From Micromonospora halotolerans (GTDB taxonomy: Bacteria > Actinomycetota > Actinomycetes > Mycobacteriales > Micromonosporaceae): a stretch of 64,000 bases of DNA. Shown piece after piece: positions 1 through 64,000 of this stretch. Location: NCBI RefSeq assembly GCF_032108445.1, contig NZ_CP134876.1, forward strand, positions 3,410,001-3,474,000. Reading direction: 5' to 3'. The notes beneath the pieces are model-generated. The model was not told the DNA's origin, ran no database searches, and saw only the letters and a program-made list of their open reading frames with translations. A program made the position numbers and the translations under genes. The number at the start of each line of letters is the position of its first letter. The first letter of the stretch is position 1.

Positions 1-170
1 ACCTCGTCCACCGGGACCCGCAGCCGCCCCCGGTCGGTGGCCAGCGTGATGTGGGTCTCGCTGAGCTCGACCAGCTCGCCGAGCGCGTCGGAGAAGAGCG
101 GCCGGCCTTCGCGAATCCCCACAATACGCCGGACCACGATCCGGTGTCCCACGTCCTGCTGTCGGAGCAC
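1..170 (-). CDS. GNAT-type acetyltransferase, N-terminal part (runs off window start)
   Basis: Only the first 56 codons are visible; the gene continues beyond base 1. The peptide starts VLRQQDVGHRIVVRRIVG and goes on with alternating short beta-strand-like segments (LGELVELSETHITLATDRG). I recognise this as the small SH3-like domain that precedes the acetyltransferase domain in actinobacterial Rv0428c-like GNAT proteins, which often sit divergently from a 7Fe ferredoxin. The GTG start at 170 has a GGAGGG ribosome site eight bases upstream and a TAGTAT -10 on this strand at 193-198. The catalytic domain is outside the window, so the family assignment rests on the leader domain and context only. 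Confidence 0.6.
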   Translation of the reverse strand, partial: MLRQQDVGHRIVVRRIVGIREGRPLFSDALGELVELSETHITLATDRGRLRVPVDE

Positions 171-192
171 GATCGACCCCCTCCCCGGCGAG

Positions 193-202
193 ATACTAGG
201 CT
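193..202. promoter_or_regulatory. Overlapping divergent -10 elements (acetyltransferase / fdxA)
   Basis: On the minus strand 193-198 reads TAGTAT, a good -10 for the acetyltransferase. On the plus strand 197-202 reads TAGGCT, a good -10 for fdxA. The two boxes share two bases, so only one polymerase could open the site at a time. Neither has a convincing -35. Confidence 0.5.
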
Positions 203-249
203 CTTACCGTCGCGGATGATCGCGGCGAGTCTTGCGGAGGAGAAGACCG

Positions 250-576
250 GTGACCTACATCATCGCCGAGCCGTGCGTGGATGTGCTCGACAAGGCATGC
301 ATCGAGGAGTGCCCGGTCGACTGCATCTACGAGGGCAATCGGATGCTCTACATCCACCCCGACGAGTGCGTCGACTGTGGTGCCTGTGAGCCGGTCTGCC
401 CGGTCGAAGCGATCTTCTACGAGGACGACGTCCCGGAGCAGTGGAAGGACTACACCGGGGCGAACTACGAGTTCTTCGAGGACCTGGGCTCGCCGGGCGG
501 CGCTTCCAAGATCGGCAAGGTGGAGAAGGACGCGACCTTCGTGGCCGCGCAGCCGCCGCGCGGAGAGGGCCACTGA
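250..576 (+). CDS. fdxA: 7Fe ferredoxin (3Fe-4S/4Fe-4S)
   Basis: A 108-residue cytosolic electron carrier. It begins with a C9-X7-C17-X3-C21-P motif and continues with C40-X2-C43-X2-C46-X3-C50-P, the pattern of actinobacterial seven-iron ferredoxins with one 3Fe-4S and one 4Fe-4S cluster. The tail (EQWKDYTGANYEFFEDLG) is typical of the FdxA/FdxC group. GTG at 250 is chosen because GGAGGAG lies directly upstream and the protein then begins VTYIIAEPC, the family start. Its stop overlaps the likely CTG start of dapC, so the two should be co-translated; this fdx-dapC pairing is common in actinobacteria. Confidence 0.93.
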   Translation: MTYIIAEPCVDVLDKACIEECPVDCIYEGNRMLYIHPDECVDCGACEPVCPVEAIFYEDDVPEQWKDYTGANYEFFEDLGSPGGASKIGKVEKDATFVAAQPPRGEGH

Positions 577-1682
577 ACCGGTCCGCGCCGGTCTCGTCGC
601 GGCTGCCCGAGTTCACCTGGGACTCCCTGGACGCCGCGGCCGCGACGGCCGCGGCGCACCCGGGCGGTCTCATCAACCTCTCGATGGGCACGCCGGTCGA
701 CCCGGTGCCGGCGCTGATCCGGCAGGCGCTGGCCGACGCGTCGGACGCGCCGGGCTACCCGCTGACCGCGGGCACGCCCTCGCTGCGGGCCGCCATCGCG
801 GCCTGGGTGGCGCGCGCCTGCGGTGCGGGCGTCGACGGGCTCGGGGTGCTGCCGACCATCGGCTCCAAGGAACTGGTCGCCTGGCTTCCCGCCCTGCTCG
901 GCATCGGTCCCGGTGACGTGGTCGTGGTGCCGTCCATCGCCTACCCGACGTACGAGGACGGGGCCCGGCTGGCCGGCGCCACCACGGTGCGCACCGACTC
1001 GCTGACCGCCCTGGGCCCCGACCCGCGGGTCCGGCTCGTGTGGGTGAACTCGCCCGGCAACCCGACCGGGCGGGTGTTGCCCGCCGGCCACCTGCGCAAG
1101 GTGGTCGACTGGGCGCGGGAGCGCGGCGCGGTGGTCGCCAGCGACGAGTGCTACCTGCCGCTGGGCTGGGACGCCGAGCCCGTCTCGGTCCTCTCGCCCG
1201 AGGTCTGCGGCGGGTCGTACGAGGGTGTGCTGGCGGTGCACTCGCTCTCCAAGCGCTCGAACCTGGCCGGCTACCGGGCCGGTTTCGTGGCCGGCGACCC
1301 GGCGCTGGTGGCCGAGCTGCTCAAGGTCCGTAAGCACGCCGGCATGATCGTGCCCGCCCCGGTGCAGGCCGCCATGGTGGCCGCCCTGGGCGACCAGGCG
1401 CACGCCGACGCGCAGCGGGAGCGCTACCGGGCCCGGCGGGAGAAGCTCCACGCCGCGTTCACCGGCGCCGGTTTCACCGTCGAGCACTCCGAGGCGGGGC
1501 TCTACCTCTGGATGACCCGGGACGAGGACTGCTGGGACACCGTCGACTGGCTGGCCCGGCGGGGCATCCTGGTCGCGGCCGGCGTCTTCTACGGCCCGGC
1601 CGGCGCCCGGCACGTCCGGGTGGCGCTGACCGAGTCCGACGAGCACGTCGACGCGGTCGCCGGCCGGCTCGCCGAGGTCTGA
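573..1682 (+). CDS. dapC: Succinyldiaminopimelate aminotransferase
   Basis: PLP-dependent fold-type I aminotransferase, 369 residues. It would convert N-succinyl-2-amino-6-oxopimelate to N-succinyl-LL-DAP in the lysine/peptidoglycan pathway. Visible markers are the N-terminal LSMGTPVDPVP, the NSPGNPTGR substrate/PLP motif, the SDECYLPLGW segment and the PLP lysine in HSLSKRSNLAGYR. The start is unusual: in this frame the only ATG/GTG/TTG is a GTG at 441 deep inside fdxA, whereas CTG at 573 overlaps the fdxA stop (CTGA), follows a GGAGAGGG site and gives an N-terminus of family-like length. I therefore take CTG as the start. dapD and dapE lie 12-14 kb downstream and supply the flanking steps. 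Confidence 0.85.
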   Translation: MNRSAPVSSRLPEFTWDSLDAAAATAAAHPGGLINLSMGTPVDPVPALIRQALADASDAPGYPLTAGTPSLRAAIAAWVARACGAGVDGLGVLPTIGSKELVAWLPALLGIGPGDVVVVPSIAYPTYEDGARLAGATTVRTDSLTALGPDPRVRLVWVNSPGNPTGRVLPAGHLRKVVDWARERGAVVASDECYLPLGWDAEPVSVLSPEVCGGSYEGVLAVHSLSKRSNLAGYRAGFVAGDPALVAELLKVRKHAGMIVPAPVQAAMVAALGDQAHADAQRERYRARREKLHAAFTGAGFTVEHSEAGLYLWMTRDEDCWDTVDWLARRGILVAAGVFYGPAGARHVRVALTESDEHVDAVAGRLAEV

Positions 1683-1696
1683 CCGCGCGCCGCGGC

Positions 1697-1719
1697 GGCC
1701 GGCCCGAGCAGGGCCGGCC
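1697..1719. terminator. Convergent terminator between dapC and the M48 protease
   Basis: Perfect inverted repeat GGCCGGCCC / GGGCCGGCC with a five-base loop, placed between two genes that converge. No T-run, as is usual in very GC-rich actinomycetes. Confidence 0.6.
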
Positions 1720-1731
1720 CCCGCGACCGGG

Positions 1732-3573
1732 TCACTCGTTGATCTGCTCGAACACCCGCAGCAGCGTGTCCCGGCTGTGCTTCTCCAGGAACTCGCTGGC
1801 CATCAGCTCCTGCACCTGCACGCTCCGGCCGTCGTGGAGGGTGATGACCGCCTTCAGCGGCACCCGCTTGGTCACCTCGACCGAGCGGATCTCCTCGTAC
1901 GGCAGGAACGGGTTCCGGCTGGCCACCTCGGCGACCGGTGTCGCGCTCAGCACCTCCTTGAGCCGCTTCTCACCCTCGTGCGCCTTGCCCGGATCGGGGA
2001 CCAGGACCAGGCCGTTGTCCAGCACGTACACGTCGTGCTCCCGGCCGTCGATCTTGATGTTCGCAAGCGCGGCGATCAGGTCGGCGTTCCGCGCCGAGGC
2101 CCGGGCCTGGACCACCGTCGACTGCCGCACGTCGACGCCCAGCTCGGCCAGCCGGGCGAGCGCCTCGTCCAGGGTCTCCGGGGCGACCGCCAGCTTGGCG
2201 ATCTCCGCCAGGTCCCACGGCTCCCCCGAGCGACCGACCAGCCGGGCGGGATCGGACCAGGAGAGCTGCCAGTACGCCCGGCCCGAGCGGACCGCCGCGT
2301 TGTCGAGCAGCGTCTCCATCGGGCCGGCGAAGGCGGCCGCCGCCTCCCGGCGGGTGGTGTTGGTGAAGAACTGCTCGGCGAACTCACCGAGCCGGCCGGC
2401 GCGGACCAGCTCCAGGACGGTGGGCAGGCCCGGCTCCGGCGTGCCGGTGAACCGGCCGGCCGCGCGGTAGATCCGGTCCGCCCGCTGCTGCACCCCGGCG
2501 GCGATCGACTCGGCGATGAACTCCGGCCAGGGCAGCAGGCGGCGGGAGCCGTGCGCGACGATCAGGCTCTGCAGGGCCCGGCCGGCGCCCACCACGTCGG
2601 CGAGCAGGGTCCAGGCCGGCCGGTCGTCCGGCGTGACGTGCACCGGAGGGATCTGGTCCATCGCGGCGACGCGTGCACCGATCGGCGGGTGGGTGTCCCA
2701 GCGGGACGCCGGCCCCTCCGGGGCGTTCTCCCGCAGCTCGTCGATCTCGTTCCGACGCGCCTGCAGGAGATGGCCGAAGCCGCCGAAGAAGTCGTCCGGC
2801 GCCAGTCCGACCGACCAACCCGGGTCGACGTACCGGGTCTCGTAGAAGCGCCAGGCCGCGTCGAGGGCGGGCAGGGTCCGCAGCGCCGAGGACGCGGCCT
2901 GGTGCCCGGCGATCTGCACCGAGGCGCGGTCCGCCTCCAGCTCCTGTCGACGGGACGCGGCGTTGTCGACCAGCAGGTAGAGCTTCGCGTACTGCTTGAA
3001 GACCCAACCGATCGGGTTGCGCGGGCTGATCCGCTCGATGGTCTCGCCGATGGCGAGCCGTCCCCGGTAGGCGACGCCGCCCAGCCGGGTGTGCCGGCCG
3101 GAGTAGTGACCCAGCTCGTGCGCCAGCACCGAGCGGAGCTGGTCGATCCGCATGGCCTGGAGCAGTGGCAGTCCCACGTAGAGGGTCCGTCGCCCGCCGA
3201 CCAGGCCGAGCAGGCGGCTCTGCTCGCCGACCGCCGCGTTCACCTCGGGCACCAGGCGGATCTCGTCGGGCGCGCGGGTGCCGACCGCGGCGGCCAGCTC
3301 CCGCACCGTGGCCCAGAGCCATGGGGCACCCCGCTCGTCCAGGATCAGGCCGGGCGCCGGCTCGTTCTTGGTGCGGATCGCCTTCCACAGCCCCACGCCG
3401 ACGGCGCCGAGGGCGACGACCAGCGGCAGCAGCAGCTTGCCGGTGATCACACCGCTGGTGTGGCTGAACAGCCAGACGCCGAGCGCGGCCACGGCGGCGA
3501 GCTGGAGCAGCGCGACGACGTAGAAACCGATCAACATGACCACCGAGGCGAGCGCCCGGTACGTGGCGGACAT
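1732..3573 (-). CDS. M48 family zinc metalloprotease, membrane anchored
   Basis: 613 residues. Two hydrophobic N-terminal segments (about 8-30 and 38-60) are followed by a peptidase domain with the zinc motif H152-E-L-G-H156 in LAHELGHYSGRH and a downstream EADRASVQIAG segment carrying the third ligand. This layout matches HtpX/Ste24-like M48 proteases of the cytoplasmic membrane. The C-terminal third has a compact beta-rich region (VPLKAVITLHDGRSVQV) of unknown role. ATG at 3573 follows GGAAAGGAAG. A TTGTCC-N17-TACGGT promoter lies at 3624-3652 on this strand. The substrate cannot be inferred from context. Confidence 0.85.
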   Translation of the reverse strand: MSATYRALASVVMLIGFYVVALLQLAAVAALGVWLFSHTSGVITGKLLLPLVVALGAVGVGLWKAIRTKNEPAPGLILDERGAPWLWATVRELAAAVGTRAPDEIRLVPEVNAAVGEQSRLLGLVGGRRTLYVGLPLLQAMRIDQLRSVLAHELGHYSGRHTRLGGVAYRGRLAIGETIERISPRNPIGWVFKQYAKLYLLVDNAASRRQELEADRASVQIAGHQAASSALRTLPALDAAWRFYETRYVDPGWSVGLAPDDFFGGFGHLLQARRNEIDELRENAPEGPASRWDTHPPIGARVAAMDQIPPVHVTPDDRPAWTLLADVVGAGRALQSLIVAHGSRRLLPWPEFIAESIAAGVQQRADRIYRAAGRFTGTPEPGLPTVLELVRAGRLGEFAEQFFTNTTRREAAAAFAGPMETLLDNAAVRSGRAYWQLSWSDPARLVGRSGEPWDLAEIAKLAVAPETLDEALARLAELGVDVRQSTVVQARASARNADLIAALANIKIDGREHDVYVLDNGLVLVPDPGKAHEGEKRLKEVLSATPVAEVASRNPFLPYEEIRSVEVTKRVPLKAVITLHDGRSVQVQELMASEFLEKHSRDTLLRVFEQINE

Positions 3574-3623
3574 GTGCTTCCTTTCCCCGTTGAGACCGGC
3601 CCGTCCGGTCGGGCCGCCGGGGG

Positions 3624-3652
3624 ACCGTACGACGTGAGCGCGGCTCGGACAA
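3624..3652 (-). promoter_or_regulatory. Promoter of the M48 protease gene
   Basis: On the minus strand TTGTCC (3652-3647) and TACGGT (3629-3624) are separated by 17 bases, close to the housekeeping actinobacterial consensus. The gene starts about 50 bases downstream with its own ribosome site. Confidence 0.5.
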
Positions 3653-3718
3653 CCCCCTTCCGTGCCCATCCGGCCGCCCCTACGATCTCCGTCGACCGAC
3701 ACGGGGGAGGACGAGGAC

Positions 3719-4687
3719 ATGTGGCCGTTCCGGCGGAGGACGAAGCAGCAGAGTGGACCGGCGCTGCCGGTCGACCCGACGATGGGTGACCCGGCCGCCG
3801 GGGCGTTGTCCGAGGCGCTGGCCCGGCGGGACTGGCGGACCGCCCGGGACGTGCTGGTCACCGTCACCGACCCCGACCACCAGGCGTTCTGCCTCTCCGC
3901 GGCGGGCCGGGTGCCGGGCGTGCAGGAGTGGATCGGCGAATGGGCCGACGCCGAGCCGCGCGCCACCCTTCCGCTGCTGGTCCGGGGAACCCACGCCGTG
4001 CACTGGGCCTGGGAGGCCCGGGGCGGCGCCTCCTCCTCGCTGACCAGCCAGGAGCAGTTCCGCGAGTTCCGCAAGCGGCTGACCTTCGCCGAGAACCTGC
4101 TGGACGAGGTGGCCGCGCGGGACCCGGACGACACCACGGCCCGGGCCTTCCTGGTCACCTCGGCACGGGGTCGCCAGGTGGACCGGGAGGAGGCGGCGCG
4201 GCGCTTCGCCGACGTGGTCGCCCGGCACCCGTGGCACCGGCTGGCGCACGTCCAGATGCTTCAGTACCGGTGCGCCAAGTGGTTCGGCAGCGACGAGGAG
4301 ATGTTCGACTTCGCCCGGTCCGCGGCGGCCAAGGCGCCGGCCGCCAGCGGCCTGGCCCACCTGGTCGCGGCGGCCCACCTGGAGATGTGGCTGAAGCTGC
4401 CCTCCGGGGAGGACGACGCCCACCTCCGCGATCCCGGGGTGCTCGCCGAGCTGCGCGCCGCGGCCGACCAGTCGGTGCGCCACCCGGAGCACGGCCGCTA
4501 CCCGGGCTGGCCGCAGCCGCACAACAACTTCGCGATGTGCTTCGCGGTGGGCGGCGACCACGCCGCCGCCGCGGAGCGCTTCCAGGCGCTCGGCGACCAG
4601 GTGACCGAGCTGCCGTGGACGTACTTCGGCGACCCGGGCCGGGCGTACGCCCGGTGGCGGCGGACGGTGACGGAACGTCAGGCCTGA
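3719..4687 (+). CDS. TPR-like protein of unknown function
   Basis: 322 residues, cytosolic, no membrane segment or signal peptide. The sequence is helical and alanine-rich with degenerate helix-turn-helix pairs (for example ALARRDWRTARDVL, AARRFADVVARHPWHRLAHVQ, DHAAAAERFQALGDQV) as in TPR/DUF4034-like proteins. ATG at 3719 follows GGGGGAGGACGAGG. A TACGAT -10 stands at 3681-3686. It is divergent from the M48 protease and followed by tyrA. No catalytic residues are recognisable. Confidence 0.6.
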   Translation: MWPFRRRTKQQSGPALPVDPTMGDPAAGALSEALARRDWRTARDVLVTVTDPDHQAFCLSAAGRVPGVQEWIGEWADAEPRATLPLLVRGTHAVHWAWEARGGASSSLTSQEQFREFRKRLTFAENLLDEVAARDPDDTTARAFLVTSARGRQVDREEAARRFADVVARHPWHRLAHVQMLQYRCAKWFGSDEEMFDFARSAAAKAPAASGLAHLVAAAHLEMWLKLPSGEDDAHLRDPGVLAELRAAADQSVRHPEHGRYPGWPQPHNNFAMCFAVGGDHAAAAERFQALGDQVTELPWTYFGDPGRAYARWRRTVTERQA

Positions 4688-4765
4688 GCCGCGGACGGGT
4701 ATCCTCGGCGGGACTTCCAGCGGGGCCGGGGCCGGCTCCGGACGACGGGACGCCGAGGTGGGCCG

Positions 4766-5791
4766 ATGGTGGGCGGGGCCGGCGGGCAGGCGCGCGCGGC
4801 GGTGGTCGGCACCGGCCTGATCGGGGGGTCGGTGCTGCTCCGGCTGCGCGACGCCGGGCTCGACGTGGCCGGCTGGGACCCGGACCCGGCGACCCGGCGC
4901 CGGGTCCGCGAGCAGGGCGTCGCCGCGCCCGACACGGTCGAGGAGGCGGTCGCCGGCCGGGACGTCGTGTTCCTGTGCGGCCCGCTGCCCACCCTGCCCG
5001 CGACGGTGGCGTCGGTGGCCGCGGCCACCGACGACCGGTGCGTGCTCACCGACGTGGGCAGCACCAAGGCCGAGGTGGCCACGGCGGCCGTCGCGCAGGG
5101 GCTCGGGCACCGGTTCGTGCCCGGCCACCCGATGGCCGGCGCCGACCGGGCCGGCCTCGACGCCGCCAGCCCGGCGCTGCTCGACGGGGCCGCGTGGGTG
5201 CTCTGCCCGGGGCCGACCGGGATGCCCGCGTTCCGGTCGCTCGCCGCGCTGCTCATCGACGTCTTCCACGCCCGGGTGGTGCCGATGTCCGCCCCGGAGC
5301 ACGACAGCGCCGCCGCGCTCGCCTCCCACCTGCCCCACCTGCTCGCCGGCGCGCTGGCCGGCACGGTGCAGCGCTCGGCGCTGCGCGACGCGGTGCTCGC
5401 GCTCGCCGCCGGCAGCTTCTCCGACGGCACCCGGGTGGCCGGCGGGCCGCCCGAGCGGACCGCGAACATGTTGCTCGGCAACCGGGAGCGCGTGCTGGCC
5501 GAGCTGGACGCGGTCCGGGCCTACCTCGACGAGCTGGCCGAGGCGCTGCGGGCCGGCGACCCCGGAAAGCTGGCCGGCCGGCTCGCCGAGGGCCGCACCG
5601 CCCGGGCCGCCCTGCGCGGCCGCGCGTTCACCGCCCACCGGCGCGAGTTCCCGGCCGCCGCCGACCACGCCGGGGAACTGGCCTACCTGCGCGAGCTGGG
5701 CGCGGCCGGCGGTCACCTGACCGGCTGCCGGCTGGCGGCGGGCGGGGTCACCTACACGGGCCACCTTCCGGCCACCCCGCCACTAGGCTGA
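4766..5791 (+). CDS. tyrA: Prephenate dehydrogenase
   Basis: 341 residues. Oxidatively decarboxylates prephenate to 4-hydroxyphenylpyruvate for tyrosine synthesis. The N-terminal Rossmann motif is AAVVGTGLIGGSV; the catalytic region has LTDVGSTKAEV and RFVPGHPMAGADRAG, where the GHPMAG histidine is characteristic of TyrA. The C-terminal half is helical and includes SHLPHLLAGAL. No ACT domain is obvious, so feedback control through that domain is unlikely. ATG at 4766 follows GAGGTGGG; a TATCCT box lies near 4700. Confidence 0.88.
   Translation: MVGGAGGQARAAVVGTGLIGGSVLLRLRDAGLDVAGWDPDPATRRRVREQGVAAPDTVEEAVAGRDVVFLCGPLPTLPATVASVAAATDDRCVLTDVGSTKAEVATAAVAQGLGHRFVPGHPMAGADRAGLDAASPALLDGAAWVLCPGPTGMPAFRSLAALLIDVFHARVVPMSAPEHDSAAALASHLPHLLAGALAGTVQRSALRDAVLALAAGSFSDGTRVAGGPPERTANMLLGNRERVLAELDAVRAYLDELAEALRAGDPGKLAGRLAEGRTARAALRGRAFTAHRREFPAAADHAGELAYLRELGAAGGHLTGCRLAAGGVTYTGHLPATPPLG
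5784..5789 (+). promoter_or_regulatory. Leaderless-type -10 box for the SIMPL gene
   Basis: TAGGCT ends seven bases before the ATG at 5797, and no Shine-Dalgarno sequence is present. That spacing predicts transcription starting at the start codon itself. Confidence 0.5.
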
Positions 5792-5796
5792 GCCGC

Positions 5797-6438
5797 ATGG
5801 CGGACGCACCGGTCGTGGCGGTACGCGGCGAGGCGTACCGGGAGGCGGCCCCCGAGCTGGCCCGGTTCACCGTGACCGCGACCGCGCGGGACCGCGACCG
5901 GGAGACCACGCTGGCCCGGTTGGCCGAGCGGACCGCCGCCGTGCGGGTGCTGCTCGACGCGGCCGAGCCGGCCGTGGAGCGGCGGGAGACCGGCCAGCTC
6001 CGGGTCTGGCCGGAGACGAAGCGCTCGGGTGAGCGGGTGGTGGCCTACCACGGCAGCGTGACCACCACGGTCACCGTCGTCGACTTCACCGCGCTCGGCG
6101 AGCTGATGCTGCGCCTGGCCGACCAGGAGCAGGTCGAGGTGGCCGGTCCGTGGTGGTCGCTGCGGCCGGACAGCCCGGCCTACCGGGAGGCCAGGCACGC
6201 CGCGATCGCGGACGCCCTGGCCCGCGCCCGGGAATACGCCGAAGCGCTCGGCGCCCGGGTGACCGCCCTGCGGGAGCTGGCCGACACCGGCCTGGCCACC
6301 GCCCCGCCGATGATGGCGAAGGCGGGCTTCGGCCGGGCCGGGGAGGCCGCCCCCGAGCTGGAGCTGGATCCGCAGCCGCAGCCGGTGCAGGCGGCGGTCG
6401 AGGCCCGGTTCACCATCAGCGAACCGGTGCTCGGCTGA
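5797..6438 (+). CDS. SIMPL (DUF541) domain protein
   Basis: 213 residues covering one SIMPL domain: an N-terminal VAVRGEAYREAAPELARFTVTA strand-rich start, the central WPETKRSGERVVAYHGS stretch and the helical REARHAAIADALARAREYAEALG segment. There is no signal peptide or lipobox, unlike many bacterial SIMPL proteins that are periplasmic. The biochemical role of the family is unclear. The stop codon overlaps the ATG of the next gene (TGATG), so translation is probably coupled to the kinase downstream. Confidence 0.75.
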   Translation: MADAPVVAVRGEAYREAAPELARFTVTATARDRDRETTLARLAERTAAVRVLLDAAEPAVERRETGQLRVWPETKRSGERVVAYHGSVTTTVTVVDFTALGELMLRLADQEQVEVAGPWWSLRPDSPAYREARHAAIADALARAREYAEALGARVTALRELADTGLATAPPMMAKAGFGRAGEAAPELELDPQPQPVQAAVEARFTISEPVLG

Positions 6439-7085
6439 TGGCCCCCGCGCAGGTGCTGCCGCTCGGCGAGCTGGTGGCCCGGGCCCGGGCCCTCGCCGGG
6501 GACGGCCCGCGGCAGCTGCTCGGCATCGCCGGCGCGCCGGGAGCGGGCAAGTCCACGCTGGCCGAGCGGATCGTCGCCGAGGTGGGTCCGGCCGCCCGGC
6601 TGGTGCCCATGGACGGCTTCCACCTGGCCCAGTCGGAGCTGACCCGGCTGGGCCGGGACGCGCGCAAGGGCGCGCCGGACACGTTCGACGCCAACGGCTT
6701 CGTCTCCACCCTGCGCCGCCTGCGCCGGCTGGAGCCGACCTCGGTGTGGGCGCCGGCGTTCCGGCGCGACCTGGAGGAGCCGGTCGCCGGCGCGATCGAG
6801 GTGCCGCCCGAGGTGCGGCTCGTGGTGACCGAGGGCAACTACCTGCTGGTGCGCGACGAGCCGTGGGAGGAGGTGCGCACCCTGCTGCATGAGATCTGGT
6901 TCCTCGACCTCGACGCCGAGCTGCGGGTGCGCCGGCTCACCGCCCGGCACGAGGCGTACGGGAAGACGCCGGAGCAGGCCCGCGCCTGGGCGCTCGGCAG
7001 CGACGAGGCCAACGCCCGGCTCGTCACCGGCACGGCCGAGCACGCCGACCTGGTGGTCCGGCTAGCCGACCCCCTGCCGGGGTGA
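6438..7085 (+). CDS. P-loop nucleoside/nucleotide kinase family protein
   Basis: 215 residues. Walker A is GAPGAGKST near residues 31-39, and VPMDGFHLAQSEL is the conserved acidic/His substrate segment seen in the uridine kinase/PanK/FrcK-like group. Later motifs include VVTEGNYLLV and a C-terminal ADLVVRLADP. Members phosphorylate nucleosides, pantothenate or sugars; which one applies here cannot be told. The start overlaps the SIMPL stop, and the last 24 bases overlap tail-to-tail with the convergent membrane hydrolase gene. Confidence 0.78.
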   Translation: MAPAQVLPLGELVARARALAGDGPRQLLGIAGAPGAGKSTLAERIVAEVGPAARLVPMDGFHLAQSELTRLGRDARKGAPDTFDANGFVSTLRRLRRLEPTSVWAPAFRRDLEEPVAGAIEVPPEVRLVVTEGNYLLVRDEPWEEVRTLLHEIWFLDLDAELRVRRLTARHEAYGKTPEQARAWALGSDEANARLVTGTAEHADLVVRLADPLPG

Positions 7086-9650
7086 CGGCACGGCCCGGCG
7101 CAGCAGCCGCGCCACCACGGCCCGCTCCCGGGTGAACTCGGCCGCCTCCGGATAGCCGCTGTGGTTGCGGATGGGCGGGTCGGCCACCTCGCCCCCGACG
7201 GGGTGCAGCGCCTCCGGGTCGGCCACCGGCACGTCCCGTTCCCCGGCGGTCACCGGCCAGCCCAGAGGATCGGTGTCGCGCCAGAAGTTGGTCCACGAGA
7301 CGTGCCCGCCGGGCCAGGTGAGCGCCCGGGCCAGGGTGCGCAGCCGCTCGGGGCCGAAGTACGCGGGGAAGACCCGGCCGTAGAGGCGGGTGAGCTGGCA
7401 TCCGTAGGAGAAGAACCAGGTCCGCCGTCGCCACCGGTGGGGCAGCTGCAGCAGCATGGCGGCGCAGATGACGGTGCCCTGGCTGTGCCCAGAGAGGATC
7501 ACGCCGTCCATCCGGTCGGGGTGCAGCGGGGGGAGCGCGAGCAGCCCGGCGACCCGGGTCTGGAGTTCCGGCACGGCGCGCTCGGCGTAGCTGGGCGGGG
7601 CGAGCGGGTGCGCGGCCCGGGGCCAGAAGGTGCCGACGTCCCAGATGACGCCGACCGAGCGGCGCACCGTGTCGGTGCGGTAGACCAGCAGCCCGAGCGC
7701 GCTGATCACCACCGGCAGCCAGCCGAGCATGGTGTCGCCCCGGTTGGCGGTCCAGTGGATGACGGCCGGCCATCCGGAGGGGGAGAGCGGGCTGGGCCGG
7801 CTGCGGGAGAACGCGGCCGCGCAGCAGAGCGTCACCAGCACCACGGAGACGGCCGCGTAGCAGCCGACCAGCCGGATCGCGTGCTCGCCGACCAGCCGGT
7901 GCAGCGCCCGGAACGTGCTGACGTCGCGGCAGCGGCGCAGGTCGTGCGCGGAGAGGCCGGCGTTGTCGGCGGTGAGGACGGTGTACTCGACCCGGCGCAG
8001 GGACTGAAGCAGCACGGCGGCCCGGACCAGCATCGCGAGCAGGGCGAGCAGGGCGACCACGCAGGCCAGCCCGGCCCAGAAGACCGCCAGCGGGGGCACC
8101 ACCCGGCTGTGGCCGCTCGGGTCGGCCCGGCTGTCGAGCCGGTCGCTGACCCAGTAGAGGAGCCCGGCGCAGTAGGCGACCGCCATCATCCACCCGAAGC
8201 CGGCGATGAGCGCCGGGCCGCGGCCGCCCCAGGCGAGGTCGGTGTGCGCGCCGAGCGGCTGCACCGGCACGGCCGGCCGGCTCCGCGGCAGGAGCAGCCC
8301 GGTCACGGCGATCGCGATGGCCGGCCCGGCGAGCGTCCAGTTGCTCAGGGCGTCCGGCGCGTCCGGGAGGCCGGGCAGGCCGCGCTCGGTCCAGGCCAGC
8401 CCGATCGGCAGCAGCAGGCCGCCGGCCACCGGCCCGAACAGGGCGCGCCGCCCGGAGCGGTTCACCGCGCCGATGGTGACCAGCAGCAGCGCCTGGTACG
8501 TGGCGAGCCAGGCGACCGCGGTGTCGTAGCCGGGCAGCGACCGGTCGGTGCGGCAGCCCGCGATGCCCGGGTCGGTGACGCACCCGATGGGCGGCCGGTA
8601 CGTGGACAGCGGCCGGCCGGCGGGACCGTCGGGCAGCAGGAGCAGGGTGAACGTCCCGGCCAGGCCCAGCCCGGTGAGCAGCGCCAGGGTCGCGCTCCAC
8701 CGGCCGAGTGGCGTGGCGCCCTGCCGCCGGGTCAGCCAGGGCCGGCCCAACGCCACCACGGCGATCGCCACCACGGCCGCGAGCAGGCCGACGGTCGGCC
8801 AGGCGACCGCGGCCCGCAGCCCGCGCGGCGGGTCCATGACCATCACCGCGGCCACCGGGACCGCCGCGGCGATCACCGCTCCGGTGCACAGGTGCAGGAC
8901 GGCGGCCCGGCGCAGCTGCCCCTCGCCGTTCCAGAAGGTCGGGTCCTGGAGCGGGTTCTCCAGCGGCTCCGGCCGGTCCGGCGGGTCGGCGGGCGGGCCG
9001 TCCTGCCGCGCCGCGGGGCGGGGGTGCGGTTCGGCGGGCATCTCCGCCTCGTACTGGTAGGTGCGCCAGGCGACCCCGCCGAGCCCGGCCAGCAGGAGCA
9101 GCGGCACCAGCAGGCCGGCGGCGAGCGCGCGGGTGTCCTGGCGCCACCAGGCGTTGCCGAGGAACTCCATCGGGCCGGGGAGGTGGCCGAGGCAGTCCAG
9201 GCCGACGCACTGCCAGCCGATCAGGTCCACCCCGATCCCGGTCGCCGTGATCACGAGGGTGCCGGTGAGGCTCAGGCAGAACAGCCGGATGAGCCAGGCG
9301 GTGATCCCGGAGCGGCTGGCCCAGCGTTCCTGGTCCGGGTCCGGCGGGATTCCGGTGCGGGCGTAGAGCGCCACGTTGGCCAGGGTGAAGGGCAGCAGCA
9401 GCGTCCACAGGGCCCGCTCGACGTCGCGCCGGGTCCGCGCGCCGGAGGTCAACTGCCCCCAGCTGTACGCCTCGACGGTGATCGGGTCGTCCCGGCCGGC
9501 CGTGCTGGCGCGGTAGAAGCCGGTGACCGCGCCGCCGGCGACCAGGTCGGGCTGCGCGCCGTCGCCGCCGGGGGCGGGGCGCAGTCCGAGCAGCTGGTCG
9601 GGCGGGGTGTTCGACACCCCGTGTACGCGCAGTTCGAGCACCCGTTCCAT
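7062..9650 (-). CDS. Large polytopic membrane protein with alpha/beta-hydrolase-like ends
   Basis: 862 residues. The N-terminus MERVLELRVHGVSNTPPDQ has the strand-plus-HG look of an alpha/beta hydrolase oxyanion region. About thirteen hydrophobic segments follow between residues 88 and 670, then a soluble C-terminal part carries VILSGHSQGTVICAA, whose GHSQG (about residues 721-725) is a classic nucleophile elbow. Asp and His candidates follow (FWRDTDPLGW; RNHSGY). I read it as a serine hydrolase domain interrupted by a membrane insert. No function is known to me. ATG at 9650 follows AGGGGGC. Its 3' end overlaps the kinase gene by 24 bases. Confidence 0.75.
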   Translation of the reverse strand: MERVLELRVHGVSNTPPDQLLGLRPAPGGDGAQPDLVAGGAVTGFYRASTAGRDDPITVEAYSWGQLTSGARTRRDVERALWTLLLPFTLANVALYARTGIPPDPDQERWASRSGITAWLIRLFCLSLTGTLVITATGIGVDLIGWQCVGLDCLGHLPGPMEFLGNAWWRQDTRALAAGLLVPLLLLAGLGGVAWRTYQYEAEMPAEPHPRPAARQDGPPADPPDRPEPLENPLQDPTFWNGEGQLRRAAVLHLCTGAVIAAAVPVAAVMVMDPPRGLRAAVAWPTVGLLAAVVAIAVVALGRPWLTRRQGATPLGRWSATLALLTGLGLAGTFTLLLLPDGPAGRPLSTYRPPIGCVTDPGIAGCRTDRSLPGYDTAVAWLATYQALLLVTIGAVNRSGRRALFGPVAGGLLLPIGLAWTERGLPGLPDAPDALSNWTLAGPAIAIAVTGLLLPRSRPAVPVQPLGAHTDLAWGGRGPALIAGFGWMMAVAYCAGLLYWVSDRLDSRADPSGHSRVVPPLAVFWAGLACVVALLALLAMLVRAAVLLQSLRRVEYTVLTADNAGLSAHDLRRCRDVSTFRALHRLVGEHAIRLVGCYAAVSVVLVTLCCAAAFSRSRPSPLSPSGWPAVIHWTANRGDTMLGWLPVVISALGLLVYRTDTVRRSVGVIWDVGTFWPRAAHPLAPPSYAERAVPELQTRVAGLLALPPLHPDRMDGVILSGHSQGTVICAAMLLQLPHRWRRRTWFFSYGCQLTRLYGRVFPAYFGPERLRTLARALTWPGGHVSWTNFWRDTDPLGWPVTAGERDVPVADPEALHPVGGEVADPPIRNHSGYPEAAEFTRERAVVARLLRRAVPSPRQGVG

Positions 9651-9734
9651 GACGCCCCCTGGGTGAACCGTCCACTACTCAGAGTGCACCCTCGGGCCGG
9701 AATCCGCACCCCGCCGAAGCGTCGTTTCAGCAGG

Positions 9735-10301
9735 TCAGACGGTCTCTTCGAGGCTCCGAACCGGACGAGCGGGGTTACCCAAGGCCACCACATTGGGGGG
9801 TAGGTCCCGGGTCACCACCGCGCCCGCGCCGACCACGGTGTTGTCCCCGATGGTCACGCCGGCCAGCACGATGACCCCGCCGCCGAGCCAGACGTTGTCG
9901 CCGATGGTGATCGGCTGGGCCGCCTCCCACTTGGCCCGCCGGGCCGCCGGTTCGACCGGGTGGGTGGCGGTGAGGAGCTGCACGTTCGGCCCGATCTGGA
10001 CGTCGGCGCCGATGGTGATCCGCGCGACGTCGAGGAAGACCGCGTTGAAGTTGACGAAGCTGCGCGGCCCGATGTGGGTCTGGTGGCCGTAGTCGCAGTA
10101 GAGCGGCGGGCGCACCCAGGTGCCCTCGCCGACCGAGCCGAGCAGCTCGCGGAGGGCGGCGAGGCGGCCTTCCGGGTCGTCGGCGGAGCTGCGGTTGAAG
10201 TGTTCGCTGAGCCGGGCGGCCCGGTCCAGATCGGCGGTGATCTCCGGGTCGTCGGCGATGTACGGCTCGCCGGCGAGCATGCGGTCCTTCATGGCGGTCA
10301 C
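9735..10301 (-). CDS. Sugar O-acetyltransferase, maltose/galactoside type, LbetaH
   Basis: 188 residues. The N-terminus (MKDRMLAGEPYIADDPEI) is the maltose acetyltransferase leader, and the C-terminal two thirds is a left-handed beta helix of hexapeptide repeats (ITIGADVQIGPNVQ, ITIGDNVWLGGGVIVLAGVTIGDNTVVGAGAVVTRD). The catalytic His lies in LLTATHPVE. It should transfer acetyl from acetyl-CoA to a sugar hydroxyl. GTG at 10301 has AGGATC upstream; ATG at 10292 is the alternative. It is divergent from the secreted subtilase. Confidence 0.88.
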   Translation of the reverse strand: MTAMKDRMLAGEPYIADDPEITADLDRAARLSEHFNRSSADDPEGRLAALRELLGSVGEGTWVRPPLYCDYGHQTHIGPRSFVNFNAVFLDVARITIGADVQIGPNVQLLTATHPVEPAARRAKWEAAQPITIGDNVWLGGGVIVLAGVTIGDNTVVGAGAVVTRDLPPNVVALGNPARPVRSLEETV

Positions 10302-10364
10302 CGGGCGATCCTGCCCCGAAGGACGGCGGCTGCGGGACCGGTTCCGTCGGATAGACGACTTCCG

Positions 10365-10385
10365 ATTACATACGCGGTATGCAAT
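10365..10385. promoter_or_regulatory. Palindrome ATT-N-CATAC-GCG-GTATG-N-AAT upstream of the subtilase
   Basis: A nearly perfect dyad with nine-base arms, centred about 69 bases before the subtilase start, in the divergent interval with the acetyltransferase. A related palindrome (CATACCCGGTATG) occurs at 16171-16183 upstream of another TTG-started gene. This looks like an operator for a dimeric repressor; the regulator is not identifiable here. Confidence 0.5.
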
Positions 10386-10443
10386 TCTGACCATCTGCGT
10401 CGATGCGTACCCATCGATGAAGACGCTTGACGAAGGAGGAACG

Positions 10444-13400
10444 TTGCGCCGAAATCGAAGAAGAATCGCCGGCCTCGGCCTCACCCTCGGGCTGGCGCTG
10501 GGCGTGCCCCTGCCGGCCTCCGCCGCCCCGGCGGCCACCACGGACCGCGCCCCGGCCCGCGCCGCGGCGGCGCGGCCCGGCGAGCCGGTCACCGTCACCC
10601 TCATCACCGGCGACCGGGTCACCGTCACCGCCGCCGGACAGGCGGCGGTCCGCCCCGGCGCCGGCCGCGCCGAAGTCGGCTTCCTGGTCACCCGGGAACG
10701 CGGCCACCTCACCGTGCTGCCGCAGGACGCGCTGCCCCTGGTCCGGGCCGGCCGGGTCGACCGGCGGCTGTTCGACGTCACCGGGCTGGTCGCGGCCGGC
10801 TACGACGACGCCCGGCGGGACACGCTTCCGCTGCTCGTGTCGTACCGGCCGGGTTCGGCCCGACGGGCGGCGGCCCCGGTGGCCGGCACCCGGGTGACCC
10901 GCGACCTGCCGGCGATCGGCGGCGCGGCGCTGGTCGCGACGAAGGCCGACACCGCCGCGGTCTGGGGCGCGGTCACGGCGGACCGGGCCGGCGCCCGGGT
11001 CGACGCGGCGGGGGATGTCGACCGGATCTGGCTGGACGGCCGGCGGCGCGTCACCCTGGACCACAGCGTGCCGCAGATCGGCGCCCCCACGGCCTGGGCC
11101 GCCGGTTTCACCGGCAAGGGGGTCAGCGTCGCGGTGCTCGACACCGGCGTCGACCTCAGCCACCCGGATCTGGCCGGCCGGGTCGCCGACTCGCGCAACT
11201 TCAGCGAGGCGGCCGAGTCGGACGACATGGTCGGGCACGGCACGCACGTGGCGTCGATCATCGCGGGCAGCGGGGCCGCCTCCGGCGGGAAGTACCGCGG
11301 CGTCGCCCCCGACGCCACCCTGCTCTCCGGCAAGGTCTGCGAGAACGAGGGCTGCACCGAGTCGGCGATCCTCGCCGGGATGCAGTGGGCCGCGGCCGAG
11401 AAGCACGCCAGCGTGGTCAACATGAGCCTCAGCGGCGCGGACTTCCCCGAGGTGGACCCGCTGGAGCAGGCCGTCGAGACGCTGACCGCGCAGACCGGCA
11501 CGCTGTTCGTGGTGGCCGCCGGCAACGACGGCGCCGACGGGTCGGTCGGCTCGCCGGCCACCGCCGACGCCGCGCTGGCGGTCGGCGCGGTCGACCGGGA
11601 CGACAAGCTGGCCGACTTCTCCAGCCGGGGGCCGCGGGTCGACGGCGGGCTCAAGCCGGACATCACCGCGCCCGGCGTCGAGATCGTGGCCGCCCGGGCC
11701 GCCAACGGCACCATCGGTGACCCGGTGGGGGACCGCTACGTCTCCCTCTCCGGCACCTCGATGGCCACGCCGCACGTGGCCGGCGCGGTGGCACTGCTCG
11801 CCCAGCAGCACCCCGGCTGGACCGCCGGGCGGTACAAGGCCACGCTGATGGCCTCGGCGAGGCCGCACCCCGACCAGACGGCGTTCCAGCAGGGCGCGGG
11901 ACGGGTCGACGTGGCCCACGCGATCACCGAGCAGGTCACCAGCGACCCGCCCAGCGTCTCGTTCGGGCTGACGGCCTGGCCGCACGGTGACGACCAGCCG
12001 GTCGCCCGCACGGTCACCTACCGCAACGGCGGGACCGGCCCGCTCACCCTCGACCTCACCGTCGACGTCACCGGCCCGGACGGGCGCGCCGCACCGGCCG
12101 GCATGTTCACCCTCGGCGCGTCCCGGCTCACCGTGCCGGCCGGCGGGACCGCCCAGGTCACGGTCACCGCGGACACCCGGCTCGGCGGCCTGGACGGCTA
12201 CTGGACCGGCCGGCTGGTCGCCCGCGCGGGCGACACGGTCACGGTCACGCCGCTGGCGGTCAACCGCGAGGTCGAGAGCTACGACCTGACCGTCGTGCAC
12301 CGCGACCGGGCCGGCCAGCTCACCGGTGACTACTTCACCACCCTCGTCGGGCTGGACGGTGTCCTGTACCGGGACGTGTACGACGCCGACGGCGAGGCGC
12401 GGATCCGCCTCCCCAAGGGCCGGTACGGCCTGAACAGCCTGATCTACGTGCCGGGGGAGGAGAGCTGGACCGAGGTGTCCATGCTGGCCCAGCCGGAACT
12501 GGTGGTGAGCGGCGACCAGCGGCTCACCGTCGACGCCCGGCGGGCGAAGCCGGTCCGGTCCACCGTGCCGCAGCGCGGCGCGGCCCCACTGCTGATCGAC
12601 CTCTCGGCCAACTGGTCCACCGAGGACGCCACCTACGGGTTCGGGCTCTGGACGTCCAGCTTCGACGGCCTCTACAGCGGCCAGCTCGGGCGCGGCGTCT
12701 CCGACTCCCTCTTCGTCGCCGCCCTGGCCAGCCAGTGGCTCGAACCGACGGCGCCGGAGCGCAGCCCCTACCTCTACGCCCTCAACGAGCTGTTCCCCGG
12801 GCGGATGCCGACCGGGTTCGTCCGGCACTACCGGCCGGCGGACCTGGCCACCGTCACCCACCGGTTCGCGGCCGGCTACGCGGGGCTGGAGAACGAGCGG
12901 ATCGTCTTCCCGGAGTCCGACTACAACATCGGCGGCTCGGCGATCGTCGTGCCCGTTCCGGTGCCCGGGAAGCGGGTCGAGCACTACAGCACGGCCCGCA
13001 CCGGCTGGAGTTCCGAGCTCGACTTCGGTACGCGGGGCGAGGACGGCTGGTTGGAGGTGCGGGCCGTGCTGGAGTCGGTGCCGACCCGCTACCGGGCCGG
13101 CCGGACCTACCGGGAGGACTGGAACAGCGCGCCGTACGGACCGTCGTTCCCGCAGCCGCGCTGGCCGGAGCAGGGCATCACCCGCAGCGGGGACACCCTC
13201 GTGGTCTCCCTGCCGGTGCACAGCGACGCCGCCGGCCACCCCGGCGGCTCGCTCAACGACACCGACCGGACCGCGCTCTACCGCAACGGGAAGCTCCTCG
13301 CGGAGCAGCCCGCCCCGGGGTACGGCGAGTTCCAGGTGCCGCCGGGCGCCGCGAGCTACCGGCTGGAGACCTCGGCCACCCGGGGCTTCACGGACCTGAG

Positions 13401-13785
13401 CACCGAGGTCTCGGCCGCCTGGACGTTCCGGTCCCAGCGGGTGCCCGGTGACGACTGGGTGCGGCTGCCGGCCATGGCCGTCCGCTTCGCCCCGCCGCTG
13501 GCCGTGGACAACAGCGCCCCGGCCGGCCGGACCTTCACCATCCCGGTGACAGTGCAGCGGCAGCCCGGCGCGCCGGCCACCCCGGTCGCGGCGCTCACCG
13601 TCGACGTCTCCTACGACGGTGGGAAGACCTGGCGCAGGGCGGCCCTGCACCGGCAGGGCGCGGGCTGGGCGGCCACGGTCCGGCACCCGGCCGGCCCCGG
13701 CTACGTCTCGTTGCGGGCCACCGCCCGGGACCGCGCCGGCAACACGGTCACCCAGCGGATCATCCAGGCGTACCGCCTGCGGTGA
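10444..13785 (+). CDS. Secreted S8 family serine peptidase (subtilase)
   Basis: 1113 residues. The N-terminus LRRNRRRIAGLGLTLGLALG...ASAAPA is a clear Sec/Tat-like signal peptide with AXA sites. After a propeptide region the subtilisin domain carries Asp233 (AVLDTGVDLSHPDL), His265 (GHGTHVASI) and Ser439 (SGTSMATPHVAG). Some 650 residues of beta-rich C-terminal domains follow and end in RDRAGNTVTQR. The start is TTG at 10444, chosen for the strong GAAGGAGGA four bases upstream and the correct signal peptide; the ATG at 10417 lacks a ribosome site. Probably a degradative exoprotease. Confidence 0.9.
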   Translation: MRRNRRRIAGLGLTLGLALGVPLPASAAPAATTDRAPARAAAARPGEPVTVTLITGDRVTVTAAGQAAVRPGAGRAEVGFLVTRERGHLTVLPQDALPLVRAGRVDRRLFDVTGLVAAGYDDARRDTLPLLVSYRPGSARRAAAPVAGTRVTRDLPAIGGAALVATKADTAAVWGAVTADRAGARVDAAGDVDRIWLDGRRRVTLDHSVPQIGAPTAWAAGFTGKGVSVAVLDTGVDLSHPDLAGRVADSRNFSEAAESDDMVGHGTHVASIIAGSGAASGGKYRGVAPDATLLSGKVCENEGCTESAILAGMQWAAAEKHASVVNMSLSGADFPEVDPLEQAVETLTAQTGTLFVVAAGNDGADGSVGSPATADAALAVGAVDRDDKLADFSSRGPRVDGGLKPDITAPGVEIVAARAANGTIGDPVGDRYVSLSGTSMATPHVAGAVALLAQQHPGWTAGRYKATLMASARPHPDQTAFQQGAGRVDVAHAITEQVTSDPPSVSFGLTAWPHGDDQPVARTVTYRNGGTGPLTLDLTVDVTGPDGRAAPAGMFTLGASRLTVPAGGTAQVTVTADTRLGGLDGYWTGRLVARAGDTVTVTPLAVNREVESYDLTVVHRDRAGQLTGDYFTTLVGLDGVLYRDVYDADGEARIRLPKGRYGLNSLIYVPGEESWTEVSMLAQPELVVSGDQRLTVDARRAKPVRSTVPQRGAAPLLIDLSANWSTEDATYGFGLWTSSFDGLYSGQLGRGVSDSLFVAALASQWLEPTAPERSPYLYALNELFPGRMPTGFVRHYRPADLATVTHRFAAGYAGLENERIVFPESDYNIGGSAIVVPVPVPGKRVEHYSTARTGWSSELDFGTRGEDGWLEVRAVLESVPTRYRAGRTYREDWNSAPYGPSFPQPRWPEQGITRSGDTLVVSLPVHSDAAGHPGGSLNDTDRTALYRNGKLLAEQPAPGYGEFQVPPGAASYRLETSATRGFTDLSTEVSAAWTFRSQRVPGDDWVRLPAMAVRFAPPLAVDNSAPAGRTFTIPVTVQRQPGAPATPVAALTVDVSYDGGKTWRRAALHRQGAGWAATVRHPAGPGYVSLRATARDRAGNTVTQRIIQAYRLR

Positions 13786-13824
13786 GCCGGTCGTCCGGGA
13801 ACGCCGACAGGCCGCCCGGACGGC

Positions 13825-13857
13825 GGACGGGCCGGGGCGGAAAGCCCCGGCCCGTCC
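13825..13857. terminator. Convergent terminator, subtilase / dapD
   Basis: Perfect 14-base inverted repeat GGACGGGCCGGGGC with loop GGAAA, between the two converging genes. Confidence 0.75.
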
Positions 13858-13868
13858 CGCGTCGTCGC

Positions 13869-14828
13869 TCAGTCGTTGGCGTGCAGCGCCGCGTTCAGCT
13901 CGATGCCCCGGCCGGTGCGCGGCTTCGCCTCCAGCGCGCCGGTCACCGAGTTGCGCCAGAACAGCAGGCCGTCCACGCCGGAGAGCTCGCGGGCCTTGAC
14001 CACCCGCCCGTCCGGCAGGGTGATCTTCGAGGCGGCGGTGATGTAGCAGCCGGCCTCCACCACGCAGTCGTCGCCCAGGGTGATGCCCACGCCCGCGTTC
14101 GCGCCGACCAGGCTGCGCTCGCCGATGCGCACCTTCTCGGTGCCGCCGCCGGAGAGGGTGCCCATGATCGAGGCGCCCCCGCCGATGTCCGAGCCGTCGC
14201 CGACCACCACGCCCTGCACGATCCGCCCCTCGACCATCGAGGTGCCCAGCGTGCCGGCGTTGAAGTTGACGAAGCCCTCGTGCATCACGGTGGTGCCGGC
14301 GGCCAGGTGCGCCCCGAGCCGGACCCGGTCCGCGTCGGCGATGCGCACGCCGGCCGGGACCACGTAGTCGGTCATCCGGGGGAACTTGTCCACCCCGTGC
14401 ACGGACAGGTGGCGGCCGGCGGCCCGCTCGATGACCCGCAGCTCGTCGACCCGCTCCGGCGGGCACGGCCCGGCCGAGGTCCAGGCCACGTTGGCCAGCT
14501 TGCCGAAGATGCCGTCGAGGTTGAGCTCGTTGGGCCGCACCAGGCGGTGGGAGAGCAGGTGCAAGCGGAGGTACGCGTCCGCGGCGTCCTTGATCGGGTC
14601 GTCCAGCGAGCCGATCACGGTGACCACCTGGACCGTGCGCAGGCCGGGCAGCGCCCGCTCGCCGACCGCGCCGGGCGGCAGGTCCAGCACGTCGGCCTCG
14701 TCCTCACCGGCGACCAGCGGCAGCTCGCCGAGCCCCAGCTTGCCGGTGGGATACCAGGTGTCCAGCACCTGGTCGTCAGCGGTGATCGTGGCCAGGCCGA
14801 TGCCCCAGGCAGACTGTGCGGTCGTCAC
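13869..14828 (-). CDS. dapD: Tetrahydrodipicolinate N-succinyltransferase
   Basis: 319 residues. Succinylates L-2,3,4,5-tetrahydrodipicolinate from succinyl-CoA, the first step of the succinylase branch of DAP/lysine synthesis. The N-terminal domain (SAWGIGLATITADDQVLDTWYP) and the beta-helix part (MHEGFVNFNAGTLGTSMVEGRI, GDGSDIGGGASIMGTLSGGG) are those of actinobacterial DapD. GTG at 14828 lies seven bases after a TACCGT box and has no ribosome site, so the mRNA is probably leaderless. It is head-to-head with dapE, with 24 bases between the start codons. Confidence 0.93.
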   Translation of the reverse strand: MTTAQSAWGIGLATITADDQVLDTWYPTGKLGLGELPLVAGEDEADVLDLPPGAVGERALPGLRTVQVVTVIGSLDDPIKDAADAYLRLHLLSHRLVRPNELNLDGIFGKLANVAWTSAGPCPPERVDELRVIERAAGRHLSVHGVDKFPRMTDYVVPAGVRIADADRVRLGAHLAAGTTVMHEGFVNFNAGTLGTSMVEGRIVQGVVVGDGSDIGGGASIMGTLSGGGTEKVRIGERSLVGANAGVGITLGDDCVVEAGCYITAASKITLPDGRVVKARELSGVDGLLFWRNSVTGALEAKPRTGRGIELNAALHAND

Positions 14829-14835
14829 GGTGCTG

Positions 14836-14845
14836 ACGGTACCGT
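14836..14845. promoter_or_regulatory. Palindromic bidirectional -10 shared by dapD and dapE
   Basis: The ten-base palindrome ACGGTACCGT reads TACCGT on both strands. On the plus strand seven bases separate it from the dapE ATG; on the minus strand seven bases separate it from the dapD GTG. The exact symmetry suggests one promoter core firing leaderless transcripts in both directions. Confidence 0.6.
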
Positions 14846-14852
14846 GCGAGAC

Positions 14853-15926
14853 ATGCAGAACCCGTTGACCCCCGAGGTCTTGGCCGATCCGGTGGCGCTG
14901 ACCCGCGCGCTGGTCGACATCGAGTCCGTGTCGCTCAACGAGAAGGCCATCGCCGACTGCGTCGAGGAGGTGCTGCGGGGCGTGCCGCACCTCACCACCT
15001 ACCGGCACTCCAACACCGTGATGGCGCGCACCGACCTGGGCCGGGCACGGCGGGTGGTGCTCGCCGGCCACCTGGACACTGTGCCGCTCAACGACAACTT
15101 CCCGTCGACCATGCGCGGCGACCTGATGTACGGCTGCGGCACCTCCGACATGAAGTCGGGCGTGGCCTTCGCGCTGCACCTGGCCGTGACCCTGCCCGAC
15201 CCGCGCTACGACGTGACCTACTTCTTCTACGAGGCCGAGGAGATCGAGTCGAGGTACAACGGCCTCACCCTCGTCTCCCAGGCGCACCCGGAGTGGCTGG
15301 CGGCCGACTTCGCGCTGCTGCTGGAGCCGACGTACGGGATCGTCGAGGCGGGTTGCCAGGGCACCATGCGGGCGATCGTCACCACGCACGGCGAGCGGGC
15401 CCACGCGGCCCGGTCCTGGCACGGGGTGAACGCCATCCACGGCGCCAATGAGGTGCTGCGCCGGCTGACCACGTACGAGGCGCGCCGGGTCACCATCGAG
15501 GGCTGCGACTTCCGCGAGGGCCTGAACGCGGTGCGGATCACCGGCGGGGTGGCGGGCAACGTCATCCCCGACCGCTGCGAGATCGAGATCAACTACCGGT
15601 ACGCCCCGGACCGTGACCCGGCGGCGGCCGAGGCGCACCTGCGCGAGGTCTTCGCCGGCTTCGACCTGACGGTCACCGACGCGGCGGCCGGCGCGGCCCC
15701 GGGCCTGGACAACCCGCCGGCGCAGGAGTTCCTGGCCGCGGTCGGCGCGGCCCCGATCGGAAAGTTCGGCTGGACGGACGTGGCCCGGTTCGCGGCCATG
15801 GGCATCCCGGCGCTGAACTTCGGACCCGGCGACCCCAACCTGGCCCACCACAAGGACGAGCACGTCGAGCTGACGAAGATCCGCGACGGCGCGGCCACCC
15901 TGCACCGCTGGCTCGCCCCGTCCTGA
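14853..15926 (+). CDS. dapE: Succinyl-diaminopimelate desuccinylase
   Basis: 357 residues, M20 metallopeptidase family. Hydrolyses N-succinyl-LL-DAP to LL-DAP and succinate. Zinc ligand regions are VLAGHLDTVPLNDN, GCGTSDMKSG and the catalytic glutamate pair in FFYEAEEIES; the C-terminal metal histidine is in PNLAHHKDEHVEL. With DapC and DapD in the same window, three steps of the pathway are linked. The ATG at 14853 lacks a ribosome site and sits seven bases after the shared palindromic -10. Confidence 0.93.
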   Translation: MQNPLTPEVLADPVALTRALVDIESVSLNEKAIADCVEEVLRGVPHLTTYRHSNTVMARTDLGRARRVVLAGHLDTVPLNDNFPSTMRGDLMYGCGTSDMKSGVAFALHLAVTLPDPRYDVTYFFYEAEEIESRYNGLTLVSQAHPEWLAADFALLLEPTYGIVEAGCQGTMRAIVTTHGERAHAARSWHGVNAIHGANEVLRRLTTYEARRVTIEGCDFREGLNAVRITGGVAGNVIPDRCEIEINYRYAPDRDPAAAEAHLREVFAGFDLTVTDAAAGAAPGLDNPPAQEFLAAVGAAPIGKFGWTDVARFAAMGIPALNFGPGDPNLAHHKDEHVELTKIRDGAATLHRWLAPS

Positions 15927-15934
15927 GTACGCGA

Positions 15935-15967
15935 CCGGGGGCCCGCGTCGGTGACGCGGGCCCCCGG
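15935..15967. terminator. Terminator between dapE and a convergent small gene
   Basis: Perfect 15-base stem (CCGGGGGCCCGCGTC) with a three-base loop, starting eight bases after the dapE stop and nine bases before the end of the convergent gene. Confidence 0.8.
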
Positions 15968-15975
15968 CCGGACCA

Positions 15976-16137
15976 TCAGAGCGTGGTCGTCAGCGGGCTG
16001 TCCGTCTCGGTGGTCTCGCCGGTGAGGTCGGTGTGGTGGGCTTCCATCATCCGGGCGCGGCGGCGCTCGGCCACCACGTCACGGATCCGCCGCTGCATCT
16101 GCCGGCGGATCCGGATCATCTCGCTGTTGCTGATCAA
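15976..16137 (-). CDS. Small basic protein of unknown function
   Basis: 53 residues, begins LISNSEMIRIRRQMQRRIR, with a strongly basic helix (residues 8-32) and a Thr-rich acidic tail. I recognise no domain. TTG at 16137 is chosen because GGGGGAGGAG lies eight bases upstream; no ATG or GTG fits the ribosome site. A CATACCCGGTATG palindrome and a TACTAT -10 lie 35-55 bases upstream, like the palindrome at the subtilase. It could be a nucleic-acid-binding or regulatory peptide, but that is inference from charge alone. Confidence 0.6.
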   Translation of the reverse strand: MISNSEMIRIRRQMQRRIRDVVAERRRARMMEAHHTDLTGETTETDSPLTTTL

Positions 16138-16170
16138 CGCTGGCTCCTCCCCCGAAGGCGCGTCGCCGGG

Positions 16171-16183
16171 CATACCCGGTATG
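16171..16183. promoter_or_regulatory. CATAC-CCG-GTATG palindrome (possible operator)
   Basis: Perfect five-base arms around CCG, just downstream of a TACTAT -10 on the minus strand, where a bound repressor would block the start of transcription of the 53-residue gene. Related to the palindrome at 10365-10385: the minus strand here and the plus strand there share 13 of 15 bases across ACATAC...GGTATGC. Confidence 0.5.
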
Positions 16184-16280
16184 TGAATAGTAAGACGTAC
16201 GAGCGAGCCATTTAGTTGCCCATGATCACGAAGAATTTCTCCGCGTCGCCCGCCTCCGCACCGCGCCGCCCCGGCTCCAC

Positions 16281-16286
16281 TACGGT
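16281..16286 (+). promoter_or_regulatory. Leaderless-type -10 box for the first LOG gene
   Basis: TACGGT is followed by six bases and the ATG at 16293. No ribosome site is present. Confidence 0.45.
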
Positions 16287-16292
16287 GGCCCC

Positions 16293-17159
16293 ATGAGCCA
16301 GAGCAACGGGCGGCCATCCGGCCGCGGGCCGAGCGGAGTGCGACACCGGGGCGCCGTGACCCTGCGCAACCAGGCCATCCCGACCAGCACCGCCGACCAG
16401 CGGCTGCTCGACTCCCGGGGCCGGGGCGACTGGAAGACCAAGGACGCCTGGCGGGCGCTGCGCATCCTGTCCGAGTTCGTCGAGGGCTTCGACACCCTCG
16501 CCGACCTGCCGCCGGCGGTCAGCGTCTTCGGCTCGGCCCGGAGCAAGCCGGATAGCCCCGAGTGCCGGCTGGCCGAGGAGCTGGGCGGCGCGCTGGCCCG
16601 GGCGGGCTTCGCGGTGATCACCGGCGGCGGGCCGGGCGTGATGGAGGCGGCGAACCGGGGCGCCGGTCAGGCGGGCGGGCTCTCCGTGGGGCTGGGCATC
16701 GAGCTGCCGTTCGAGCAGGGCCTCAACGACTGGGTCGACCTGGCCATCGACTTCCGCTACTTCTTCGCCCGCAAGACCATGTTCGTCAAGTACGCCCAGG
16801 CCTTCGTGGTGCTGCCCGGCGGCTTCGGCACCATGGACGAGCTCTTCGAGGCGCTCACCCTGGTGCAGACCGGCAAGGTGACCCGCTTTCCCGTGGTGCT
16901 GATGGGCGTCGACTACTGGCGGGGCCTGCTCGACTGGCTGCGGGACACCATGGCCGCCGAGGGCAAGATCGGCCCGAACGACCTGGACCTGATCTGCCTC
17001 ACCGACGACGTCAACGAGGCGGTCCGGCACATCGTGGAGGCCGAGGCGGTGCTCTCGGCCGAGCAGGAAGCCGTCCGCGAGGAGGCCGTCGCCCGCCTCG
17101 GCGCCGACCAGCAGGCCGCCGCCGAGGCCGCCCCCGACGGGCCGGCGGAGCAGGGCTGA
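16293..17159 (+). CDS. LOG family (TIGR00730) Rossmann-fold protein, long paralogue
   Basis: 288 residues. The family cleaves nucleoside 5'-monophosphates to base and ribose-5-phosphate (cytokinin-activating LOG enzymes). Motifs are SVFGSARS, ITGGGPGVMEAANRGA and the signature LPGGFGTMDELFEALT. It carries about 70 extra N-terminal residues and an Ala/Glu-rich C-terminal tail compared with the gene that follows. The two LOG genes are two bases apart and probably one operon. The physiological substrate in actinomycetes is uncertain. Confidence 0.85.
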   Translation: MSQSNGRPSGRGPSGVRHRGAVTLRNQAIPTSTADQRLLDSRGRGDWKTKDAWRALRILSEFVEGFDTLADLPPAVSVFGSARSKPDSPECRLAEELGGALARAGFAVITGGGPGVMEAANRGAGQAGGLSVGLGIELPFEQGLNDWVDLAIDFRYFFARKTMFVKYAQAFVVLPGGFGTMDELFEALTLVQTGKVTRFPVVLMGVDYWRGLLDWLRDTMAAEGKIGPNDLDLICLTDDVNEAVRHIVEAEAVLSAEQEAVREEAVARLGADQQAAAEAAPDGPAEQG

Positions 17160-17161
17160 CC

Positions 17162-17707
17162 GTGGCCAACGTCTGCGTGTTCTGCGCGTCCTCGCGTACC
17201 CTCGACGCCCGCTGGCTGGACCTCGCCACGAAGACCGGCGCGGAGCTGGCCCGGCGCGGGCACACGCTGGTCAGCGGCGGCGGGTGCGTGGGGATGATGG
17301 GCGCGGTGGCCGACGGGGCGCGGGCGGCCGGCGGCCGGACCCTGGGCGTCATCCCGCAGGCCCTGGTCGACCTGGAGGTCGCCGACCTGGCGTCCGACGA
17401 GCTGCTGGTCACCGACGGGATGGCCAGCCGCAAGACCCTGATGATCGACAAGTCGGACGCGTTCGTGGCCCTGCCCGGCGGGCTCGGCACCCTGGACGAG
17501 CTGTTCGAGGTCTGGACCACCGCCACCCTGGCCATGCACGCCAAGCCCATGGTGCTGGTCGACGCCGACGGCTTCTACCGCCCGCTGCTCGACTGGCTGC
17601 AAACCCTGGCCAGGCAGCACTTCATCAAACCCGCCGGCCTGGACCTCCTGCTGGTGGCCGACACGATCCCCCAGGCCCTGGACCTCCTGGACGCCCGCCT
17701 GACCTGA
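17162..17707 (+). CDS. LOG family (TIGR00730) Rossmann-fold protein, short paralogue
   Basis: 181 residues, the usual length for the family. Motifs are VCVFCASSRTLD, VSGGGCVGMMGAVADGA, SRKTLMIDKSDAFVALPGGLGTLDELFEVWT, the last containing the PGGxGTxxE active-site signature. GTG at 17162 begins two bases after the upstream stop, with GGAGCAGGG as ribosome site. Having a second, divergent LOG copy in the same operon suggests different substrates or a hetero-oligomer. Dapless regions follow, then a dispersed palindrome at 17734-17788. Confidence 0.88.
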   Translation: MANVCVFCASSRTLDARWLDLATKTGAELARRGHTLVSGGGCVGMMGAVADGARAAGGRTLGVIPQALVDLEVADLASDELLVTDGMASRKTLMIDKSDAFVALPGGLGTLDELFEVWTTATLAMHAKPMVLVDADGFYRPLLDWLQTLARQHFIKPAGLDLLLVADTIPQALDLLDARLT

Positions 17708-17733
17708 CCCGGCCCCGCGCCCCCGCCGCCGTC

Positions 17734-17788
17734 GATCATGAGGTTGACGGCGAAGTCGATCTCCCTACGTGCCGCCAACCTCATGATC
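17734..17788. repeat. Dispersed inverted repeat, CATGA(A/G)GTT family, copy A
   Basis: Left arm GATCATGAGGTTGACGGC (17734-17751) and right arm at 17771-17788 are inverted with one mismatch around a 19-base spacer. The same core recurs at 34694-34750 and 45866-45927. The element lies between the LOG operon and adnA and could act as a terminator or a REP-like element. Confidence 0.8.
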
Positions 17789-17867
17789 GCCGTGGGGTGG
17801 GGGTGGGGTGGGCGTGCGGGGGAGGGCGGGGGCGGCGGGTTTTCTGGTGTCGTACCGGCGTGGTGGG

Positions 17868-20800
17868 ATGTCGGGGATGCAGGCGTATCGGCTGGTGCGC
17901 CGGGCCGGTGGGGTGGGGGCGGGGGTCTCCCAGGTCGCCGGGGCGGGGCAGGGGGGTGGTCGGTCCGAGGGGCCGGCCGGGACGGAGCCGCGATCCGGGG
18001 GGTCCGCGGGCGATGCCGCGCACCCGCCGTCGCGCCGGCCGGATCCGGTGCAGGCCGAGGTCGTCGCCCACACCGACGGGCCGATGCTGGTCGTCGGCGG
18101 CCCGGGCACCGGCAAGACCGCCACCCTGGTCGAGGCGGTCGCCGCGCGGGTGGCCGAGGGCGTCGACCCCGAACACGTCCTGGTGCTCACCTTCGGCCGG
18201 CGGGGCGCCACCGAGCTGCGCCACCGGATCGAGGCACGGATCGCCGGCGACGGCCACCGCGTGGTCCGCGAGCCGCTGGTTCGCACCTTCCCGGCGTACG
18301 CCTTCGGGCTGCTCCGCCGGGCCGCCGCCGAGCGCGGCGAACCCTCGCCCCGGCTGCTCACCGGCCCCGAGCAGGATCTGATCATCCGCGAGCTGCTCGA
18401 CATCGTGGGCGAGGAGCCGGACGACGACCCGGTCGGCTGGCCGGAGGACCTGCGCCCCGCGCTGCGCACCCGGGCCTTCGCCCAGCAGCTCCGCGACCTG
18501 CTGATGCGCGCCGCCGAGCGGGGCGTCGGCCCGGTCGAGCTGGCCCGGCTGGGCGAGAAGCTGGGCCGCGCCGACTGGCCGGCCGCCGCCCGCTTCCTCC
18601 GCGAGTACGTGGCCGTCCTCGCCCTGCGCGACGTGAGCAACCGGGGCTCGATCGCCTACGATCCGGCCGAGCTGGTCCGGGCCGCCACCGGCATGCTGCT
18701 GGACGACCCCGAGCTGCTGGCCGCCGAGCGCCGCCGGCTCGCCCACGTCTACGTCGACGAGCTGGCCGACACCGACCCCGCGCAGCTCGACCTGCTCGCC
18801 GTCGTGGCCGGCGGCGGCAAGCCCCTGGTCGCGTTCGCCGACCCGGACTCCTCCACATACGCCTTCCGCGGCGCCGACCCGGCCGGCGTGACCACCTTCC
18901 CGCACCGGTTCCGCACGGCCTCCGGCGCGCCGGCCGCCCAGGTCACGCTCACGACCTCCTACCGGGCCGGGCCGGAGCTGCTGGCGGCTACCGCCCGGCT
19001 GGCCCGCCGGCTGCGCGGCCCGGCGGCGCACCGGCGGCTGCGCCCGCTCACCGACGCCCCGCCCGGTGCGCTGGAGGTCCGCACCTTCCGCTCGGCCACC
19101 AGCGAGTCCGCCTGGCTGGCGCACGCGCTGCGCGAGGCGCACCTGCTCGACGGGGTGCCCTGGTCCCGGATGGCGGTGCTGGTCCGCTCCACCGGCCGGC
19201 AGCTGCCCTCGCTGCGGCGCGCCCTGCACACCGCCGGAGTGCCGACCGTGGTGCACGGCGAGGACCTGCCGCTGCACCTCCAGCCCGGCGTGGCCCCGCT
19301 GCTGCTCCTGCTCCGCTGCGCGCTCGACCCCGACCGGCTCGACGAGGAGTCGGCGGTCGCCCTGCTGCACTCGCCGCTGGGCGGCGCGGACCCGCTCGCC
19401 GAGCGGCGGCTGCGCCAGGGGCTGCGCGCGCTCGCGCTGGCCGCCGGCGACCGCCGCCCGTCCGGCGAGCTGATCGTCGAGGCCCTGCGCGACCCGGCCG
19501 AACTGGCCGCCGTCGAGCGGCGCTGGGCGGCGCCGGCGCAGACCGTGGCACACCTGCTGGACACCGCCCGGCGGGCCGCCGCCGCGCCCGGCGCGACCGC
19601 CGAGGACGTGCTCTGGGCGGTGTGGCGGGAGAGCGGCCTCGCCGAGCGCTGGGCCGGGGCGATCACCCGGGGCCGGGCCGCCACCGGCGAGCACGAGACC
19701 GCGCAGCGCTGGCGGGCCGAGGCCGCCGACCGCGACCTCGACGCGGTCATGGTGCTCTTCGACGCGGCGGCCCGGTTCACCGACCGGCTGCCCGGCGCGC
19801 GCGCCGAGGTCTTCCTCGACCACGTGCTCGGGCAGGAGCTGCCGGCCGACACCCTCGCCGCCAGCGCCGACCGGGGCGAGGCCGTCCGCCTGCTCACCGC
19901 GCACGCCGCCAAGGGCCTGGAGTGGGACCTGGTCGCGGTCGCCGGCGTGCAGGAGGGCGTCTGGCCCGACCTGCGGCTGCGCGGCAGCCTGCTCGGCTCG
20001 GAGCGGCTGGTCGACGTGCTCGCCGGCCGGGCCGACGGCGCCGGGCTGCGGGCCAGCCTGGTCGGGCAGACCTCGGCGCTGCTGGACGAGGAGCGCCGGC
20101 TGTTCCACGTGGCGATCAGCCGGGCGCGGCGGCGACTGCTGGTCACCGCGGTCGCCTCGGCGGCGGTCGGCGGCGACGACCACGAGGAGCAGCCCAGCCG
20201 GTTCCTGCACGAGCTGGCCGCCACCGACCCGCCCGCCGTCGGCGGGGGCGGCACGGCCCCACCCGGGCCGGACCCCAGCGGCCCCGACGGCGGCGGCCCG
20301 GCCGGTGGCACGACCGGGGACGCCGGCCCGGGGCGGGGTCGCCGGGACGGGCGTCCCGGCGACGGCGCCCGGGCGGCCGTCGACCGCACGGCGGGCGGCG
20401 CGGCCGGGCGGCGGCCCGGCGACGGTGCCGCGCTGACCGTCCCGCCCGTGTCGGACGGTCCGGTGCCGGCCGGAGACGAGGACCCGCAGGACGGGGTGCC
20501 CGGCGCGCTGCCGGTCACCCTGCCGCCGCGCGGGCTCACCCTGTCCGCGCTGGTGGCGGAGCTGCGTACCGCGATCACCGACCCGGCGGCGCCGGTCACC
20601 CGGCGGCGCGCGGCGGCCGCCGAGCTGGCCCGGCTGGCCGCCGCCGGGGTGCCCGGCGCGCACCCGGACGACTGGTGGGGGCTGCGTGGCCTCTCCGACG
20701 ACCGGCCGCTGGTCGACGAGGGCGAGCCGGTGCGGGTCACCCCGTCGGCCATGGAGAGCGCGCTGCGGTGCAGCCTGCGCTGGCTGCTGGAACGGCACGG

Positions 20801-21512
20801 CGGCAGCGCCCCGGCCAGCGCCGCGCAGGGGGTCGGCAACCTGGTGCACGCCGCCGCCATGCTGGCCGAGGACGCCAGCGTCGACCGGACGGCCCTGCTG
20901 GAGTACGTGGCCGCCCGGTTCGACGCCATCGAGCTGGCCGCCCGCTGGATGGTCGGCCCGGAACGGTCCCGCGCCGAGGCCATGGTGGACAAGCTGCTGC
21001 GCTGGCTGGCCGGCAACCCGCGGCGGCTGCTCGCCATCGAGCACGAGTTCGCGGTCCGCCTCGACGACCCGCGCCGGCCCGTCGAGCTGACCGGCCGGGT
21101 CGACCGGCTGGAGGTCGACGCCGAGGGGCGGCTCGTGGTGATCGACCTGAAGACCGGCAAGTCCACCGCGGTCACCGAGCGGGAGGTGGCCGAGCACCCG
21201 CAGCTCGGCGCCTACCAGGCGGCCGTGGAGGCGGGGGCGTTCGCCGAGTTCGGCGAGGAGTCCGGGGGCGCCGCGCTCGTGCAGCTCGGCACCGGCGCGA
21301 AGGACGCCAGGGAGCAGGCCCAGGCGGCCGCCGGGGAGGGCCCCGAGGCCGGCTGGGCCACCGCGCTGGTCCGGCGTACCGCCGACACGATGGCCGCCGC
21401 CACCTTCGCCGCCGTCGCCAACTCGAAGTGCCGGGTCTGCCCGGTGCGCACGAGCTGCCCGGTCTCCGGGCAGGGCCGCCAGGTCGTCGAGCCGCCCACG
21501 GAGCACGCATGA
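17868..21512 (+). CDS. adnA: AdnA-type UvrD/Rep helicase-nuclease subunit
   Basis: About 1214 residues. Works with AdnB in resecting double-strand DNA ends. An SF1 helicase domain with Walker A GGPGTGKTAT (near residue 80) is followed by a degenerate Walker B (YVDELADTD instead of DEYQD) and motif-like TAHAAKGLEWDLVAVAG. The C-terminal PD-(D/E)XK nuclease shows RLVVIDLKTGKST, and a CRVCPVRTSC cluster with an upstream RCSLRW Cys suggests an Fe-S nuclease domain as in AddB. A Gly/Pro-rich linker spans about residues 800-880. The start is uncertain: ATG 17868, ATG 17877 and GTG 17847 are in frame. ATGA overlap joins it to adnB. Confidence 0.88.
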   Translation: MSGMQAYRLVRRAGGVGAGVSQVAGAGQGGGRSEGPAGTEPRSGGSAGDAAHPPSRRPDPVQAEVVAHTDGPMLVVGGPGTGKTATLVEAVAARVAEGVDPEHVLVLTFGRRGATELRHRIEARIAGDGHRVVREPLVRTFPAYAFGLLRRAAAERGEPSPRLLTGPEQDLIIRELLDIVGEEPDDDPVGWPEDLRPALRTRAFAQQLRDLLMRAAERGVGPVELARLGEKLGRADWPAAARFLREYVAVLALRDVSNRGSIAYDPAELVRAATGMLLDDPELLAAERRRLAHVYVDELADTDPAQLDLLAVVAGGGKPLVAFADPDSSTYAFRGADPAGVTTFPHRFRTASGAPAAQVTLTTSYRAGPELLAATARLARRLRGPAAHRRLRPLTDAPPGALEVRTFRSATSESAWLAHALREAHLLDGVPWSRMAVLVRSTGRQLPSLRRALHTAGVPTVVHGEDLPLHLQPGVAPLLLLLRCALDPDRLDEESAVALLHSPLGGADPLAERRLRQGLRALALAAGDRRPSGELIVEALRDPAELAAVERRWAAPAQTVAHLLDTARRAAAAPGATAEDVLWAVWRESGLAERWAGAITRGRAATGEHETAQRWRAEAADRDLDAVMVLFDAAARFTDRLPGARAEVFLDHVLGQELPADTLAASADRGEAVRLLTAHAAKGLEWDLVAVAGVQEGVWPDLRLRGSLLGSERLVDVLAGRADGAGLRASLVGQTSALLDEERRLFHVAISRARRRLLVTAVASAAVGGDDHEEQPSRFLHELAATDPPAVGGGGTAPPGPDPSGPDGGGPAGGTTGDAGPGRGRRDGRPGDGARAAVDRTAGGAAGRRPGDGAALTVPPVSDGPVPAGDEDPQDGVPGALPVTLPPRGLTLSALVAELRTAITDPAAPVTRRRAAAAELARLAAAGVPGAHPDDWWGLRGLSDDRPLVDEGEPVRVTPSAMESALRCSLRWLLERHGGSAPASAAQGVGNLVHAAAMLAEDASVDRTALLEYVAARFDAIELAARWMVGPERSRAEAMVDKLLRWLAGNPRRLLAIEHEFAVRLDDPRRPVELTGRVDRLEVDAEGRLVVIDLKTGKSTAVTEREVAEHPQLGAYQAAVEAGAFAEFGEESGGAALVQLGTGAKDAREQAQAAAGEGPEAGWATALVRRTADTMAAATFAAVANSKCRVCPVRTSCPVSGQGRQVVEPPTEHA

Positions 21513-24500
21513 CGACGCAGCCGACGCTGTTCGGCACCACCGCCACCCCGACGCCCCGGACCGCCGACGCCGGCCCCCGCTACACCCCGGTCGAGCTGGC
21601 CAAACTGCTCCGGCTGCCGGCACCCACCCGGGAACAGGCGGCAATCATCGCCGCGCCGGTGGAGCCGCTGCTGGTGGTCGCGGGCGCCGGCTCGGGCAAG
21701 ACGGAGACGATGGCCGCCCGGGTGGTCTGGCTGGTCGCCAACTCCTACGTCCGCCCCGAACAGATCCTCGGCCTCACCTTCACCCGCAAGGCGGCCGGCG
21801 AGCTGGCGCACCGCGTACGCACCCGGCTCGACCAGCTCATCCGCCGGCTCGGCCGGCAGGGCCGGGACCCGCACTCCGACCCGCTGGCGGGCGAGCCGAC
21901 CGTGTCCACCTACCACTCGTACGCCGGCCGGATCGTCACCGAGCACGGGCTGCGCGCCGGCTACGAGCCGACCACCCGGCTGCTCACCGAGGCGTCCCGC
22001 TGGCAGCTCGTCGACCTGCTGGTCCGCAACTACGACGGCGACATGTCCGAGGTGGACCGGATGCCGTCGACCATCACCGACGCCGTGCTCGCCCTGGCCG
22101 GGGAGCTGGACGAGCACCTGGTCGATCCGGACGAGCTGGCCGCCTGGACCGGCCGGTTCTTCGCCGAGGTGCAGTCCCGCCCGGGGCGGGTCTACGCCGA
22201 CGTGCGCAAGGCCCTCCAGCTCCAGCAGACCCGGCTGAAGCTGCTGCCGCTGGTCCGCGCGTACGGCCGGCGCAAGGACGACTTCGAGGCGATGGACTTC
22301 GCCGACCAGTTGGCCCGGGCCGCGCGGGTGGCCCGCGACCACCCCGGGGTCGGGGTGATCGAGCGCGACCGGTTCCGGGTGGTGCTGCTCGACGAGTACC
22401 AGGACACCAGCCACGCCCAGGTGGTGCTGCTCAACGCCCTGTTCGGCGGGGGCCACCCGGTCACCGCGGTGGGCGACCCCTGCCAGTCCATCTACGGCTG
22501 GCGCGGGGCCAGCGCCGGCACGCTGGACCGGTTCCCCACCGAGTTCGCCCGCACCGACGGCGCCCCCGCCGAGGTGCTCAGCCTCACCACGAGCTGGCGC
22601 AACCGCCCGGAGATCCTCGGCGTCGCCAACGCGCTGTCGGTGCCGCTGCGGGCGGCCGGCGCCCGGGTGCCCGAGCTGCACGCCGCGCTCAGCGTCCGGG
22701 ACCCGATCCCGCACCGCAGCCCCGGCGGGCGGGCCGCCGGCACGGTGCACTGCGCGCTGCTGGAGACGTACGCCGACGAGGCCGACTGGATCGCCGACAG
22801 CGTGCTGGCCGCCTGGCGCGGCGCGGCCGGGATGCCGGACGCGCTGCCCGAGCACATCCCGGCGCACCGGCGCCCCACCACCGCCGTGCTGGTCCGGCTG
22901 CGCAGCCAGATCCCGGCTCTCGAAGCGGCGCTGCGTGCCCGCGGGCTGCCCGTCGACGTGGTCGGCCTGGGTGGGCTGCTGGACACCCCCGAGGTCCGGG
23001 ACGTGGTCTGCACGCTGCGGGTGCTCGCCGACCCGACCGACGGGGCGGCGCTGCTGCGGCTGCTCACCGGCGCGCGCTGGCGGATCGGGCCGCGCGACCT
23101 GGTCGCTCTGCACCGGCGTGCCCGGGCCATCGCGCGGGCCCGCCGGGAGGTGACCGGCGACGACGGGCCGGAGATCACCGTGGACGCGCTGGACGAGGCC
23201 ACCCTGGTCGAGGCGCTGGCCGACCTGGGGCCGGCGCAGGCGTACTCGGCGGAGGGCTTCGCGCGGCTGCGGTCGTACGGGATGGAGCTGGCGCTGCTGC
23301 GCTACCGGCTGGACCAGTCCCTGCCGGAGCTGATCGCGGACATCGAGCGGACCATCGGCCTGGACGTGGAGGTGGCGGTCCGGGCCGGCCGGGACGGCGC
23401 CGGCGACGCCGGCCTGGCCCGCGCCCACCTGGACGCGCTCGGCGACGTCGCGGCCCGGTTCAGCGGTGAGACGCCCGGCGCCACGCTGGCCGGTTTCCTC
23501 GCCTACCTGGCCGCCGCCGAGGACGAGGAGCGCGGCCTCACCCCGGGCGAGGTCGAGGTGGTGGAGGGCGCGGTGCAGATACTCACCGCGCACGCCGCCA
23601 AGGGTCTGGAATGGGACGTGGTGTCGGTGGCCGGGCTCACCCGGGGCGTCTGGCCCGGGCCGGTGCGCAACTCCGACCACTGGCTGGGCGGGCTCGGCGT
23701 GCTGCCGTTCCCGCTGCGCGGCGACGCGGACGGGCTCCCCGAGCTGGGCCTTGCCGGGGCGGAGGACCAGCGCGGCGTGGTCCGGGCGGTGGAGGACTTC
23801 ACCGACGACTGGCGGGCGCACGACGAGCGGGAGGAGCGCCGGCTGGCGTACGTGGCGGTGACCCGCCCCCGCCGGCTGCTGCTCTGCTCCGGCTACTGGT
23901 GGGGGGAGGGGACGAAGAAGTTCCGCGGCCCCTCCGTCTTCCTCCGCGAGGTGCACGACGCATGCCTGGCCGGCGGGGACGGCCACCTGGTCGACGCCTG
24001 GGCGCCCGAGCCCGCCGGGGACGCGGTCAACCCGACCACGGAGACGGTCCTGCGGGCGGAGTGGCCGGCCGACCCGCTCGGCGCCCGCCGTCCGGCGCTG
24101 GCCGAGGCGGCCGCCCTGGTCCGCCGCTACCTGGCCGACCCCGAGGCGGCCCGCCGCGAGGAGGCCCTGCTGGCCGCGGGCGCCGGTGCCGCCGGGAACG
24201 CCGACGAGGCGCTACCGGCCGCCGGTGCCGAGCCGCCCGCCGAGGACGCCGAGGTGGCCCGCTGGCGGCGGGAGGCCGACCTGCTCCTCGCCGAACGGGC
24301 CGAGCTGGCCCGGCGGGCCGAGGCGGTCGAGGTGGAGTTGCCCGGGCACCTGTCGGTGACGCAGCTGGTGGCGCTGCGCCGCGACCCGGAGGCCCTGGCC
24401 CGGACGCTGCGCCGGCCGATGCCCACCGAGCCCAACCCGTACGCCCGGCGGGGCACCGCCTTCCACACCTGGCTGGAGCAGCGCTTCGGCGCCGACCGGC

Positions 24501-24967
24501 TGCTCGACGTGGACGAGCTGCCCGGCGCGGCCGACGAGGACGCCGCCCCGGACGACGCGCTCACCGAGCTCCAGGAGCGCTTCCTGGCCAGCGAGTGGGC
24601 CGACCGGGTGCCGGTGGAGGTGGAAGTGCCCTTCGCCACGGTGATCGCCGGCGTGGTGGTCCGGGGCCGGATGGACGCCGTCTTCGCGCGCCCCGGCGGC
24701 CGCTACGACGTGGTCGACTGGAAGACCGGCCGGCAGCCCACCGGGCGGGAGGCCGACGCCGCGGCCGTGCAGCTCGCCGTCTACCGGCTGGCCTGGGCCG
24801 AGCTGGCCGGGGTGCCGGTCGAGCGGGTCGGGGCCGCCTTCCACTACGTCCGGGACGGCGTGACCGTTCGCCCGGCCGACCTGCTGGACGCCTCCGGGCT
24901 GACCGCGCTCGTCGCCGCCGTGCCGGAATTTCCGACAGAGGGTGTGCCGTTGCGGAGATCGTGGTAG
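21509..24967 (+). CDS. adnB: AdnB-type UvrD/Rep helicase-nuclease subunit
   Basis: 1152 residues. This is the subunit expected to drive translocation: Walker A VVAGAGSGKTETMAARV (near residue 58), a canonical Walker B VVLLDEYQDTSH, motif III GDPCQSIYGWRGA, TAHAAKGLEWDVVSVAGL and VTRPRR motif VI. The C-terminal RecB-like nuclease shows GRMDAVFARPGG...YDVVDWKTGRQP. The start overlaps the adnA stop (ATGA), giving tight coupling. As in mycobacteria, the pair replaces RecBCD/AddAB for end resection. The stop is followed within about 40 bases by a strong hairpin. Confidence 0.93.
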   Translation: MTTQPTLFGTTATPTPRTADAGPRYTPVELAKLLRLPAPTREQAAIIAAPVEPLLVVAGAGSGKTETMAARVVWLVANSYVRPEQILGLTFTRKAAGELAHRVRTRLDQLIRRLGRQGRDPHSDPLAGEPTVSTYHSYAGRIVTEHGLRAGYEPTTRLLTEASRWQLVDLLVRNYDGDMSEVDRMPSTITDAVLALAGELDEHLVDPDELAAWTGRFFAEVQSRPGRVYADVRKALQLQQTRLKLLPLVRAYGRRKDDFEAMDFADQLARAARVARDHPGVGVIERDRFRVVLLDEYQDTSHAQVVLLNALFGGGHPVTAVGDPCQSIYGWRGASAGTLDRFPTEFARTDGAPAEVLSLTTSWRNRPEILGVANALSVPLRAAGARVPELHAALSVRDPIPHRSPGGRAAGTVHCALLETYADEADWIADSVLAAWRGAAGMPDALPEHIPAHRRPTTAVLVRLRSQIPALEAALRARGLPVDVVGLGGLLDTPEVRDVVCTLRVLADPTDGAALLRLLTGARWRIGPRDLVALHRRARAIARARREVTGDDGPEITVDALDEATLVEALADLGPAQAYSAEGFARLRSYGMELALLRYRLDQSLPELIADIERTIGLDVEVAVRAGRDGAGDAGLARAHLDALGDVAARFSGETPGATLAGFLAYLAAAEDEERGLTPGEVEVVEGAVQILTAHAAKGLEWDVVSVAGLTRGVWPGPVRNSDHWLGGLGVLPFPLRGDADGLPELGLAGAEDQRGVVRAVEDFTDDWRAHDEREERRLAYVAVTRPRRLLLCSGYWWGEGTKKFRGPSVFLREVHDACLAGGDGHLVDAWAPEPAGDAVNPTTETVLRAEWPADPLGARRPALAEAAALVRRYLADPEAARREEALLAAGAGAAGNADEALPAAGAEPPAEDAEVARWRREADLLLAERAELARRAEAVEVELPGHLSVTQLVALRRDPEALARTLRRPMPTEPNPYARRGTAFHTWLEQRFGADRLLDVDELPGAADEDAAPDDALTELQERFLASEWADRVPVEVEVPFATVIAGVVVRGRMDAVFARPGGRYDVVDWKTGRQPTGREADAAAVQLAVYRLAWAELAGVPVERVGAAFHYVRDGVTVRPADLLDASGLTALVAAVPEFPTEGVPLRRSW

Positions 24968-25007
24968 GTTAGCTCCGTTGCAGTTTTGGTTTCCAGAGAC
25001 TCTGTGT

Positions 25008-25061
25008 GCGCCTGGCGGATTGTGGCCCCAGGCGCTCTTTGTTGTGTCCGGAGTTCTCCGG
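25008..25061 (+). promoter_or_regulatory. Hairpin-rich cold-shock leader / possible terminator after adnB
   Basis: GCGCCTGG (25008-25015) pairs with CCAGGCGC (25028-25035), then TCTTTGTTGTG. That is an intrinsic-terminator-like shape 40 bases after the adnB stop. A second hairpin CCGGAG-TT-CTCCGG follows at 25048-25061. Both lie in the roughly 200-base interval before the cold-shock gene, so they may end adnB transcripts, or attenuate or stabilise the csp leader. Confidence 0.55.
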
Positions 25062-25168
25062 GCGGGGCGACCAGCAGCGACAGGCACGCCGCGCACTCGC
25101 GCGCGGTGGGCTCCTCTTCGGTCCGCAACAGGTGCGGGTCCGAACGTTCCGTCAAGGAGACGAAACAC

Positions 25169-25372
25169 ATGGCAATTGGCACCGTCAAGTGGTTCAACGC
25201 TGACAAGGGCTTCGGCTTCATCACCCCCGACGACGGCGGCGCCGACGTCTTCGCCCACTTCTCGGCGATCCAGACCTCCGGCTACCGGAGCCTGGACGAG
25301 AACCAGCGGGTCGAGTTCGAGGTGACCCAGGGCCAGAAGGGCCCGCAGGCGGAGAACATCCGTCCGCTCTGA
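25169..25372 (+). CDS. Cold-shock protein, CspA family
   Basis: 67 residues, a single cold-shock domain that binds single-stranded nucleic acid and melts RNA structure. RNP1 is KGFGFI and RNP2 is VFAHF; the start [14 protein letters not shown] is canonical. ATG at 25169 follows AAGGAGACG. The 200-base region upstream is hairpin-rich, as cold-shock leaders often are. A DEAD-box RNA helicase follows about 210 bases downstream, a functionally related neighbour. Confidence 0.95.
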
Positions 25373-25542
25373 TCTTCGGATCACTCCGTAACACCCATCG
25401 CGCCCCCCGGGCGCGGTGACGGGCCGGTCCGCCGCGCAGCCCACCCGCTCTGCGGGACGTGGCGTGCTGCGGCGGGCCGGCCCGTACCTTTCGGTTCGTG
25501 CTTGTGACCACCGGTGACGCCGGTGACGCGCCGCTCATCGGC

Positions 25543-25577
25543 GCCTTTCCTCGACACGTGCCGCGTCGAGGAAAGGC
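25543..25577 (+). promoter_or_regulatory. Hairpin sequestering the DEAD-box helicase ribosome site
   Basis: GCCTTTCCTCGAC (25543-25555) and GTCGAGGAAAGGC (25565-25577) form a perfect 13-base-pair stem with a nine-base loop. The 3' arm contains GAGGAAAGG, the only ribosome site for the ATG at 25585. Folded, it would hide the site; melting or a bound factor would expose it. Confidence 0.6.
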
Positions 25578-25584
25578 TTTCCGC

Positions 25585-26844
25585 ATGACCATGACCATTC
25601 CCACCTTCGCCGCCACCGGCCTGGCCCCGGCGCTGGTCAGTGAACTGACCGCGCAGGGCATCACCGAGCCGTTCCCGATCCAGGCGGCGACCCTGCCGGA
25701 CTCGCTGGCCGGCCGCGACGTGCTCGGCCGCGGCCGCACCGGCTCGGGCAAGACGCTCGCCTTCGGGCTGCCGCTGCTGCACCGCACGGCCGGCCGCCGC
25801 GCCCGTCCCGGTCGCCCGCTGGCGCTCGTGCTGGTGCCCACCCGCGAGCTGGCCCAGCAGGTCACCGCGGCACTCACCCCGTACGCCCGGGCGCTCGGGC
25901 TGCGCTGCGCCACCGTGGTCGGCGGGCTCTCCCTCCAGCGGCAGGCGGACGCGCTGCGCGCCGGCGCCGAGGTGCTGGTGGCCACCCCGGGCCGGCTGCA
26001 CGACCTGATCGACCGGCGTGAGGCCCGGCTCGACGAGGTGGCCGTCACCGTGCTCGACGAGGCCGACCAGATGGCCGACATGGGCTTCCTGCCGCAGGTC
26101 ACGAAGCTGCTGGAGCAGGTCGCCCCGAACGGCCAGCGGATGCTCTTCTCGGCGACCCTCGACGGCGGCGTGGACAAGCTGGTCCGCCGCTTCCTGAGCC
26201 GCCCGGTCTCCCACTCCGTCGACCCGGGCACCGCCACGGTGACCGCCATGACGCACCACGTGCTGCACGTCGAGGCGGAGGACAAGCCGGCCGCGCTGGC
26301 CCACATCGCCGCCCGCGAGGGCCGCACCATCCTGTTCATGGCGACCAAGCACCGCGCCGACCGGGTCGCCCGCCAGCTGCTCGCCAAGGGCGTACGCGCC
26401 GCCGCGCTGCACGGCGGCAAGACCCAGCCGCAGCGCACCCGGATCCTGGAGCAGTTCCGCACCGGCCAGGTCACCGCCCTGGTGGCGACCGACGTGGCGG
26501 CCCGGGGCATCCACGTCGACGGGCTGGACATGGTGGTCAACGCCGACCCGCCCACCGAGGCGAAGGACTACCTGCACCGGGGCGGTCGGACCGCCCGGGC
26601 GGGGGAGTCCGGCACCGTGGTCACCCTGGTCCTGCCGGAGCAGCGCCGCGACGTCTCCCGGCTGATGACCATGGCCGGCATCACCCCGCAGACCGCCCGG
26701 GTACGGTCCGGCGACGAGGAACTGGCCCGGGTCACCGGCGCGCGTCAGCCCAGCGGCGTCCCGGTCACCGTCACCCCGCCGCCCGCACCCCACCCGGCGC
26801 AGGCCTCGCGGCCGGCCCGGTCCCGCCGCCCGCGTCGCCGCTGA
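25585..26844 (+). CDS. DEAD-box ATP-dependent RNA helicase (RhlE-like)
   Basis: 419 residues. Motifs in order: Q motif FPIQAATLPDSLAG, Walker A GRTGSGKT, PTRELAQQ, TPGRLHD, VLDEADQMADMGF, SATLDGG, then in the second RecA domain FMATKHRADRV, TDVAARGIHVDG and HRGGRTARAGE. The C-terminus is a short Pro/Arg-rich tail ending RPARSRRPRRR that likely aids RNA binding. The ATG at 25585 sits eight bases after a ribosome site locked in a hairpin; a second ATG follows at 25591. With the upstream csp gene it suggests a cold/RNA-structure response locus. Confidence 0.92.
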   Translation: MTMTIPTFAATGLAPALVSELTAQGITEPFPIQAATLPDSLAGRDVLGRGRTGSGKTLAFGLPLLHRTAGRRARPGRPLALVLVPTRELAQQVTAALTPYARALGLRCATVVGGLSLQRQADALRAGAEVLVATPGRLHDLIDRREARLDEVAVTVLDEADQMADMGFLPQVTKLLEQVAPNGQRMLFSATLDGGVDKLVRRFLSRPVSHSVDPGTATVTAMTHHVLHVEAEDKPAALAHIAAREGRTILFMATKHRADRVARQLLAKGVRAAALHGGKTQPQRTRILEQFRTGQVTALVATDVAARGIHVDGLDMVVNADPPTEAKDYLHRGGRTARAGESGTVVTLVLPEQRRDVSRLMTMAGITPQTARVRSGDEELARVTGARQPSGVPVTVTPPPAPHPAQASRPARSRRPRRR

Positions 26845-26966
26845 CCGGCCACCTCCCGCTCGGCGGGGTGGCGGCGCCCGGCCTGCCGGACACCGCCACC
26901 TCGCGAGGCTGAGGCCGCGCCGGTTCCGGGCCGCGTCGCACCCGCGGCCCGATACCGACCGGAGGG

Positions 26967-27410
26967 TCAGGGCGCCGCGGCGCGGTCCGCCAGCAGGTCG
27001 GCGAGGGTGGTCCGGTCGACCACCAGGGCGATGGCGCCGTCCACCGCGAGCCAGACGTCCCGCAGCCCGGCGGCCACCCCGTGGTAGCCGGCCCGGTCGG
27101 CGGGCATGCCCCGCACGCTGGTCAGCGCGCCGCCCACCGCCCGCAGCACGTCACCCACGCTGATCTCGGTGGGCGGGCGGGTGAGCGCGTACCCGCCCTC
27201 GGTGCCGCGGTGGCTGTGCAGCAGCCCGGCCCGGCGGAGGTCGAGCAGGATGCCCTGGAGGAAGCTGAGCGGTATGCCCTGCCGGTCGGCCAGGCTCGCC
27301 GCCTTGACCAGCTCGCCGCCACCGAGCCCCCCGTCGCCGGTGGAGCCGGCGGCGTCGGCGACGGCGAGCATGGCCCGGAGCGCGTAGTCGGCGCGCGCGG
27401 AGACGTACAC
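26967..27410 (-). CDS. Rrf2 family transcriptional regulator
   Basis: 147 residues. N-terminal winged helix-turn-helix VYVSARADYALRAMLAVADAA, then IPLSFLQGILLDLRRAGLLHSHRGTEGGY, the Rrf2 recognition/wing region. The usual cysteine triad for an Fe-S cluster is absent, so it probably senses a small molecule (as CymR does with sulfur) rather than binding a cluster. It is the last gene of the importer operon, five bases after the permease stop. A TTCCTAC-N7-GTAGGAA dyad stands before ssuA and may be its operator. Confidence 0.88.
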   Translation of the reverse strand: MYVSARADYALRAMLAVADAAGSTGDGGLGGGELVKAASLADRQGIPLSFLQGILLDLRRAGLLHSHRGTEGGYALTRPPTEISVGDVLRAVGGALTSVRGMPADRAGYHGVAAGLRDVWLAVDGAIALVVDRTTLADLLADRAAAP

Positions 27411-27414
27411 GGCG

Positions 27415-28299
27415 TCAGTTGCCGGCCTGGTCCAGCACGCCCCATCGGCGGCGGATCGCCTTGTCGGCCGCACCGAACGCGGCGTCCACCAGCAGGCCGA
27501 CCACCAGGATGACGATCATGATGGCCATCAGCCGGGGCGCCTCGTTCAGTTCCCGCGCGTAGGTCAGCTGCGCGCCGATCGACGTCCGGGTGGCGATGAC
27601 CACCAGCAGCTCGCCCGCCATCAGGCTGCGCCAGGCGAACGCCCAGCCCTGCTTGAGCCCGGCCACGATGGCCGGCAGCGCGGCCGGCGCGATCACGTAC
27701 CGGTAGAGGTTGAGCCCGCGGGCGCCGAGGTTGCGGCCCGCCCGGACCAGCAGCGGCGGCACGTAGTCGACGCCGTGGATGACCCCGTTGGCCACCGAGG
27801 GCGCCGCGCCGAGCACCACCACGAAGAAGATGGCCTGCTCGCTGAGCTGGAACAGCAGGATCGCGAGCGGGAACCAGGCGATCGACGGCATGGTCTGCAA
27901 CGCGGTGATCATCGAGCCGAGCGCGGCGCGGAGCACCTTCACCCGGGCCACCGCGAGGCCGAGCAGCAGGCCGACGGCGACCGCGGCGGCGAAGCCCACA
28001 GCGGCCCGCCGGGCGGTCGTGGCCAGGCCGTCCCAGAGCGCGGAGCTGATCAGGTAGTGGCCCAGATCCTCGAAGACCACCACCGGGCCGGGCAGCGCCC
28101 ACGGGTCCTTCCAACCGGTCCAGACCACCGCCTGCCAGAGGGCGACGGCCAGGGCCAGCGCGGCCAGCTTCGGCCAGGTGGCCGACCAGCCGCGGCGCAG
28201 CCGGGACGGCGCCTTCTCCCGGCCGGCGGTCTCCAGGGCGTCGAGGCCGGAGATCTCCGCGTCGGTGCGCGGGGTACCGGTGAGGGTGTCACTGGCCAT
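27415..28299 (-). CDS. ssuC: ABC transporter permease, SsuC/TauC type
   Basis: 294 residues, with about six membrane segments starting at WPKLAALALAVALWQAVV. The cytoplasmic coupling loop reads NLGARGLNLYRYVIAPAALPAIVAGLKQGW, the EAA-like motif of nitrate/sulfonate/taurine permeases. Its start overlaps the end of the ATPase gene by 11 bases. Substrate is inferred from the family: an alkanesulfonate or related sulfur compound. The gene symbol is by family similarity. Confidence 0.85.
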   Translation of the reverse strand: MASDTLTGTPRTDAEISGLDALETAGREKAPSRLRRGWSATWPKLAALALAVALWQAVVWTGWKDPWALPGPVVVFEDLGHYLISSALWDGLATTARRAAVGFAAAVAVGLLLGLAVARVKVLRAALGSMITALQTMPSIAWFPLAILLFQLSEQAIFFVVVLGAAPSVANGVIHGVDYVPPLLVRAGRNLGARGLNLYRYVIAPAALPAIVAGLKQGWAFAWRSLMAGELLVVIATRTSIGAQLTYARELNEAPRLMAIMIVILVVGLLVDAAFGAADKAIRRRWGVLDQAGN

Positions 28300-29068
28300 G
28301 GCGGCCCACCTCCGTACGCAGCCGGTCGGTGACGTCGGCGGCGATGGCCGCGATCTCCGGCGAGTCGATCCGCCGGGGTCGCGGCACGTCGACCTCGGTG
28401 GAGTAGATGATCCGGCCGGGCCGGCTGGACAGCAGGATGATCCGGTCGGCGAGCCGGGCCGCCTCGCGGACGTTGTGCGTCACGAAGATCACGGTGAGCT
28501 TCCGCTCCGACCAGATCCGTTCCAGCTCGTCGTGCAGGATGTCCCGGGTCATCGCGTCGAGCGCGCCGAACGGCTCGTCCATCAGCAGCACCGGGGTGTC
28601 CAGGGCGAGGGTGCGGGCCAGCGCGACCCGCTGCCGCATCCCGCCGGAGAGCTGGTGCGGGCGCTTGCGGCCGCAGTCGGAGAGGTGGACGGTCCGCAGC
28701 AGTTCGGCGACCCGCGCCCTGCGCTCGTTGCGGCGGAGCCCGCGCAGCTTGAGCGGCACCTCGACGTTGCCCTCGACGGTCAGCCACGGGAAGAGCGCCG
28801 ACTCCTGGAACATGAGGCCGGGGTTGACCCCCTCGCCCAGCTCGATCCGGCCCCCGCTGGTCCGGTCCAGCCCGGCGACCAGGTTGAGCAGCGTGCTCTT
28901 GCCGCAGCCGGACGCGCCGACCAGGCAGACGAACTCGCCGGGGGCGACGTCCAGCGACACCCCGTCCAGCGCCAGGACGGCGTGCTCGCCCTGGCCGTAC
29001 ACCTTGGTCACGCCGCGCAGCGCGACCGAGCCGGTCGCGCTGCGCGGGGTCGTCGTGGTCGACGTCAC
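28289..29068 (-). CDS. ssuB: ABC transporter ATP-binding protein, SsuB/TauB type
   Basis: 259 residues. Walker A GASGCGKST (residues about 52-60), Q-loop MFQESALFPWLT, signature LSGGMRQRVALARTL, Walker B VLLMDEPFGALD and H-loop VTHNVREAARLADRI. This is the nitrate/sulfonate/taurine ATPase pattern. ATG at 29068 overlaps the stop of the binding protein gene (ATGA), so the importer is translated as a coupled unit. Confidence 0.92.
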   Translation of the reverse strand: MTSTTTTPRSATGSVALRGVTKVYGQGEHAVLALDGVSLDVAPGEFVCLVGASGCGKSTLLNLVAGLDRTSGGRIELGEGVNPGLMFQESALFPWLTVEGNVEVPLKLRGLRRNERRARVAELLRTVHLSDCGRKRPHQLSGGMRQRVALARTLALDTPVLLMDEPFGALDAMTRDILHDELERIWSERKLTVIFVTHNVREAARLADRIILLSSRPGRIIYSTEVDVPRPRRIDSPEIAAIAADVTDRLRTEVGRHGQ

Positions 29069-30126
29069 GGCTGGACGACCTCGGGCTTGCCCTCGGCCTT
29101 GAGCACCTCGTTGAGGTACTTCAGGTCGTAGAGGCCGTTGAGGTCCACCGGCTGGGTCAGCCCGACGGCGACGGCGTGGTCCAGGCCGGTCTTCAGCGAG
29201 GACGGGATCGGGTCGTTGGTGAACTCCAACGTCGGCCAGGCCTGCTTGATCAGCTTGAGGTCCAGCGGCTTACCGGTGATCTTGCCGATGTGGTCGGAGA
29301 TGGCCTGCTGGGCCTCGTCCGGCTTGGCGTTGACGAACTCGTTCGCCGCGACCTGCCCCTCGACCAGCTTCCGCACGACGTCCGGGTGCGCCTTGAGGAA
29401 CTTGGTGCTGACCAGCAGGTTGGTGATGACGAACTTCTTGTCCGGCCAGAGGTCCCGCTCGTCGACCAGCACCTTGCCGCCCGCGTTGACCAGCCGCGAG
29501 ACGAAGGGCTCGGGCACCCACGCGCCGTCGATGGCGCCGCTGGTGAAGGTCTCCACGGTCTGCGCGTTCTCCTGGGGGACCACCTTGACGTCGCCGCCGC
29601 CCTCCTTGGTGGTCTGCAGGCCCTTCTCCTTGAGCCAGTAGCGCAGCGCGACGTCCTGGGTGTTTCCGAGCTGCGGGGTGGCGATCTTCTTGCCGCGCAG
29701 CTGCTCCACCGACGTGATCTCCGGCTTCACCACGAGCGCGACGCCGCCGGACGCGGCGCCGGACACCACCCGGACCGCCTCGCCCTTGGACTTCGAGAAG
29801 GCGTTCACGGTCGGGTTCGGACCGATGTACGTGGCGTCGAGCGCACCGGAGAAGACCGCCTCGATGGCCGCCGGCCCGGCGTTGAAGGTCTTGGTCTCCA
29901 GCGTGACGTCGCCCAGCTTCTCCTTGAAGATGCCCTTCTCCACGCCCACCACGGCGGGCGCGTGGGTGATGTTCGGGAAGTAGCCCAGGCGCAGGGTGAC
30001 CGGACCGGAGCCGCCGGCCGCGTCGTCGCTGTCGTCGCCGCAGGCCGCGGTGGCGCCCAGGGTGGCCGCGCCGACCACGGCGAGGGTGGCCAGGGTGACC
30101 AGGCGGCGGAAGGGGAGCCGTCTCAT
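29065..30126 (-). CDS. ssuA: ABC transporter substrate-binding lipoprotein, SsuA type
   Basis: 353 residues. Signal peptide with lipobox ATAAC at about residues 24-28, then an acidic linker (GDDSDDAAGG) and a periplasmic-binding fold of the SsuA/TauA group (LRLGYFPNITHAPAVVGVEKGIF, GALDATYIGPNPTVNAF, EPFVSRLV). It binds the imported compound outside the membrane. It is the first gene of the operon ssuABC-rrf2. A TTCCTAC-N7-GTAGGAA dyad lies 21-41 bases upstream of the ATG, near where the promoter must be. Confidence 0.92.
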   Translation of the reverse strand: MRRLPFRRLVTLATLAVVGAATLGATAACGDDSDDAAGGSGPVTLRLGYFPNITHAPAVVGVEKGIFKEKLGDVTLETKTFNAGPAAIEAVFSGALDATYIGPNPTVNAFSKSKGEAVRVVSGAASGGVALVVKPEITSVEQLRGKKIATPQLGNTQDVALRYWLKEKGLQTTKEGGGDVKVVPQENAQTVETFTSGAIDGAWVPEPFVSRLVNAGGKVLVDERDLWPDKKFVITNLLVSTKFLKAHPDVVRKLVEGQVAANEFVNAKPDEAQQAISDHIGKITGKPLDLKLIKQAWPTLEFTNDPIPSSLKTGLDHAVAVGLTQPVDLNGLYDLKYLNEVLKAEGKPEVVQP

Positions 30127-30146
30127 CGTGTATCCAATCCGCAGTA

Positions 30147-30167
30147 TTCCTACTTAGTTGGTAGGAA
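30147..30167. promoter_or_regulatory. Inverted repeat TTCCTAC-N7-GTAGGAA before ssuA
   Basis: Perfect seven-base arms with an AT-rich seven-base spacer, a typical Rrf2-family operator shape. It lies just upstream of ssuA, whose operon ends with an Rrf2 regulator, so autoregulation is the simplest reading. Confidence 0.65.
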
Positions 30168-30342
30168 GACTGGGGCAGGCCGTGAGCGGCGTCAAGACCC
30201 GTCCGCGATCCGGGACGCGCGACCTGCGAGTTCTCGACAATTCCCACCTGTTCGGTGGAGATAGCCGCGCCGGTCGGCCACCGGCCGACACCGCCGTCCG
30301 GTGGGCCCGCGCACACCGCCGGTGCGGGCGCTGCCGACGCGT

Positions 30343-30348
30343 TAGGGT
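30343..30348 (+). promoter_or_regulatory. Leaderless-type -10 box for the M16 operon
   Basis: TAGGGT is followed by seven bases and the GTG at 30356; no ribosome site is seen. Confidence 0.5.
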
Positions 30349-30355
30349 CGATCAC

Positions 30356-31666
30356 GTGCCGACGCGGAGAGCGACAATTCCAGCGACGAAATACCCGGTC
30401 GAGCGGTTCACGCTCGACAACGGCCTGCGGGTGGTGCTCACCCCCGACCGCAGCGCCCCGGTCATCGGGGTGGCGGTGGTCTACGACGTCGGCATCCGCT
30501 CCGAGCCGGAGGGGCGCACAGGCTTCGCGCACCTCTTCGAGCACCTGATGTTCCAGGGCTCGGAGAACCTGGAGAAGCTGGCCCACTTCCGGCACGTCCA
30601 GGGCGCCGGCGGCACCTTCAACGGCTCCACCCACCTGGACTACACCGACTACTACGAGACCCTGCCCAGCAACGCGCTGGAGCGGGCGCTCTTCCTGGAG
30701 GCCGACCGGATGCGCGGCCCCCGCCTGACCGAGGAGAACCTGCGCAACCAGGTCGACGTGGTCAAGGAGGAGATCCGGGTCAACGTGCTCAACCGGCCGT
30801 ACGGCGGGTTCCCCTGGCTCACGCTCCCCCCGGTCATGTTCGACACCTTCCCCAACGCGCACGACGGCTACGGCTCCTTCGACGACCTGGAGTCGGCCAC
30901 CGTCGCCGACGCGGCCGACTTCTTCCGCCGCTACTACGCCAGCGGCAACGCCGTCCTGGCGGTGAGCGGGGACGTCGACGTGGTCGAGGCGACGGCGCTG
31001 ATCGAGCGGCACTTCGGCGATGTGCCGGCCCGCCCCGCCCCGGATCGCCCCGACTTCACCGAGCCCGACCTCACGGCGGAGCGGCGCACCTCGTACACCG
31101 ACAAGCTGGCCCCGCTGCCGGCGGTGGCCGGGGCCTGGCGCGTGCCCGACCCGCTGACCGACTTCGCCGGCTACCTGCCGTACGTGGTGCTGGCCGAGGT
31201 GCTCACCGACGGCGACGCCTCCCGGCTCGTCGAGCGGCTGGTCCAGCGGGACCGCTCGGTCACCAGCCTCGGCGGCTACCTCGGCTTCATGGGCGACCCG
31301 TTCGACGTGCGCGACCCCACCGCGCTGCTGCTCCAGGCGCACCTGCCGCCCGGCGGTGACGTCGACAAGGTGCTGCGGACCGTCGACGAGGAGCTGGACC
31401 GGCTGGCGACCGACGGGCTGACCGAGGGAGAGCTGGCCCGCACCCAGGCGCGGATGGCCACCCACCTGCTGCGGGACACCGACGCGGTGCTCGGCCGGGC
31501 GCTGGGAATGGCCGTCCTGGAACAGCAACGCGGCGAGCCGGGCCTGATCAACGAGCTGCCCCGGCTGGTCGGCGAGGTGACCGACGAGCAGGTCCGCGCC
31601 GCCGCCGCCACCCTGCGGCCGGAGCGCCGGGCGTCCATCGAGGTCATCCCCGGCGGTGCCCGGTGA
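30356..31666 (+). CDS. M16 family zinc peptidase, catalytic subunit
   Basis: 436 residues. The inverted zinc motif H59-L-F-E62-H63 lies in FAHLFEHLMFQGSEN, with the downstream glutamate expected in LRNQVDVVKEEI. The protein matches single-chain, pitrilysin/MPP-beta-like bacterial M16 peptidases and pairs with a non-catalytic partner encoded next. No signal peptide is seen, so it is probably cytoplasmic. GTG at 30356 follows a TAGGGT box by seven bases. Its stop overlaps the start of a 20-codon mini-ORF (GTGA), the first unit of a repeated coupling module in this operon. Confidence 0.9.
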   Translation: MPTRRATIPATKYPVERFTLDNGLRVVLTPDRSAPVIGVAVVYDVGIRSEPEGRTGFAHLFEHLMFQGSENLEKLAHFRHVQGAGGTFNGSTHLDYTDYYETLPSNALERALFLEADRMRGPRLTEENLRNQVDVVKEEIRVNVLNRPYGGFPWLTLPPVMFDTFPNAHDGYGSFDDLESATVADAADFFRRYYASGNAVLAVSGDVDVVEATALIERHFGDVPARPAPDRPDFTEPDLTAERRTSYTDKLAPLPAVAGAWRVPDPLTDFAGYLPYVVLAEVLTDGDASRLVERLVQRDRSVTSLGGYLGFMGDPFDVRDPTALLLQAHLPPGGDVDKVLRTVDEELDRLATDGLTEGELARTQARMATHLLRDTDAVLGRALGMAVLEQQRGEPGLINELPRLVGEVTDEQVRAAAATLRPERRASIEVIPGGAR

Positions 31667-31725
31667 GCGCGAGGAGTGAGCCGGGTTTGCGAGCCCCGCA
31701 GTCGCGAACGGAGGTGGCCCGGTGA
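31663..31725 (+). CDS. Mini-ORF linking the two M16 genes (repeat unit 0)
   Basis: A 20-residue peptide (start VSARSEPGLRAPQSRTE). It begins in the GTGA overlap with the upstream M16 stop and ends in a GTGA overlap with the next M16 start. It contains GGAGGTG as ribosome site for the following gene. The DNA is the same repeat unit found four times before nudC. It is probably a translation-coupling spacer rather than a functional peptide. Confidence 0.5.
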   Translation: MSARSEPGLRAPQSRTEVAR

Positions 31726-33089
31726 GCGCGGCCGCGAACGGAGGAAGCCCGGTGACGGCAACCGTGGAGACGGGTACCCGGCCGCTGCCGGCGCTCGGTC
31801 CCAACCGCAAACTCAAGCTCCCCAAGCAGGCCGAGCGCACGCTCGGCAACGGCCTCACCGTGATCGCCGTGCGCCGCAGCGCGATCCCGCTGGTCGAGCT
31901 GCGGCTCTGGATGCCGTTCGGGCGTACCCACCTCGCCCGCGGCGGGATGCTCGCGCAGACCCTGCTCTCCGGCACGGAGACCCACACGGCGACCCAGCTC
32001 GCCGCGGAGTTGCAGAAGGTCGGCGGCGGGCTCTCCGCCGGCATCGACCCGGACCGGCTGATGCTCTCCGGGGCGGGCCTGGTCACCGGCCTGGACCGGA
32101 TGCTGGAGCTGCTCGCCGACGTGCTCACCGGGGCCACCTACCCGACCGACTGGGTGGAGACCGAGCGGGAGCGGCTGGTCGACCGCATCCAGGTCGCCCA
32201 GAGCCAGCCCGCCCACCTGGCCCGCACCGCGCTGCTCAAGCGGATCTACGGCCGGCACCCGTACGCGGTGCAGACCCCCGAGCCGGACCAGGTGCGCGCG
32301 GTGCGGCCCCCGGTGCTGCGCCGGCTGCACGCCGAGCGGGTGCACCCGGCCGGGGCGGTCCTCGTGCTGGTCGGCGACGTGCAGCCGGAGAAGGCGCTGG
32401 ACGCCGCCGAGCGGGCGCTGTCCGGCTGGAAGGGAGAGGGGCAGCCGGCCGAACTGCCGCCCGCGCCGCCGCTGGAGCCCGGCCCGGTGCTGCTGGTCGA
32501 CCGTCCCGGCTCGGTGCAGTCGTCGTTGCGGATCGCGCTGCCCGCGGTGCCCCGCACCCACCCCGACCACGCCGCGCTGCAACTGGCCAACCTGCTCTTC
32601 GGCGGCTACTTCTCCTCCCGCTGGGTGGAGAACATCCGCGAGGACAAGGGCTACACGTACGGGCCGCACTCGCTGATCGAGCACTCGGTGGCCGGGTCGG
32701 TGCTGGTCGCCGCCGCCGAGGTGGCCACCGAGGTGACCGCGCCCGCCCTGCTGGAGACCATGTACGAGCTGGGCCGGCTGGCCGCCCTGCCGCCCAAGCC
32801 GGACGAGCTGGAGCAGGCCCGCCAGTACGCGCTCGGCACGCTCCAGCTCGGCATGTCCACGCAGGCCGGCCTGGCCTCGCTGACCAGCGCGTACGCGGGC
32901 AACGGGCTGCGGCTGGACTTCCTCGCCGAGCACGCCGCCCGGCTGGCCGCGGCGACCGTGGACGACGTGGCCGCGGCGGCGGCCCGCTACCTCGCGCCGG
33001 CGCAGGCGGTCACCGTGGTGCTCGGCGACGCCGAGCGGGTCGCCGACGGCCTGGCCGCGCTCGCCCCGATCCGCACGGAGTCCGCGTGA
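31722..33089 (+). CDS. M16 family protein, non-catalytic subunit
   Basis: 455 residues from GTG 31722, or 445 from the in-frame GTG at 31752; both have strong ribosome sites. The zinc motif position reads THLARGGMLAQTLLSG and lacks HxxEH, so it cannot bind zinc in the usual way. The C-terminal half keeps YFSSRWVENIREDKGYTYG, whose R/Y pair helps substrate binding in M16 partners. This is the layout of heterodimeric M16 peptidases. The first ten codons derive from a truncated copy of the mini-ORF repeat. Confidence 0.88.
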   Translation: MSAAANGGSPVTATVETGTRPLPALGPNRKLKLPKQAERTLGNGLTVIAVRRSAIPLVELRLWMPFGRTHLARGGMLAQTLLSGTETHTATQLAAELQKVGGGLSAGIDPDRLMLSGAGLVTGLDRMLELLADVLTGATYPTDWVETERERLVDRIQVAQSQPAHLARTALLKRIYGRHPYAVQTPEPDQVRAVRPPVLRRLHAERVHPAGAVLVLVGDVQPEKALDAAERALSGWKGEGQPAELPPAPPLEPGPVLLVDRPGSVQSSLRIALPAVPRTHPDHAALQLANLLFGGYFSSRWVENIREDKGYTYGPHSLIEHSVAGSVLVAAAEVATEVTAPALLETMYELGRLAALPPKPDELEQARQYALGTLQLGMSTQAGLASLTSAYAGNGLRLDFLAEHAARLAAATVDDVAAAAARYLAPAQAVTVVLGDAERVADGLAALAPIRTESA

Positions 33090-33151
33090 GCGCGAGGAGT
33101 GAGCCGGGTTTGCGAGCCCCGCAGTCGCGAACGAAGGAAGGCACCGCGTGA
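33086..33151 (+). CDS. Tandem mini-ORF 1 of 4 (62-base repeat)
   Basis: 21 codons starting VSARSEPGLRAPQSRTKEG. The GTG overlaps the stop of the M16 gene and the TGA overlaps the GTG of mini-ORF 2. GAAGGAAGG near its end is the ribosome site for the next unit. DNA copies 1 to 3 are identical. Because 62 is not a multiple of three, each unit restarts translation in a new frame. Confidence 0.5.
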   Translation: MSARSEPGLRAPQSRTKEGTA

Positions 33152-33213
33152 GCGCGAGGAGTGAGCCGGGTTTGCGAGCCCCGCAGTCGCGAACGAAGGA
33201 AGGCACCGCGTGA
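33148..33213 (+). CDS. Tandem mini-ORF 2 of 4 (62-base repeat)
   Basis: Same peptide as mini-ORF 1, joined on both sides by GTGA overlaps. Confidence 0.45.
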   Translation: MSARSEPGLRAPQSRTKEGTA

Positions 33214-33275
33214 GCGCGAGGAGTGAGCCGGGTTTGCGAGCCCCGCAGTCGCGAACGAAGGAAGGCACCGCGTGA
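33210..33275 (+). CDS. Tandem mini-ORF 3 of 4 (62-base repeat)
   Basis: Same peptide again, joined on both sides by GTGA overlaps. Confidence 0.45.
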   Translation: MSARSEPGLRAPQSRTKEGTA

Positions 33276-33337
33276 GCGCGAGGAGTGAGCCGGGTTTGCG
33301 AGCCCCGCAGTCGCGAACGGAAGAAGGCACCGCATGA
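33272..33337 (+). CDS. Tandem mini-ORF 4 of 4, joined to nudC
   Basis: Differs from units 1-3 by two substitutions near its ribosome site (GGAAGAAGG), giving EE instead of KE in the peptide. Its TGA overlaps the ATG of nudC as ATGA. Confidence 0.45.
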   Translation: MSARSEPGLRAPQSRTEEGTA

Positions 33338-34281
33338 CCGGAGAGCCTGCCCCACCGCTGGCCCGGACCACCCTGGACCGGGCGGCGCACCGGCGGACCG
33401 ACCCGGACTGGCTCGCCGAGGCGTGGGAGCACGCCCGGGTGCTCGTGCTGGACTCGACCGACGACGGCCGGGCGCTGGTCCGGGGCGTGGCGGCCCCGCC
33501 GGAGCTGGTGCTGGTCGGCTCCGGCGAGCTGCCCGAGGTGCCCCGGTCGGTGCCGATGTTCCTCGGCGTCGACGCGGACGGCGTGCCGGTCTTCGCGGTG
33601 GACGCGCCGCTGCCGGAGCTGGCCGGCACCCGCCGGGTCAACCTGCGCGAGGTCGGCCACCTGCTGACCGACCGCGACGCCGGCATCTTCACCACCGCGC
33701 TGGCGCTGCTCAACTGGCACGTCCGGCATGGCTACTCCTCGTCGACCGGCCAGCCGACCGAGGTGGACGAGGCCGGCTGGTCCCGGGTCGACCCGGGCGG
33801 CGGCCGAATCTGGCCGCGCACCGACCCGGCGATGATCGTGCTGGTGCACGACGGCGTGGACGGCCCGGACGGGCGCTGCCTGCTGGGCAACAACGCCACC
33901 TGGCCACGCACCCCGGGGGAGCGCCGCTACTCCTGCCTGGCCGGCTACGTGGAGCCGGGCGAGTCGGCCGAGGCCGCCGTGCTGCGCGAGGTCCGCGAGG
34001 AGGTCGGCGTCGCGGTCGAGGAGATCGGGTACGCCGGCAGCCAGTCCTGGCCGTTCCCCGGCTCGCTGATGCTCGGCTTCCTGGCCCGGGCGGACGCCGA
34101 CGCGCCGATCCGGGTGGATCCGGCCGAGATCGCCCACGCCCGCTGGTTCACCCGGCGGGAGATCGGCGCCGCGCTGGCCGACCAGCCGGTCCGCGTGGAC
34201 GGCGGCGACCGCCTGCTGCTTCCGCCACCCTCGTCGATCGCCCTCTTCCTGGTCCACCGCTGGCTCGACGGCCACTGCTGA
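33334..34281 (+). CDS. nudC: NAD+ diphosphatase, NudC-like Nudix hydrolase
   Basis: 315 residues. Would cleave NAD(H) to NMN(H) and AMP and may remove NAD caps from RNA. The Nudix box is GYVEPGESAEAAVLREVREEVGV, followed at the expected distance by SQSWPFPGSLM, the NAD-diphosphatase array (normally SQPWPFP). The four cysteines of the classic NudC zinc ribbon are replaced (HGYSSSTGQPTEVDEAGW), so no zinc site is expected. ATG at 33334 overlaps the stop of the fourth mini-ORF. Its last codons run into a 15-base tandem repeat. Confidence 0.88.
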   Translation: MTGEPAPPLARTTLDRAAHRRTDPDWLAEAWEHARVLVLDSTDDGRALVRGVAAPPELVLVGSGELPEVPRSVPMFLGVDADGVPVFAVDAPLPELAGTRRVNLREVGHLLTDRDAGIFTTALALLNWHVRHGYSSSTGQPTEVDEAGWSRVDPGGGRIWPRTDPAMIVLVHDGVDGPDGRCLLGNNATWPRTPGERRYSCLAGYVEPGESAEAAVLREVREEVGVAVEEIGYAGSQSWPFPGSLMLGFLARADADAPIRVDPAEIAHARWFTRREIGAALADQPVRVDGGDRLLLPPPSSIALFLVHRWLDGHC

Positions 34282-34432
34282 CCAGCGATCTGCCGACAGC
34301 CATCTGCTGAGGGCGACCTGTCGACGGGCGATCTGCTGACCGGCGATCTGTCGACGGGCGATCTGCCGAGCGCCGATCTGTCGACCGCGGATCTGTCGAC
34401 CGGCGGTCTGCCGGCCGGCGGTCCGCTGATCG
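34271..34432 (+). repeat. About eleven 14-15-base tandem repeats (VNTR)
   Basis: Degenerate units of the form GCGATCTGTCGACGG run from the nudC stop region for about 160 bases, with many GTCGAC. Read on the minus strand the period gives five-residue repeats rich in Arg and Asp, but I see no gene using it. Confidence 0.75.
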
Positions 34433-34630
34433 TCGGGCACGACGGTTCGGATGCGTCCGGGCGCCGACCGTCGTCGCCGAGGACGTCTGCTGGCCGCCCG
34501 GGAACACGCGCCCGCGGGATCCGTCGTCGCGGAGCCGGGCGCCACCGCGCACCACGCTATCGACTTGATGTCGTGGACGAATCCCTGCCGGCTCCCCGCA
34601 GCCCGCCAAGTCTCAAGCCCGCCCCAAGCA

Positions 34631-34677
34631 GATCTTGGAGACTTCCCGCTCCCACCGAACGGCAAGTCTCCAAGATC
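34631..34677. repeat. Dispersed inverted repeat, TTGGAGACTT family
   Basis: GATCTTGGAGACTT (34631-34644) and AAGTCTCCAAGATC (34664-34677) are perfect 14-base inverted arms around 19 bases. A half-like AAGTCTCAAG lies just upstream near 34608. It is distinct in sequence from the CATGA family copy that follows 16 bases later. Confidence 0.75.
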
Positions 34678-34693
34678 GCCAGACTGACCCCGG

Positions 34694-34750
34694 TGATCAT
34701 GAAGTTAGCGCCGACAAATAGGGCGAATAGCGCCGCTAACTTCATGATCA
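34694..34750. repeat. Dispersed inverted repeat, CATGA(A/G)GTT family, copy B
   Basis: TGATCATGAAGTTAGCG (34694-34710) and its perfect inverse (34734-34750) flank a 23-base spacer. The CATGAAGTT core is one base different from copies A and C. Confidence 0.8.
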
Positions 34751-34751
34751 T

Positions 34752-34880
34752 CCGGGAGACCGGGAGACCGGGAGACCGGGAGACCGGGAGACCGGGAGAC
34801 CGGGGGACCGGGAGGCCGGCGAGGTCGGGAGGCCGGAGAGGCCGGGGGTCGGGAGACCTGGAGGCCGGGGGGCAGCGAGG
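34752..34880 (+). repeat. 8-base simple repeat CCGGGAGA, then degenerate copies
   Basis: Six perfect units at 34752-34799 are followed by degenerate G/A-rich copies to about 34880. The rest of the interval to 35028 shows nothing recognisable. The strand bias (purine-rich plus strand) could favour slippage or R-loops. Confidence 0.8.
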
Positions 34881-35028
34881 GCGTCCGGGAACGCGGGGCC
34901 GGACGTGGTCCCGGCCCGGACCGTCGTTGCCGCGGCGGTCGCGGGCCGGGAACACGGGCCGTCGTGACCGGTGAGGCGTGGAACGCGGCGGGGGAGCCGG
35001 TCCGGTCGCGACGGACGTCAGGGGCGGG

Positions 35029-35298
35029 TCAGCTGGCGCCCCACTGATAGGGGTGGCCCGGATGCATCTCCTCGATGGGCAGCACCTTGACCCGGTGCCG
35101 GCCGGCGCGGACGGCGCCCACGGTGGACAGCGCGCGGGCGAGCAGCAGGGCGGCGTCGCGGTCCTCCGCGTGGACGACCTGGCGGCGCGGTTCCGGCGCA
35201 TTGGTCTCGTCCCGCAGTCGACCTCCACCGGCCCACGCGGCGGCGATGTCGGTGTCGGCGGCGGCACGGATTTCGGTGCGGACGATCAGGAACCGCAT
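35029..35298 (-). CDS. Small protein of unknown function
   Basis: 89 residues, starting MRFLIVRTEIRAAADTDIAAAW. It alternates strand and helix (RRQVVHAEDRDAALLLARAL, HRVKVLPIEEMHPG) like a small ferredoxin-like alpha/beta fold, with no recognised domain. ATG at 35298 follows GGGGGAC; a start at 35352 exists but has no ribosome site. A TTGCTG-N16-TAACAT promoter lies at about 35353-35385 on this strand. Neighbours are non-coding repeats and a DUF397 gene. Confidence 0.6.
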   Translation of the reverse strand: MRFLIVRTEIRAAADTDIAAAWAGGGRLRDETNAPEPRRQVVHAEDRDAALLLARALSTVGAVRAGRHRVKVLPIEEMHPGHPYQWGAS

Positions 35299-35464
35299 GG
35301 TGTCCCCCGGTGCGGACGGACGGATGCAGGCTGCAACTTCCACGTCACTCATGCGTCATGTTACGCCCGTGCGCCGTCCCAGCAAGTGAAACCCACCTAT
35401 TGCTGGCGGCGTCGACCGATCGGGTGACCCCAGGTCAGCACGGTTGTCGGGGATGGACGCGCAA

Positions 35465-35493
35465 GGGGCCGCCGGCGCGACGCCGACGGCCCC
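35465..35493 (-). terminator. Terminator after the DUF397 gene
   Basis: GGGGCCGCCGGCG and CGCCGACGGCCCC form a 12-pair stem with one mismatch and a three-base loop, 15 bases past the DUF397 stop. Confidence 0.6.
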
Positions 35494-35507
35494 GGAAGCT
35501 CACCGGA

Positions 35508-35738
35508 TCAGTTCAGGTCGAACTGGCCGTTCTTCGCGCCGGTGATGAAGCCGAGCCAGCCGGCCCGGTTGAACAGCAGCACCGGACCGCGCGGGTCCTT
35601 GCTGTCCCGCAGGGCCACCGCCTCCGGCCCGGTGCGCAGCGGCGCGACCTCCACGCAGTTGGAGGTCTGGCTGCGGGTGCTCTTGCGCCAGGCGGCGCCG
35701 GCGAGCTGCTCGGACGAGCTGTTGCGGATCTCGTTCAT
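35508..35738 (-). CDS. DUF397 domain protein
   Basis: 76 residues. It carries AWRKSTRSQTSNCVEVAPL and VALRDSKDPRGPVLLF, the two conserved halves of DUF397. Such proteins in actinomycetes are encoded beside DUF5753-type XRE regulators (WhiJ-like systems) and are thought to act with them in developmental or toxin-antitoxin-like control. Here the XRE gene lies 72 bases upstream on the same strand. The ATG at 35738 follows an AGGAGCAG-like site. Confidence 0.9.
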   Translation of the reverse strand: MNEIRNSSSEQLAGAAWRKSTRSQTSNCVEVAPLRTGPEAVALRDSKDPRGPVLLFNRAGWLGFITGAKNGQFDLN

Positions 35739-35810
35739 GGTTCTGCTCCTGGTCTGGAGTGCTCCGATGGGGACGAGTGACGCCGCGGGCCGCCGGACCG
35801 TCCCCGTCGA

Positions 35811-36791
35811 TCACCGGTCCGTCGTCAGGCGCCCCGAGTCGCGGCGGCGCTGGGTCGGCGCCGTTGCCGGCCCGGACGCCACTGTGGACTCGGCTGCCGT
35901 GCCGGTCAGCCGTCCCGTCGCCTCGATCAGCCAGGAGAGGGTGTCCGATGCGGAGAGCGCCGCCGAGCTCAGCCACTCGAACACCACTTTATAGCGATTT
36001 AGGGTGTTTGCCTCGGTCGACATGACGTCGGTGAACCCACCTTCGATGGCCAGCGTCTCCGGATCGAGCGGATCGGCGAACCGGTAGACCGAGAAGGCGG
36101 TCGGCGGGAGGTACCAGTCACCGACCCGGGTGTCCCGCAGCAGCAGCCGCAGCGTCACGTTCGGCAGCAGGGCCAGCTCGCAGAGCTGGGCGATCTGCTC
36201 GTGCAGCACCTCGGGCGGGCCGGCCCGGCCGCCGAGCGCCGCCTCCTCCAGCACGGCCGTGTAGCGCGGCGCGTCGGGGGAGCGGGTCAGCAGCGACTGG
36301 CGGGCCTGCCGGGCGCGTACCTCGGTCTCCGGGTCCTCGGTCTCCAGGTCGCCCGCCTCCTCGGCCACCTGGGCCGCGGACATGATCCGGTGCCGGGCGT
36401 ACCCCGAGGTCTGCAACAGGCCGGGCACCAGGACCGGGTTGTACTCGGAGATCTCCGCGCAACCCGCCTCCAGCTCGGCGAAGGCGCGCTGCTGCTGGGT
36501 CATCACCGGGAAGTTGCGCAGCCAGCCCCGCATGTCGCCGGCCTCCTGGGTGATGCCCAGCAGTTCCTCGCGCAGCTCGTCCGGCGCGCCGTAGAGGGTC
36601 AGCAGGACGCCCACGTCGTCCGGGTCGGGACGGCTGCGGCCGTTCTCCAGCCGGGACAGCTTGGACGCGGAGGCCCAGCCGATCCGCTCGATGACCTGGT
36701 CGCCGGTGAGGCCGGCCTGTTCGCGGAGCCGGCGCAGCTCGATGCCGAGCCTGCGGCGGCGCAGGATCGGGCCTGGTGCGGCAGGAGGCAC
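35811..36791 (-). CDS. XRE-type regulator with C-terminal DUF5753
   Basis: 326 residues. An N-terminal helix-turn-helix (LGIELRRLREQAGLTGDQVIERIGWASASKLSRLENGRSRP, residues about 15-55) binds DNA. The rest is DUF5753 with YNPVLVPGLLQTSGYAR and VGDWYLPPTAFSVYRF. It is the usual partner of DUF397 in WhiJ-like regulatory pairs. A short dyad CCGTCGC-N5-GCGACGG (36822-36840) lies 30-49 bases upstream of the start and may be its operator. The C-terminal 35 residues are a low-complexity Ser/Thr/Arg tail. Confidence 0.9.
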   Translation of the reverse strand: MPPAAPGPILRRRRLGIELRRLREQAGLTGDQVIERIGWASASKLSRLENGRSRPDPDDVGVLLTLYGAPDELREELLGITQEAGDMRGWLRNFPVMTQQQRAFAELEAGCAEISEYNPVLVPGLLQTSGYARHRIMSAAQVAEEAGDLETEDPETEVRARQARQSLLTRSPDAPRYTAVLEEAALGGRAGPPEVLHEQIAQLCELALLPNVTLRLLLRDTRVGDWYLPPTAFSVYRFADPLDPETLAIEGGFTDVMSTEANTLNRYKVVFEWLSSAALSASDTLSWLIEATGRLTGTAAESTVASGPATAPTQRRRDSGRLTTDR

Positions 36792-36994
36792 GGTGTCCTC
36801 TTTCCCGTCGACCGTCGCAGGACGCGACGGTAACTGTATGGAATTCGCCCCCCACGGTCAGTATGGACGGCGCGACCGGTGCCGGAGGGTCCGGCGGGGG
36901 CGTGTCACGCGACAAAAAGAGGACTGTGGAGGGGTGCCTTCACCGGCTCCCGCCCCGACGCGCCGGTTGGCGCACCCCCGCCGGAGGGAACCCG

Positions 36995-38260
36995 ATGCGC
37001 ACCGTCCTCCGCCGCCCCGACTTCCGCCTGCTCTTCGTCGCGCTGCTGGCGAGCATGGCCGCCGAGTCGATCCTGCTGCTGGCCCTGGCCGTCTGGGTCA
37101 AGGACCTGACCGGCTCGGACGGCATGGCCGGGGCGACCATCTTCGCGGTCATCGCCCCGATGGCGCTGGCCCCGCTGGTCGGGTGGGTGGTCGACCGGTG
37201 CCGCCGCCGGCCCTTCTTCGTGGCCGCCAACCTCGGCACGGCCGTGCTGCTCTGCCCGCTGTTCGCGGTCCACGACCGTGCCGACGTCTGGGTGATCTAC
37301 GTGGTGGCGGCGCTCTACGGGCTGTCGTACATCACCCTGAGCGCGGTGCTCAGCGGGCTCATCCGACACCTGGTGCCGAGCGACCTGCTGGCCGACGCCA
37401 ACGGGGTGCTGCAGACCGTCCGGCAGGGGTTGCGGCTGGTCGGCCCGCTGGCCGGGGCCGGGCTCTACGCCGCGGTCGGCGGCTGGCTGCTGGTCGCCCT
37501 GGCCATGTCCGGCTTCCTCACGGCCGCCGCGGTCGTCGGCGTGCTCCCGGTCACCGAGGCCGCACCGGCCCGGTCCGCGCCCCGCTGGCCGGCCGGGCTG
37601 GGCGCCGGGCTGCGCCACCTGGCCGGCGACCGCGCGCTGCGCCGGGCCCTGCTCGGGTACGGGCTGGGCTCGCTCATGATGGGCTTCACCGAGTCGCTGA
37701 TCTTCGCGTACGTCGACCTGGGGCTGGGCCGGGACGCCGCGTTCGTCGGTGTGCTGGTCACCGTGCAGGGGGTCGGCGGGCTGGCCGGCGGGCTCGTCTC
37801 GGCCGCCGTGGTGCGCCGGGCCGGCGAGGTGGGGGCGCTCGCCGCCGGGGTGACGTTCTTCGGGCCGGCCGCGCTGGCGCTCGCGTACCCCCGGCTCTGG
37901 CTCGGTGTGGTGGCGCTGCTGCTGGCCGGGGTCTCCCTGCCGTTGACCATGGTCGGGCTGAACACGCTGATCCAGCGGCGGACCCCGCCGGGGCTGCTGG
38001 GCCGGGTCGCCGCCGCCGCGGAGGCGCTGGTCAGCGGCCCGCAGGCGGTCTCCATCGGTGCGGGCGCGCTGCTCGTCGGCGTCGTCGACTACCGCCTGCT
38101 GTTCGCCCTGGTCGGGGTGACCACGACGGCCGCCGGCCTCTACCTCTGGCGTGGCCGCCGGCTCACCGCGCCCCGGCCCGTCCTGGTCCACGTCCCGGCC
38201 CCGCGCCGCCCGCTCGACCACGAGGTGCTCGCCGCGCCGCGGCGGCGCCGGGCGCCCTGA
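36995..38260 (+). CDS. MFS transporter
   Basis: 421 residues, about twelve membrane segments, starting MRTVLRRPDFRLLFVALLASMAAES. Segment 2-3 loop is LVGWVVDRCRRRPFF, the MFS motif A variant. The protein resembles MFS exporters of the MefA/enterobactin-exporter group. The substrate is unknown and there is no biosynthetic gene nearby. ATG at 36995 follows CGGAGGGAA. It is divergent from the XRE gene. A perfect hairpin terminator follows. Confidence 0.85.
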   Translation: MRTVLRRPDFRLLFVALLASMAAESILLLALAVWVKDLTGSDGMAGATIFAVIAPMALAPLVGWVVDRCRRRPFFVAANLGTAVLLCPLFAVHDRADVWVIYVVAALYGLSYITLSAVLSGLIRHLVPSDLLADANGVLQTVRQGLRLVGPLAGAGLYAAVGGWLLVALAMSGFLTAAAVVGVLPVTEAAPARSAPRWPAGLGAGLRHLAGDRALRRALLGYGLGSLMMGFTESLIFAYVDLGLGRDAAFVGVLVTVQGVGGLAGGLVSAAVVRRAGEVGALAAGVTFFGPAALALAYPRLWLGVVALLLAGVSLPLTMVGLNTLIQRRTPPGLLGRVAAAAEALVSGPQAVSIGAGALLVGVVDYRLLFALVGVTTTAAGLYLWRGRRLTAPRPVLVHVPAPRRPLDHEVLAAPRRRRAP

Positions 38261-38267
38261 GACGCGA

Positions 38268-38300
38268 CAGCGGCCGCCCCCGGTACAGGGGCGGCCGCTG
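38268..38300. terminator. Convergent terminator, MFS / mycoredoxin
   Basis: Perfect 13-base stem CAGCGGCCGCCCC with loop CGGTACA. Confidence 0.8.
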
Positions 38301-38318
38301 TGGCCGGGTGCGGCCGGG

Positions 38319-38561
38319 TCAGCCGGCGATGCTGGTCAGGTGCTGCTTGACCTGGACGATCGAGGGGTTGGTCAGGGCGCTTCCGTCGTCGAACCGCAGC
38401 GTCGGGACAGTCTGGTTGCCGCCGTTGACGCTCATCACGAACTCGGCAGCCTTCGTGTCCTGCTCGATGTCGACCACCTCGTACGCGATGCCCTCCCGGT
38501 CGAGCTGCGACTTCAGCCGGTGGCAGTAGCCGCACCACGAGGTGGAATACATCGTCAACAT
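38319..38561 (-). CDS. mrx1: Mycoredoxin (glutaredoxin-like)
   Basis: 80 residues. Reduces mycothiol mixed disulfides; the active site is CGYC in MYSTSWCGYCHRLK, and the cis-proline region is GGNQTVPTLRF. ATG at 38561 is chosen because GGAGG lies seven bases upstream; the ATG at 38576 would place the ribosome site inside the gene. Divergent from uvrD2, as for mrx1 and uvrD2 in M. tuberculosis. Confidence 0.92.
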   Translation of the reverse strand: MLTMYSTSWCGYCHRLKSQLDREGIAYEVVDIEQDTKAAEFVMSVNGGNQTVPTLRFDDGSALTNPSIVQVKQHLTSIAG

Positions 38562-38652
38562 GGTCAGGTCCTCCAAGGGGTGACTCGCGCCCGGTCCGAT
38601 CAGGCCAGGCTAATGGCTGCAACATCACCGGAGGCTGGAATGATTCCTCGCT

Positions 38653-40812
38653 GTGGTGGTTCACTCAGCGGCGGAACGGGTGCTCGCCGGCCTCGACCCG
38701 GAGCAGCGGTCCGCGGTGACCGCCCCGGCCGGCCCGGTCTGCATCCTGGCCGGCGCCGGGACCGGCAAGACCCGGGCGGTGACCTCCCGGATCGCGCACC
38801 GGGCGCTCACCGGCGACATCGCCGCCCGGCACGTGCTGGCCGTCACGTTCACCGCCCGCGCCGCCGCCGAGATGCGGGCCCGGCTCACCGGGCTGGGCGT
38901 CGGCGGCGTCCAGGCCCGCACGTTCCACGCGGCGGCGCTGCGCCAGGTCCGCTACTTCGCGCCCCGGCTGCTGGAGGGCCGGGCCATGCCCGAGTTGCTC
39001 GACAGCAAGGTCCGGGTGGTCACCCTGGCCGCCGCCAAGGTGGGCCTGCGGACCGACCGGGCCGCCGCCCGGGACCTGGCCGGGGAGATCGAGTGGGCCA
39101 AGTCGTCGCTGGTCGAGCCGGGTGAGTACGTGGTGGCCGCGGCCAAGGCGCTGCGCGAGACCCCGCATGAGCCGGCGAAGGTGGCCGAGGTCTTCGCCGC
39201 GTACGAGCGGCTCAAGCGCGGCAACGGGGTGATCGACTTCGAGGACATGCTGCGCGCCGCGGTCTGGGGGATCGAGGAGCACGCCGACGTCGCCGAGCAG
39301 GTCCGTGGCCAGTACCGGCACTTCGTGGTCGACGAGTACCAGGACGTCAACCCGCTCCAGCAGCGGCTGCTGGACGCCTGGCTCGGCGGCCGGGACGACC
39401 TCACCGTCGTCGGCGACGCCAGCCAGACCATCTACTCGTTCACCGGGGCGACCTCGTCCTACCTGATCGACTTCCCGCGCCGGCACCGCAACGCCACCGT
39501 GGTCCGGCTCGTCCGCGACTACCGCTCCACCCCGCAGGTGGTCGGGCTGGCCAACGCGGTGATCTCCCAGGCCCGGGGCGCGGAGGCCCGGCTCCGGCTG
39601 GAGCTGCAGGGCCAGCGCCCGCCCGGCCCCGAACCCGAGTTGCGCATCTTCACCGACGAGCCGGCCGAGGCCAACGCGGTCGCGGCCCGCTGCCGGGCGC
39701 TGGTCGACGGCGGCACCCCGGCCCGGGAGATCGCGGTGCTGTTCCGCACCAACGCCCAGTCCGAGGCGTACGAGAAGGCGCTCACCGAGGCCGCGGTGCC
39801 GTACGTCGTGCAGGGAGCGGAGCGCTTCTTCGAGCGCCCCGAGGTGCGCCAGGCCATGATCGCGCTGCGCGCCGCCACCCGGTCGATCCCGGGGGAGACC
39901 CCGCTGCCGACCGCCGTCGTGGAGGGGCTCGCCGCGGTCGGCTGGGCGCCCGACGCGCCCCCGCCCGGCGGGGCCGCGCGCGAACGGTGGGAGGCGCTCG
40001 CCGCGCTGGTCCAGCTCGCCGAGGAGTACGCGGCGACGCCCGAGGTGGTGCCGATCGGCGAGGCCGCCGCGATCGAGCGCCCGGTCACCCTGGGCGACTT
40101 CAACGAGGAACTGGCCCGGCGGGCCGCCCAGCAGCACGTGCCCACCGTGGAGGGCGTGACGCTCGCCTCACTGCACTCGGCCAAGGGTCTGGAGTGGGAC
40201 GCCGTCTTCCTGGTCGGGCTGGCCGAGGGCACCCTGCCCACCACGTACGCGAAGACCCCCGAGCAGGTCGAGGAGGAGCGGCGGCTGCTGTACGTCGGGA
40301 TCACCCGGGCGCGCGAGTGGCTCTGGCTGTCGTACGCGGCGGCCCGCTCGCCCGGCGGCCGGGCCCGGCGGCCGTCCCGGTTCCTGCCCCAGCTGGACCG
40401 CTCCGGCGGCGGCGAGCGGGCCGGCGCGGGCACAGGCGCGGCCCGGCGCACCGAGCGGCGGCGCGCCCAGGTGGTCTCCTGCCGGATCTGCGGCGCCACC
40501 CTGCTCGCCGGGGCGGACCGGAAGCTGGGCCGCTGCCCGACGTGTCCGTCCGATCTGGACGAGGAGCTGTACGAGCGGCTGCGCGAGTGGCGGCAGCGGG
40601 TCGCCGGGGCGCAGAAGGTGCCGGCGTACGTGGTCTTCACCGACGCCACGCTCACCGCGCTGGCCGAGCGGAAGCCGGGCCGCACCGAGGAGCTGATCGC
40701 GATCGCCGGGATCGGCCCCCGCAAACTGGGACTTTACGGCGAAACGGTGCTGGCCCTGGTGGCCGGTGCGGAGGTGGACGAGGTCTGCCCGCAGAAAAGT
40801 TTCGAAATCTAG
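38653..40812 (+). CDS. uvrD2: ATP-dependent DNA helicase UvrD2
   Basis: 719 residues, 3'-5' SF1 helicase. Walker A ILAGAGTGKTRA, Walker B FVVDEYQDVNPLQ, GDASQTIYSFTGA, TLASLHSAKGLEWDAVFLVG and VGITRAREWLWLS. The C-terminal part has the tetracysteine C-X2-C...C-X2-C (CRICGATLL...CPTC) and an HRDC domain (LREWRQRVAGAQKVPAYVVFTD...IAGIGPRKLGLYG), the architecture that separates UvrD2 from UvrD1. GTG at 38653 has no obvious ribosome site. whiB7 follows after a long leader. Confidence 0.93.
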   Translation: MVVHSAAERVLAGLDPEQRSAVTAPAGPVCILAGAGTGKTRAVTSRIAHRALTGDIAARHVLAVTFTARAAAEMRARLTGLGVGGVQARTFHAAALRQVRYFAPRLLEGRAMPELLDSKVRVVTLAAAKVGLRTDRAAARDLAGEIEWAKSSLVEPGEYVVAAAKALRETPHEPAKVAEVFAAYERLKRGNGVIDFEDMLRAAVWGIEEHADVAEQVRGQYRHFVVDEYQDVNPLQQRLLDAWLGGRDDLTVVGDASQTIYSFTGATSSYLIDFPRRHRNATVVRLVRDYRSTPQVVGLANAVISQARGAEARLRLELQGQRPPGPEPELRIFTDEPAEANAVAARCRALVDGGTPAREIAVLFRTNAQSEAYEKALTEAAVPYVVQGAERFFERPEVRQAMIALRAATRSIPGETPLPTAVVEGLAAVGWAPDAPPPGGAARERWEALAALVQLAEEYAATPEVVPIGEAAAIERPVTLGDFNEELARRAAQQHVPTVEGVTLASLHSAKGLEWDAVFLVGLAEGTLPTTYAKTPEQVEEERRLLYVGITRAREWLWLSYAAARSPGGRARRPSRFLPQLDRSGGGERAGAGTGAARRTERRRAQVVSCRICGATLLAGADRKLGRCPTCPSDLDEELYERLREWRQRVAGAQKVPAYVVFTDATLTALAERKPGRTEELIAIAGIGPRKLGLYGETVLALVAGAEVDEVCPQKSFEI

Positions 40813-40823
40813 CCGTAAATCGT

Positions 40824-40853
40824 TTGCCCTCGCCCCGAGGCGAGGAATAGCCT
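40824..40853 (+). promoter_or_regulatory. Promoter of the whiB7 leader
   Basis: TTGCCC (40824-40829) and TAGCCT (40848-40853) are 18 bases apart. The bases just upstream (40796-40821) are strikingly AT-rich for this genome, as expected for a WhiB7-dependent promoter where the AT-hook contacts DNA next to the -35, so autoregulation is likely. Confidence 0.6.
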
Positions 40854-40942
40854 CAGGACACACCTCGCGAGCGGCGCCATTCTGGCTGCTCACGGGGGAT
40901 GAGTCCAAGGTCGGCACGAGGAAAGACAGGGAGGTGGCACCC

Positions 40943-41197
40943 GTGGAGATCTTCACCTATGAGCGTTCGGCGGCGATGCCTGCTGCCTGCGCTCCGCTGT
41001 CGTCCGTCCGGGTGGCCCTTGCCGCTCGACCGTCGACTCCGCAGGTGCACCAGGCCCAGGTTCAGGCCGAGCTGAACCGGACCGTGGCGCCGCTGGCGGG
41101 GATCGAGGGGACCAGTGGCTTCACGGGCATGGGCATCGATGGCGCCAAGAAGCGCACGGATGTCCGCGGCGTTCCACCTCGAGGTAGACCGGTCTGA
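40943..41197 (+). CDS. Leader uORF of whiB7
   Basis: 84 codons, start VEIFTYERSAAMPAACAPL, with no domain. GTG at 40943 follows GGGAGGTGG. Its stop (41195-41197) falls inside the left arm of a hairpin that competes with an intrinsic terminator. WhiB7/WblC genes are known to be controlled by a translated leader and attenuation, so this is most likely a sensor of ribosome stalling, not a protein acting in trans. Confidence 0.75.
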   Translation: MEIFTYERSAAMPAACAPLSSVRVALAARPSTPQVHQAQVQAELNRTVAPLAGIEGTSGFTGMGIDGAKKRTDVRGVPPRGRPV

Positions 41198-41225
41198 TCC
41201 ACCAGACCACCGGCTCACCTCGAGG
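41177..41225 (+). promoter_or_regulatory. Antiterminator-type hairpin in the whiB7 leader
   Basis: CCTCGAGGT (41177-41185) pairs with ACCTCGAGG (41217-41225), and GGTCTG (41191-41196) with CAGACC (41203-41208). The right arm shares GAGG (41222-41225) with the 5' arm of the terminator, so the two structures exclude each other. The uORF stop codon is in the left arm. Confidence 0.6.
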
Positions 41226-41267
41226 CCGCGGAACCCGCATACCGGGATCCGCGGCCTCAGTTTTTTT
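41222..41267 (+). terminator. Intrinsic terminator/attenuator before whiB7
   Basis: GAGGCCGCGGA (41222-41232) and TCCGCGGCCTC (41248-41258) form a perfect 11-pair stem with an inner CCCG/CGGG, followed by seven T residues (41261-41267). It is a textbook intrinsic terminator, rare in this genome, 66 bases before the whiB7 ATG. Confidence 0.9.
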
Positions 41268-41332
41268 GCACCGCCGTAGTGCCGTCAGAAATGCGATCCA
41301 CGAGATCGAAGTGAGAGAGAGGTGACCGGAGG

Positions 41333-41698
41333 ATGAGTCTGGCGTTGGCCCCACTCGACGTGAGCGTCGAGGTGGAGGCGAACCTGCCCTGCCGGAAGTT
41401 CGACCCCGACCTGTGGTTCTCCGACTCGCCTGCCGAGCTCGAGCTGGCCAAGTCGCTCTGCGGGGACTGCCCGCTGCGCGTCGAGTGCCTCGCCGGCGCG
41501 GTGGAGCGGTCCGAGCCGTGGGGCGTCTGGGGCGGCGAGATCTTCGAGCGTGGCGCGGTCGTCCCGCGCAAGCGGCCCCGTGGCCGTCCGCGCAAGGAGG
41601 ACCTCGCCCGTGACGCCCAGCTCCGGGTCGAGGCGGAGGCGCGACTGGCGGCCAGTGGGCTGTCCGAGTCGCGGAACTCCGTCCGGCTGGCAGCCTGA
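41333..41698 (+). CDS. whiB7: WhiB7-type transcriptional regulator with AT-hook
   Basis: 121 residues. Iron-sulfur protein that binds SigA and activates antibiotic-resistance genes. Cluster cysteines are C20, C43, C46 and C52; G64-V-W-G-G is the turn contacting sigma; R83-G-R-P-R-K88 is the AT-hook that marks WhiB7 among WhiB proteins. Position next to uvrD2 and an attenuator leader is the conserved context. GGAGG touches the ATG directly; the earlier GAGAGAGG may be the real ribosome site. Expected to be induced by translation-targeting drugs. Confidence 0.93.
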   Translation: MSLALAPLDVSVEVEANLPCRKFDPDLWFSDSPAELELAKSLCGDCPLRVECLAGAVERSEPWGVWGGEIFERGAVVPRKRPRGRPRKEDLARDAQLRVEAEARLAASGLSESRNSVRLAA

Positions 41699-41763
41699 CA
41701 CAACCCCGTTCCGCACGTCCCCGCCGGCGATCGTTACCGGCCCGAACGAGAAAGCCGAAACCC

Positions 41764-41937
41764 ATGCTGCACCTGCCGAATGGAACCGAGATGCAACTAC
41801 TCCACGAAGCGTTGTCCCGGGCTCGAATGCGCCGGCCTCAGGCCGGCACCACCACGAGCACTGAGGCAACCCGTTCCGCCCGTACCGTCGCCATGCGTGG
41901 CCGCAGCCAGTCGGCCCGCGACCTGGGCGCTCTCTAG
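41764..41937 (+). CDS. Small conserved basic protein downstream of whiB7
   Basis: 57 residues, MLHLPNGTEMQLLHEALSRA then an Arg/Ser/Thr-rich region ending RDLGAL. No known domain. The N-terminal amphipathic helix and basic tail are like small actinobacterial proteins often seen beside whiB genes. It lies 65 bases after whiB7 and before a strong hairpin, so it is probably in the whiB7 transcript. No strong ribosome site is visible. Confidence 0.55.
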   Translation: MLHLPNGTEMQLLHEALSRARMRRPQAGTTTSTEATRSARTVAMRGRSQSARDLGAL

Positions 41938-41954
41938 ATCCCTACACCACAGAA

Positions 41955-41982
41955 GGGGCGGTGACCGGATGGTCACCGCCCC
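41955..41982. terminator. Terminator closing the whiB7 transcript
   Basis: Perfect 12-base stem GGGGCGGTGACC with loop GGAT, between the small gene and the convergent ABC1 kinase gene. Confidence 0.8.
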
Positions 41983-41999
41983 TTCGGCGTGCGCGTCGG

Positions 42000-43346
42000 T
42001 CAGCTCACCGGGGCGAAGCCGGGCAGCCAGCGCTCCAGGATCGCCCGGTAGGGCGCCTTCGCCTCCAGCTGGCAGAGCACCCCGATCGAGCCCAGCGTCA
42101 CCCGGTGGATCATCAGGTACGACGGCGGCAGGTTGAGCTGCCGGCTGAGCTGGTAGGTGGGGGAGCGCGGGCTGGCCAGCCGGGCCGCCTGAGCGCGCAG
42201 CCAGGCCCGGGTGAACCGGAACTCGTCCGCGGCGATCGGCTCCAGCATCGGGCGGAGGAAGTCCAGCACCCCCTCGGCGTCGATCGGCTCCGTGGTGCTG
42301 ACGAAACCCTCCTCGCGCAGCCCGGCGACCACCGCGTCGGCGTCGTCGCGCAGCGCCAGCGCGGCGATCCGGCCGATCGGCTCGGGGGTCCCCTCCGGCA
42401 TCCGGGCCACCGCGCCGAAGTCGATCACGCCGAGGCGGCCGTCGGGGAGCAGCCGGAAGTTGCCCGGGTGCGGGTCGGCGTGCAGCAGCCCGGCCCGCAT
42501 CGGCGCGGAGAGGTGCAGCTCGGCCATGAGCCGCCCGGCCTGGTCGCGCTGCTCCTCGGTGCCCTCGCGGATGATCTGCGACAGCGGGGTGCCCTCGACC
42601 CATTCGGTGATCAGCACCCGGGGCGCGGCGTCGAGCACCTCGGGGATGTAGATGTCGGGATCGCCGGCGTACGCGGCCGCGAAGGCGCGCTGCGACTCGG
42701 CCTCCAGCTCGTAGTCCAGCTCCTCGGTGATCCGCTCACGCAGCTCGGTGAGGAGCGGCTTGACGTCCAGCCCGGGCTGGATCGCGCGGAACATGCCACC
42801 CAGCCGGGACAGCTGCTTCAGGTCCGCGAGCAGGGCGTCCCCGGCGCCCGGGTACTGGATCTTCACGGCCACGTCCCGGTGGCGCGGGCCGCCGTTCGGC
42901 CCGTACCCCGGGTCGCGCCAGACCGCGCGGTGCACCTGGCCGATGCTGGCGGCGGCGGCCGGGGTGTCGTTGAACTCCACGAACCGGTCCCGCCAGTCCG
43001 GCCCGAGCTGCTCGGCGAGCACCTTGTGCACGGTCGCCGCGGGCAGGGGCGGGGCGGCCTCCTGGAGCTTGGTGAGCGCCTGCCGGTAGGGTGCCGCGAT
43101 CTCGTCCGGCAGCGCCGCCTCGAAGACCGACAGGGCCTGCCCGAACTTCATCGCCCCGCCCTTGAGCTGCCCGAGCACGCTGAACAGCTGCTCGGCGGTG
43201 CGCTGCTGGATCTCGGCGGAGATGACGTCGGACGCGAGCCCGGTGACCCGCTTGCCCATGCCGAGGACGGTCCGACCGGCGAAGCCGAGCGGCAGAGCGG
43301 CGAGCTTGGCGGTCCGGGACACGGCCCGGCGCGGGATGTCGGTCAC
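42000..43346 (-). CDS. ABC1/AarF/UbiB-type atypical kinase
   Basis: 448 residues. The KxGQ helix (LKGGAMKFGQALS, about residues 64-76) and AAAASIGQVHRA are the ABC1 hallmarks; RDVAVKIQYPG holds the ATP lysine and ADPHPGNFRLLPDGRLGVIDFGAV the catalytic HPGN and DFG. UbiB relatives act in quinone or lipid metabolism; actinobacteria make menaquinone, so the exact role is open. It is ten bases downstream of the ThiF-like gene and probably in its operon. GTG at 43346. Confidence 0.88.
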   Translation of the reverse strand: MTDIPRRAVSRTAKLAALPLGFAGRTVLGMGKRVTGLASDVISAEIQQRTAEQLFSVLGQLKGGAMKFGQALSVFEAALPDEIAAPYRQALTKLQEAAPPLPAATVHKVLAEQLGPDWRDRFVEFNDTPAAAASIGQVHRAVWRDPGYGPNGGPRHRDVAVKIQYPGAGDALLADLKQLSRLGGMFRAIQPGLDVKPLLTELRERITEELDYELEAESQRAFAAAYAGDPDIYIPEVLDAAPRVLITEWVEGTPLSQIIREGTEEQRDQAGRLMAELHLSAPMRAGLLHADPHPGNFRLLPDGRLGVIDFGAVARMPEGTPEPIGRIAALALRDDADAVVAGLREEGFVSTTEPIDAEGVLDFLRPMLEPIAADEFRFTRAWLRAQAARLASPRSPTYQLSRQLNLPPSYLMIHRVTLGSIGVLCQLEAKAPYRAILERWLPGFAPVS

Positions 43347-43356
43347 CCGGTCATTG

Positions 43357-44469
43357 TTACCGACTCGGCGGGCCCGTTGCTGCTGTGCGGCCGGGAGCGG
43401 GTGCGGCAGACCGGATCGAGCGACGGCCGGAGCACCCGCAGGAGGGGTGCGGCGGCCACCGGCGATGCCGGAAGCGGCCGACCTGCCCGATTTCGACCGC
43501 GCAGCCGAGCGTTTCCGGGGTGCCCCCGTCGAGGTGGGTCAACGCCTCGGCCGCCGCGTAGGCCGCCGCGGCCAGCCGGGTGGTGGTCGCGCAGGCCCGG
43601 TCGCCGTCACCGGCCGCGAGCTGGGCGGCGAGGGCCGGCCAGTCCGGGTCGCGGTCGGTCCGGTGCAGGTCGAGGCAGCGCAGGCAGGGGCCCACCGGCG
43701 GGCGGACCAGCGGCCCGATCACCGGCACACCCCCGCGCAGGTCGACCAGGAGGTGAGGCTGGCGGCGGCGCGCGTAGCCGGTGGCGAGCAGGGCCGCCGG
43801 GCGGTCGACGCCGAGCTGGACCACCAGGTCGGCCCGGCCCGGCCGCAGGGGCGTGGTCGTGGTGCCCGGCGCGCACCGGGTCAGCGCCGCGCGCACCGCC
43901 GGCGCCAGCGGACGGCCCAGCTCGGCGCCGGTCAGCCCGGTGCCCACCAGGTCACCGGGGCGGACCGGGCCGGCCAGGTCGGGGACGACGTGTCCGACCC
44001 CGGCCTGCGCCAGCGCGACCGCGATCGCCGCGCCCAGCCGCCCGGCGCCGGTGACCAGCACGCGCGCCGCCCGGCGGCGGCGCAGCAGCCGGGCCGGCGT
44101 GCCGGGCAGGGCGGGCGCGGCCAGGGCCAGGGCGTCGGCCTCCCCGGCGAGCCGGGCCCGGACCGGCCCGGTGAGGTCGCGGGGGAGCAGGCTCTGCGCG
44201 GGTACGACGAGAGCGGCGGCCCGGAGCGTGTCGAGCAGCAGCCGGGCCTCGGCCGGCGGGACCCGCGCGGCGGTGGCGGCCGCGAGCACGGCGCGCTCGC
44301 TCCGGGTGCCGTCGAGCAGGTCGAGCAGGCGGGCGGCGCCCGGGCTGGTCAGCTCCAGCAGCACGGCCGGGCCGGGCTCCACCCCGAGCTGGAGGGTGTG
44401 CCGGTCCCGCCACAGCCGGGTGAGGCCGGGCAGCAGCGTCGGACGGGCGAGGGGAACCGGTTCGGTCAC
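43357..44469 (-). CDS. ThiF/E1-like protein, TOMM leader-binding type
   Basis: 370 residues. The N-terminal third (LLPGLTRLWRDRHTLQLGVEPG, LLDLLDGTRSERAVLAAA) resembles a peptide-clamp wHTH region, followed by an NAD/ATP-type VLVTGAGRLGAAIAVALAQAG fold and zinc-type cysteines (CLRCLDLH; HPSCGCSG). Similar stand-alone genes are labelled TOMM precursor leader peptide-binding proteins in actinomycetes, but no YcaO, dehydrogenase or precursor lies here. GTG at 44469 is chosen over upstream starts that lack family sequence. Three DnaA boxes sit 40-100 bases upstream. Confidence 0.7.
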   Translation of the reverse strand: MTEPVPLARPTLLPGLTRLWRDRHTLQLGVEPGPAVLLELTSPGAARLLDLLDGTRSERAVLAAATAARVPPAEARLLLDTLRAAALVVPAQSLLPRDLTGPVRARLAGEADALALAAPALPGTPARLLRRRRAARVLVTGAGRLGAAIAVALAQAGVGHVVPDLAGPVRPGDLVGTGLTGAELGRPLAPAVRAALTRCAPGTTTTPLRPGRADLVVQLGVDRPAALLATGYARRRQPHLLVDLRGGVPVIGPLVRPPVGPCLRCLDLHRTDRDPDWPALAAQLAAGDGDRACATTTRLAAAAYAAAEALTHLDGGTPETLGCAVEIGQVGRFRHRRWPPHPSCGCSGRRSIRSAAPAPGRTAATGPPSR

Positions 44470-44508
44470 ACCACGAATCGTGACCGTGCCCGCGCTCTCC
44501 GTCGATCG

Positions 44509-44570
44509 TTGTCCACAGGTGCGCCGGGCTGTGGCCAGCGTTGTCCACAGGAAAACCCGGGTTGTCCACA
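44509..44570 (+). promoter_or_regulatory. Cluster of three perfect DnaA boxes
   Basis: TTGTCCACA occurs at 44509-44517, 44541-44549 and 44562-44570, all in one orientation, with start-to-start spacing of 32 and 21 bases. This is the strong actinobacterial DnaA box. No dnaA, dnaN or AT-rich unwinding element is nearby, so it is not oriC. It lies upstream of the ThiF-ABC1 operon. Confidence 0.75.
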
Positions 44571-44599
44571 ACCGGCCGGTAGTCGGTGTCGGGTAGACG

Positions 44600-44635
44600 A
44601 CGGGGGAGGGGTGGCCGTTGCCACCCCTCCCCCGT
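44600..44635 (-). terminator. Terminator after the DUF5679 gene
   Basis: Perfect 15-base stem ACGGGGGAGGGGTGG with six-base loop, 14 bases past the stop of the DUF5679 gene. Confidence 0.8.
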
Positions 44636-44649
44636 GCGACCCGGACGGG

Positions 44650-44817
44650 TCAGACCTTGGCCTTGCCGAGGATGCGGTTCACTGTTGTGCCGCACACCGG
44701 GCACTTGCCCTTGGCCATGTTCATGCCGGTCTTCGAGACCTCCACGCGGCCCTCGAAGTCCCGCTTCTCCTTGCACTTCACGCAGTAACCGTTGTAGGTC
44801 TGGGCCTGGTCGGCCAC
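44650..44817 (-). CDS. DUF5679 zinc-ribbon protein
   Basis: 55 residues, VADQAQTYNGYCVKCKEKRDFEG and then KGKCPVCGTTVNRILGKAKV. Two CxxC knuckles make a small zinc ribbon, as in DUF5679 proteins that are widespread in actinobacteria. GTG at 44817 follows GAGGAGGG. Function unknown; RNA or ribosome binding would fit a small basic zinc ribbon, but that is inference. Confidence 0.85.
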   Translation of the reverse strand: MADQAQTYNGYCVKCKEKRDFEGRVEVSKTGMNMAKGKCPVCGTTVNRILGKAKV

Positions 44818-45295
44818 GGTAGCCCTCCTCGTCTCGTCCACCGGACGCCTCCGGCGGGTTTCCCTGCGGCGGGCCACGGGTGGCGCCGGCGCCGGGGGGT
44901 TCTCCGCGATCACGCACGTGACCGCTGGTTGGCGGACCCTACCCAGGTCTGGGCGGTTCCATGTCAGCTGTGCGTCGACTCTGTGAGCAAGTTGACGTCG
45001 AGAGTGTGCATGCCGCGTTACGTCGGATAAGTCAGTTTCGCGGGGACACGCCGGGTGAATGCCCTCAGATCCCCCTTCGGGGCGGCCCCACCGCGACAGC
45101 TCGTCCGTAGATCACCTAACGTTGACAGGGGCCCGCAGGTGATGGTCAACTGCCGCCGCAAAGAAATTTTTCGGGACTCCTGACGACCAACCGCCATTTT
45201 CCGGGCGCGTGTCGCCGTGTTGACTCTTGCGGACTCCTGGTCAGTACGCATTAGCTTTCCCTCGTGACAGTCATCCGAGGCTGCGCGGACCAGTG
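44818..45295. other. Intergenic region of 478 bases without a gene
   Basis: A TAGGGT -10 candidate for the DUF5679 gene is on the minus strand near 44938. A GTTGAC...GTCAAC dyad spans 45121-45150, an AT-rich patch 45160-45172, and GGACTCCTG is directly repeated at 45174 and 45231. A 77-codon minus-strand frame here has no ribosome site and I do not call it. No known RNA fold was recognised. Confidence 0.5.
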
Positions 45296-45826
45296 ATGGC
45301 CGGGACGCGGAAGCCCGTCGTCGAAGTACGGCGCAGCCAGCGCCGGCGACGCACGGTGTCCGCGTACCGCGACGGTGAGCGCGTCGTCGTGCTCATCCCG
45401 GACCAGTTCTCCCGTGCCGAGGAGAGCGAGTGGGTCGACCGGATGCTGGCCCGGCTCGCCGCCCGCGAGGGCCGGCTCGCCCGCTCCGACGCCGAGTTGC
45501 TGGCCCGGGCCGCCCGACTGATCAGCCTCTACCTGCCCGAGCACGCGCGGGCCGCCGCCCCGGCCAGCGTCCGCTGGGTGACCAACCAGAACGGCCGCTG
45601 GGGTTCCTGCACCCCCGCCGACCGCACCATCCGGATCTCCCACCGCATCCAGGACATGCCCGAGTGGGTGATCGACTACGTGCTGCTGCACGAGCTGGCC
45701 CACCTCATCGTGCCCAGCCACAACGCCCAGTTCTGGGCCCTGATCGCCCGCTACCCGAAGAGCGAACGGGCCCGCGGCTACCTGGAGGGCGTGGCCGCCA
45801 CCTCCGGCGTCCCCCTGACCGACTGA
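45296..45826 (+). CDS. YgjP-like (DUF45) M48-type metallopeptidase
   Basis: 176 residues. The zinc motif is HELAHLIVPSHNAQFW, preceded by VRWVTNQNGRWGSCTPADRTIRIS, the conserved RWGSC region of YgjP/WLM-like metallopeptidases. Soluble, no signal peptide. ATG at 45296 (or GTG at 45293) starts before the basic KPVVEVRRSQRRRRTVSAY strand. A loose TTGACT...TACGCA promoter is possible at 45219-45250. In M. tuberculosis-like gene order it sits near the same DUF2342/whiB7 group. Confidence 0.85.
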   Translation: MAGTRKPVVEVRRSQRRRRTVSAYRDGERVVVLIPDQFSRAEESEWVDRMLARLAAREGRLARSDAELLARAARLISLYLPEHARAAAPASVRWVTNQNGRWGSCTPADRTIRISHRIQDMPEWVIDYVLLHELAHLIVPSHNAQFWALIARYPKSERARGYLEGVAATSGVPLTD

Positions 45827-45865
45827 CCCCACCCGCCCCCGGGCCCCAGGGCCGCCCTTTGCGCT

Positions 45866-45927
45866 GTCGATCATGAGGTTAGCGGCGCGATTCGCCCCGT
45901 TTGCCGGGGCTAAACCTCATGATCGAC
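45866..45927. repeat. Dispersed inverted repeat, CATGA(A/G)GTT family, copy C
   Basis: GTCGATCATGAGGTTAGC (45866-45883) and GCTAAACCTCATGATCGAC (45909-45927) pair with a single inserted base. Its arms extend further outward (GTCGATC) than those of copies A and B. Confidence 0.8.
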
Positions 45928-45994
45928 GAGGCGCAACGAAGCGCGACGAGGCGGACCGGCGGTTCGGTGCGACGGGCGGCCGTGGGTGGCGGGT

Positions 45995-46000
45995 TAGGGT
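45995..46000 (+). promoter_or_regulatory. Leaderless-type -10 box
   Basis: TAGGGT followed by six bases and the GTG at 46007. Confidence 0.5.
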
Positions 46001-46006
46001 CGTCGG

Positions 46007-46609
46007 GTGGCTCGACGTGTGGTGGTGGCGCTGCTCGGCCCGGTCCGCTGGACGCCTCCGGGGATCGATCCGGCCCGGTGGCGGAGTGCGCTCGCCGAGG
46101 ACGTGGTGGACCTGCTGGCCACGCTCAACGAGGTGGAGACCGCCGTGGCGGTGACGCCGGAGGACCGCTGGTTGGCCGACGCCGTGGTCTGGCCCGGCAC
46201 GGCCGTGTACGAGGTGCCGGAGCCCACCGCCGGCGCGGTGTTCGCCGCGCTGGCCGGCTACGACCAGGCGGCCGTGGTGGTCGCCGACGCGCCCGACGTG
46301 CCGGGGCTCACCCTGGGCAAGCTGCTCCGGCCGCTGTCCAGCCGGCCGGTCGCGGTCGCACCGGTCGAGGGGAGCGGCGCGGGGCTGCTCGGGGTGGCGG
46401 CCCGGCTGCCCGTGCCGGACTGGCTGCCGGCGCTCGACCTGGACACCGCCGCGCCGGCCGAGGTGCGTGCCGCCGCACCGCGCCCGGGGGACGTGGCGGT
46501 CACCGCCGGCTGGCGGCGGCTGCGCGGCCCGGCCGACCTGGCCACCCTCGACCCGGCCTTCGAGGGCTGGGAGGCGACCCGGGCACTGCTCTCCGGCCGG
46601 CCCGGCTGA
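46007..46609 (+). CDS. DUF2064/CofC-like nucleotidyltransferase-fold protein
   Basis: 200 residues. The pattern VVALLGPVRWTPPG..., ADAVVWPGTAVYEVPEP, VVVADAPDVPGLTLGKLLRPL and VAVAPVEGSGAGLLGVAARLP follows GT-A-type nucleotidyltransferases, with ADAPD where CofC/MobA/DUF2064 proteins bind metal. The N-terminal glycine-rich nucleotide loop is not clear, so activity is uncertain. GTG at 46007 comes six bases after TAGGGT without a ribosome site. Confidence 0.6.
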   Translation: MARRVVVALLGPVRWTPPGIDPARWRSALAEDVVDLLATLNEVETAVAVTPEDRWLADAVVWPGTAVYEVPEPTAGAVFAALAGYDQAAVVVADAPDVPGLTLGKLLRPLSSRPVAVAPVEGSGAGLLGVAARLPVPDWLPALDLDTAAPAEVRAAAPRPGDVAVTAGWRRLRGPADLATLDPAFEGWEATRALLSGRPG

Positions 46610-46625
46610 CGGGCACCCGCAGAAA

Positions 46626-46663
46626 CGCCGGGGCCCGCACGAGTGCTCGTGCGGGCCCCGGCG
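46626..46663. terminator. Convergent terminator
   Basis: Perfect 18-base inverted repeat around two central bases, between the nucleotidyltransferase-like gene and the DUF2342 gene. Confidence 0.8.
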
Positions 46664-46674
46664 GACGTGCGACG

Positions 46675-47946
46675 TCAGGACTTGTCGTCGTCCTCGCCCC
46701 GGGCCTGCTCCTCCGGCGCACCGGGCGCGGTGAAGTCGAAGTTCGCCAGCTCCTCGTCCAGGTCGCTGGTGGTCGCGGCGAACGCCTCCGGGTTGGCGAA
46801 GTCCTCGTCCGACGGGAGCAGGTCGGGGTGGCCCCACACCGCGTCCCGGCCGGCGATCCCGCGGTGCTCGGTGAGCGCCGACCAGAGCACCGTCGCCTCG
46901 CGCAGCCGGCGCGGCCGCAGCTCCAGGCCCACCAGGGCGGCGAAGGTCTGCTCAGCCGGGCCACCGGCGGCCCGGCGGCGGCGGAACGCCTCGCCGAGGC
47001 GGACCACGTTCGGCAGCCGGTCGCCCGCGGCGCTGTCCACCACGTGGCACACCCAGCCCTCGACCAGGGCGAGCACGGTCTCCAGCCGGGCCAGCGACGC
47101 CTTCTGCGCCGGCGTGTCCTCGGGCGTGAAGATGCCCTCCAGGGCGATGGCCTGCATCGACTCCGGGTCGGTCGGGTCGACCCGGCCCATCGCCTCCTCG
47201 ATCGCCTCCCGGTTGACCCGGATGCCCGCGGCGTAGTTCTCGACGGCGGCGAGCACGTGCCCGCGCAGCCACGGGACGTGCTGGAAGAGCCGCTGGTGGG
47301 CGGCCTCGCGCAGGGCCACGTAGAGGCGGACCTCGTCCTCGGGCAGCTCCAGGCCCTCGCCGTACGCCCGGATGTTGGCCGGGATGAGCGCGGCGGTGCC
47401 GGCGGGGCCGAGCGGCAGGCCGATGTCGCCGGCGGAGAGCACCTCGGCGGCGAGCGAGCCGAGTGCCTGGCCGAGCTGGCCGCCGAAGAGCGCGCCGCCC
47501 AGCGTGGCGACCATCGACTGCATCGGGCCGAGCTGGGCCCGGGCCTCCGGCGGCACCAGGTCGCCCATGGCGCCGACCATGCGGCTGGCCACCGGGTCGC
47601 AGAGCTTGCGCCACACGTCGAGGGTCTTGTAGATCCACTCGTTGCGGTTCCAGGCGACCGAGGTGCGGATGCCGGTGGGCCACGAGGTGGCCGGCTCCAG
47701 CCAGAGGTCGGCGATGCGCAGCGCCTCCTCCACCGTGTTGCGTTCGAACGGCGAGACCGCCGGGTCGCCGGCGGCGGCGAGCTGGCTCGCGGCGACCTGC
47801 CGGGCGAGGTCCCAGTTGACCGGTCCGCTGCCCGGCGCGGAGAGCAGGTGCTGCAACTGCGACATGAACTGCTGCATCTGCGCGGGATCGTTGGGGTCTG
47901 GTGGTTGCCCACCCGGGAGCGCGAAGCCGAACGGAATATCAGGCAC
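46675..47946 (-). CDS. Zinc-dependent metalloprotease, DUF2342 family
   Basis: 423 residues. The family segments VNWDLARQVAASQLAA, YKTLDVWRKLCDPVASRMVGAMG, VALREAAHQRLFQHVPWLRGHV and ALVEGWVCHVVDSAAG are clear. AlphaFold-era annotations call DUF2342 a zincin-like protease; the EAAHQRLFQH helix holds the expected His residues. The N-terminus is a Gly/Pro/Gln-rich stretch. GTG at 47946 lies seven bases after TACCGT on this strand, so leaderless. The acidic C-terminus ends EDDDKS. Divergent from the PDZ-Lon gene. Confidence 0.82.
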   Translation of the reverse strand: MPDIPFGFALPGGQPPDPNDPAQMQQFMSQLQHLLSAPGSGPVNWDLARQVAASQLAAAGDPAVSPFERNTVEEALRIADLWLEPATSWPTGIRTSVAWNRNEWIYKTLDVWRKLCDPVASRMVGAMGDLVPPEARAQLGPMQSMVATLGGALFGGQLGQALGSLAAEVLSAGDIGLPLGPAGTAALIPANIRAYGEGLELPEDEVRLYVALREAAHQRLFQHVPWLRGHVLAAVENYAAGIRVNREAIEEAMGRVDPTDPESMQAIALEGIFTPEDTPAQKASLARLETVLALVEGWVCHVVDSAAGDRLPNVVRLGEAFRRRRAAGGPAEQTFAALVGLELRPRRLREATVLWSALTEHRGIAGRDAVWGHPDLLPSDEDFANPEAFAATTSDLDEELANFDFTAPGAPEEQARGEDDDKS

Positions 47947-47953
47947 GACGTCT

Positions 47954-47959
47954 ACGGTA
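47954..47959 (-). promoter_or_regulatory. Leaderless-type -10 box for the DUF2342 gene
   Basis: TACCGT on the minus strand followed by seven bases and the GTG at 47946. Confidence 0.45.
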
Positions 47960-48048
47960 CGCGGGCCGCGCCGCAGGTCGCGCGCGTCGGCGTTGCGCTG
48001 AGGGCGAAGTCCTGCGGTCACCGCGCCGGACGTTCCGGGCCGGATCGG

Positions 48049-48054
48049 TACGCT
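48049..48054 (+). promoter_or_regulatory. Leaderless-type -10 box for the PDZ-Lon gene
   Basis: TACGCT followed by seven bases and the ATG at 48062. Confidence 0.45.
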
Positions 48055-48061
48055 CTGGCGC

Positions 48062-49075
48062 ATGAGACGTCGCGGCGTGACCGTACTCCTCGGTGCACTG
48101 CTCACCGCCCTGCTCAGCGTCGGCGTGCTGAGCGTGCCGATCCCGTACGTGGTGCTCGGTCCCGGCCCGACGGTCAACACCCTGGGCAGCGAGAACGGCA
48201 AGGAGATCATCCAGGTGACCGGCCGGGCGACGTCCACCTCCGCCGGGCAGCTCCGGCTGACCACGGTGGGTGTGCAGCCCACGGTCCGGCTGCGCTCGGC
48301 GCTGGCCGGGTGGTTCTCCTCCGACGAGGCGGTGGTGCCGCGCGAGCTGGTCTACCCGCCGGGGGAGTCGCAGGAGGAGGTCGAGCAGCGCAACGCCGAG
48401 GACTTCCAGAACTCGCAGACCAGCGCCGAGACGGCGGCCCTGCGCGAGCTGGGCTACCCGATCCGCGTGCTGGTGAAGACGGTCACCGCGGGCGGCCCGT
48501 CGGTCGACGTGCTCAAGCCCAACGACGTGATCACCTCGGTCGACGGGCAGCCGGTGTCCAGCGCGGCCCGGCTCACCGAGCTGATCCGCGCCAAGCCGGC
48601 CGGCACCGAGCTGAAGATCGGCTACACCCGGGCCGGTGCGCCGGCCACGGCCACGGTCCGAAGCCGTGAGCAGGACGGCCGGCCGCGAATCGGCATCGAG
48701 ATCGACCAGCAGCAGCCGCACCCGTTCACCCTCAAGATCGACCTCGGCGACATCGGCGGCCCCAGCGCCGGGCTGATGTTCGCCCTGGGCATCGTCGACA
48801 AGCTGGAGCCGGCCGACCTGACCGGCGGGAAGGTGATCGCCGGCACCGGCACCATCGACGACGAGGGCCGGGTCGGCCCGATCGGCGGCATCGCGCAGAA
48901 GCTGGTCGGCGCCAAGCAGGCCGGGGCGAAGGTCTTCCTGGTGCCCGCCGACAACTGCGCCGAGGCGGTCCGCAACCCGCAGCCCGACCTGCCGCTGCTC
49001 AAGGTGGCGTCGCTGGACGACGCCTTGACGGCCCTGGAGAAGCTGCGCGCCGGGGGGCAGCCCACCCGCTGCTGA
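48062..49075 (+). CDS. Membrane-anchored PDZ and Lon-like (S16) serine protease
   Basis: 337 residues. An N-terminal membrane anchor (VTVLLGALLTALLSVGVLSV) is followed by an extracytoplasmic PDZ domain (VLVKTVTAGGPSVDVLKPNDVITSVDG, about 135-200) and a Lon-type catalytic domain with the Ser in GGPSAGLMFALGIVDKL and the Lys in GGIAQKLVGAKQAG. This is the YlbL-like family conserved beside UPF0182 and DUF2342 in actinobacteria. It may cleave membrane or secreted proteins. Confidence 0.9.
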   Translation: MRRRGVTVLLGALLTALLSVGVLSVPIPYVVLGPGPTVNTLGSENGKEIIQVTGRATSTSAGQLRLTTVGVQPTVRLRSALAGWFSSDEAVVPRELVYPPGESQEEVEQRNAEDFQNSQTSAETAALRELGYPIRVLVKTVTAGGPSVDVLKPNDVITSVDGQPVSSAARLTELIRAKPAGTELKIGYTRAGAPATATVRSREQDGRPRIGIEIDQQQPHPFTLKIDLGDIGGPSAGLMFALGIVDKLEPADLTGGKVIAGTGTIDDEGRVGPIGGIAQKLVGAKQAGAKVFLVPADNCAEAVRNPQPDLPLLKVASLDDALTALEKLRAGGQPTRC

Positions 49076-49192
49076 CCGGGCGCGCAGGGCCGCCGGACGA
49101 TCGTGACGTGACCTTGACCCGTCGTGTTCAGGAACACCCCGTACTCTGGGTGCCTGGTCGGAGCCGATCACATCGAGCGTGCGGAGCCAACA

Positions 49193-52189
49193 GTGGTCAT
49201 GCGTAGCAGCCCCCTTCCGAGGATGAGCCGGCGCGGACGCGTCACCATCGGAGTTCTGATCGGGGTGTTCGTGCTCTTCACCCTGCTCGGGTGGGGGGTC
49301 AACGCGTGGACCGACTGGCTCTGGTTCGACGAGGTCCGCTACACCCAGGTCTTCACCGGCGTGCTCGCCACCCGGCTGCTGCTGTTCCTGGTGATCGGGC
49401 TCGGCATGGCGGTGATCATCGCCGGTAACCTCTGGCTGGCCCACCGGCTGCGGCCGCAACTGCGCCCGCACTCCGCCGAGCAGGCCACGCTCGAGCGCTA
49501 CCGGATGCTGCTGAGCCCCCGGCTCGGCACCTGGATCGCCCTGGCCTCCGCGGTCATCGGGCTCTTCGCCGGCCTCTCCGCGCAGAGCCGGTGGGGCCAG
49601 TGGCTGCTGTTCCGCAACGGCGGCAGCTTCGGCGTGAAGGACCCGGAGTTCAACGTCGACATCGGGTTCTACGTGTTCCAGCTGCCGTTCTGGCGGTACC
49701 TGCTCGGCGTCGGCTTCACCGCGGTGGTGCTCGCCCTGCTCGGCGCGCTGGCCGTGCACTACATCTTCGGCGGGGTGCGGCTGCAGGGCGTCGGGGACCG
49801 GATGACCAACGCCGCCCGGGCCCACCTGAGCTCGCTGGTGGCCGTCTTCGTGCTGCTCAAGGCCATCGCGTACGTGCTGGACCAGCGGGCCATGCTGCTG
49901 GAGTACAACGAGGGCGCCAAGCTCTACGGCGCCGGCTACGCGGACATCAACGCGCTGCTCCCGGCGAAGGAGATCCTCGCCTGGATCGCCGTCGTGGTGG
50001 CCGTCGCGATCATCGTGTTCTCCAACGCGTGGATGCGGAACCTGGTCTGGCCCGGCATCGCGCTCGCCCTGCTCGGCGTCTCGGCCGTGGCGATCGGCGG
50101 CATCTACCCGTGGGCCGTGCAGACCTTCGAGGTCAAGCCGAGCGCCCGGGACAAGGAGGCGCCGTACATCGATCGCAGCATCAAGGCGACGAGGGCCGCC
50201 TTCGGGTTGACCGACACGAAGAACACCAACTACGCGGCGAACAACCTCGTCCCGCCCGCCAACCTGGCCACCGACACCTCGGTGGTGCAGAACGTCCGGC
50301 TGCTCGACCCGCAGCTGGTGTCCGAGACGTACACGCAGCTCCAGCAGGTCCGCGGCTTCTACGACTTCGGCCCGAAGCTGGACATCGACCGGTACGCGGC
50401 GGGCGGCAAGACCTCCGACTACGTGGTCGGCGTGCGGGAGATCAACTATGACGAGCTGACCCCGCAGCAGAGCAACTGGATCAACCGGCACACCGTCTAC
50501 ACCCACGGATACGGGCTGGTTGCGGCGCCGGCCAACCAGGTCTGCGGCAACGGCACGCCGTACTTCGTCTCCGGCTTCCTCGGTGGTGCCACCAAGGAGG
50601 AGGTGCAGGCGTGCACCTCGCCGACCGAGCAGATCCCGGCCCAGCAGCCGCGGATCTACTACGGCGAGCGCATGAAGGCCGACGACTACGCGATCGTCGG
50701 GCAGACCGGGGACCGCGACGTCGAGTTCGACAAGCCGACCTCCACCGGTGGTGAGCAGTACTACACCTACAGCGGCGAGGGGGGCGTCGAGATCGGCTCG
50801 TTCCCCCGCCGCCTGCTGTACGCGATCAAGGAGCAGGAGTCGAACTTCCTCCTCTCCGAGGCGGTCAACGACGACTCCAAGCTGCTCTACGTGCGTAACC
50901 CGCGGGACCGGGTGGAGAAGGTCGCGCCGTTCCTCACCCTGGACGGCGACCCGTACCCGGCGGTGGTGAACGGCCGGGTCCTGTGGATCGTGGACGGCTA
51001 CACCACGGCCGCGACCTACCCCTACGCCGAGCGGGTGAACCTCCAGGCCGAGACGGCCGACGAGCTGACCGGCCGCGGCACGTTCCAGCTGGCCCGGGAG
51101 AACGTCAACTACATCCGCAACTCGGTGAAGGCGACGGTCGACGCGTACGACGGCACGGTGAAGCTGTACGCGTTCGACGACGCCGACCCGGTGCTCAAGG
51201 CGTGGAACAAGGCCTTCGGCGGTGACCTCGTGCTGCCCAAGGGCGACATCCCGCCGGAGCTGGCCGAGCACTTCCGCTACCCGGCCGACCTGTTCAAGGT
51301 GCAGCGCAACCTGCTCGCCCGGTTCCACGTCACCGACCCCGGCGACTTCTACTCCGGCCAGGACTTCTGGCAGGTCCCGAACGTGCCGGACGCCCCGGAC
51401 AGCGGCGCGAAGCAGCCTCCGTACTACCTGTTCACCCAGTTCCCCGGGCAGGACGGGCCGCGCTTCCAGCTCACCTCGGCGGTCACCCCCAACCGCCGGG
51501 AGAACCTGGCCGCGCTGATCTCCGGGTCGTACGTGGACGGGCGACCCCAGTTGGAGGTGCTGGAGCTTCCGGACCAGACCCGGATCTCCGGGCCGGTCCA
51601 GGTGCACCAGCAGATGACGAACAACGGCGACATCCGGCAGCAGCTGAACCTGCTCTCCTCGGGGCAGTCCCAGGTGCAGTACGGCAACCTGCTGTCGCTG
51701 CCGTTCGGCGACGGGATGCTCTACGTCGAGCCCGTCTACGTGAAGAGCAACACCCAGAACGCGTTCCCACAGTTGCAGAGGGTCCTGCTCTCGTACGGCG
51801 ACGGCGGCTCGTACGTGGTGCTGGCGAACAACCTCAGCGACGGCATCAAGCAGCTCGTCGAGCAGGGCAAACGGGCCCCCGGCGGCGCACCGCCGCCCAC
51901 CTCGGGCGGCACGAGCCCGCCGACCAGCGGCACCACCCCACCGGTGCTCACCGGTGAGCTGGCCCAGGCGGCCGGCCGGGTGCAGAGCGCGATCACCGAG
52001 GTCAAGGCCGCGCAGGCGTCCGGCGACTTCGAGCGGTACGGGCGTGCGCTGAAGACGCTCGACGAGGCCATGGCCGCGTTCCAGGAGGCCCAGGCGGCGG
52101 CGAACTCGTCGCCCGGCCCGGGCCCCAGCGGCAGCCCACCGGCGTCGCCGCCGGCCGCACCCTCGTCGTCCCCGACACCGAACGGCTGA
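49193..52189 (+). CDS. UPF0182 family membrane protein
   Basis: 998 residues. Seven hydrophobic segments lie in the first 320 residues (for example VTIGVLIGVFVLFTLLGWGV), followed by a large extracytoplasmic domain (YIDRSIKATRAAFGL, VGVREINYDEL, FPRRLLYAIKEQESNFLLSE) and a Pro/Ser/Gly-rich tail. Function unknown in this widespread actinobacterial family. GTG at 49193 follows CGGAG; ATG 49199 and ATG 49223 are in frame. A TTGACC and a TACTCT lie upstream at 49114 and 49142, though their spacing is poor. Confidence 0.85.
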   Translation: MVMRSSPLPRMSRRGRVTIGVLIGVFVLFTLLGWGVNAWTDWLWFDEVRYTQVFTGVLATRLLLFLVIGLGMAVIIAGNLWLAHRLRPQLRPHSAEQATLERYRMLLSPRLGTWIALASAVIGLFAGLSAQSRWGQWLLFRNGGSFGVKDPEFNVDIGFYVFQLPFWRYLLGVGFTAVVLALLGALAVHYIFGGVRLQGVGDRMTNAARAHLSSLVAVFVLLKAIAYVLDQRAMLLEYNEGAKLYGAGYADINALLPAKEILAWIAVVVAVAIIVFSNAWMRNLVWPGIALALLGVSAVAIGGIYPWAVQTFEVKPSARDKEAPYIDRSIKATRAAFGLTDTKNTNYAANNLVPPANLATDTSVVQNVRLLDPQLVSETYTQLQQVRGFYDFGPKLDIDRYAAGGKTSDYVVGVREINYDELTPQQSNWINRHTVYTHGYGLVAAPANQVCGNGTPYFVSGFLGGATKEEVQACTSPTEQIPAQQPRIYYGERMKADDYAIVGQTGDRDVEFDKPTSTGGEQYYTYSGEGGVEIGSFPRRLLYAIKEQESNFLLSEAVNDDSKLLYVRNPRDRVEKVAPFLTLDGDPYPAVVNGRVLWIVDGYTTAATYPYAERVNLQAETADELTGRGTFQLARENVNYIRNSVKATVDAYDGTVKLYAFDDADPVLKAWNKAFGGDLVLPKGDIPPELAEHFRYPADLFKVQRNLLARFHVTDPGDFYSGQDFWQVPNVPDAPDSGAKQPPYYLFTQFPGQDGPRFQLTSAVTPNRRENLAALISGSYVDGRPQLEVLELPDQTRISGPVQVHQQMTNNGDIRQQLNLLSSGQSQVQYGNLLSLPFGDGMLYVEPVYVKSNTQNAFPQLQRVLLSYGDGGSYVVLANNLSDGIKQLVEQGKRAPGGAPPPTSGGTSPPTSGTTPPVLTGELAQAAGRVQSAITEVKAAQASGDFERYGRALKTLDEAMAAFQEAQAAANSSPGPGPSGSPPASPPAAPSSSPTPNG

Positions 52190-52205
52190 CGCCGAGCCGA
52201 CCACG

Positions 52206-52251
52206 CGAGCCCGTGGTCCGCGACCCCTGACGGGCGCGGGCCGCGGGCTCG
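52206..52251 (+). terminator. Terminator after UPF0182
   Basis: CGAGCCCG (52206-52213) and CGGGCTCG (52244-52251) with further inner GC pairs form a long hairpin 16 bases after the stop. Confidence 0.65.
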
Positions 52252-52338
52252 TGTCGCAAACCGGACGGAACACCCGCAACCCCGTGCCCGCTTCCACCGT
52301 CATCAGAGCAGGTGGGCGTGAGGGGAGGCGGAGTCCAG

Positions 52339-52848
52339 ATGCGCGATGTGAACACGTTCGACGACTTCTACCGCAGCACGTCGGGGCGGGCGCTCCGGTA
52401 CGGCCGCGCAGTGGCTGACGACGCCGGTGACGCCCAGGACCTGGTCCAGGAGGCGTACGCCCGCGCGTGGCGGCAGTGGGGGAAGCTGGCCGACCATCCT
52501 GCGCCGGAGGCCTGGCTGCGTCTGGTGATCAGCCGGTTGGCCACGGACCGCTGGCGGCGGCTGCGCGGCTGGCGGCTCGCGGCCAGCCGTACCGGCCCGC
52601 CGGCCGACGTGGGGCCACCCGGCGAGGACACCGTGCTGCTGGTCGGGGCGCTGCGGCAGCTGCCGGCCCGACACCGGCAGGCCCTCGCCCTGCACTACCT
52701 GTTCGACCTGTCGGTGGAGGAGATCGCCCGGGAGGCGGGGGTCCCCACCGGCACCGTGAAGTCCTGGCTGTCCCGGGGCCGGGCCCGGCTGGCCGAGCTG
52801 CTGCCCGGCGTGGCGGCCGAGGAGCTGGAGGTCAACGATGTCGCGTGA
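52339..52848 (+). CDS. ECF RNA polymerase sigma factor (SigE/Sig24 type)
   Basis: 169 residues. Sigma2 FDDFYRSTSGRALRYGRAVADDAGDAQDLVQEAYARAWRQW with WLRLVISRLATDRWRR, and sigma4 LPARHRQALALHYLFDLSVEEIAREAGVPTGTVKSWLSRGRARL. ATG at 52339 follows GGAGGCGGAG; GTG 52312 is a weaker option. The stop overlaps the start of a membrane protein gene by 11 bases, the usual place of an anti-sigma factor. Confidence 0.92.
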   Translation: MRDVNTFDDFYRSTSGRALRYGRAVADDAGDAQDLVQEAYARAWRQWGKLADHPAPEAWLRLVISRLATDRWRRLRGWRLAASRTGPPADVGPPGEDTVLLVGALRQLPARHRQALALHYLFDLSVEEIAREAGVPTGTVKSWLSRGRARLAELLPGVAAEELEVNDVA

Positions 52849-53758
52849 ACTGACCCGCCTCTACGGGGCGCTCGCCGTGGACACCGACGAGCGGGTGCTC
52901 CCGGCCCCGGACCGGGTGCGCCGGCGTGCCGACCGCCGGGCGCGGCAGCGGGCCGCCGTGGGCGCGCTGGCCGTCGCCGCTCTGGTAGCCGGCACCGTCG
53001 CCGGGGCGCAGCTGGTGCTCGCCGCCGGGCCGGACGCCGAACCGGCGCCGGCCACGACCACCGACAGCCCGTCGCCGTCGCCCACCCCGACCGCGCCGTC
53101 GCCGCCGCCGAGCCACACGTCTCCGGCGCCCTCCGCGCGTACCCCGGAGGCGCCGCCGAAGACGAGTGCCCGGCCGCCGGACCCCGGCCCGACGAGCATC
53201 CCGGACCGGGCCTTCTTCACCCTGGCCGCCGCGAACGACACGGGTATCGGCGACGAGTTCATCCCGGGACCGGTGCTGCCGGCGCTCTGCGGCGCCCGGC
53301 CCGGTGAGGCGGGGACGGTCACCCGCCGCGCCCGCAGCCTGGCGTTCAAGCTGACCGGCACCCCGAAGGGGTACGTCCCGGACGGAAGCTACCGGCACAG
53401 CATCACCGTCTACCGTCCGGGGCGGGCCGACGAGGCGCTGGCCGAACTGCGGGAGACCGTGCGTGACTGCCCCGAGCAGCCGGTCCCGGACGCGTCCGGG
53501 ATGACGCAGCGCCAGCGCCTGCTCGGCGACAGCGGGTACGGCGACGAGTCGGTGCTGTTCGAGACCCGGACGCTGTCCCGGGACGTCAACGGGGACCCGA
53601 CCGGCGGCGACGAGGTGCACCTGGTCCGCGCGATCCGCTCCGGCGACGTGGTCACCGTGGTCTGGGAGCAGGGTTGGGAGGGCACCTCGACCGAGCGCGC
53701 CCGGTTCGACGCGGACAGCCGCCGGGCGGTCGAGGCGATCCGGAGGTGGCTGGCCTGA
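52838..53758 (+). CDS. Membrane protein, candidate anti-sigma partner
   Basis: 306 residues. A 45-residue cytoplasmic start (MSRELTRLYGALAVDTDERVL, basic RRRADRRARQR) is followed by one membrane segment (about 46-68), a Pro/Ser/Thr-rich linker (about 75-120) and an extracytoplasmic domain with Cys pairs (PALCGARPG; VRDCPEQP). It lacks the HxxxCxxC zinc anti-sigma motif. Overlap with the sigma gene and single-pass topology make an anti-sigma role likely but unproved. Confidence 0.7.
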   Translation: MSRELTRLYGALAVDTDERVLPAPDRVRRRADRRARQRAAVGALAVAALVAGTVAGAQLVLAAGPDAEPAPATTTDSPSPSPTPTAPSPPPSHTSPAPSARTPEAPPKTSARPPDPGPTSIPDRAFFTLAAANDTGIGDEFIPGPVLPALCGARPGEAGTVTRRARSLAFKLTGTPKGYVPDGSYRHSITVYRPGRADEALAELRETVRDCPEQPVPDASGMTQRQRLLGDSGYGDESVLFETRTLSRDVNGDPTGGDEVHLVRAIRSGDVVTVVWEQGWEGTSTERARFDADSRRAVEAIRRWLA

Positions 53759-53808
53759 CGGCCCGTTTTGCGCCCCGTGGGCCCCGTGCGCTACGGTTAA
53801 CGAGCCGA

Positions 53809-53882
53809 CGCGGGGTGGAGCAGCTCGGTAGCTCGCTGGGCTCATAACCCAGAGGTCGCAGGTTCAAATCCTGTCCCCGCTA
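53809..53882 (+). tRNA. Initiator tRNA-fMet (CAT), copy 1
   Basis: 74 bases with a full cloverleaf: acceptor CGCGGGG/CCCCGCT, D stem GAGC/GCTC, anticodon stem CTGGG/CCCAG with loop CTCATAA, T stem GCAGG/CCTGT with TTCAAAT. The mismatched first acceptor pair (C1-T72) and three G-C pairs in the anticodon stem mark an initiator. CCA is not encoded. TTGCGC-N18-TACGGT (53768-53797) is a plausible promoter. Confidence 0.96.
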
Positions 53883-53891
53883 CTCGTTCAA

Positions 53892-53925
53892 CGAAGGGCC
53901 CCGGAGGGAACTCCGGGGCCCTTCG
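53892..53925 (+). terminator. Terminator of tRNA copy 1
   Basis: CGAAGGGCCCCGGAG and its perfect inverse around GGAA. Confidence 0.85.
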
Positions 53926-54008
53926 CCATGCCGGGTGCGGCCCGGCGTGGCGGATCGGGGAACCCGGCTGATCTCCACGGCGGGCATGAGATAGGCTGTA
54001 CAAGCCGA

Positions 54009-54082
54009 CGCGGGGTGGAGCAGCTCGGTAGCTCGCTGGGCTCATAACCCAGAGGTCGCAGGTTCAAATCCTGTCCCCGCTA
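54009..54082 (+). tRNA. Initiator tRNA-fMet (CAT), copy 2
   Basis: Identical to copy 1 and exactly 200 bases downstream of it. It has its own TAGGCT -10 at 53992-53997 and its own terminator, so the two are separate transcripts made by duplication. Confidence 0.96.
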
Positions 54083-54090
54083 CTCGTTCA

Positions 54091-54124
54091 CGAAAGGCCC
54101 CGGAGGGAACTCCGGGGCCTTTCG
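54091..54124 (+). terminator. Terminator of tRNA copy 2
   Basis: CGAAAGGCCCCGGAG and its perfect inverse around GGAA. Compared with copy 1 a G-C pair is replaced by A-T on both arms, so the stem is kept by compensatory change. Confidence 0.85.
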
Positions 54125-54193
54125 CTTTCTCCGGGCGACGTCATCCGGCCCGTCCGTCCTGCCGCTGTTGCGCTTCTCGGCAAGGATGGGTGC

Positions 54194-54442
54194 ATGTCTG
54201 GTTGGAACAAGTGGTGGGGCCGCCTCAGCGCGGTCCTCGGTGCGGTCGTGCTCTCGGTGTTCGTGCCGGTCGCGGCCTGGGCCTCCACGGGCACGGGCGA
54301 GCTGGTGGTGGAGGCCGCCCGGCGGCGGTCCCGGGGTGGTTTCGGCTTCCTCGGGCTGCTCTGCTGCCTCGTGGTGGTCGTCGTGATCGTGCTGCTGGTG
54401 CTGCGCCTCATGCGGGGCCGGCGCGGCGGCCCGCCGCGCTGA
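54194..54442 (+). CDS. Small two-segment membrane protein
   Basis: 82 residues. A first hydrophobic segment with ASTGTG could be a signal peptide cleaved near AWA-S (about residue 30); a second segment is LGLLCCLVVVVVIVLLVLRL. Between them is a basic RRRSRGG stretch, and the tail is basic. No known family. Lies between the tRNAs and a convergent binding-protein gene. Confidence 0.6.
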   Translation: MSGWNKWWGRLSAVLGAVVLSVFVPVAAWASTGTGELVVEAARRRSRGGFGFLGLLCCLVVVVVIVLLVLRLMRGRRGGPPR

Positions 54443-54453
54443 CGGGAACCGGT

Positions 54454-54484
54454 CCGCCCGCCGCGCCCCGGGCGCGGCGGGCGG
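54454..54484. terminator. Convergent terminator
   Basis: Perfect 14-base stem CCGCCCGCCGCGCC with three-base loop. Confidence 0.7.
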
Positions 54485-54487
54485 CCC

Positions 54488-55852
54488 TCACTCGGCCAGG
54501 GCGGCGGTCGCCTGCGCCATGAACCGCGAGGTCGCCGTCCGGGCGCCCGAGCGCTTGGCGCGGATGCTCTCGGCCGCGTCGATGAGCAGGGTGCGCACCT
54601 TGGCGTGCCCCTTGGGCGGTGGCGCGGGCGCCGCCCCGGCCAGCTCGTCCAGGTCGGCGCCGAGCGCCACCACCCGCTTCTCGGTGCGGTCGGTGACGCC
54701 GTCGACGACGAACGTGCGGACCGGCACGGCGGCGTTCAGGCCGCGCTCGATGCCGAGGATCCGGCCGGCGGCCACGTTGGTGGTCAGGAAGTTGATCACG
54801 TCGACCACGACGCCCGGATGGCGGCTGCCGCGGTAGGCGGCCCAGTACATCGACGCCCGCGGCCACTGCGCCGCCGGCGTGCCCGGGAAGGCGGCCAGGC
54901 CCAGCTCGTCGTCGGTGAGCCGTTGCAGCTCCGGCAGCTGGTGCGACCAGGCGAACGACGCGGCCGCGTGCCCGGTGACCACGAGCTGGCGGGCCAGCTC
55001 GCCGCTGTCCGCCTGCTCGACCAGGGCGGCGCTCGGGGTGGCCCGGTCGTACCGGGCGACCTCCCAGAACTCGAACCAGTCGAGCAGCTCCCCGGAGCTG
55101 AAGCCGAGCTGCCGACCCTGGTACAGCTCGCTGCCCTGGCCGCGCAGCCAGAGCCACAGCGCGCGGTAGTCGCCGGACGGGTCCATGGTCCCGGCCACCC
55201 GGTTGCCGGAGGTGCGGGTGACGCGGGCGGCCCACCGCGCGTACTCCCGCCAGGACATGCGGGTGTGCGGCTCGGGCAGTCGCAGCCGGCGCAGCAGGTC
55301 ACGGTTGTAGACCAGCGCCGCGCTGGTCTGCGCGGCGGGCACCGCCACGGTCCGCTCGTCCACCCGGCCGTACCGGGCCAGGTGCTCGGGCAGGCCGCGC
55401 AGGTCGAGCCGGTTGTCGGCGACCCAGGGGCTGAGGTCGAGGACGATCTGCCGGCGGGCGTACTCGGTGAGCAGGGTGTCGTCGATCTGGAACAGGTCGG
55501 GCACGTTGCCCCCGGTGGCCTGGGTCGCCAGCCGGTCGTAGTAGCCGGTCAGCCCCTGCCAGGTCACGCGGAAGCTCACCCGGGGGTTCTGCTGGGAGTA
55601 GAGGCGCAGCGCCTTCTCGGTGGCCTCGGCCCGGCGGGTCCCGCCCCACCAGAACACCGACAGCTCGATCGGGCCGTCCTCGACCGGAGTGTCCTCCTCC
55701 TCCGGGCCGCAGCCGGCCAGCCCACCGGCGAGCAGCGGCAGCCCGGTCAGCGCGCCGAGCAGCCGCCGCCGGCCGATGCCGGGACGGGGTACGGACTGCG
55801 GTGCGCGCACGGGTCTCTCCGGGGGTGCGGGCGGCTGCTGCGGACGGATCAT
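54488..55852 (-). CDS. Extracellular solute-binding lipoprotein, family 1 (sugar type)
   Basis: 454 residues. A Tat-like RRRLLG start is followed by lipobox GLAGC (about residue 48) and a family-1 binding fold (IELSVFWWGGTRRAEATEKALRLY, VPDLFQIDDTLLTEYA, AAVPAAQTSAALVYNRDLL). These bind sugars or oligosaccharides for ABC import, but no permease or ATPase is adjacent, so it is an orphan. The start codon ATG at 55852 has no clear ribosome site. Divergent from purC. Confidence 0.85.
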   Translation of the reverse strand: MIRPQQPPAPPERPVRAPQSVPRPGIGRRRLLGALTGLPLLAGGLAGCGPEEEDTPVEDGPIELSVFWWGGTRRAEATEKALRLYSQQNPRVSFRVTWQGLTGYYDRLATQATGGNVPDLFQIDDTLLTEYARRQIVLDLSPWVADNRLDLRGLPEHLARYGRVDERTVAVPAAQTSAALVYNRDLLRRLRLPEPHTRMSWREYARWAARVTRTSGNRVAGTMDPSGDYRALWLWLRGQGSELYQGRQLGFSSGELLDWFEFWEVARYDRATPSAALVEQADSGELARQLVVTGHAAASFAWSHQLPELQRLTDDELGLAAFPGTPAAQWPRASMYWAAYRGSRHPGVVVDVINFLTTNVAAGRILGIERGLNAAVPVRTFVVDGVTDRTEKRVVALGADLDELAGAAPAPPPKGHAKVRTLLIDAAESIRAKRSGARTATSRFMAQATAALAE

Positions 55853-56007
55853 TTACACAGGCCCCGGGCGCGGGTGTCAACGCCGGCCGTCCCGCACCGC
55901 CCGCGGCGCACCACGTCGGGTCCTGCGCCCGCTCGTCTCTCGGCAGGCCAGAATCCCCGTCCGTCGGGATGGCCGGTGGCCGGGCCGGGCGCCCCGTGCA
56001 CGCATGG

Positions 56008-56015
56008 TGTACTAG
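56008..56015 (+). promoter_or_regulatory. Leaderless-type -10 region for purC
   Basis: TGTACT/TACTAG at 56008-56015 ends four to six bases before the GTG at 56020; no ribosome site is visible. Confidence 0.35.
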
Positions 56016-56019
56016 CGCC

Positions 56020-56853
56020 GTGGAACTTCTGCACTCCGGCAAGGTTCGGGACGTCTACGCCGACGGCGAGGACCTCATCCTGGTCGCCTCCGACCGTGTC
56101 TCGATCTACGACGTGGCGCTGCCGACCCCGATCCCGGACAAGGGCCGCCTGCTCACCGCCCTGTCGCTGTGGTGGTTCGAGCAGCTGTCCGATCTGGTGC
56201 CGAACCACGTCATCTCGGCCACCGACGTGCCCGCGGAGTTCGCCGGCCGGGCGATCCGCTGCCGGCGGCTGGACATGGTCCCGGTCGAGTGCGTCGCCCG
56301 GGGCTACCTCACCGGGGGTGGCTTCGCCGAGTACCAGCGCACCGGCGCGGTGTCCGGCGTCGAGTTGCCGCGGGGCCTGGTGGAGGCGTCGATCCTGCCC
56401 GAGCCGATCTTCACCCCGTCGACCAAGGCGCCCAAGGGCGAGCACGACGAGCCGATCACCTACGCCGAGGTGGTCGACAAGGTGGGCGCCGAGACGGCCG
56501 AGCGGCTGCGGCAGATCACCATCGACGTCTACCGGCGGGGCGCGGAGATCGCCGCCGACCGGGGCATCCTGATCGCCGACACCAAGATCGAGCTGGGCTG
56601 GACGCCGGACGGCACCCTGATCCTCGCCGACGAACTGCTCACCTCCGACTCGTCCCGGTTCTGGCCGGCCGAGTCCTACCAGCCGGGCCGCACCCAGTTC
56701 TCCTTCGACAAGCAGTACCTGCGCGACTGGGCCACCGGCGGCGGCTGGGACCGGCAGCCGCCCGCCCCCGAGGTGCCCGCCGAGGTGGTCGAGGCGACCC
56801 GGGCCCGCTACGTCGAGGTCTACGAGAAGCTCACCGGCAACCGCTGGGCCTGA
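56020..56853 (+). CDS. purC: SAICAR synthetase
   Basis: 277 residues. Joins CAIR and aspartate with ATP in purine synthesis. ELLHSGKVRDVYADGEDLILVASDRVSIYDV is the family start, with MVPVECVARGYLTGGG and ILIADTKIELGW as substrate and metal regions and DSSRFWPAESY near the end. GTG at 56020 fits the family N-terminus; the frame is open upstream but lacks similarity. PRPP synthetase follows 54 bases later with its own promoter box. Confidence 0.95.
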   Translation: MELLHSGKVRDVYADGEDLILVASDRVSIYDVALPTPIPDKGRLLTALSLWWFEQLSDLVPNHVISATDVPAEFAGRAIRCRRLDMVPVECVARGYLTGGGFAEYQRTGAVSGVELPRGLVEASILPEPIFTPSTKAPKGEHDEPITYAEVVDKVGAETAERLRQITIDVYRRGAEIAADRGILIADTKIELGWTPDGTLILADELLTSDSSRFWPAESYQPGRTQFSFDKQYLRDWATGGGWDRQPPAPEVPAEVVEATRARYVEVYEKLTGNRWA

Positions 56854-56893
56854 GGCACGCCGGAGGGTCCACCGCCGCGGCACGACCCACCCG

Positions 56894-56899
56894 TACGAT
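56894..56899 (+). promoter_or_regulatory. Leaderless-type -10 box for the PRPP synthetase
   Basis: TACGAT followed by eight bases and the GTG at 56908. Confidence 0.45.
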
Positions 56900-56907
56900 C
56901 AACAGAC

Positions 56908-57846
56908 GTGCGTGACATTGCCGTGTTCAGCGGGACCGCCCACCCGGACCTCGCCGCCGAGATCTGCGCCCACCTCGACGTTCCCCTGCACCCGGTGCGG
57001 GTGTCCCGGTTCGCCAACGACTGCCTCGAGGTGCAGTTGCAGGCGAACTGCCGGGAGCGCGACGTCTTCCTCATTCAGCCGCTGGTGCCGCCGGTGCAGG
57101 AGCACCTGGTCGAGCTCCTGCTCATGATCGACGCGGCCCGCGGCGCCTCCGCCGGCCGGATCACCGTGGTGCTGCCGCACTACGCGTACGCGCGGTCGGA
57201 CAAGAAGGACGCCCCGCGGATCTCCATCGGCGGCCGGCTGGTCGCCGACCTGCTCACCTCGGCCGGCGCGCACCGGGTGCTCGCCATGACCCTGCACTCG
57301 CCGCAGGTGCACGGCTTCTTCAGCGTGCCGGTGGACCACCTGCACGCGCTGCGCGAGCTGGCCACCCACTTCCGGGGGCGGGACCTGAGCAACACCGTCG
57401 TGGTCTCGCCGGACCTGGGCAACGCCAAGGAGGCGGCGGCGTTCGCCCGGATGCTCGGCACCCCGGTGGCGGCCGGCGCGAAGCAGCGGTACAGCGACGA
57501 CCGGGTGCAGATCAGCACGGTCATCGGTGACGTGGCGGACCGGGACGTGATCGTGCTGGACGACGAGATCGCCAAGGGCAGCACGGTCATCGAGCTGATG
57601 AGCCACCTCCGCGAGCGGCAGGTCCGGTCGATCCGGCTGGCCTGCACCCACGGCCTCTTCTCCAGCGGCGCGCTGAAGCGGCTGAGCGAGCAGGACGGGG
57701 TGCTGGAGGTCGTCTGCACGAACACGGTGCCGATCCCGGAGGAGAAGCGGGTGCCGAAGCTGGAGGTGCTGTCGGTGGCGCCGGCGCTGGCCGAGGCGAT
57801 GCGGCGGATTCACAACGGCGAGTCGGTGAGCGCCCTCTTCGGCTGA
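56908..57846 (+). CDS. prs: Ribose-phosphate diphosphokinase (PRPP synthetase)
   Basis: 312 residues. Makes PRPP from ribose-5-phosphate and ATP for nucleotide synthesis. IAVFSGTAHPDLAAEICAHLDV and VSRFANDCLEVQL are the N-terminal fold; ATP loop PHYAYARSDKKDAPRISI; metal/ATP region MTLHSPQVHGFF; and VIVLDDEIAKGSTVIELM the PRPP loop. The sequence differs from the main Prs type (short flexible loop RSDKKDAPRISIGGR), so it may be a second copy. Placed after purC, the genes fit one purine theme. Confidence 0.9.
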   Translation: MRDIAVFSGTAHPDLAAEICAHLDVPLHPVRVSRFANDCLEVQLQANCRERDVFLIQPLVPPVQEHLVELLLMIDAARGASAGRITVVLPHYAYARSDKKDAPRISIGGRLVADLLTSAGAHRVLAMTLHSPQVHGFFSVPVDHLHALRELATHFRGRDLSNTVVVSPDLGNAKEAAAFARMLGTPVAAGAKQRYSDDRVQISTVIGDVADRDVIVLDDEIAKGSTVIELMSHLRERQVRSIRLACTHGLFSSGALKRLSEQDGVLEVVCTNTVPIPEEKRVPKLEVLSVAPALAEAMRRIHNGESVSALFG

Positions 57847-57868
57847 GGCCGGGCACGGCCCCGCCCGG

Positions 57869-58333
57869 TCAGCTGTCGGCCGGGCGGGTGACGGGCTGGG
57901 CGGCCAGCGCCGCGGTGATCCGGACGATCGTGCCGGCCTCGCCGGTCTCCACCGCCATGGTGTCGCTCAGCTCCCGGGCCAGCCACAGCCCCCAGCCGCC
58001 GGCCGTGTCCGGGGCCGGCCGGGCACGCTCGCTGAGCCGCCGCACGCTGATCCCCTGGCCGTGGTCGGCGACCTCGCAGATCAGCTCGCCGGGACGGCGC
58101 CACAGCCGCAGCCGGCCCTGGCCGCCGCCGTGCCGGACGGCGTTGGTGATCAGCTCGTTGACCGCCAGCACGAAGTCGTCCAGCCGTTGCCCGGTCAACC
58201 CCGCCGCGTGCGAGCACGAGGTGACCGAGTGCCGTAGCGCGGTCACCTGGGCCTGGTTGAAGGCCTCGGCGATGAGGAGGGAAGGTTCGATGGGCACAAC
58301 CGTACGCGGTGCGGGGGGTTCTGCGTTTGTCAT
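57869..58333 (-). CDS. Anti-sigma-type histidine-kinase-like ATPase (RsbW/SpoIIAB-like)
   Basis: 154 residues. HATPase_c_2 fold with N box LAVNELITNAVRHGGG, G1 EVADHGQGI and G2 GGWGLWLARELSD. Such soluble ATPases phosphorylate STAS proteins or hold sigma factors in stress and development control. ATG at 58333 follows GGGACGGGG. Convergent with prs and divergent from the macS-like gene. Confidence 0.82.
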   Translation of the reverse strand: MTNAEPPAPRTVVPIEPSLLIAEAFNQAQVTALRHSVTSCSHAAGLTGQRLDDFVLAVNELITNAVRHGGGQGRLRLWRRPGELICEVADHGQGISVRRLSERARPAPDTAGGWGLWLARELSDTMAVETGEAGTIVRITAALAAQPVTRPADS

Positions 58334-58448
58334 GGCCCCGTCCCGGCGATGGCGTGCGGTGATTTTCGCGGCATTTCCACCGTACGTCAGGGTTTCTCGC
58401 ACCGCACCTCGCGGCCCGCCCGTGCGCGGCTGTGGCAGGGTGTCCGGC

Positions 58449-59573
58449 ATGCCGTCGTCCCCGGGTGGCCTGGAGGTCCCGCTCTGGCGGTCCATCGCGG
58501 TGTTCCGCTTCGCCTCGCTGGCGTACGTGGGTGTGCTGGTGCTCCGCGACGCCGACCGCTACGCGCATCCGGTCGCCGCCGGCGGCGTACTCCTGGGGAT
58601 GCTGGCCTGGTCCGGGGCGACCACGGCCGGCTACGCGCGCCCGGCCGGACGGCGGTGGCCGCTGCTCCTGGCCGACCTCGGCGTGGTGCTGGCGATCATG
58701 CTGGCCACGCCGTGGGTGGTCGGCCGCGCGGCGCTCGCCGCCGGCGTGCCCACCCTGACCGTCGCCTGGCTGGCCGGCCCGGTGCTGGCCTGGGCGGTGT
58801 CCGGCGGCCGACGGCGCGGCGCGGTGGCCGCGCTGGTGCTCGGCGGGACCGACCTGGCCACCCGGGAGCGGATCAGCCAGTCCTCGCTCACCGGGGTGAT
58901 CCTCATGCTGCTGGCCGGTGTGGTGGTGGGGCACGTGGCCCGGCTCGCCGTGGAGGCCGAGGCGCGGCTGCAGCGGGCGGTGGAGCTGGAGGCGGCCACC
59001 CGGGAGCGGGAGCGGCTGGCCCGGGACATCCACGACTCGGTGCTCCAGGTGCTGGCACTGGTCCGGCGGCGCGGGGCGGACCTGGACGGCGAGGCCGCCG
59101 AGCTGGCCCGGCTGGCCGGCGAGCAGGAAGCCGCGCTGCGCACGCTGATCGGCCGGGCGGGCGCCGCGCCGGACGGCGCGGGCGACGCCCGGGACCTGCG
59201 TGACCTGCTCGACCGCTACGCCTCGACGACGGTCCAGGTGGCCGCGCCGGCCACCCCCGTGCCGCTGCCCGCACGGGTGGCCGGCGAACTGGCCGCCGCC
59301 GTCGGTGCGACGCTGGACAACGTGGCCCGGCACGCCGGCGGGCGGGCCTGGGTGCTGATCGAGGACGAGGGGGAGACGGTGACCGTCTCGGTACGCGACG
59401 AGGGGCCGGGCATCCCGGAGGGGCGGCTGGCCCAGGCCGCCGCGCAGGGCCGGCTCGGGGTGGCGCAGTCGATCCGGGGCCGGGTCGCCGACCTCGGTGG
59501 CGAGGTGCGCATCGTCTCCGCCCCGGGCGCCGGCACGGAGATCGAGCTGACCGTCCCGCGGGACGCGCGGTGA
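58449..59573 (+). CDS. MacS-type sensor histidine kinase
   Basis: 374 residues. Five or six hydrophobic segments (residues 13-165) make a membrane sensor of the DUF5931 type; then the HisKA_3 phosphorylation site ERLARDIHDSVLQVLALV with the acceptor His, and HATPase_c with VGATLDNVARHAGG and VRDEGPGIP...GLGVAQSI-like G boxes. The gene overlaps the response regulator by four bases (GTGA). A CAGGGT box seven bases upstream of ATG 58449 is a weak leaderless -10. Confidence 0.88.
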   Translation: MPSSPGGLEVPLWRSIAVFRFASLAYVGVLVLRDADRYAHPVAAGGVLLGMLAWSGATTAGYARPAGRRWPLLLADLGVVLAIMLATPWVVGRAALAAGVPTLTVAWLAGPVLAWAVSGGRRRGAVAALVLGGTDLATRERISQSSLTGVILMLLAGVVVGHVARLAVEAEARLQRAVELEAATRERERLARDIHDSVLQVLALVRRRGADLDGEAAELARLAGEQEAALRTLIGRAGAAPDGAGDARDLRDLLDRYASTTVQVAAPATPVPLPARVAGELAAAVGATLDNVARHAGGRAWVLIEDEGETVTVSVRDEGPGIPEGRLAQAAAQGRLGVAQSIRGRVADLGGEVRIVSAPGAGTEIELTVPRDAR

Positions 59574-60217
59574 GCATCCGGGTGATGGTGGTCGACGACC
59601 ACCCGATGTGGCGCGAGGGCGTGGCCCGCGACCTCACCGAGGCCGGCCACCTGGTGGTGGCCACCAGCGGGGAGGGGCGGCAGGCGGTCCGGGTGGCCGC
59701 GGCCGCCCGCCCCGACGTGGTCGTGCTCGACCTGCAACTGCCGGACGTCTCCGGCGTCGAGGTGATCCAGGGGCTGCGCGCCGTGCTGCCCGAGGTGCGG
59801 GTGCTCATGCTGTCGGCGAGCGGCGAGCCGCAGAGCGTGCTGGACGCGGTCAAGGCCGGCGCCACCGGCTACCTGCTGAAGTCGGCCGCGCCGGCCGAGT
59901 TCCTGGACGCGGTGCGCCGCACGGCGGCCGGCGAGCCGGTCTTCACCCCGGGCCTGGCCGGGCTGGTGCTGGGGGAGTACCGGAGGCTGGCCGCGACGCC
60001 GGCCGCCCCGCACGACGAGGCACCCCGGCTCACCGAGCGGGAGACCGAGGTGCTGCGCCTGGTGGCGAAGGGCCTGTCGTACAAGCAGATCGCCGAGCGG
60101 CTCGGGCTGTCCCACCGGACGGTGCAGAACCACGTGCAGAACACCCTCGGCAAGCTCCAGCTGCACAACCGGGTCGAGCTGACCCGGTACGCGATCGAGC
60201 GGGGCCTGGACGGCTGA
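59570..60217 (+). CDS. NarL/LuxR-type response regulator
   Basis: 215 residues. Receiver domain with VVDDHPMWREG (metal acids), phosphoacceptor D in VVVLDLQLPDVSG, LMLSASG and lysine in TGYLLKSAAPAEF; then a LuxR helix-turn-helix LTERETEVLRLVAKGLSYKQIAERLGLSHRTVQNHV. GTG start overlaps the kinase stop, forming a coupled two-component pair of the MacRS type. Confidence 0.95.
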   Translation: MSIRVMVVDDHPMWREGVARDLTEAGHLVVATSGEGRQAVRVAAAARPDVVVLDLQLPDVSGVEVIQGLRAVLPEVRVLMLSASGEPQSVLDAVKAGATGYLLKSAAPAEFLDAVRRTAAGEPVFTPGLAGLVLGEYRRLAATPAAPHDEAPRLTERETEVLRLVAKGLSYKQIAERLGLSHRTVQNHVQNTLGKLQLHNRVELTRYAIERGLDG

Positions 60218-60220
60218 GGC

Positions 60221-60793
60221 TCAGGTCGCCTCGGGCGGCCGGGTCTCGTGAATGGCCAGCTCCTCCGCGGTCGCCCCGCCACCGGCCGCGCCGGCGTCGT
60301 ACGCGACGTTGTCGGTCTCCTGGTCGGTGTGTGCGCCCTCGTCCGGCTCGACCAGCCGCCCCACCTCGTGGTCGGCGACGGTGCCGAGCTGGCCGTGGTC
60401 GTAGATGGAGACCGGGGAGTGCGGGTCGGAGGTCGGCCCCGGGTCGATCACGTCGGCGTCGAGCTGGGCCTGCGCGGCGGCCTCCTCGCTGTCCGCCTCG
60501 GCGGCGATGTCCGGGTCGACCGTCCCGGCCAGCGGGTCGTCGGCGGGCCGCTCGTACTGCTCGCGCTGGAGCTTGTAGTCCAGCGACTCGCCGTCGAGCT
60601 GCTCCTCCGCGGTGGTGCCGAAGCGGTCCACGGCGACGGGGGTGCGGTCGGCGGGCAGCTGGGCGGGATCCGGTCCGTCGGCCTCGCGCCCGGTCAGGAC
60701 GTCGTCGTTGGCGGTCGAGTCGTCGTCGGCGGTGTCGGGCAGGCCGTTCGCCTCGGTGTCGGACACGGGGGTGGGGAACTCGTTGTCGCGCAT
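60221..60793 (-). CDS. DUF5709 protein
   Basis: 190 residues, acidic and low in hydrophobicity, without membrane segments. SLDYKLQREQYER, the DPDIAAEADSEEAAAQAQLDAD stretch and the repeated Asp/Glu runs are typical of DUF5709. Probably largely disordered. Only three bases separate its stop from that of the response regulator. Function unknown. Confidence 0.82.
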   Translation of the reverse strand: MRDNEFPTPVSDTEANGLPDTADDDSTANDDVLTGREADGPDPAQLPADRTPVAVDRFGTTAEEQLDGESLDYKLQREQYERPADDPLAGTVDPDIAAEADSEEAAAQAQLDADVIDPGPTSDPHSPVSIYDHGQLGTVADHEVGRLVEPDEGAHTDQETDNVAYDAGAAGGGATAEELAIHETRPPEAT

Positions 60794-60872
60794 GACGGGG
60801 AACTACCCACTGGGCTCGCCGCATTAACCGCCACCGGCGGGGTGGATCGGGAGGAACGGGGCGAAAAGGGCC

Positions 60873-61619
60873 TCAGTTCCGGAGCGTGGCCTCGTCCTCG
60901 GCGTGCAGGACGCACCAGACGACCTTGCCGTCCGGAAGTGGCGTGCTGCCCCAGCGCCGGGCCACCGTGTCGATGAGCAGCAGTCCCCGGCCGCCGGTGG
61001 AGGTGACCGGGGCCAGCCCGGCGTAGGCCGGCCGCCGCGCGGAGTGGTCCCGGACCGCCAGGTGCAGGGCGCTGTCCCGGGGGGCCACCCGGACCGTCAT
61101 GGGAGTCCCGGCGTGCGCCACCACGTTGTTGACCATCTCGGTGACCGCGATGGAGGCCGGCTCGGCCAACTCCGGCACGCCCCACCGGGCGCAGCCCTCG
61201 GTGACCAGGGCCCGGGCCTCCCGGGCCGCCGCCACCACCGGGGGCAGGTCGGCGGCGAGCACCGCGGCCTGCGGCGCGTCGCCCAGCGCGGCCTGCGCCG
61301 CGTCGAGGGACCGGTGGACCGGCGCGCCACCCTCCGGCTGGCCGGTTGGATCACACACCAGCAGGTCGGCGGCCGGCCAGTCGACGGCGACGCGGTGCAC
61401 CTCGTCGAGAAGCCCCCGGGCCGCCGGATCGGCGATCCGCACTCCGGACAGGTCGACGATCGCCGCGCCCGGTCGCTGCCAGAGCCGGGCGAGCAGCGCG
61501 TCCCGGACGGCGTCGAGCCCGGCCCGGTCCAGCACGCCGGTCAGCCGGACGACCGCCGAGGACTCGTCGGTCTCGACCAGGCAGCGCACGTCCGTCGGCA
61601 TGATCGTCCCATTGTGCAT
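60873..61619 (-). CDS. STAS-like domain fused to an anti-sigma-type ATPase
   Basis: 248 residues. N-terminal STAS-like half (VVRLTGVLDRAGLDAVRDAL, AAIVDLSGVRIADPAARGLLDEV) where the usual phospho-acceptor Ser is missing (DPAAR instead of DSSG). C-terminal HATPase_c_2 with SIAVTEMVNNVVAHAG, AVRDHSARRP and GGRGLLLIDTVARRWG. A built-in STAS half without its Ser could keep the ATPase bound or serve as interaction surface. ATG at 61619; ATG at 61604 is also possible. Confidence 0.8.
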   Translation of the reverse strand: MHNGTIMPTDVRCLVETDESSAVVRLTGVLDRAGLDAVRDALLARLWQRPGAAIVDLSGVRIADPAARGLLDEVHRVAVDWPAADLLVCDPTGQPEGGAPVHRSLDAAQAALGDAPQAAVLAADLPPVVAAAREARALVTEGCARWGVPELAEPASIAVTEMVNNVVAHAGTPMTVRVAPRDSALHLAVRDHSARRPAYAGLAPVTSTGGRGLLLIDTVARRWGSTPLPDGKVVWCVLHAEDEATLRN

Positions 61620-61660
61620 GGCCGCCCCCCGTCGCGCATCAGTCCGGTCGGCGGGACTCA

Positions 61661-62659
61661 TCAGCGTTCCGTCCGGGGACGCCGACTCATCGCCGCCATG
61701 GTGCCGACAGCGGTGCCGGCAGCCGCCAGCCCGAAGGCCGCCGTGAGCCGGATCAGCTGCGCCCGCCGGCCCTGCCAACCATCGGTCCGCTCGGCCGCCG
61801 CGTCGGCGTGGAACACGTTGCCGGTGGCGTCCAGGCGTACCCCCGGGCCGAACTGGGTGCGCGCCGTGTACCAGCCGAGCGCCCGCTCGGCCAGCGCCGG
61901 GGCGAGCCGCCACTGGAGGCCCATGAGCCGGGCCGCGCCCCCGGCGTACGCCTCGCGGCGCGGCCGGCGCAGCAGCCGGACGATCGTCTCGGCCACCAGG
62001 TCCGGCGGGTACACCGGTGGCGGCGGGGTCAGCTCCCGCCCGGTGTGGTTGGCGGCGTGCCGGAAGAACGGGGTGTCGATGCTGGCCGGCAGCACCGTGC
62101 AGAGCGAGATGTGGCCGCGGCCGGTGACCCGCAGCTCCTGCCGGACCGTGTCGGCCAGCCCCCGGATGGCGTGCTTCGTGGCGTTGTACGCCGACTGGTA
62201 CGGCATGGCCACCTCCGCCAGCACCGAGGCGTTGTTGACCAGCACCCCGCCGCCCGCCGCGTCGAGCCAGGGCAGCGCGGCCCTGGTCCCGTGGACGGTG
62301 CCGAGCAGGTTCACCTCGACCACCCGGCGGAACTCGCTCACCGGGATCTCGTCGAAGAGCCCCACCGTGCCCACCGCCGCGTTGTTGACCCAGGCGTCGA
62401 TCCGCCCGAACTCGCCGGCCGCCCGCGCCGCGAGCCGCTCCACCGCCTCCGGATCGGTCACGTCGGTCGGCACCACCAGCGCCCGCCCGCCCAGCTCCCG
62501 GCAGCGGTCGGCGACCCGGCGCAGCGCCTCCTCGGTCCGGGCGGCCAGCACCACGTCGGCGCCCCGCCGGGCCAGCGCGTACGCAGTGGCCGCGCCGATC
62601 CCGCTGGAGGCGCCGGTGATCACGACGGTGGCGTCGTCGAGGCTGCGGGTGAGAGGCAT
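61661..62659 (-). CDS. Short-chain dehydrogenase/reductase with C-terminal membrane segment
   Basis: 332 residues. NAD(P) motif VVITGASSGIGAATAYALARRG, NNA turn (WVNNAAVG), and catalytic Ser-Tyr-Lys in NNASVLAEVAMPYQSAYNATKHA. The extra C-terminal 90 residues contain a hydrophobic stretch (LIRLTAAFGLAAAGTAVGTMAA), suggesting membrane attachment, as in the DltE/YqjQ-like SDRs acting on lipids or glycolipids. The substrate is not known. Confidence 0.85.
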   Translation of the reverse strand: MPLTRSLDDATVVITGASSGIGAATAYALARRGADVVLAARTEEALRRVADRCRELGGRALVVPTDVTDPEAVERLAARAAGEFGRIDAWVNNAAVGTVGLFDEIPVSEFRRVVEVNLLGTVHGTRAALPWLDAAGGGVLVNNASVLAEVAMPYQSAYNATKHAIRGLADTVRQELRVTGRGHISLCTVLPASIDTPFFRHAANHTGRELTPPPPVYPPDLVAETIVRLLRRPRREAYAGGAARLMGLQWRLAPALAERALGWYTARTQFGPGVRLDATGNVFHADAAAERTDGWQGRRAQLIRLTAAFGLAAAGTAVGTMAAMSRRPRTER

Positions 62660-62896
62660 TCTTCGCCGGTACCCCCGGTCCGGCCCGGTCATGCCGCCGG
62701 AGTCGCCCGGATCACGGTTGCCGGCCGCCCGGCCGGGGCAGATTGTCACCAACCCGACCGGGCCGGACGCTGTCCCACCCGTGGAACGGTCCGCCGGTCC
62801 GCACCCGATCTGCCAGGTTTCGGCGCACCGGGGCCGGGTTAATGGGACCCTCTGACCGGAGGACCCACCGCTCGCGAAAACGCATGGAGGTGCACC

Positions 62897-64000
62897 ATGC
62901 GCGTCGGCCTTGTGTGCGCGCACGCCGGCCCGTCCGTCGACGGTCCCACCGTCGGGACCCACCAGCACATCGCGCGGGTGGCGGCCGAACTCGCCGCGCG
63001 GGGCCACGACGTCCGGGTGTACGAGCGCCGCGACGCGCAGGGCCAGGAGTCCGTGGACGTGGACGGTTACCACCTGGAGCGGGTCCCCGTCGGCCCGCCC
63101 GCCCCGTTGCCCACCGCCGAACTGGTCCCGTACGTCACCGAGTTCGGCCGCTGGCTGGCACAGCGGTGGTCCGACGACTGGGCGCCCGAGGTGGTGCACG
63201 GGCACTACTGGGTCGGCGGTCTGGCCGCCGCCCACGCCGTCCGGGAGACCGACATCCCGGTGGTGCAGACCTTCCACTCCCTCGGCGTCGAGCAGCTGCG
63301 CCACCTCGGCGGCCGGTACGACGGGCCGGGGGAGCGGATCCCGCTGGAACGGGCGCTGACCCGGGCCGTCGACATCGCCGTGGCCCAGTGCAACGACGAG
63401 GTCGACGAGCTGACCCGGATGGGACTGCAGCGCACCTCGGTGGCCATGGTGCCGACCGGGGTCGACACCGCGCAGTTCCACCCGGACGGCGAGGCGGCCC
63501 CCCGCGACCAGCGGGCCCGCATCCTCTCCGTCGGCGGGCTCGCGGCCGGCCACGGCCAGGAGGACCTGATCCGGGCCATGCGGCTGGTCGGCGACGCCGA
63601 GCTGGTGATCGCCGGCGGCCCGCCGGCCGAGCAGCTCGCCGACCACGCCGAGGCGCGCCGGCTGCGCGAGCTGGCCGAGCGGACCGGGGTGGCCGACCAG
63701 GTGAAGCTGGTCGGCGCGGTCCCGCACGACCAGATGGCCACCTGGTACCGCTCCGCCGACGTGGTCGCCTGCACCCCGCACTACTCCTCGGCCGGCCGGG
63801 TGTCGCTGGAGGCGATGGCCTGCGGCGTCCCGGTGGTCGGCTACGCCATGGGCGGCATCGCCGACGCGGTGGTCGACGAGGTGACCGGCAAGCTGGTGCC
63901 GCCCGGGGACGTACGCACCCTCGGGGTCACCCTGCGCCGGATCCTCGCCGACAACGCCGGGCGGTTCGCGTACGGGCACGCCGCCGTGGACCGGGTCCGG
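62897..64000 (+). CDS. GT4-type glycosyltransferase, N-terminal 368 codons (runs off window end)
   Basis: GT-B fold; MRVGLVCAHAGPSVDGPTVGTHQHIARVAAELAARGHDV is the usual acceptor-side start, and ARILSVGGLAAGHGQEDLIRAM and VKLVGAVPHDQMATWYRSADVVACTP the nucleotide-sugar side. In the EX7E motif region the first Glu is replaced by Ser (SSAGRVSLEAMACG), which may affect donor binding. ATG at 62897 follows GGAGGTG. Its end lies beyond the window. Confidence 0.85.
   Translation, partial: MRVGLVCAHAGPSVDGPTVGTHQHIARVAAELAARGHDVRVYERRDAQGQESVDVDGYHLERVPVGPPAPLPTAELVPYVTEFGRWLAQRWSDDWAPEVVHGHYWVGGLAAAHAVRETDIPVVQTFHSLGVEQLRHLGGRYDGPGERIPLERALTRAVDIAVAQCNDEVDELTRMGLQRTSVAMVPTGVDTAQFHPDGEAAPRDQRARILSVGGLAAGHGQEDLIRAMRLVGDAELVIAGGPPAEQLADHAEARRLRELAERTGVADQVKLVGAVPHDQMATWYRSADVVACTPHYSSAGRVSLEAMACGVPVVGYAMGGIADAVVDEVTGKLVPPGDVRTLGVTLRRILADNAGRFAYGHAAVDRVR

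What the first reader, a model, noticed from the sequence alone, without database searches (positions are those of the whole stretch)
31663..33337. Operon of M16 peptidases and nudC stitched together by repeated translation-coupling mini-ORFs
A 59-62-base unit occurs once between the M16 genes and four times in tandem before nudC. Every unit starts with GTG overlapping the previous stop (GTGA), carries a GGAAGG-type ribosome site at its end, and hands over to the next start; the last ends ATGA on nudC. The unit length is not a multiple of three, so each restart uses a new frame. Copies 1-3 are identical, so copy number could change by recombination and tune nudC output. I know of no described system like this.
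Basis: partly seen in the sequence, partly recalled or inferred. Interest (0 to 1): 0.75.

Follow-up and report, generated by a model that had tools for sequence, protein, structure and literature searches.

The report
Mobile repeat inserted at gene starts
A 59-62-base DNA repeat, scattered over this bacterium's genome, sits where one gene stops and the next starts and carries a mini-gene that could hand ribosomes on; it closely resembles the MIRU repeats used to type tuberculosis strains, so it is a new relative of a known kind rather than a new system.

Summary
One 59-nt unit (31663-31721) lies between two M16 genes and four 62-nt units (33086-33333) before nudC; each mini-ORF overlaps its neighbours by 4 nt. 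But it is neither operon-specific nor without precedent. The core occurs 38 times at 25 places in this genome, in 147 of 151 sampled genomes of the genus, and in 0 of 207 from other families of the order. Of 81 sites with a start codon, 67 restart into a downstream gene by a 4-nt overlap, 13 are fused in frame, 1 does neither. Close relatives show uninterrupted sites and a short target duplication. A same-species genome has 2 units before nudC, not 4, and lacks the element at 9 of 21 own sites examined. This matches the published design of mycobacterial MIRU repeats: mobile, inserted at start codons, ORF coupled at -4 nt. Best reading: a MIRU-like mobile repeat that tolerates its own insertion by keeping translation coupled. 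Mini-ORF translation, the mobilising enzyme, tuning of nudC and homology with MIRU are not shown.

The parts
30356..31666 (+). M16 peptidase 1 (start codon uncertain); stop TGA 31664-31666
   Evidence: Pfam Peptidase_M16 and Peptidase_M16_C
31663..31721 (+). Repeat unit A, 59 nt; mini-ORF 31663-31725 (20 aa) overlaps M16_1 stop and M16_2 start by 4 nt each
31722..31751 (+). 30-nt truncated unit, in frame with M16_2; in same-species G022 the truncated and full unit stand in the opposite order
31722..33089 (+). M16 peptidase 2 (start 31722 or 31752); stop TGA 33087-33089
   Evidence: Pfam Peptidase_M16_C, Peptidase_M16
33086..33147 (+). Repeat unit B1, 62 nt; GTG overlaps the M16_2 stop
33148..33209 (+). 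Repeat unit B2, identical to B1
33210..33271 (+). Repeat unit B3, identical to B1
33272..33333 (+). Repeat unit B4, core identical, spacer differs; mini-ORF 33272-33337 ends ATGA on nudC
33334..34281 (+). nudC, NAD(+) diphosphatase
   Evidence: NCBIfam NF001299 above its cut-off; Pfam NUDIX and NUDIX-like

Best explanation
The units are copies of a MIRU-like, non-autonomous mobile repeat family of the genus (Micromonospora). Shown by sequence: it lies as an insertion at NTGA stop/start junctions (at least once just inside a gene's first codons), reads towards the downstream gene in 80 of 81 sites with a start codon, and has a short duplication of the target on its two sides; the unit together with its local SD spacer forms tandem arrays whose copy number differs between strains. 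Whether a given difference is gain or loss was not resolved. Inferred: each mini-ORF is translated by ribosomes that finish the upstream gene, stop at TGA and restart at the overlapping NTG helped by the unit's SD, so that the downstream gene still receives ribosomes. The peptide itself is probably irrelevant, since sub-families encode different peptides but keep the stop/start overlap. At nudC this means four extra restarts in series, probably near neutral or a modest change of nudC translation, not a dedicated regulator. The mobilising enzyme is unknown.
For: 38 copies at 25 places in the genome; 147 of 151 genus genomes. Census of 87 sites (25 own sites holding all 38 own matches; 62 in 60 loci chosen from the listed places of six other genomes): 81 have an NTG start; 62 of 81 overlap the stop of an upstream coding-like ORF; 67 of 81 restart by a 4-nt overlap into an ORF of at least 80 codons with coding-like third positions, 13 are in-frame fusions (one of them open to the end of the locus), 1 neither; binomial p 7.5e-20 against one third. 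By downstream gene, 63 clusters, 60 with an NTG site: restart 46, fusion 9, both 4, none 1. Uninterrupted sites: of 12 own sites located in two relatives, G022 lacks the element at 9 and G009 at 6, e.g. ACAGTGAGGG against ACAGTGAG...GGCACAGTGAGGG. Flank agreement at -1 to -4 exceeds shuffled pairing, z 6.3, 3.8, 3.6, 2.5. Same species: of 12 shared arrays found, 5 differ in copy number. Spacer identity 0.82 within arrays, 0.45 between sites; 40 of 42 arrays have the same three variable bases in all units. Divergent own copies: at 10 of 14 loci the mini-ORF ends on the next start, with quite different peptides. On a named Micromonospora terminaliae plasmid the match begins on the last 4 nt of one annotated CDS and the next CDS begins 59 nt on. 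Five folded stretches: z -0.68 to 0.93.
Against: No ribosome profiling or expression data were available. No transposase or terminal inverted repeat was identified; transposition rests on uninterrupted sites and a short, eroded duplication. Six of 87 census sites lack an NTG start, 3 of them with a shifted frame that stops at once. One of the 67 restarts lies 36 nt beyond the core and may not be the true start. The 42 restarts between units within arrays are not independent evidence, since the period repeats the overlap. Of 14 divergent loci, 2 fit neither class and 2 of the others have lost the start codon. In four other genera the rule is looser: 8 restart, 6 fusion, 5 neither of 19 sites. 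The pattern search favours intact copies, and some sites are orthologous.
Confidence: 0.85

Rival explanations
1. Adaptive rheostat: the tandem units tune nudC output, with copy number selected.
For: Copy number at nudC is 0, 2, 3 or 4 among 29 genomes read. In M. tuberculosis the length of a tandem repeat before fpg1 was reported to correlate with its mRNA level (PMC2734929, passages seen).
Against: Arrays sit before many unrelated genes (63 downstream-gene clusters); 25 of the 29 genomes have no unit of this family at nudC; the cited effect was modest and on mRNA.
Confidence: 0.12
2. Selected micropeptide family: the peptide VSARSEP(G/V)LRAPQSRT has a function of its own.
For: The frame is open in 80 of 81 sites; changed codons are 83 synonymous to 61 not, against 37 to 92 among all possible single changes.
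Against: Sub-families with other internal lengths encode different peptides yet keep the overlap. Variation sits in a few columns, positions 28-37 are invariant at every codon position in the 92 units counted, and the pattern search biases that sample.
Confidence: 0.04
3. RNA hairpin, promoter or terminator element acting on transcription or mRNA stability.
For: Small dispersed repeat between genes. In M. tuberculosis the MIRU-holding senX3-regX3 intergenic region is reported to have promoter activity (PMC4213456, passages seen).
Against: No Rfam match; folding no better than shuffles; no promoter-like or terminator-like site in 30100-34500, though that scan covers only simple consensus types.
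Confidence: 0.05
4. Spread by recombination or template switching between the common GTGAGC gene starts, not by a transposase.
For: Many gene starts in the census share GTGAGC(G) with the unit's 5' end (listing); no inverted repeats noticed; tandem units duplicate with local sequence.
Against: Filled sites hold the whole core where the uninterrupted form shares only TGA(G) or so with it.
Confidence: 0.3

Closest known systems
MIRU, mycobacterial interspersed repetitive units (Supply et al. 1997; that paper is not held; described in passages seen of PMC12548453, PMC2734929 and PMC4213456)
   Same: 40-100-bp dispersed repeats (41 places in H37Rv, 12 polymorphic), tandem copies varying between strains, apparently mobile, inserted at start codons, internal ORF coupled to the next gene at -4 nt.
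   Different: Other host genus and family; 59-62-nt units here; 13 of 81 sites are in-frame N-terminal fusions; sequence homology not tested.
Tandem repeat VNTR3239 upstream of M. tuberculosis fpg1 (PMC2734929, passages seen)
   Same: Variable tandem repeats ending at a start codon; length correlated with mRNA level.
   Different: 55-bp and 79-bp units; effect on mRNA, not shown to be translational coupling.
Other small interspersed repeats of bacteria (BOX and RUP: abstract start of PMC3049150; REP, ERIC, Rickettsia palindromic elements: recalled, from no call)
   Same: Short, dispersed, encode no mobilising enzyme; some insert in frame in genes (recalled).
   Different: Those are mostly palindromic or hairpin forming (recalled); here no structure beyond shuffles and placement at start/stop junctions.

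Membership tests
MIRU | 40-100-bp repeats dispersed at tens of loci | tested here: met
   59-62-nt units, 38 copies at 25 places
MIRU | Between co-directional genes, same orientation as the downstream gene | tested here: met
   62 of 81 overlap an upstream coding-like stop; 80 of 81 read into a downstream coding frame
MIRU | Internal small ORF coupled to the next gene at -4 nt | tested here: met
   Overlap geometry at 67 of 81; 13 are in-frame fusions instead. Coupling itself is not shown
MIRU | Insertion at start codons, mobile | tested here: met
   Filled and uninterrupted sites at 12 places and at both junctions of this operon; one place (tilS-like, name recalled) is an in-frame insertion not at NTGA
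MIRU | Copy number polymorphic between strains | tested here: met
   5 of 12 arrays shared with a same-species genome differ
MIRU | No dyad symmetry (recalled) | tested here: met
   Folding no better than shuffles, z -0.68 to 0.93 over five stretches
MIRU | Sequence homology with mycobacterial MIRU | not testable with these tools
   Scan with a recalled MIRU typing primer gave 12 stretches, none mycobacterial by title; the 1997 paper is not held
MIRU | Host is a mycobacterium | tested here: not met
Hence called MIRU-like, not a MIRU

The most novel reading that the evidence does not exclude
Micromonospora hosts recently active, non-autonomous mobile elements that target the stop/start junctions of coupled genes and duplicate a few bases there, in at least two unlike sequence families with the same placement rule. 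MIRU would then be one branch of a wider actinobacterial class of elements that survive by preserving translational coupling, moved by an enzyme not yet known.
Probability: 0.5. Interest if true: 0.65.

Novelty: new variant of a known kind. Interest (0 to 1): 0.5.

Why it matters
It carries the MIRU design outside mycobacteria, into a genus known (by recall) for antibiotic producers, with filled and uninterrupted sites within one species. That makes two open questions testable in harmless organisms: what moves MIRU-type repeats, and what serial translation restarts do to downstream output. It also warns annotators that such units can look like N-terminal extensions, and copy number at these sites could serve as a strain marker for the genus.

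Tried and rejected
Rfam search of 31000-34500 gave no match. The promoter and terminator scan of 30100-34500 gave none. Folding gave nothing beyond shuffles. The peptide-selection idea was weighed with codon counts and set aside because sub-families encode different peptides and the sample is biased by the pattern. Phage records hold no match to the unit; among plasmids one record does, at two places, of which one was looked at.

Literature. MIRU with Micromonospora: 0 papers; Micromonospora with 'intergenic repeat': 0; 'mycobacterial interspersed repetitive' with DTGA: 0; a four-term MIRU query, at least 3 terms: 0. Broader queries listed only part of what they found (titles and abstract starts seen): 16 of 16, 1 of 1, 25 of 357, 15 of 464, 12 of 609, 10 of 100. 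None of the listed titles describes this repeat. That is no proof that it is not in print.

The own-genome search for the 3' half gave 62 matches with 9 in the reversed control: 38 are the full copies, 19 matches at 14 loci were read, 5 weak ones were not looked at.
Full report
What is there. Two M16 peptidase genes and nudC (names) run in one direction. Between the M16 genes lies a 59-nt unit (31663-31721) followed by a 30-nt truncated one (31722-31751). Between M16_2 and nudC lie four 62-nt units (33086-33333). The 48-nt core is identical in all five full units (mean 0 in 100 shuffles) and the four-unit array is also called by Tandem Repeats Finder. Each full unit is a mini-ORF of 20 or 21 codons from GTG to TGA whose start overlaps the previous stop and whose stop overlaps the next start by 4 nt. 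Within the array that overlap is repeated automatically by the 62-nt period: a second chain starts at an inner GTGA (33099, 33161, 33223) and does not lead into nudC. The telling junctions are therefore those with M16_1, M16_2 and nudC.

It is a dispersed family. With up to three mismatches the core pattern occurs 38 times in this 6.96-Mb genome (0 for the reversed control), at 25 places. In the genus, 147 of 151 sampled genomes hold it, with 0 to 53 copies each. In the family sample 49 of 200 genomes hold it: all 38 of the own genus and 11 in four other genera. In the order sample 34 of 249 hold it, all in the own genus; 8 family members of other genera and 207 genomes of other families have none. 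There an annotated acyltransferase CDS ends at 1804, the match starts at 1801 and the next annotated CDS starts at 1860, 59 nt on.

Placement. I read 87 sites: 25 own sites holding all 38 own matches (24 loci, plus L068 for the nudC array) and 62 sites in 60 loci fetched from the listed places of six other genomes of the genus (a choice of those listed, which were themselves only the first places). 81 have an NTG start. In 62 of 81 the stop of an upstream ORF with coding-like third positions overlaps that start. In 67 of 81 the last mini-ORF ends on the start of a coding-like ORF with a 4-nt overlap; in 13 it runs in frame into the gene (one of these is open to the end of the locus); in 1 neither. 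The stop begins 12, 15, 18 or 36 nt after the core at 51, 14, 1 and 1 of these 67 sites; the last may not be the true start. Many sites are orthologous; grouped by downstream gene there are 63 clusters, of which 60 hold a site with an NTG start: restart 46, fusion 9, both 4, none 1. Between units, 42 steps are GTGA restarts and 21 run through. Six sites lack an NTG start, and three of these have a shifted frame that ends at once. In four other genera, 19 sites gave 8 restart, 6 fusion, 5 neither, so the rule is looser there.

Uninterrupted sites. In relatives without the unit the M16_2/nudC junction is a plain ATGA or GTGA overlap (G019, G021, G030), and the M16/M16 junction likewise (G012 GTGA, G009 TTGA). 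For 12 further own sites I located the same place in a same-species genome (G022) and a close relative (G009): G022 has the element at 3 and lacks it at 9; G009 has it at 6 (one degenerate, not counted by the script but plain in the printed sequence) and lacks it at 6. Over 67 sites the bases just before the NTGA on the two sides agree more than shuffled pairs at -1 to -4 (63, 64, 51, 45% against 30, 47, 31, 35%) and not clearly further out, a short target duplication. One site (a tilS-like gene, named by recall) is an in-frame insertion just after a TTG start and not at NTGA.

Turnover. Of the 25 own arrays, 9 had a counterpart among the G022 loci fetched (30 of 36 places); copy number differs in 5 of these 9 (own and G022: 2 and 1, 4 and 2, 2 and 3, 2 and 1, and 4 and 2 at nudC). 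Three more shared places have one copy in each. So 21 of 25 own sites were examined in G022: 12 filled, 9 not; 4 were not examined. Twelve G022 arrays had no own counterpart among the places compared. At the M16/M16 junction the full and the truncated unit stand in opposite order in the two genomes. Tandem units at a place share their local spacer (identity 0.82 within arrays, 0.45 between places) and, in 40 of 42 arrays, the three variable bases, so tandem copies most likely arise by local duplication after insertion. At nudC, of 29 genomes with a readable upstream region (own included), the own has 4 units, G018 3, G022 and G009 2 each, and 25 none. Presence or absence was not polarised, so gain and loss are not told apart.

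Function. Predicted anti-SD pairing has medians of -9.2 (unit to unit), -8.8 (downstream gene) and -8.4 (first unit) kcal/mol against -3.7 for random positions. nudC starts with the element average -8.5 (4 genomes) and without it -5.8 (22 genomes, 3 of which are stronger than any with it); 3 genomes had no start found and 1 lacked the region (the anti-SD sequence is recalled). Fourteen own-genome loci with divergent copies were read: at ten the mini-ORF ends on the next start (nine by 4 nt, one of these with its own start codon lost, and one array by 8 nt), two are in frame (one with its start codon lost), two fit neither. Their peptides differ (SEPGLRAPQSRT, SELASPAVANERRAR, SAAERSPAVANERMAL), so the overlap is kept and not the peptide. 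A second, unlike family (RTGAGCGAGCG...) shows the same design: six places in this genome, four restarts and two in frame; it or shortened forms of it also sit before nudC in several relatives that lack the first family there. No RNA structure stands out.

What it is. [quoted passage not shown] 1997, which is not held). MIRU are 40-100 bp at 41 places in H37Rv, 12 of them polymorphic (PMC2734929, passages seen); one paper says they exist only in M. leprae and the M. tuberculosis complex (PMC4213456, passages seen). The architectural features I could test are met here; homology of sequence could not be tested and the host is not a mycobacterium, so I call it MIRU-like. What seems new, as far as the searches named above go, is the host group, the second family with the same rule, the in-frame fusions, and within-species pairs of filled and uninterrupted sites with a short target duplication.

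Noticed in passing
Genomes G024, G029, G002, G028, G005, G007 before nudC (loci L079, L081, L083, L086, L093, L096); own genome at C1:3910008 and five other places: A second repeat family (RTGAGCGAGCG..AGCGAGCGAACCAT...), about 80 nt in full form and shorter in some relatives, with the same start/stop placement as the first.
   Followed up: partly
window 34282-34440: A 15-nt period just after nudC reads in one frame as GDLST/ADLST-like five-residue repeats (pentapeptide-repeat-like, by recall); may be a gene remnant.
   Followed up: no
window 34752-34869: 8-nt tandem repeat CCGGGAGA, about 15 copies.
   Followed up: no
G000:C1:4302832-4303024 (locus L209): A four-unit array of 58-nt units whose mini-ORFs overlap by 8 nt (GTGGCTGA) instead of 4; the local gene start GTGGCTGACG flanks the array on both sides.
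   Followed up: partly
locus L319 (Micromonospora terminaliae plasmid pLB1): The repeat also sits on a 24.9-kb plasmid, between an acyltransferase gene and a glycerol-3-phosphate dehydrogenase gene; two places in that record, one looked at.
   Followed up: partly
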